Positions 1-13,473 of a DNA stretch of 13,473 nt are shown here, piece by piece. The notes under the pieces are model-generated. The model was not told where the DNA came from. It ran no database searches and saw nothing but the letters and a program-made list of their open reading frames with translations. This DNA comes from Bacteroidetes bacterium UBA4408 (GTDB lineage: Bacteria > Bacteroidota > Bacteroidia > UBA4408): NCBI GenBank assembly GCA_002389785.1, contig DGQS01000162.1:1-13473 (forward strand). Direction: 5' to 3'. The position numbers and the translations under genes were made by a program. Numbering within the stretch: position 1 is the first letter of the stretch; every line of letters begins with the position of its first letter.

Positions 1-1401
1 ATTGGGATATACATAAAAGTCACCATCACTTAAATTCTTTGTTATTCCAGTTCCAAAATTACAGGAAGTAGAATTTCCAAGCAGGTTATTCATTTCTGTA
101 CACAAGTATAAATAATTTGTACTATCAATAAAATTCAGGGCACTACCCAACAAATTAGTTAATTCGTCAGGATCATTTTGTAAATGATAAAATTCTTCAC
201 CCCCGGCATCAAAACGAATAAGCTTATGACTTTTATTTCGAATGGCTTTTGCATCATCGGCATCAGGAGTGTTTTTAAACATCTCACAAAAAGACCATGG
301 TCGAATACTATCGACTTGGTTTTTAAGTATCGGCAACATGCTTTTACTATCCACCGGCTTATTTACAGGAATTGTATTTTTCCAAGTAGTGTCGCCCATT
401 AGTTCAATAACAGTGGCAAAAATATCATGGGTGTTAACCAATGCATCGCTTGCCCTTCCCGGATTACTTACCGAGGGTCCTGCTATAATTAATGGAACAT
501 GCACTCCATATTGATATACTGTACCTTTTGCTCTGTTTAAGTTGGCAATTTGTGCGGTGGCTGTTGCATTTCCATTATCACCTACAAAAATAAAGTCTGT
601 ACTATCCAGTTTATTCAATACTTGCAAAGAGTCAAATAAACGGCCTATTTCTGTATCGAGTGCCTGCAAAGCTGCTTTAAAATACAACTTAGGATTTTGT
701 TGAATGTGCTGTGCTGTACCGCTAAGTGTGGTATAGCTGTGCAAATTTAAGGGTGGTAAATGAAAAGGCGAATGAGGAGCATTAAAGGCCAACCATAAAA
801 AAAATGGATGATTTACCGGAATGGTTTTTAACCAACTCACAGCATTGTTAACATTCTCACTGGTTGCATAATTTGTGACAGTTGTAGGGGTGCCATTTAC
901 ATATTTGGTCCAATTGGTATAACTTGGAAGTGCACCTATAAATGGTCCTTCAAAGTGTGCATAACCCAGCACATTGGGAAATAGTAAATTACCCACCGGA
1001 TTAGGATTGTGTAAATGCCATTTTCCTATGTTAGCTGAAACTATGTTCGAATTAAAATTTGTGAGTAATCGCGGTAGAGTTAATTCAGCAGTATCAAGGG
1101 TTCCTGAACCTGCAGTGCTTCCAACAATATTCCCAACACCTGTTCTAAAGCTATAGCGTCCGGTAAGTATTCCTGCACGTGTAGAAGAGCAAACAGGATT
1201 CGACATTGCGTTTTTAAAGCGAACTCCTTTCGCCAGCATGGCCCTTAAGTTAGGAAGATCAACGGTATCTCCTGCATCTTCGTAAAAACCAAAATAATCG
1301 GTACCTATATCATCGGCAATAATTAAGACTGCGTTGCGTTGCGCAAAAATTACCGATGAATAAATAAAACTAACGATAAGTAAAATAAAATGCTTTCTCA
1401 T
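1..1401 (-). CDS. Secreted sulfatase (arylsulfatase family) with start of a T9SS sorting tail, 3' end cut by window edge
   Basis: This reading frame is open for 467 codons from ATG at 1401 to base 1 and continues past the edge. It begins with a signal peptide (about residues 1-20, ending VIFA). The sulfatase fold is clear: metal-binding Asp30-Asp31 near the N-terminus, the modification site Cys71 in CSSTRAGILTGR, Lys127 and His129 in GKWHLH, His210 in NAPHSP, Asp275-Asn276 in GDNGN, and Lys292 before a YGVHVPLI stretch. Family members hydrolyse sulfate esters, often of polysaccharides, using a formylglycine made from the motif Cys. The usual CxPxR motif has Ser in place of Pro here. The visible end, DGDFYVYPN, matches the beginning of a type A T9SS C-terminal sorting domain, so the enzyme is probably exported across the outer membrane. 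Substrate cannot be told. It is divergent from the repeat-protein gene at 1578. Confidence 0.9.
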   Translation of the reverse strand, partial: MRKHFILLIVSFIYSSVIFAQRNAVLIIADDIGTDYFGFYEDAGDTVDLPNLRAMLAKGVRFKNAMSNPVCSSTRAGILTGRYSFRTGVGNIVGSTAGSGTLDTAELTLPRLLTNFNSNIVSANIGKWHLHNPNPVGNLLFPNVLGYAHFEGPFIGALPSYTNWTKYVNGTPTTVTNYATSENVNNAVSWLKTIPVNHPFFLWLAFNAPHSPFHLPPLNLHSYTTLSGTAQHIQQNPKLYFKAALQALDTEIGRLFDSLQVLNKLDSTDFIFVGDNGNATATAQIANLNRAKGTVYQYGVHVPLIIAGPSVSNPGRASDALVNTHDIFATVIELMGDTTWKNTIPVNKPVDSKSMLPILKNQVDSIRPWSFCEMFKNTPDADDAKAIRNKSHKLIRFDAGGEEFYHLQNDPDELTNLLGSALNFIDSTNYLYLCTEMNNLLGNSTSCNFGTGITKNLSDGDFYVYPN

Positions 1402-1577
1402 TTCCTTCAATTAAAATTAATTTCCCCCTCCACTTGTTTAACTAAGACGACTAAGTTGACTCATTCCTTCGCAACTGGTTTAATTTAAATTTAACGCAAC
1501 TTTCAAAGCAATTAGCTCAAATCGTAACTTTTAAAATTTACCAACGTATAAGCCGAAAGAAATACACATTTTAAAAT
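1402..1577. promoter_or_regulatory. Divergent intergenic region between sulfatase and repeat protein, with a weak plus-strand promoter candidate
   Basis: This AT-rich spacer must drive both flanking genes. The best plus-strand match to a Bacteroidota promoter is TTTC (1500-1503), 21 bases, then TAACTTTT (1525-1532); each box is one base off the TTTG / TAnnTTTG consensus. It would give a leader of roughly 40 bases before 1578. On the minus strand no match with correct spacing was found. No Shine-Dalgarno is evident at 1578; a purine run (GAAGGA) sits too close to the ATG at 1401 to be a standard site. Confidence 0.25.
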
Positions 1578-2357
1578 ATGAATCACATTAAGTTTACTGC
1601 GCTAACTAAAATTATAGTCGGAATAAGCAGTATCCTACTTCAGGTTCAGCCTTTGTTTGCCATTGGCGTTTTTCCCGATGAAACTCTTTTCAAAAGCAGT
1701 GAGCCGTTTCCTACTGGTAAAATAAAATTCAGAGAAGATTGGGTGTATCATTACACGAATGGAAAAGCTGGAATTCGTCAAAAATCGGGATATGAACGTT
1801 ACGATGATTTTGGACTAAAAGTGGAAGAAGCTAAATTTAATAGTGATGGAAAGGCTGTTCTGGAAGCCACCTATACGTACGATGAATATGCAAGGGAAAT
1901 TCAGGCGATTGGAACAGAAAACAATGTTTCATTCTTTAAAAAATGGACCTATAACTTTGACGATAACAAAAAAATATTAACCAAAACGCTCTTTAATAAT
2001 TCAGTTAATCATGAAATGTGGATTTATAAATTTGATAGTGCAGGCAATATTTGTGAAAAAGTAAACTTTAATAAAGACGGTGAGCTCAACTTTAAATATG
2101 CAATTTCTTATACCGATTTTAATAAAACAAAGGAATTAATTGAATATGACACGAATGGAAAACCATATGAAAAGTGGCTGTATATTTATTCCGACAAAAA
2201 GCTAAATACTGAAGTAATACATTATAATTCATCAAATGAAGTGCTCCATAGGTACATCAATAAATATGATGAAAATGGTTTACTACAAGAAGTTCAAACA
2301 TATGATGGTGAAAACAAATTAATAGAGAAAACCCTATCAATTTATCAGTATTACTAA
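1578..2357 (+). CDS. Secreted protein of about seven degenerate ~26-residue YD-like repeats, function unknown
   Basis: The 259-residue product starts with a signal peptide (about residues 1-29, ending PLFA). After a linker (30-70) the rest, residues 71-251, is a series of about seven units of 25-27 residues. Each runs roughly aromatic-x-Y-x-(Y/F)-D-x-x-(G/N), then a charged strand with E, then (Y/F)-(N/D)-x-(D/N)-G. Examples are YERYDDFG at 72-79, WIYKFDSAGN at 148-157 and YINKYDENG at 226-234. This resembles the degenerate RHS/YD or beta-hairpin repeats of many Bacteroidota cell-surface proteins, so a beta-rich envelope or exported protein is likely. No catalytic motif, lipobox or T9SS tail is visible. 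I do not recognise a specific family and assign no function. The gene stands alone, divergent from the sulfatase and convergent with the di-heme enzyme gene. Confidence 0.8.
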   Translation: MNHIKFTALTKIIVGISSILLQVQPLFAIGVFPDETLFKSSEPFPTGKIKFREDWVYHYTNGKAGIRQKSGYERYDDFGLKVEEAKFNSDGKAVLEATYTYDEYAREIQAIGTENNVSFFKKWTYNFDDNKKILTKTLFNNSVNHEMWIYKFDSAGNICEKVNFNKDGELNFKYAISYTDFNKTKELIEYDTNGKPYEKWLYIYSDKKLNTEVIHYNSSNEVLHRYINKYDENGLLQEVQTYDGENKLIEKTLSIYQYY

Positions 2358-2466
2358 AGCACCAGAGCTATCGTTCGTCGCCACTTCCACAATTAATAGC
2401 CATATAAACTCATCAACTATGGATACTTGGTAGGTGCTGGTGTGAGTAAAACAAATCAACTACATT

Positions 2467-3495
2467 TTATTTATCATACAAAAGTTCCTTCGGATAAGCA
2501 TTTGATGGATTAAAGATGAATTTCTTATCCGAAAGACAAAGTAGAAAGGCAGTAATATCAACACGTTCATTTGGACTAAGTGGAATTCCATTTTTTAATT
2601 GAGCAGCAAGTGTTGAACTTTTTGTAATTCCAGTTACGTAATGCAGCAACACTTGAGGTAAATTTTTAAATCTTCCGTCGTGCATATAAGGATAAGTGTA
2701 TTCAATATTTCGCAAGGTAGGTACTTTAAATTTCAATGAATCGTTACCATCATGCGTCACCTTCATCCTGCCTAGGTCTTTTAACATTGTATCCAAAGGC
2801 AATCCATTATTTTGAAACGAATAATTCGTAAACAAGGGTTCGGTGTGACAGGACGAACAATGCAATTTAAATAATCGATAGCCATTTTTTTCTTGAGCTG
2901 TAAATTCTGCTGAATGCCGCATAACACTGTCGTATTTGCTTTCTGCGCTAACCAAACTGAGCATAAATTGCGAAATACATTTTAGTACCCGTTCGCCGGT
3001 AATTGTGCTGTCGTTGTATGCAGTATAAAATAGCTTGGGAAAGGGTTTATGAATTTGTAATTTTTGAATAACACGTTGTATATTTTCATCCATTTCGAGG
3101 GGATGAGTAATAGGAAATAAGGCTTGCATATCGAGGTGATTGATAGCACCATCCCACATGAAACTATTACTCCAGGCTAAGTTTACTAAGGCGGGAGCGT
3201 TTCGGTTGCCAATTTTATCGTCAATACCATGACTTAATGCATGATCTGTATGTGCGAAGGAAGCGTAGGGTGAGTGACAAGAAGCACAGGATATTTTATT
3301 AGTTCGTGAAAGTAAACCACTGTAAAAAAGCAAACGACCGAGTTTAATTTTTGAACTATCTAAGGGATTTCTTTCGAATGCATACTTTGGTTGTGGCCAA
3401 TTAACCGGAACTTTAAATAGTTCGTCAAACTTAGGTACAAAGGATCCTAAGATACAGGCGATGCTTAGGAAAGAAATAATTTTAACATACCTCAT
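2467..3495 (-). CDS. MauG/MbnH-type di-heme cytochrome c enzyme (cytochrome c peroxidase superfamily)
   Basis: The 342-residue protein has an N-terminal hydrophobic export segment (about 4-20) and two heme c sites, CASCH at 70-74 and CSSCH at 213-217, the two-domain layout of bacterial cytochrome c peroxidases and MauG. Other family marks are MWDGA (Trp114, the place of the inter-heme Trp), HPLEM (Glu134) and the stretch VPTLRN at 258-263 followed by PYMHDGRF. In classical peroxidases the high-potential heme is held by a Met downstream of this stretch; here LLHYVTG gives Tyr286 at about that place, as in MauG, which uses a Tyr ligand. That favours a protein-modifying oxidase over a simple peroxide scavenger, but this is inferred. 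It is the last gene of a five-gene operon and overlaps the MbnP-family gene by four bases (ATGA), so the two are probably translated together. The likely substrate is that neighbour. The periplasm is the expected site. Confidence 0.9.
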   Translation of the reverse strand: MRYVKIISFLSIACILGSFVPKFDELFKVPVNWPQPKYAFERNPLDSSKIKLGRLLFYSGLLSRTNKISCASCHSPYASFAHTDHALSHGIDDKIGNRNAPALVNLAWSNSFMWDGAINHLDMQALFPITHPLEMDENIQRVIQKLQIHKPFPKLFYTAYNDSTITGERVLKCISQFMLSLVSAESKYDSVMRHSAEFTAQEKNGYRLFKLHCSSCHTEPLFTNYSFQNNGLPLDTMLKDLGRMKVTHDGNDSLKFKVPTLRNIEYTYPYMHDGRFKNLPQVLLHYVTGITKSSTLAAQLKNGIPLSPNERVDITAFLLCLSDKKFIFNPSNAYPKELLYDK

Positions 3496-4184
3496 TTTAC
3501 TAAGTTAAAGCAACTTTTAGCAGTTGCTGAAAGTTGAATAGCCTCCCTACCGGGAGACATAATGTGAGCATGCTGCTTCACTACTTCAGAAGTAATAAAT
3601 TTTATAACATCAAAATTTAGCTTGATTGAATTCAGCTGTTTAATCTCAAATCGTAGAGTTTGCAAGGCATTTTCATTTTGCTGATATCCACCTAAATGAT
3701 AAACTAATCTTTTTGCTAAAGCATCTTTCGACTTATACAAGCCTTCAAGCTTTAAATTAATATATCCACTTTGCCAGGTCCAATACATTCCTTGAGTAGG
3801 ATCTAAATCGGCGCCAAATGCACCTGAAACTGAAGTAAGACTATCGATACCCAAATTAAAAACTAACTCATCGGCAACTAGTTGATCGGGAATATTGATT
3901 TTTACAAGACAGCTTTGAGGCTTTTCAATATCAATTAAATGAAAACTTTGAATTTCGCTCCATACCGGAATACCTTTGTTAAAAAATTGAATTCCTGATA
4001 TATAAAATTTAAGGAGTTCGATACAAATACTATCGTTTTTTAGGGAGAAGCACTTTTCAGCATGCACTGTTTGTTCGTCGGCTACCGGAAGCACTTCCAA
4101 CGTTAATAAACGATTGGTTTGTGAAAACAAATTGGTGGTATCAATCAATAATTGAACAAGCAAAATAAGTAAACCTCTTTTCAT
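3492..4184 (-). CDS. MbnP-family (copper-binding) exported protein, partner of the di-heme enzyme
   Basis: This 230-residue protein has a signal peptide (about 1-21, ending LFSQ). The family is recognised by FYISGIQ (60-66), LVFNLGID (107-114), MYWTWQSGYINLKLEG (133-148), YHLGG (162-166) and a C-terminal HAHIMS (205-210). In characterised MbnP a tryptophan is oxidised to kynurenine by the adjacent MbnH and the modified protein then binds copper. Here Trp135 and Trp137 are candidate modification sites, and His163, His205, His207 and Met209 are possible ligands; these residue assignments are inferred from position only. The gene starts one base after the stop of the periplasmic sensor gene and overlaps the di-heme enzyme gene by four bases. 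Its place inside a sigma/anti-sigma operon suggests it is made in response to an envelope signal, possibly metal. No methanobactin precursor gene is seen nearby. Confidence 0.85.
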   Translation of the reverse strand: MKRGLLILLVQLLIDTTNLFSQTNRLLTLEVLPVADEQTVHAEKCFSLKNDSICIELLKFYISGIQFFNKGIPVWSEIQSFHLIDIEKPQSCLVKINIPDQLVADELVFNLGIDSLTSVSGAFGADLDPTQGMYWTWQSGYINLKLEGLYKSKDALAKRLVYHLGGYQQNENALQTLRFEIKQLNSIKLNFDVIKFITSEVVKQHAHIMSPGREAIQLSATAKSCFNLVK

Positions 4185-4185
4185 T

Positions 4186-4641
4186 TTACCGCTTTCTTCG
4201 AGGTGGGCGATGAGAAAATAACGAAGCTAATTCAGCTGCCAGACTATCGAAATAAGTTAATTGTGTTGGGTTACACAAATTTTTTACGTCCTTAAAATGC
4301 GCGTAATTCACTTGCTCTATCTGCATTTGCATGACTCCAATTTGTTGAATTATTGAATCTTGAGCAGTGGGTATTGTATCCTTTATTAATTGGAGATACA
4401 ACTTGTTTTTAAGGGCATTTATTTTTGAATCCAGCTCATTTATTTGATGGCGGTGTTGTTCAATAAGTTGGTCAAATTTTTCAATTTGATTAGGTGCAAA
4501 TTGTAATCTTTCAATCATGTAATCGCGTGGGCCATGTTTTCCGGGAGGATGCGGTCGGCCAAAAAACAAGAACGCCATCAACAGAAGATTCACTAGTATC
4601 AACAAAACTACAGATGCTCCGAGTATTTTTATTTTATTCAT
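4186..4641 (-). CDS. CnrX/CpxP-like periplasmic metal-sensor protein, membrane-anchored
   Basis: The 151-residue product has one N-terminal membrane helix (about 7-28), a His-containing linker GRPHPPGKHGPRD (28-40), then long amphipathic helices (41-85 and 95-142) and a basic tail (HRPPRRKR). The helices carry the repeating pattern of the CnrX/Spy/CpxP (heavy-metal resistance) fold, with HRH at 63-65, HF at 115-116 and a final turn before NPTQLTYFD, the place where relatives have TPEQ. In CnrX, His, Met and Glu side chains of such helices bind Ni or Co and pass the signal to a small anti-sigma factor. The candidate ligands here are His31, His36, His63, His65 and His115; the metal is unknown. 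The gene overlaps the anti-sigma gene by eight bases and is followed after one base by the MbnP-family gene. The order sigma, short anti-sigma, sensor is that of the Cnr system shuffled within one operon. Confidence 0.75.
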   Translation of the reverse strand: MNKIKILGASVVLLILVNLLLMAFLFFGRPHPPGKHGPRDYMIERLQFAPNQIEKFDQLIEQHRHQINELDSKINALKNKLYLQLIKDTIPTAQDSIIQQIGVMQMQIEQVNYAHFKDVKNLCNPTQLTYFDSLAAELASLFSHRPPRRKR

Positions 4642-4906
4642 GATAGATCGAGTTTTGCGAAAGAATATGATACTGCTCGGCCAAATTCTCGTTACGATTG
4701 CTTTTCAATGCAGTATAGGTTGTAATTGCATTTAAAAGAAGCAGCACAAAACAAATTGCTCCAATGGCACGCAAGCTTTTGTAGGAATAAGTGGTTGGAT
4801 ACGACTCAGCTATTTTTTGTTTAATGCGTGTAAACAAAAAGGGAGAAGCTTCCACACGATTCAACTGTTCGAGCAGCGTTAAATTCTTATTTTCATTGGT
4901 ATTCAT
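4634..4906 (-). CDS. Short one-helix anti-sigma factor (CnrY-like in layout)
   Basis: This 90-residue protein has a cytoplasmic N-terminal part (1-45), one membrane helix (about 47-67, ICFVLLLLNA) and a short outer tail of about 23 residues. The N-terminal stretch LLEQLNRVEASPFLFTRIKQ (11-30) is the form seen in the sigma-binding segment of small anti-sigma factors, where a helix plus a P-x-L-x-x-R-I element clamps the sigma factor. Length and layout agree with CnrY-type proteins; there is no zinc-binding HxxxCxxC. It directly follows the ECF sigma gene (105-base gap) and overlaps the sensor gene by eight bases (ATGAATAA). The expected role is to hold the sigma factor at the membrane until the sensor changes state. 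Assignment rests on context and shape as much as on sequence. Confidence 0.7.
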   Translation of the reverse strand: MNTNENKNLTLLEQLNRVEASPFLFTRIKQKIAESYPTTYSYKSLRAIGAICFVLLLLNAITTYTALKSNRNENLAEQYHILSQNSIYHE

Positions 4907-4927
4907 AATTCTTGGTTTTATTCAGTA

Positions 4928-4948
4928 GGATGTGGTTAGCATACATCC
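4928..4948 (-). repeat. Inverted repeat GGATGT-N9-ACATCC upstream of the anti-sigma gene
   Basis: GGATGT at 4928-4933 and ACATCC at 4943-4948 form a perfect six-base inverted repeat with a nine-base loop. In the minus-strand transcript it would be a small hairpin ending about 22 bases before the anti-sigma ATG at 4906. It could affect translation of that gene or mark a protein-binding site. Confidence 0.45.
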
Positions 4949-4950
4949 GA

Positions 4951-4991
4951 CAACTAATTTTTCAAAACTTACACTTGCTACAAATTAGTTG
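4951..4991 (-). repeat. Perfect 10-base inverted repeat in the sigma/anti-sigma gap
   Basis: CAACTAATTT at 4951-4960 is the exact reverse complement of AAATTAGTTG at 4982-4991, with a 21-base spacer. It lies between the sigma stop (5012) and the anti-sigma start (4906). No T-run follows on the minus strand, so it is not a typical terminator; a processing, attenuation or operator element is possible. Confidence 0.55.
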
Positions 4992-5011
4992 CTGTAGTTA
5001 TGACGACCTTT

Positions 5012-5539
5012 TTATTCATATCCTTCGTTGCTTTTTAATTTTATTGCCAAATTCGTTTTTGCTCGCTGCAGCAATGACTCAATGGCTTTGTAACTCATAT
5101 TAAGTATTTCGGCAATTTCGTTGATAGATTTCTGTTCAATTTTATTTAATATTAAAACGGTTTTCTGATTGGGTGGCAATTGATCAATAAAATGAAAAAT
5201 ACGCGCAGTTGCTTCCTTATTTTCCAAAATAACTCCGGGATGATCAAAGTCCCGGTGATCGTGTTTGAGTTCGGAACTATCCTCGTAAAATAAAGAAGTG
5301 ATAAAAGCAAAACGTTTTTTTCGTTGCCGTGCCTTAATAAAATCGAGCGATTTATTAATGGTAATTCGATACATCCAAGTTGTAAATTTTGACTCGGCTT
5401 TAAAAGTATGCATTGAAAAATGTATGGATACAAATACGTCTTGCGTGATTTCCTCTGCATCTTGTACATTGTGCACATAACTTAATGCCAGGTTAAAAAC
5501 CAAATTTTTATGCGTGTTGTATAATTCTTCGAGATTCAA
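5012..5539 (-). CDS. ECF-family RNA polymerase sigma factor, TTG start
   Basis: The 175-residue protein has sigma region 2 at about residues 8-75 (LVFNLALSYVHNVQDAEEIT, then DVF, then FTTWMYRITINKSLDFIKAR) and sigma region 4 at about 112-165 (LPPNQKTVLILNKIEQKSIN, EIAEILNMSYKAIESLLQRA). Region 3 is absent, as in all ECF factors. The only start codon that keeps the full region 2 is TTG at 5537-5539: an in-frame stop lies at 5552-5554 with no ATG or GTG between, and the first internal Met is residue 43, inside region 2. It heads the operon with a short anti-sigma factor, a CnrX-like sensor, an MbnP-family protein and a di-heme enzyme, and probably directs transcription of these genes once released from the anti-sigma factor. 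It is divergent from the M1 aminopeptidase gene. Confidence 0.92.
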   Translation of the reverse strand: MNLEELYNTHKNLVFNLALSYVHNVQDAEEITQDVFVSIHFSMHTFKAESKFTTWMYRITINKSLDFIKARQRKKRFAFITSLFYEDSSELKHDHRDFDHPGVILENKEATARIFHFIDQLPPNQKTVLILNKIEQKSINEIAEILNMSYKAIESLLQRAKTNLAIKLKSNEGYE

Positions 5540-5557
5540 GGAAAGTACTTGTTAGGG

Positions 5558-5565
5558 CAAATCTA
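5558..5565 (-). promoter_or_regulatory. Candidate -7 box TAGATTTG for the sigma-factor operon
   Basis: On the minus strand 5565-5558 reads TAGATTTG, a perfect TAnnTTTG match. Transcription would begin near 5551-5554, just before the TTG start at 5539 and about at the in-frame stop, which agrees with that start. No clear TTTG -33 box stands at the right distance (the nearest, at 5600-5603, is too far), so an activator or another sigma factor may be involved. Confidence 0.4.
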
Positions 5566-5670
5566 ATTTAAAATTCAATTACTCTTTAACATGGCGCTTC
5601 AAATCAGTGGATGTTAACAGCTTCATGGGTATTTTTATTTGACTTACTTCGTCGAACTTTACAACCAAAA

Positions 5671-5705
5671 TTTGCTTCGCCCGATTCAATTAACTCCTAT
5701 ATTTG
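5671..5705 (+). promoter_or_regulatory. Bacteroidota promoter of the M1 aminopeptidase gene (TTTG-N23-TATATTTG)
   Basis: TTTG at 5671-5674 and TATATTTG at 5698-5705 are both perfect consensus boxes with a 23-base spacer, at the upper end of the usual range. Transcription would begin near 5710. This excludes the in-frame ATG at 5639 and supports the ATG at 5723. Confidence 0.6.
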
Positions 5706-5722
5706 GCAATTCAAAAAAAAAT

Positions 5723-7576
5723 ATGCGTATACAATTTCTCTTGGTACTCGGTGTATCGATTTTCATGGCATGTCAATCAACTTCAAAGACACCGCCTATT
5801 CCATTTAATAAATACACAAGTAGTTATTCCAATTTCGACAGTGTTACCTGCACAAAATTAGATTGGACGGCGAAAGTTGATTTTGAAAAAAAACAAATTA
5901 CAGCTACCGCAGTTTGGCATTTTAAAAATACTACCCAAGCACCTAATATTCGCTTAGATGCATACGATTTAACGATACACAAAGTAGTTGTAAATGGCCG
6001 TGAGGTTAAATTCTTTTTAAGTCAATTTAATGAGGAATATGGAAGCGGATTATCTATTCCCCTTTCATCCGACGATAGTATAGTAAGTATTGATTACACT
6101 ACCGGTAGCAAGGCCAAGGCATTGCAATGGTTAAATCCGGAGCAGACTGCCGGTAAAGTTAAACCCTATTTATTTACACAATGCGAAAGCATTCAGGCAC
6201 GGTCACTTGTTCCATGCCAGGATGTACCGGCAATTCGTATTACTTACAAGGCAGATGTGCAAGTACCTAAAGGAATGCTGGCGTTAATGAGTGCAAAAAA
6301 TCCCATCGAAAAAAATCCCAGTGGAAACTATCAGTTTGAAATGGAGTTGCCTGTTCCCTCTTACTTAATTGCACTTGCTGTGGGTGATATTGAATATAAA
6401 GCAATTGATGCTCGAAGCGGAGTTTATACCGAACCGGTGTTGCTTGAAAAGGCTGCTAATGAATTAAGCGACATACCACAAATGATGCAAGCTGCTGAAT
6501 CCATTTGTGGACCTTACCGTTGGGGTAAATACGATGTACTGGTTGCTCCTCCCTCCTTTCCTATTGGTGGAATGGAAAATCCACGACTAACTTTTTCAAC
6601 TCCCACTATTATTGCAGGAGATAAAAGCTTGGTGTCATTAATTGCACACGAAATGGCTCATAGCTGGAGTGGCAATTTGGTTACCAATTCAAACTGGAAA
6701 GATATATGGCTCAATGAAGGATATACCACGTATTTCGAACGACGTATCATGGAAAAAGTATCCGGCAAATCGTACAACGATATGTTATGGGAATTGGGTT
6801 ATCAGGATATGCTTAGCGATTTTGAAACCTTCGGGATTAACCATGCCGATACAAAATTATGCCTCGATTTAAACGGACGAAATCCTGAAAATGCATTTTC
6901 CAACATTCCATATGAAAAGGGGGCAATCTTTTTAAAAACACTCGAAGAAAATTGCGGTAGAACCAAATTCGACAAGTATTTAAACGAGTATTTTAATTCC
7001 TATGCATTTCAATCCATGAATACTGAACTTGCTCTAAAATTTATGGATCAAAAATTATTCGATGGCGATACCCTTTTCCGAAACAAATTAAAAGTAAGGG
7101 AATGGATATATGGCCCCGGATTGCCCGACAATTTTGTCCCCACCAACCCGAGTCGTTTTATTGCAGTTGATAGTTTGAGAATTAGTTTTGAAAAAACTGG
7201 AATTATTTCGTCGGTAGAACTTAAAAACTGGACTACCCATGAGTGGTTGCATTTTTTGCGAAAATTAGTTCGACCTCAGTCATTAAGCTCTATGACCTAT
7301 TTAGATCAGAATTTCAACTTATCAAAAAGTCAAAACAGCGAAATTGCAGCTGAATGGTTTAAGTTGAGCATTGCCTCCAACTATGCGATTGCATATCCTG
7401 AAATGGAAAAGTTTTTAAGTAAAGTGGGGCGTAAAAAGTTTCTTGAACCTTTGTATGGAGAAATGAAAAAAAGCAAGGAAAACAGCGAAATGGCTCAACG
7501 TATTTTTGCTGCCTCAAAAAAGAATTATCATCCGCTAACGGCTATTAAGATTAGTAAACTGTTAAATGCAAAATAG
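5723..7576 (+). CDS. Lipoprotein M1 zinc aminopeptidase, leukotriene A4 hydrolase-like
   Basis: Starting at ATG 5723 the protein has 617 residues and a lipoprotein signal with lipobox FMAC (Cys17). An ATG 28 codons upstream (5639) would bury this signal and precedes the promoter, so it is rejected. The M1 layout is complete: N-terminal beta domain, substrate motif QCESIQARSLVPCQD (about 153-167), GGMENP (282-287), zinc site HEMAH (309-313) with Glu332 in LNEGY, and Tyr397 in PYEKG. The C-terminal helical domain ends with GRKKF, where Arg570 and Lys572 match the carboxylate-binding pair of human LTA4H (Arg563, Lys565). These features place it in the LTA4H/aminopeptidase B branch. However, LTA4H Asp375 and Tyr378 correspond here to Glu389 and Phe392, so aminopeptidase activity is the safer prediction. 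The product should be anchored in the envelope and trim peptides. It ends six bases from the convergent hemH stop. Confidence 0.93.
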   Translation: MRIQFLLVLGVSIFMACQSTSKTPPIPFNKYTSSYSNFDSVTCTKLDWTAKVDFEKKQITATAVWHFKNTTQAPNIRLDAYDLTIHKVVVNGREVKFFLSQFNEEYGSGLSIPLSSDDSIVSIDYTTGSKAKALQWLNPEQTAGKVKPYLFTQCESIQARSLVPCQDVPAIRITYKADVQVPKGMLALMSAKNPIEKNPSGNYQFEMELPVPSYLIALAVGDIEYKAIDARSGVYTEPVLLEKAANELSDIPQMMQAAESICGPYRWGKYDVLVAPPSFPIGGMENPRLTFSTPTIIAGDKSLVSLIAHEMAHSWSGNLVTNSNWKDIWLNEGYTTYFERRIMEKVSGKSYNDMLWELGYQDMLSDFETFGINHADTKLCLDLNGRNPENAFSNIPYEKGAIFLKTLEENCGRTKFDKYLNEYFNSYAFQSMNTELALKFMDQKLFDGDTLFRNKLKVREWIYGPGLPDNFVPTNPSRFIAVDSLRISFEKTGIISSVELKNWTTHEWLHFLRKLVRPQSLSSMTYLDQNFNLSKSQNSEIAAEWFKLSIASNYAIAYPEMEKFLSKVGRKKFLEPLYGEMKKSKENSEMAQRIFAASKKNYHPLTAIKISKLLNAK

Positions 7577-7582
7577 GCGGTA

Positions 7583-8587
7583 TTAATTTTTTTCTACCAA
7601 TTGCTTTAACGTATTAATCCAAATTGGATGATCATTTAAACTTTCAACCAACTGCACCTTTTCGCCTCCGTGTTCTTTGAATAACTCATTGTACTCTTCA
7701 CCAATTTCAATCGTAGTTTCAAGACAATCGGCAACAAATGCCGGACTAAAAACAAGCATTTTTTTGGCTCCTTCCTTAGCCTTTTGAATGACCACTTTAT
7801 CACTAAAAGGTTCGAGCCATTTTTTATCTAAACGACTTTGAAATGCAACAGAATATTGTTCAGGTTTTAGATTTAACTGTTTGGCGATTAAACGAGTTGT
7901 TTCATAACAAGTAGCCTTGTAACAAAACTTATTGTCGTCGTCAATGTGATCTTCACAATGATGTTCGCTACAAGGTGAATCGCCATACACTTTATCTACC
8001 TGGCGTACCGGCAATCCATGATAACTGAATAAAATATGGTCGTATTCAGCCAAGTTATATTGTTTCCCTCTTTCTGCGAAAGCTTGGATATAGCCCGGCG
8101 CATTGTAATATTGACTGATAAATTTTAACTCCGGAATTACATACCATTTACTTATAATTTGCATTACTTTTTCGAGCGCCGAACCTGTGCTGCTGGAGGC
8201 ATACTGAGGAAACAAGGGAAGTACAATTACCTTATCGAAATTGCGTTTTTGCATAACAGCCAATACGGTATCTAAGCTTGGATTTTGATAGCGCATGGCT
8301 AAAAAAACTTCATACTCGTTGCTTAAACTTTGTTGTAATTTTTCTTTCACAGCATTGCCATGAATCAAAAGCGGAGAACCGTCTTTGGTCCAAAGTTTTT
8401 GATAAATTTTTGCAGATTTAGGAGAACGAAAAGGAACAATAATGAGGTTTACCAACAACTTACGAAGTATCATCGGTATATCGATAACCCGTGGATCGTT
8501 TAAAAACTCACTTAAATAAGTTCGTACATCTGCAGTTGATGGGCTATTGCGGGTGCCTAAATTAACCAGTAAAACTCCTGTTCTCAT
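7583..8587 (-). CDS. hemH: Ferrochelatase with an internal four-Cys insert
   Basis: The enzyme inserts iron into the porphyrin ring in the last stage of heme synthesis. The 334-residue protein starts with VLLVNLGT, has the catalytic His190 in FSYHGLP, AFQSRLDKKWLEP at 248-260 and SPAFVADCLET at 281-291 with the conserved Glu290. Length fits the bacterial family. Right after the catalytic loop a Cys-rich stretch carries Cys206, Cys211, Cys222 and Cys227 (C-x4-C-x10-C-x4-C). Internal Cys sets in this part of the protein hold a [2Fe-2S] cluster in a known class of ferrochelatases (first described for Myxococcus), so a cluster is plausible. The start is ATG at 8587. The gene follows lpdA on the same strand after 107 bases and may share its transcript; no convincing promoter was found in that gap. 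Its stop is six bases from the convergent M1 stop, with no room for a terminator. Confidence 0.96.
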   Translation of the reverse strand: MRTGVLLVNLGTRNSPSTADVRTYLSEFLNDPRVIDIPMILRKLLVNLIIVPFRSPKSAKIYQKLWTKDGSPLLIHGNAVKEKLQQSLSNEYEVFLAMRYQNPSLDTVLAVMQKRNFDKVIVLPLFPQYASSSTGSALEKVMQIISKWYVIPELKFISQYYNAPGYIQAFAERGKQYNLAEYDHILFSYHGLPVRQVDKVYGDSPCSEHHCEDHIDDDNKFCYKATCYETTRLIAKQLNLKPEQYSVAFQSRLDKKWLEPFSDKVVIQKAKEGAKKMLVFSPAFVADCLETTIEIGEEYNELFKEHGGEKVQLVESLNDHPIWINTLKQLVEKN

Positions 8588-8694
8588 TCAAAATTTGTTT
8601 CTTTAAAACCTTTCAAAGCTCTGTAAAATAAACCACTTTAGGAGATTGTGAATATACCCTTAACCAGTTGAGCTGAAAATAGATGGGTGAATTA

Positions 8695-10098
8695 TTAAAT
8701 ATGTATTGCTCTTTTCTCGGTAGCGTCTAAACAAGCTTCTTTAAACGACTCGGTGAAAGTGGGATGTGCATGGCTCATGCGTGAAATATCTTCGGCAGAG
8801 GCTCTGAATTCCATCGCAACCACAGCTTCAGCAATCATATCGGCAACTCTTGGGCCTATCATGTGAACTCCGAGTATTTCATCCGTTTCTGCATTAGCCA
8901 ACACTTTAACTAATCCATCAGTATCCATACTAGCGCGCGCACGACCACTTGCTTTAAATGGAAATGCACCTACTTTATATTTTATACCATCGGCTTTTAA
9001 CTGTTCTTCGGTAAAACCAACAGCCGCTACTTCGGGCCAGGTATAAACCACTCCGGGAATTAAGTTATAATTAATGTGCGGTTTTTGTCCTGCTAATACC
9101 TCAGCTACAAAAGTTCCCTCCTCTTCTGCTTTATGCGCCAGCATTGCTCCTTTTATCACATCGCCAATGGCATAAATTCCTTCAACCGAAGTTTGCAACT
9201 TTTCATTCACTTCAATTTTCCCTTTAGCATCGCAGGTTACACCTACTTTTTCTAATCCTAAATTGTTGGTGTAAGGTTTACGTCCAAGCGCAACGATACA
9301 GTAATCCCCTTTAAAATCAATAATTTTTCCCGAAGCATCTTCAGCAAAAACAGTAACCGCTTTACCTTCATTAGCAGCTCTGCTAACCTTATGACTGAGG
9401 AAAAATTCAAAACCGAGTTTCGTTAAACTCTTTTGCAACTCCTTACTAAGTGTACGGTCCATAGTAGGAATAATAGCATCGGCATATTCAACTACCGATA
9501 CTTTAGCTCCTAAACGGGCATACACCGAGCCAAGTTCAAGTCCAATAACTCCGCCGCCAACAATGATTAAATGTTTCGGTACTTCTTTCAATTCAAGAGC
9601 TTCGGTACTGGTAATAATTCTTTTCTTATCTATCTCAATACCCGGCAAGGATATAGGTTTAGAGCCGGTGGCAATAATAGTTTTAGCGGCTTCAATTTGT
9701 AACTTGCTGCCATCAGCTTTGGCAATTTCAATCTTATTTTTATCCACAAAAGAGCCATGGCCGTTGATGACAGTAATTTTATTTTTCTTCATCAAAAAAT
9801 TAATTCCATCGCAAGTTTGTTTAACAACCTCAGTTTTGCGCTTAATCATTTGCGCAAGATTTAATTTTAAAGAAGCTATTTCAATACCATGAGTTTTAAA
9901 GCTATGTTGGGCTGCATAAAAATGCTCGCTCGAGTCGAGCAAAGCTTTTGATGGAATACAACCAACATTTAAACAAGTTCCACCAAGCGTTGAATAACGT
10001 TCGATTATGGCTGTTTTCATACCCAATTGTGCGCAGCGTATTGCAGCAACATAGCCACCGGGTCCGGAACCAATTACCACTACATCAAATTTTTCCAT
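8695..10098 (-). CDS. lpdA: Dihydrolipoamide dehydrogenase (E3 of 2-oxoacid dehydrogenase complexes)
   Basis: This FAD enzyme re-oxidises dihydrolipoamide with NAD+ in the pyruvate, 2-oxoglutarate and related complexes in the cytoplasm. The 467-residue protein shows the FAD site GSGPGGYVAA (10-19), the redox disulfide GGTCLNVGCIPSKALL with Cys42 and Cys47, an NAD site VGGGVIGLELGSVYARLGAK, the second FAD motif AIGDV, and the C-terminal HAHPTFTE with the catalytic pair His445 and Glu450. Length and all active residues are normal. The start is ATG at 10098; a TTG eight codons upstream (10122) lies inside the promoter -7 box and is rejected. No E1 or E2 gene is adjacent, which is common for a shared E3. 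The gene has its own promoter and is separated from lnt by about 220 bases. Confidence 0.96.
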   Translation of the reverse strand: MEKFDVVVIGSGPGGYVAAIRCAQLGMKTAIIERYSTLGGTCLNVGCIPSKALLDSSEHFYAAQHSFKTHGIEIASLKLNLAQMIKRKTEVVKQTCDGINFLMKKNKITVINGHGSFVDKNKIEIAKADGSKLQIEAAKTIIATGSKPISLPGIEIDKKRIITSTEALELKEVPKHLIIVGGGVIGLELGSVYARLGAKVSVVEYADAIIPTMDRTLSKELQKSLTKLGFEFFLSHKVSRAANEGKAVTVFAEDASGKIIDFKGDYCIVALGRKPYTNNLGLEKVGVTCDAKGKIEVNEKLQTSVEGIYAIGDVIKGAMLAHKAEEEGTFVAEVLAGQKPHINYNLIPGVVYTWPEVAAVGFTEEQLKADGIKYKVGAFPFKASGRARASMDTDGLVKVLANAETDEILGVHMIGPRVADMIAEAVVAMEFRASAEDISRMSHAHPTFTESFKEACLDATEKRAIHI

Positions 10099-10119
10099 TA
10101 GTTTATTTTTTTTGCCCTG

Positions 10120-10127
10120 CAAAAGTA
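10120..10127 (-). promoter_or_regulatory. Candidate -7 box TACTTTTG of the lpdA promoter
   Basis: The minus strand 10127-10120 reads TACTTTTG, a perfect TAnnTTTG match. The -33 region 18 bases upstream is a T-run (10149-10144) rather than TTTG. Transcription would begin near 10114, about 16 bases before the ATG at 10098. Confidence 0.45.
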
Positions 10128-10135
10128 AGCATTGA

Positions 10136-10153
10136 AAGCTTATAAAAAAGCTT
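10136..10153. repeat. Paired AAGCTT palindromes in the lpdA upstream region
   Basis: AAGCTT occurs at 10136-10141 and 10148-10153 with six bases between. Each half is itself a palindrome, so the element is both a direct and an inverted repeat. It overlaps the -33 region of the lpdA promoter and could be a regulator site, or a weak end hairpin; this may be chance in AT-rich DNA. Confidence 0.3.
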
Positions 10154-10321
10154 GAATTAGAGTAGAAAATAACTTAAGTGCTAAACCTTTCTAAATTCAA
10201 TTCAAATGGGCGGATAAGGATAATTGACGATTCTAAAAACGAATCAATTAATGATGAGTTCTTTAATAGGAACGAGGATCGTAAACAAAATTGCCGGTTA
10301 AAATTGATTCTAATTAAGAAA
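10154..10321. other. AT-rich spacer between lnt and lpdA, no gene seen
   Basis: No credible reading frame, tRNA or rRNA is seen. It holds two weak inverted repeats: GATTC (10229-10233) with GAATC (10241-10245), and TCTAATT (10309-10315) with AATTAGA (10320-10326). The second overlaps the lnt stop codon and is followed on the minus strand by only a short T-run, so at best it is a poor terminator of the lnt transcript. Confidence 0.4.
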
Positions 10322-11929
10322 TTAGATTTTGTTTCTTTTAGATGACGAATAAACATAAAAAAGCACAATAAGCCCTGAAAGTATGGCGGCCAAATAGCCG
10401 AGATAATCGCCATACTTTACATAAAAAGTTATTCGGTTTGAAGTAGTTAACTTGGTTTTTATCACAGCTTCTTCCCACCAAGGTGTTTGCAGTGAAATAT
10501 CGCCTCTGTTGTTTACAACCGCTGAAGTTCCGGTATTAGCAGAACGAGCAATTTCTCGGCGTGTTTCAATCGCACGCAAACTAGCATAACTTAAATGCTG
10601 CTTGTAACCGGGCGTGTCGCCCCACCAACCATCGTTTGTGATAATAAATAATAATTGAGCTCCATTTTTTACATAATCGCCCACAAAGGCACCGTAAATA
10701 CTTTCGTAGCAAATTATGGGTGCAATTTGAATTTGTTTGTTGGGAGTATGAAAAACCGTGCGTGTATCCTGAACTCCAAGACTACCGCTTGTTCCTCCTA
10801 AATCAATTGCAAACTTCTCGAACGGTTTAAATAAAACCGGAAAGGGAATTTTTTCAACACCGGGAACCAACTTCGATTTGTGGTATAGTTGAATTTGCTT
10901 ACTACTGTCAATTTGCAGAGCGGTATTGTAGGAGTCATAATAAATATCCTGGCGCATTAATTTTCGCGCAGTTGCCGATGGAAGCGCACCATCCACATAA
11001 GCTTTGGTGGTAGATGCTCCAATTACCAAGGTCAAATGGGGATACTTTTTCAAAAAATTTTGCAACAGTAAAATCTGTGGAGCTTCCTCAATTTTATTTT
11101 CCCAAATATTACTAGCAATGGCTGTTTCGGGAGCAATGAGGTAATTGGTAGTAGAATCGATTTTTGGCTCAGCCAATTGAAGCAATTTAAGTAGCTGATC
11201 CTCGTCGGACATGCCGGTAAATTTCTCATTGTAGGGATCGATGTTGGGTTGAACTATAACTACTTCGGTTTCGATTCCGCCATTCTCTTTAGTGACACCA
11301 GCATACAGTAAGTATGAAAGCGCAATGGGTAAAAGTAGTGCAAGCACAAATTGATAATGCAATTTTTGAAACTTAAGGGCAGATTTATTCGCACTGTAAA
11401 AACACCACAAAAGATAGCCTAAAATATTTACCATCAATACCCACAATGAACCTCCTAAAACTCCTGTAAATTCATACCATTGCACCCATTTGTAATTGAT
11501 TGAAAACACATTTCCTAGCGTAAGCCAAGGCCAACTGAAATCCCAATTCAAATGAAGGTATTCAAAGGCAATCCAAAAACAGATTAAACTCAGGTATCCA
11601 CTATTAGTGCGCTTCTTTACCTTATAAAAAGCTGTAAAAACCAAGGCCATTAATAATGCATTTGCAACAATCGCCATTACAGCGCCTCCGGCAGAAGCAT
11701 TATAAATCCACCAGGTAGTAAATACATTCCAGCAAAAAAAGGTGAGGTAACTGTAACCAAATACAATCCATGCTCCACGCGGGATTTGCTGGGCAGCAAT
11801 TTTATCTTCGATCCATAACAATGGAATAAAAGCGAAAAAAATCAGGAAGGAAAAACCAATTACCGGCCAAGCTGCAAATAACAAAAGTGACGACAGTAAC
11901 GATAAACCAATGTACCTGATAGCTTTCAT
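10322..11929 (-). CDS. lnt: Apolipoprotein N-acyltransferase
   Basis: The enzyme adds the third acyl chain to the N-terminal Cys of lipoproteins at the outer face of the inner membrane. The 535-residue protein has several N-terminal membrane helices within residues 5-210, a nitrilase-fold periplasmic domain (about 220-500) and a closing helix at about 509-527. The nitrilase triad is visible: Glu268 in APETA, Lys351 in YHKSKLVPG, and Cys407 in IICYES. Also typical are NDGWWGDTPG (432-441) and the stretch LRAIETRREIARSANTG at 451-467. Length is normal for the family. The gene follows the glycosyltransferase-like gene after 11 bases and is probably translated from the same transcript; its own promoter is not evident. 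The M1 lipoprotein at 5723 is one likely client. Confidence 0.95.
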   Translation of the reverse strand: MKAIRYIGLSLLSSLLLFAAWPVIGFSFLIFFAFIPLLWIEDKIAAQQIPRGAWIVFGYSYLTFFCWNVFTTWWIYNASAGGAVMAIVANALLMALVFTAFYKVKKRTNSGYLSLICFWIAFEYLHLNWDFSWPWLTLGNVFSINYKWVQWYEFTGVLGGSLWVLMVNILGYLLWCFYSANKSALKFQKLHYQFVLALLLPIALSYLLYAGVTKENGGIETEVVIVQPNIDPYNEKFTGMSDEDQLLKLLQLAEPKIDSTTNYLIAPETAIASNIWENKIEEAPQILLLQNFLKKYPHLTLVIGASTTKAYVDGALPSATARKLMRQDIYYDSYNTALQIDSSKQIQLYHKSKLVPGVEKIPFPVLFKPFEKFAIDLGGTSGSLGVQDTRTVFHTPNKQIQIAPIICYESIYGAFVGDYVKNGAQLLFIITNDGWWGDTPGYKQHLSYASLRAIETRREIARSANTGTSAVVNNRGDISLQTPWWEEAVIKTKLTTSNRITFYVKYGDYLGYLAAILSGLIVLFYVYSSSKRNKI

Positions 11930-11940
11930 TCTACTTTAAA

Positions 11941-13473
11941 TTATATGACTTTAAAAAACATAGCCGTTTTAGTTTCAAACAAAGGCTGGGTGCGCTTATA
12001 AAAAACAGTAGGATCGGTTAACACTCGAGTTGTATAGGTATTTAATTCGTTTTTATTCATTACAATGTATTTCACATCAAATCGCTTGATAATCGCATCA
12101 AAATCATTTCCCGGCAAAGGATAATTTCCAATAACCAAATCAGAATCTTCCTTCGAAAATAACTTCACATCCAAATTCCCGATAAGGGCATTAACGATGG
12201 GTTGCTTGGTAAAAAAGTAACTCAAATGTCCGTTTGAATTAAAAGCAAATAAATTTCCCTTCTCCATGTTATCCAACTCATTGAAACACTTTTGCAGCGC
12301 CGGGTAATCGTCATTAATTGTGAAATACAATTTATAAAACTGCTGTAAAAAATATACCATCGATAGCAGGGAATATCCTATGAACAAATAAAATATCCAA
12401 GTTAAATGATGCTCCGCTAAAAAAATGTAAGTCAGAATATAAGACGGTACGATTACATAATCGAGGTAACGCACCGGCTCTCCCAAAAATTTGAAGCGCT
12501 TAAAAGAAGTAAAAATATAAAGTGCTACCGCTGCGAATACAGAAATGTATAAAAACTTATGCGTTTCAAAATACCCAGTGTATAATAAAATAAAAAAGGA
12601 AGGGTAGTAAAATAAAAAATTATGCAAGGGATAATTTTCATCGTGAAAAAAGGGAACAGCCCGTTTAAATTTTAACTGCAGCAAACTCTTCACAACCTCT
12701 TTCATGTTGTTAATATACACAGGAGTTCGGCTCTGATAAGGACTTTGCTGACCAATACGTTCAGCTAAAAATCGTGCATGTCCGAAGTGTCCTTTCAATA
12801 CGCGCAGTACTTTGCCACCCGAAAAAACCAGTATAAACAAAATGGCAGCAACAAGTATTAATAGGTATTTCCAACTGAATAAAATCGAAAAAATTACTGC
12901 AAAAAACAACAATACCTGTGTTCCAAAGGTAGAACCAACGGCTATCCATCCTGCAAAACATACTGAAAGTATCAGGGATATAAAATTTCCGGTTACTGAA
13001 TAGTGATAAAAACTGAAAATATGGATAAGGTAAAGTGTCTGAGCCATAATGCGGGGACTGCCATTAAAAGAACGTGGACCTCCATTGAAACGCAATAAGG
13101 CGGGTGAAACAGCATATAAAAAACAAACGGCCAAATTCAGATATGGGTAATTGAGATGGTTTTCTAGTAAATACCATCTGGTGAATATATATATAATTAG
13201 CACATTAAGCGTATCGAAAAAGGCACCAGTAAAACGTTCAGCCCACGGGCGGGTGCGTTCAGAAAATAAAGCCAGCAACCAGTGATATAAATAAGGATAA
13301 CTGTAAACGATTTTAATTACTGAATTTTTTAATTCATAAAAAATCTGCATGTGGTCGGAACGAATATCAGCGGCATGTTTTAGATGAAAAAAGGAATCAG
13401 AGGCAATACCGTATTTAAGTCGAACTCGCGGATAAGCTCTTACTGTGAAGCAAAAAATAAGTATGAGCAGGAG
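11941..13473 (-). CDS. GT-C type membrane glycosyltransferase or similar, 5' end cut by window edge
   Basis: The frame stays open through base 13473, so the Met at 13350 is internal: 41 further in-frame codons upstream encode the end of a membrane helix (LLLILIFCFTV) and a loop GIASDSFFHLKHAADIR. At least 510 residues are present. Many membrane helices follow, then a soluble C-terminal part (about the last 110 residues, containing VIGNYPLPGNDFDAI and FDVKYIVMNKNE). An acidic residue with aromatic and His residues in the first outer loop (DSFFHL), followed by YPYLYHWLLAL, is the layout of GT-C enzymes such as GT39/ArnT or STT3-like proteins, which use lipid-linked sugar donors. Substrate cannot be told and the family call is by topology and motif only. 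A GGPRSFNGSPR stretch (about residue 91-101 from 13350) is another notable loop. It lies 11 bases ahead of lnt in the same direction, so both may act in envelope building. Confidence 0.7.
   Translation of the reverse strand, partial: LLLILIFCFTVRAYPRVRLKYGIASDSFFHLKHAADIRSDHMQIFYELKNSVIKIVYSYPYLYHWLLALFSERTRPWAERFTGAFFDTLNVLIIYIFTRWYLLENHLNYPYLNLAVCFLYAVSPALLRFNGGPRSFNGSPRIMAQTLYLIHIFSFYHYSVTGNFISLILSVCFAGWIAVGSTFGTQVLLFFAVIFSILFSWKYLLILVAAILFILVFSGGKVLRVLKGHFGHARFLAERIGQQSPYQSRTPVYINNMKEVVKSLLQLKFKRAVPFFHDENYPLHNFLFYYPSFFILLYTGYFETHKFLYISVFAAVALYIFTSFKRFKFLGEPVRYLDYVIVPSYILTYIFLAEHHLTWIFYLFIGYSLLSMVYFLQQFYKLYFTINDDYPALQKCFNELDNMEKGNLFAFNSNGHLSYFFTKQPIVNALIGNLDVKLFSKEDSDLVIGNYPLPGNDFDAIIKRFDVKYIVMNKNELNTYTTRVLTDPTVFYKRTQPLFETKTAMFFKVI

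What the first reader, a model, noticed from the sequence alone, without database searches (positions are those of the whole stretch)
2467..5565. MbnP/MbnH pair under a Cnr-like sigma/anti-sigma/periplasmic-sensor module
Seen: five minus-strand genes with overlaps or gaps of -8, +1 and -4 bases after a 105-base first gap: ECF sigma, one-helix anti-sigma, CnrX/CpxP-like sensor, MbnP-family protein, MauG/MbnH-type di-heme enzyme. Known: CnrX/CnrY/CnrH sense Ni/Co, and MbnH modifies MbnP to make a copper site in methanobactin operons. Inferred: a self-regulated envelope metal or redox response in which the sensor and the post-translationally built metalloprotein belong to one circuit, without methanobactin.
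Basis: partly seen in the sequence, partly recalled or inferred. Interest (0 to 1): 0.75.

Follow-up and report, generated by a model that had tools for sequence, protein, structure and literature searches.

The report
Sigma-controlled copper-protein operon in Bacteroidota
Five neighbouring genes form a recurring operon in which an envelope sensor module probably switches on a copper-binding protein and the enzyme that matures it; the parts are known families, but I found no description of this combination.

The parts
5012..5539 (-). ECF sigma factor (175 aa, TTG start)
   Evidence: Pfam Sigma70_r2 9e-16 and r4_2 1.1e-13; blastp to CnrH 27% identity, E 3e-17 for that single comparison
4634..4906 (-). 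One-helix anti-sigma factor (90 aa); role inferred from position and size
   Evidence: No family above cut-off; both a sigma and an anti-sigma hit upstream of the sensor on the same strand in 74 of 83 sensor loci; no significant similarity to CnrY
4637..4654 (-). C-terminal NSIYHE tail of the anti-sigma, proposed docking peptide (inference)
   Evidence: Tyr88 invariant in 26 aligned sequences; of 105 distinct anti-sigma hits 47 end in N-x-[LIF]-Y plus 0-4 residues and 68 in [LIFVM]-Y plus 0-4; 25 of 40 MbnPH loci have the stricter form
4186..4641 (-). CnrX-fold membrane-anchored periplasmic sensor (151 aa)
4453..4455 (-). Sensor His63 codon, candidate ligand
   Evidence: His in 103 of 107 distinct sensors
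4297..4299 (-). Sensor His115 codon, aligned with CnrX His119
   Evidence: hhalign; His in 101 of 107
4273..4275 (-). Sensor Cys123 codon, candidate ligand or redox residue
   Evidence: Cys in 90 of 107
3492..4184 (-). MbnP (230 aa)
3774..3782 (-). WxW motif of MbnP (W135-T-W137); the first Trp is the expected kynurenine precursor
   Evidence: both Trp in 124 of 124 distinct relatives; kynurenine role recalled from Manesis 2021, not read
2467..3495 (-). MbnH/MauG-type di-heme enzyme (342 aa)
   Evidence: CCP_MauG 1e-47, TIGR04039 5.3e-58 under cut-off; CASCH at 70 and CSSCH at 213; of the residues counted, Cys73, Cys213, Cys216, His217 and Tyr286 are each 115 of 115
1..1410 (-). Sulfatase cut by the contig end; probable distal member of the locus (inference)
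   Evidence: PF00884 6.4e-38; homologue next after mbnH in L105 and L192 and two genes after it in L138 and L140; its C terminus and a YHYH gene probably continue on contig C144

Best explanation
A self-contained envelope metal-response operon. At rest the membrane anti-sigma holds the ECF sigma factor; its short periplasmic tail is read by the CnrX-fold sensor. A metal signal, most likely copper, changes the sensor, sigma is released and transcribes its targets. The co-transcribed targets are MbnP and MbnH: MbnH oxidises the first Trp of the WxW motif of MbnP to kynurenine and so builds a copper(I) site. In most related loci a YHYH protein follows (with a T9SS secretion tail where scanned), sometimes with a sulfatase or multicopper oxidase. 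I saw no metal efflux pump among the neighbours that I scanned, though I did not search for one systematically, so I favour copper acquisition or delivery to secreted copper proteins, without methanobactin. Shown: gene content, recurring order, folds of sensor and MbnP models, conserved residues. Inferred: sigma release, copper as signal, kynurenine formation here, docking by the tail, direction of response.
For: Order: 14 of 30 MbnP loci of the first set (window included) and 29 of 80 named MbnP loci have the sensor adjacent to MbnP. 40 of 83 sensor loci have MbnP downstream within 6.5 kb, 26 of the 69 not used to build the profile (L148 moved by hand). On one quick sigma+sensor tree the label is clustered (11 changes, shuffled mean 27.4, 0 of 500 as low) and at least 7 changes are forced by well-supported branches, so the link was gained or lost repeatedly. 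Other outputs of the module point to copper: SCO1 in place of MbnPH in 9 of 83 loci, a T9SS multicopper oxidase directly after the sensor in L173, and multicopper oxidases in 20 of 182 loci scanned. CnrX is the best fold match; MbnP fold and WxW are kept. Passages seen place MbnPH-like genes in copper operons (PMC9426467) and call CorA, an analogous kynurenine copper protein, copper-repressible (PMC3912023).
Against: No believable promoter motif. By alignment the sensor keeps only one of five CnrX ligands; whether His63, His115 and Cys123 lie close together was not measured. 24 of 83 sensor loci have none of the recognised outputs and some have unrelated ones: a PqqD, ATP-grasp, decarboxylase and urea-transporter set in L125 and, by sequence clustering, L128; a sodium/proton exchanger in L184. 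So the sensor family is not copper-specific by genomics. His63, His115 and Cys123 are shared by most of the family whatever its output. The sensor was not found in seven other genomes of the window's family, six of which have an MbnP-family gene. The strict anti-sigma tail motif is in 47 of 105 only.
Confidence: 0.6

Rival explanations
1. Same circuit, different signal: the sensor detects another metal (Zn, Ni, Co) or a redox state through Cys123 and the His residues, and MbnPH is a peroxide or oxidant handling output.
For: CnrX itself answers Ni/Co (PMC7689651 passages); Cys123 in 90 of 107 sensors; lone MauG-like di-heme genes follow the sensor in 5 of 83 loci.
Against: Alternative outputs include SCO1 and multicopper oxidase; MbnP WxW invariant.
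Confidence: 0.22
2. Envelope-stress rather than metal control: the sensor is a Spy/CpxP-like chaperone domain that senses misfolded or crowded secreted proteins (T9SS cargo) and tunes their expression.
Against: CnrX ranks first by both aligners; sigma and anti-sigma partners as in Cnr; His63 and His115 conserved, which a chaperone would not obviously need.
Confidence: 0.13
3. MbnH's real substrate is the YHYH protein as well as, or instead of, MbnP, and the locus makes a modified secreted protein.
For: YHYH near MbnP in 60 of 80 named loci and 23 of 30 of the first set, also in loci lacking the module.
Against: YHYH proteins also follow the module without MbnH (10 short-YHYH and 4 YHYH-only of 83); MbnP is next to MbnH in 79 of 80 and 29 of 30 loci.
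Confidence: 0.08

Closest known systems
CnrYXH of Cupriavidus metallidurans (pMOL28)
   Same: ECF sigma, small membrane anti-sigma, membrane-anchored sensor with the same helical fold; His115 aligns with CnrX His119
   Different: Gene order sigma-anti-sensor instead of Y-X-H; H42, H46, E63 and M123 not kept in the alignment; anti-sigma not recognisably similar to CnrY; MbnPH follows instead of RND efflux genes
MbnP/MbnH pair of methanobactin operons (Methylosinus trichosporium)
   Different: No MbnB-family gene found in the own genome; both proteins below the NCBIfam cut-offs; the sigma module differs from the FecIR-type MbnI/MbnR of PMC3621798 (passages)
MopE/CorA with SACCP/CorB of methanotrophs
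   Same: Kynurenine-containing copper(I) protein with a co-transcribed di-heme partner; copper-repressed (PMC3912023 abstract and passages)
   Different: [quoted passage not shown] the passages seen mention no CnrX-like module

Membership tests
CnrYXH system | Membrane-anchored periplasmic sensor with the CnrX fold | tested here: met
   [not shown]
CnrYXH system | CnrX metal ligands H42, H46, E63, H119, M123 | tested here: not met
   Only the H119 equivalent (His115) is kept in the hhalign alignment (P 0.0014, probability 17%); ligand list partly recalled
CnrYXH system | Class II anti-sigma related to CnrY | tested here: inconclusive
   hhalign P 0.13, no significant alignment; topology alike by reading the sequence
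CnrYXH system | Order Y-X-H followed by RND efflux genes | tested here: not met
   Order is sigma-anti-sensor, followed by MbnPH
CnrYXH system | Ni/Co response | not testable with these tools
   needs expression data
MbnP (PF20243) | Pfam score above cut-off and MbnP fold | tested here: met
   [not shown]
MbnP (PF20243) | WxW motif | tested here: met
   both Trp in 124 of 124
MbnP NCBIfam equivalog TIGR04052 | Score above equivalog cut-off | tested here: not met
   33 bits against 140
MbnP (PF20243) | Kynurenine formation and Cu(I) binding | not testable with these tools
   needs protein chemistry
MauG/MbnH di-heme enzymes | Two CxxCH hemes and MauG-type Tyr | tested here: met
   CASCH and CSSCH; Tyr286 aligns with a Tyr of 6e1c; the ligand role of that Tyr is recalled
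MbnH NCBIfam TIGR04039 | Score above cut-off | tested here: not met
   196.7 bits against 362.85
Methanobactin operon | MbnB family gene | tested here: not met
   0 matches to PF05114 in the own genome, which is 71% complete; 4 of 15 module genomes have a match somewhere
FecIR/MbnIR regulation | FecR-domain anti-sigma with TonB receptor | tested here: not met
   No FecR hit in the anti-sigma; no receptor among the nine window proteins scanned with Pfam

The most novel reading that the evidence does not exclude
A Bacteroidota-wide class of ECF switches in which a CnrX-fold sensor with a new His63/His115/Cys123 metal site reads a short C-terminal peptide of a minimal anti-sigma (N-x-[LIF]-Y in the window's kind), and which controls a surface copper system (MbnPH kynurenine copper protein, YHYH protein, SCO1, multicopper oxidase) that does without methanobactin.
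Probability: 0.3. Interest if true: 0.75.

Novelty: new variant of a known kind. Interest (0 to 1): 0.6.

Why it matters
MbnPH pairs occur far beyond methanobactin producers and their role there was called unclear (PMC3621798 passage of 2013). Here they come with a dedicated switch, so their signal becomes testable by simple induction. One study found only 6% of Bacteroidetes ECFs beside a class I anti-sigma and suggested that other anti-sigma classes may dominate there (PMC7406223 passage); this short anti-sigma family is a concrete candidate. The locus also links YHYH proteins, a Pfam family for which I found no functional paper, to copper chemistry.

Tried and rejected
Promoter and autoregulation. 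Dyad and k-mer counts on 89 non-redundant upstream regions: the top counts exceed the shuffles, but they are A/T runs or, as I judge, the coding start. A two-block motif search scored 71.5 against 33.6, 38.4 and 34.1 in three shuffles; I did not believe the motif, because it looked like coding or composition signal in mixed-GC genomes, so this is inconclusive. Alignments of upstream regions of close relatives showed nothing that I could call a promoter. The consensus scan found 8 promoter-like sites against 12.4 expected and 0 terminator-like sites against 2.8.

The sensor search by sequence words found 4 and then 17 proteins. MbnP had no sequence match in the PDB; the fold search solved this. 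YHYH profile hits of 20-40 bits were not counted; where checked (L138, L140) they are multicopper oxidases with T9SS tails. The ECF sigma is not specially close to CnrH: six other PDB sequences score higher. The MauG-like gene beside PhoX that is induced in Flavobacterium under phosphate depletion (PMC8115612 passages) suggested phosphate; nothing else seen at the locus supports it. PMC9601215 (passages) speculates that mbnPH assists methanobactin maturation or copper release.

Counts mended. The script put L148 under di-heme only because its MbnP overlaps the sensor by more than the script allowed; I moved it by hand (40, not 39). Two of 83 loci (L146, L166), without a sigma hit that met the rule, were dropped from the tree. 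22 of 105 sensor matches were not fetched as neighbourhoods; three of them (G219, G371, G300) have an MbnP match beside them by coordinates. My note says 181 loci; the right number is 182.
Full report
WHAT IS THERE. The window (contig C234 of a 71%-complete genome of 2.65 Mb) encodes on the minus strand an ECF sigma factor (5012-5539), a 90-aa one-helix protein (4634-4906), a 151-aa membrane-anchored protein (4186-4641), an MbnP-family protein (3492-4184) and a di-heme enzyme (2467-3495). The reported spacings are exact. The sigma frame starts at TTG 5539; an in-frame TAA at 5552-5554 rules out the stated 5565 (read). MbnP and the di-heme enzyme are far above Pfam cut-offs, but fall below the NCBIfam cut-offs of TIGR04052 and TIGR04039, so they are divergent members.

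SYNTENY. In 149 genomes (most of the same class), 13 of 30 non-self matches to the sensor, among them the seven best, lie next to a relative of MbnP. Of 30 MbnP loci (window plus L093-L121), 14 have sensor, anti-sigma, sigma and MbnH together; these 14 genomes carry 12 family codes. In the named collection a scan with an MbnP alignment built from module-linked copies confirmed 539 relatives and kept the best 80; 79 have MbnH, 60 a YHYH gene, 33 the sensor, 29 the sensor directly adjacent. By their record titles, module-bearing records include Saprospiraceae, Chitinophagaceae, Crocinitomicaceae, Ignavibacteria and Candidatus Kapaibacterium. The two sets overlap: 12 MbnP proteins are identical in both.

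To avoid selecting on MbnP, a sensor profile (A1, 14 module-linked sensors) was run on 395 genomes of the same class: 96 had a match, 105 matches in all. I fetched the neighbourhoods of 83. With L148 moved by hand, 40 have MbnP downstream on the same strand within 6.5 kb; 10 a short YHYH gene (9 with SCO1); 5 a lone MauG-like gene; 4 a YHYH gene only; 24 none of these. Leaving out the 14 training loci, 26 of 69 have MbnP. MbnP lies within 150 bases of the sensor in 31 of the 40 (30 by the script plus L148). Among the 24, L160 and L174 end at the contig edge right after the sensor, and L158, L166 and L187 have under 2.5 kb downstream. The profile was built from linked sensors, so its ranking favours them. 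Results against the reading: the sensor was not found in seven other genomes of the window's family, though six have an MbnP-family gene, and about half of the nearest MbnP loci have no module.

TREE. One quick tree of concatenated sensor and sigma sequences (81 of 83 loci) places the window in a group of 43 (SH-aLRT 96) with 34 MbnPH loci. The MbnPH label needs 11 changes, against a mean of 27.4 in shuffles (0 of 500 as low), and branches with support of 95 or more force at least 7. So switch and MbnPH are tied, yet have been linked or unlinked several times, including exchange with YHYH/SCO1.

THE LARGER UNIT. A YHYH protein (PF14240) lies near MbnP in 60 of 80 and 23 of 30 loci, with or without the sigma module. 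The three full-length YHYH proteins that I scanned (L097, L122, L134) all carry a T9SS sorting domain. In L138 and L140 the order is sigma, anti-sigma, sensor, mbnP, mbnH, multicopper oxidase, sulfatase, YHYH; both oxidases and the L138 sulfatase have a T9SS tail, the L140 sulfatase was not scanned but ends almost identically. In L192 the order is mbnH, sulfatase, YHYH; its sulfatase gave no T9SS hit. Multicopper oxidases occur in 20 of 182 loci scanned, 17 distinct proteins. In the window the sulfatase (1-1410, minus strand) is cut at the contig edge apparently where a T9SS tail begins; a 259-aa gene on the other strand lies between it and mbnH. Contig C144 of the same genome begins with the end of what reads as a T9SS tail, followed by a YHYH gene. 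I infer, without having joined them, that C144 continues C234.

COPPER AND DIRECTION. Copper is favoured by MbnP itself, by SCO1 in place of MbnPH and by multicopper oxidases, and by MbnPH-like genes in copper operons of other bacteria (PMC9426467 passage). Starvation is favoured, weakly, by the copper repression of CorA and MopE (PMC3912023 passages) and by seeing no metal efflux pump among the neighbours scanned (not a systematic search). CnrX works the other way: metal binding releases sigma (PMC7689651 passages). Direction is open. Sensor relatives with unrelated outputs (PqqD, ATP-grasp and urea transporter; sodium/proton exchanger) show that the sensor family is not tied to copper alone.

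WHAT IS KNOWN. PMC3621798 (passages) describes MbnPH as a pair conserved far beyond methanobactin producers and, in Methylosinus, isolated pairs near TonB receptors with FecIR-type MbnI/MbnR. ECF control beside MbnPH is thus not new; a CnrX-type module beside it I have not seen described. Searches for MbnP with MbnH, MbnPH, CnrX with ECF and Bacteroidetes, CnrY/CnrX/CnrH, MauG with sigma factor, periplasmic heavy metal sensor, and YHYH gave no listing or passage that describes this operon; the library holds open-licence papers only, and I read listings and passages, no paper in full.

VERDICT. Observation confirmed, interpretation partly supported. A new variant of a known kind: it works like CnrYXH but fails the membership test on ligands, order and output.

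Noticed in passing
window 1-1410 (-) and contig C144 (L134:1-1587): Sulfatase cut at the contig edge where a T9SS tail seems to begin; C144 begins with the end of what reads as a T9SS tail followed by a YHYH gene, so the two contigs are probably neighbours.
   Followed up: partly
window 1578-2357 (+): A 259-aa protein without a Pfam hit under E 0.3 sits on the opposite strand between mbnH and the sulfatase; it was not searched for in relatives.
   Followed up: no
L125 and L128: The same sigma/anti-sigma/sensor module precedes a PqqD, ATP-grasp, PLP-decarboxylase and urea-transporter/M23 gene set (L125 annotated, L128 by clustering), an unrelated-looking output.
   Followed up: partly
L122, L124, L126, L149, L159, L161, L163, L170, L179: Module followed by a short YHYH protein, a MORN-repeat-like protein and SCO1, as an alternative output to MbnPH.
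   Followed up: partly
L131 (G000:C105): Second, divergent MbnP/MbnH pair in the same genome, preceded by a Phenol_MetA_deg-like protein; no sigma module on this 5.6-kb contig.
   Followed up: partly
L129, L186, L188, L193, L194: A lone MauG-like di-heme gene directly follows the sensor, without MbnP.
   Followed up: no
L275:16905-17027 (pMOL28): A 40-aa protein annotated 'YHYH domain-containing' lies beside cnrY; probably a different short family sharing the name.
   Followed up: no
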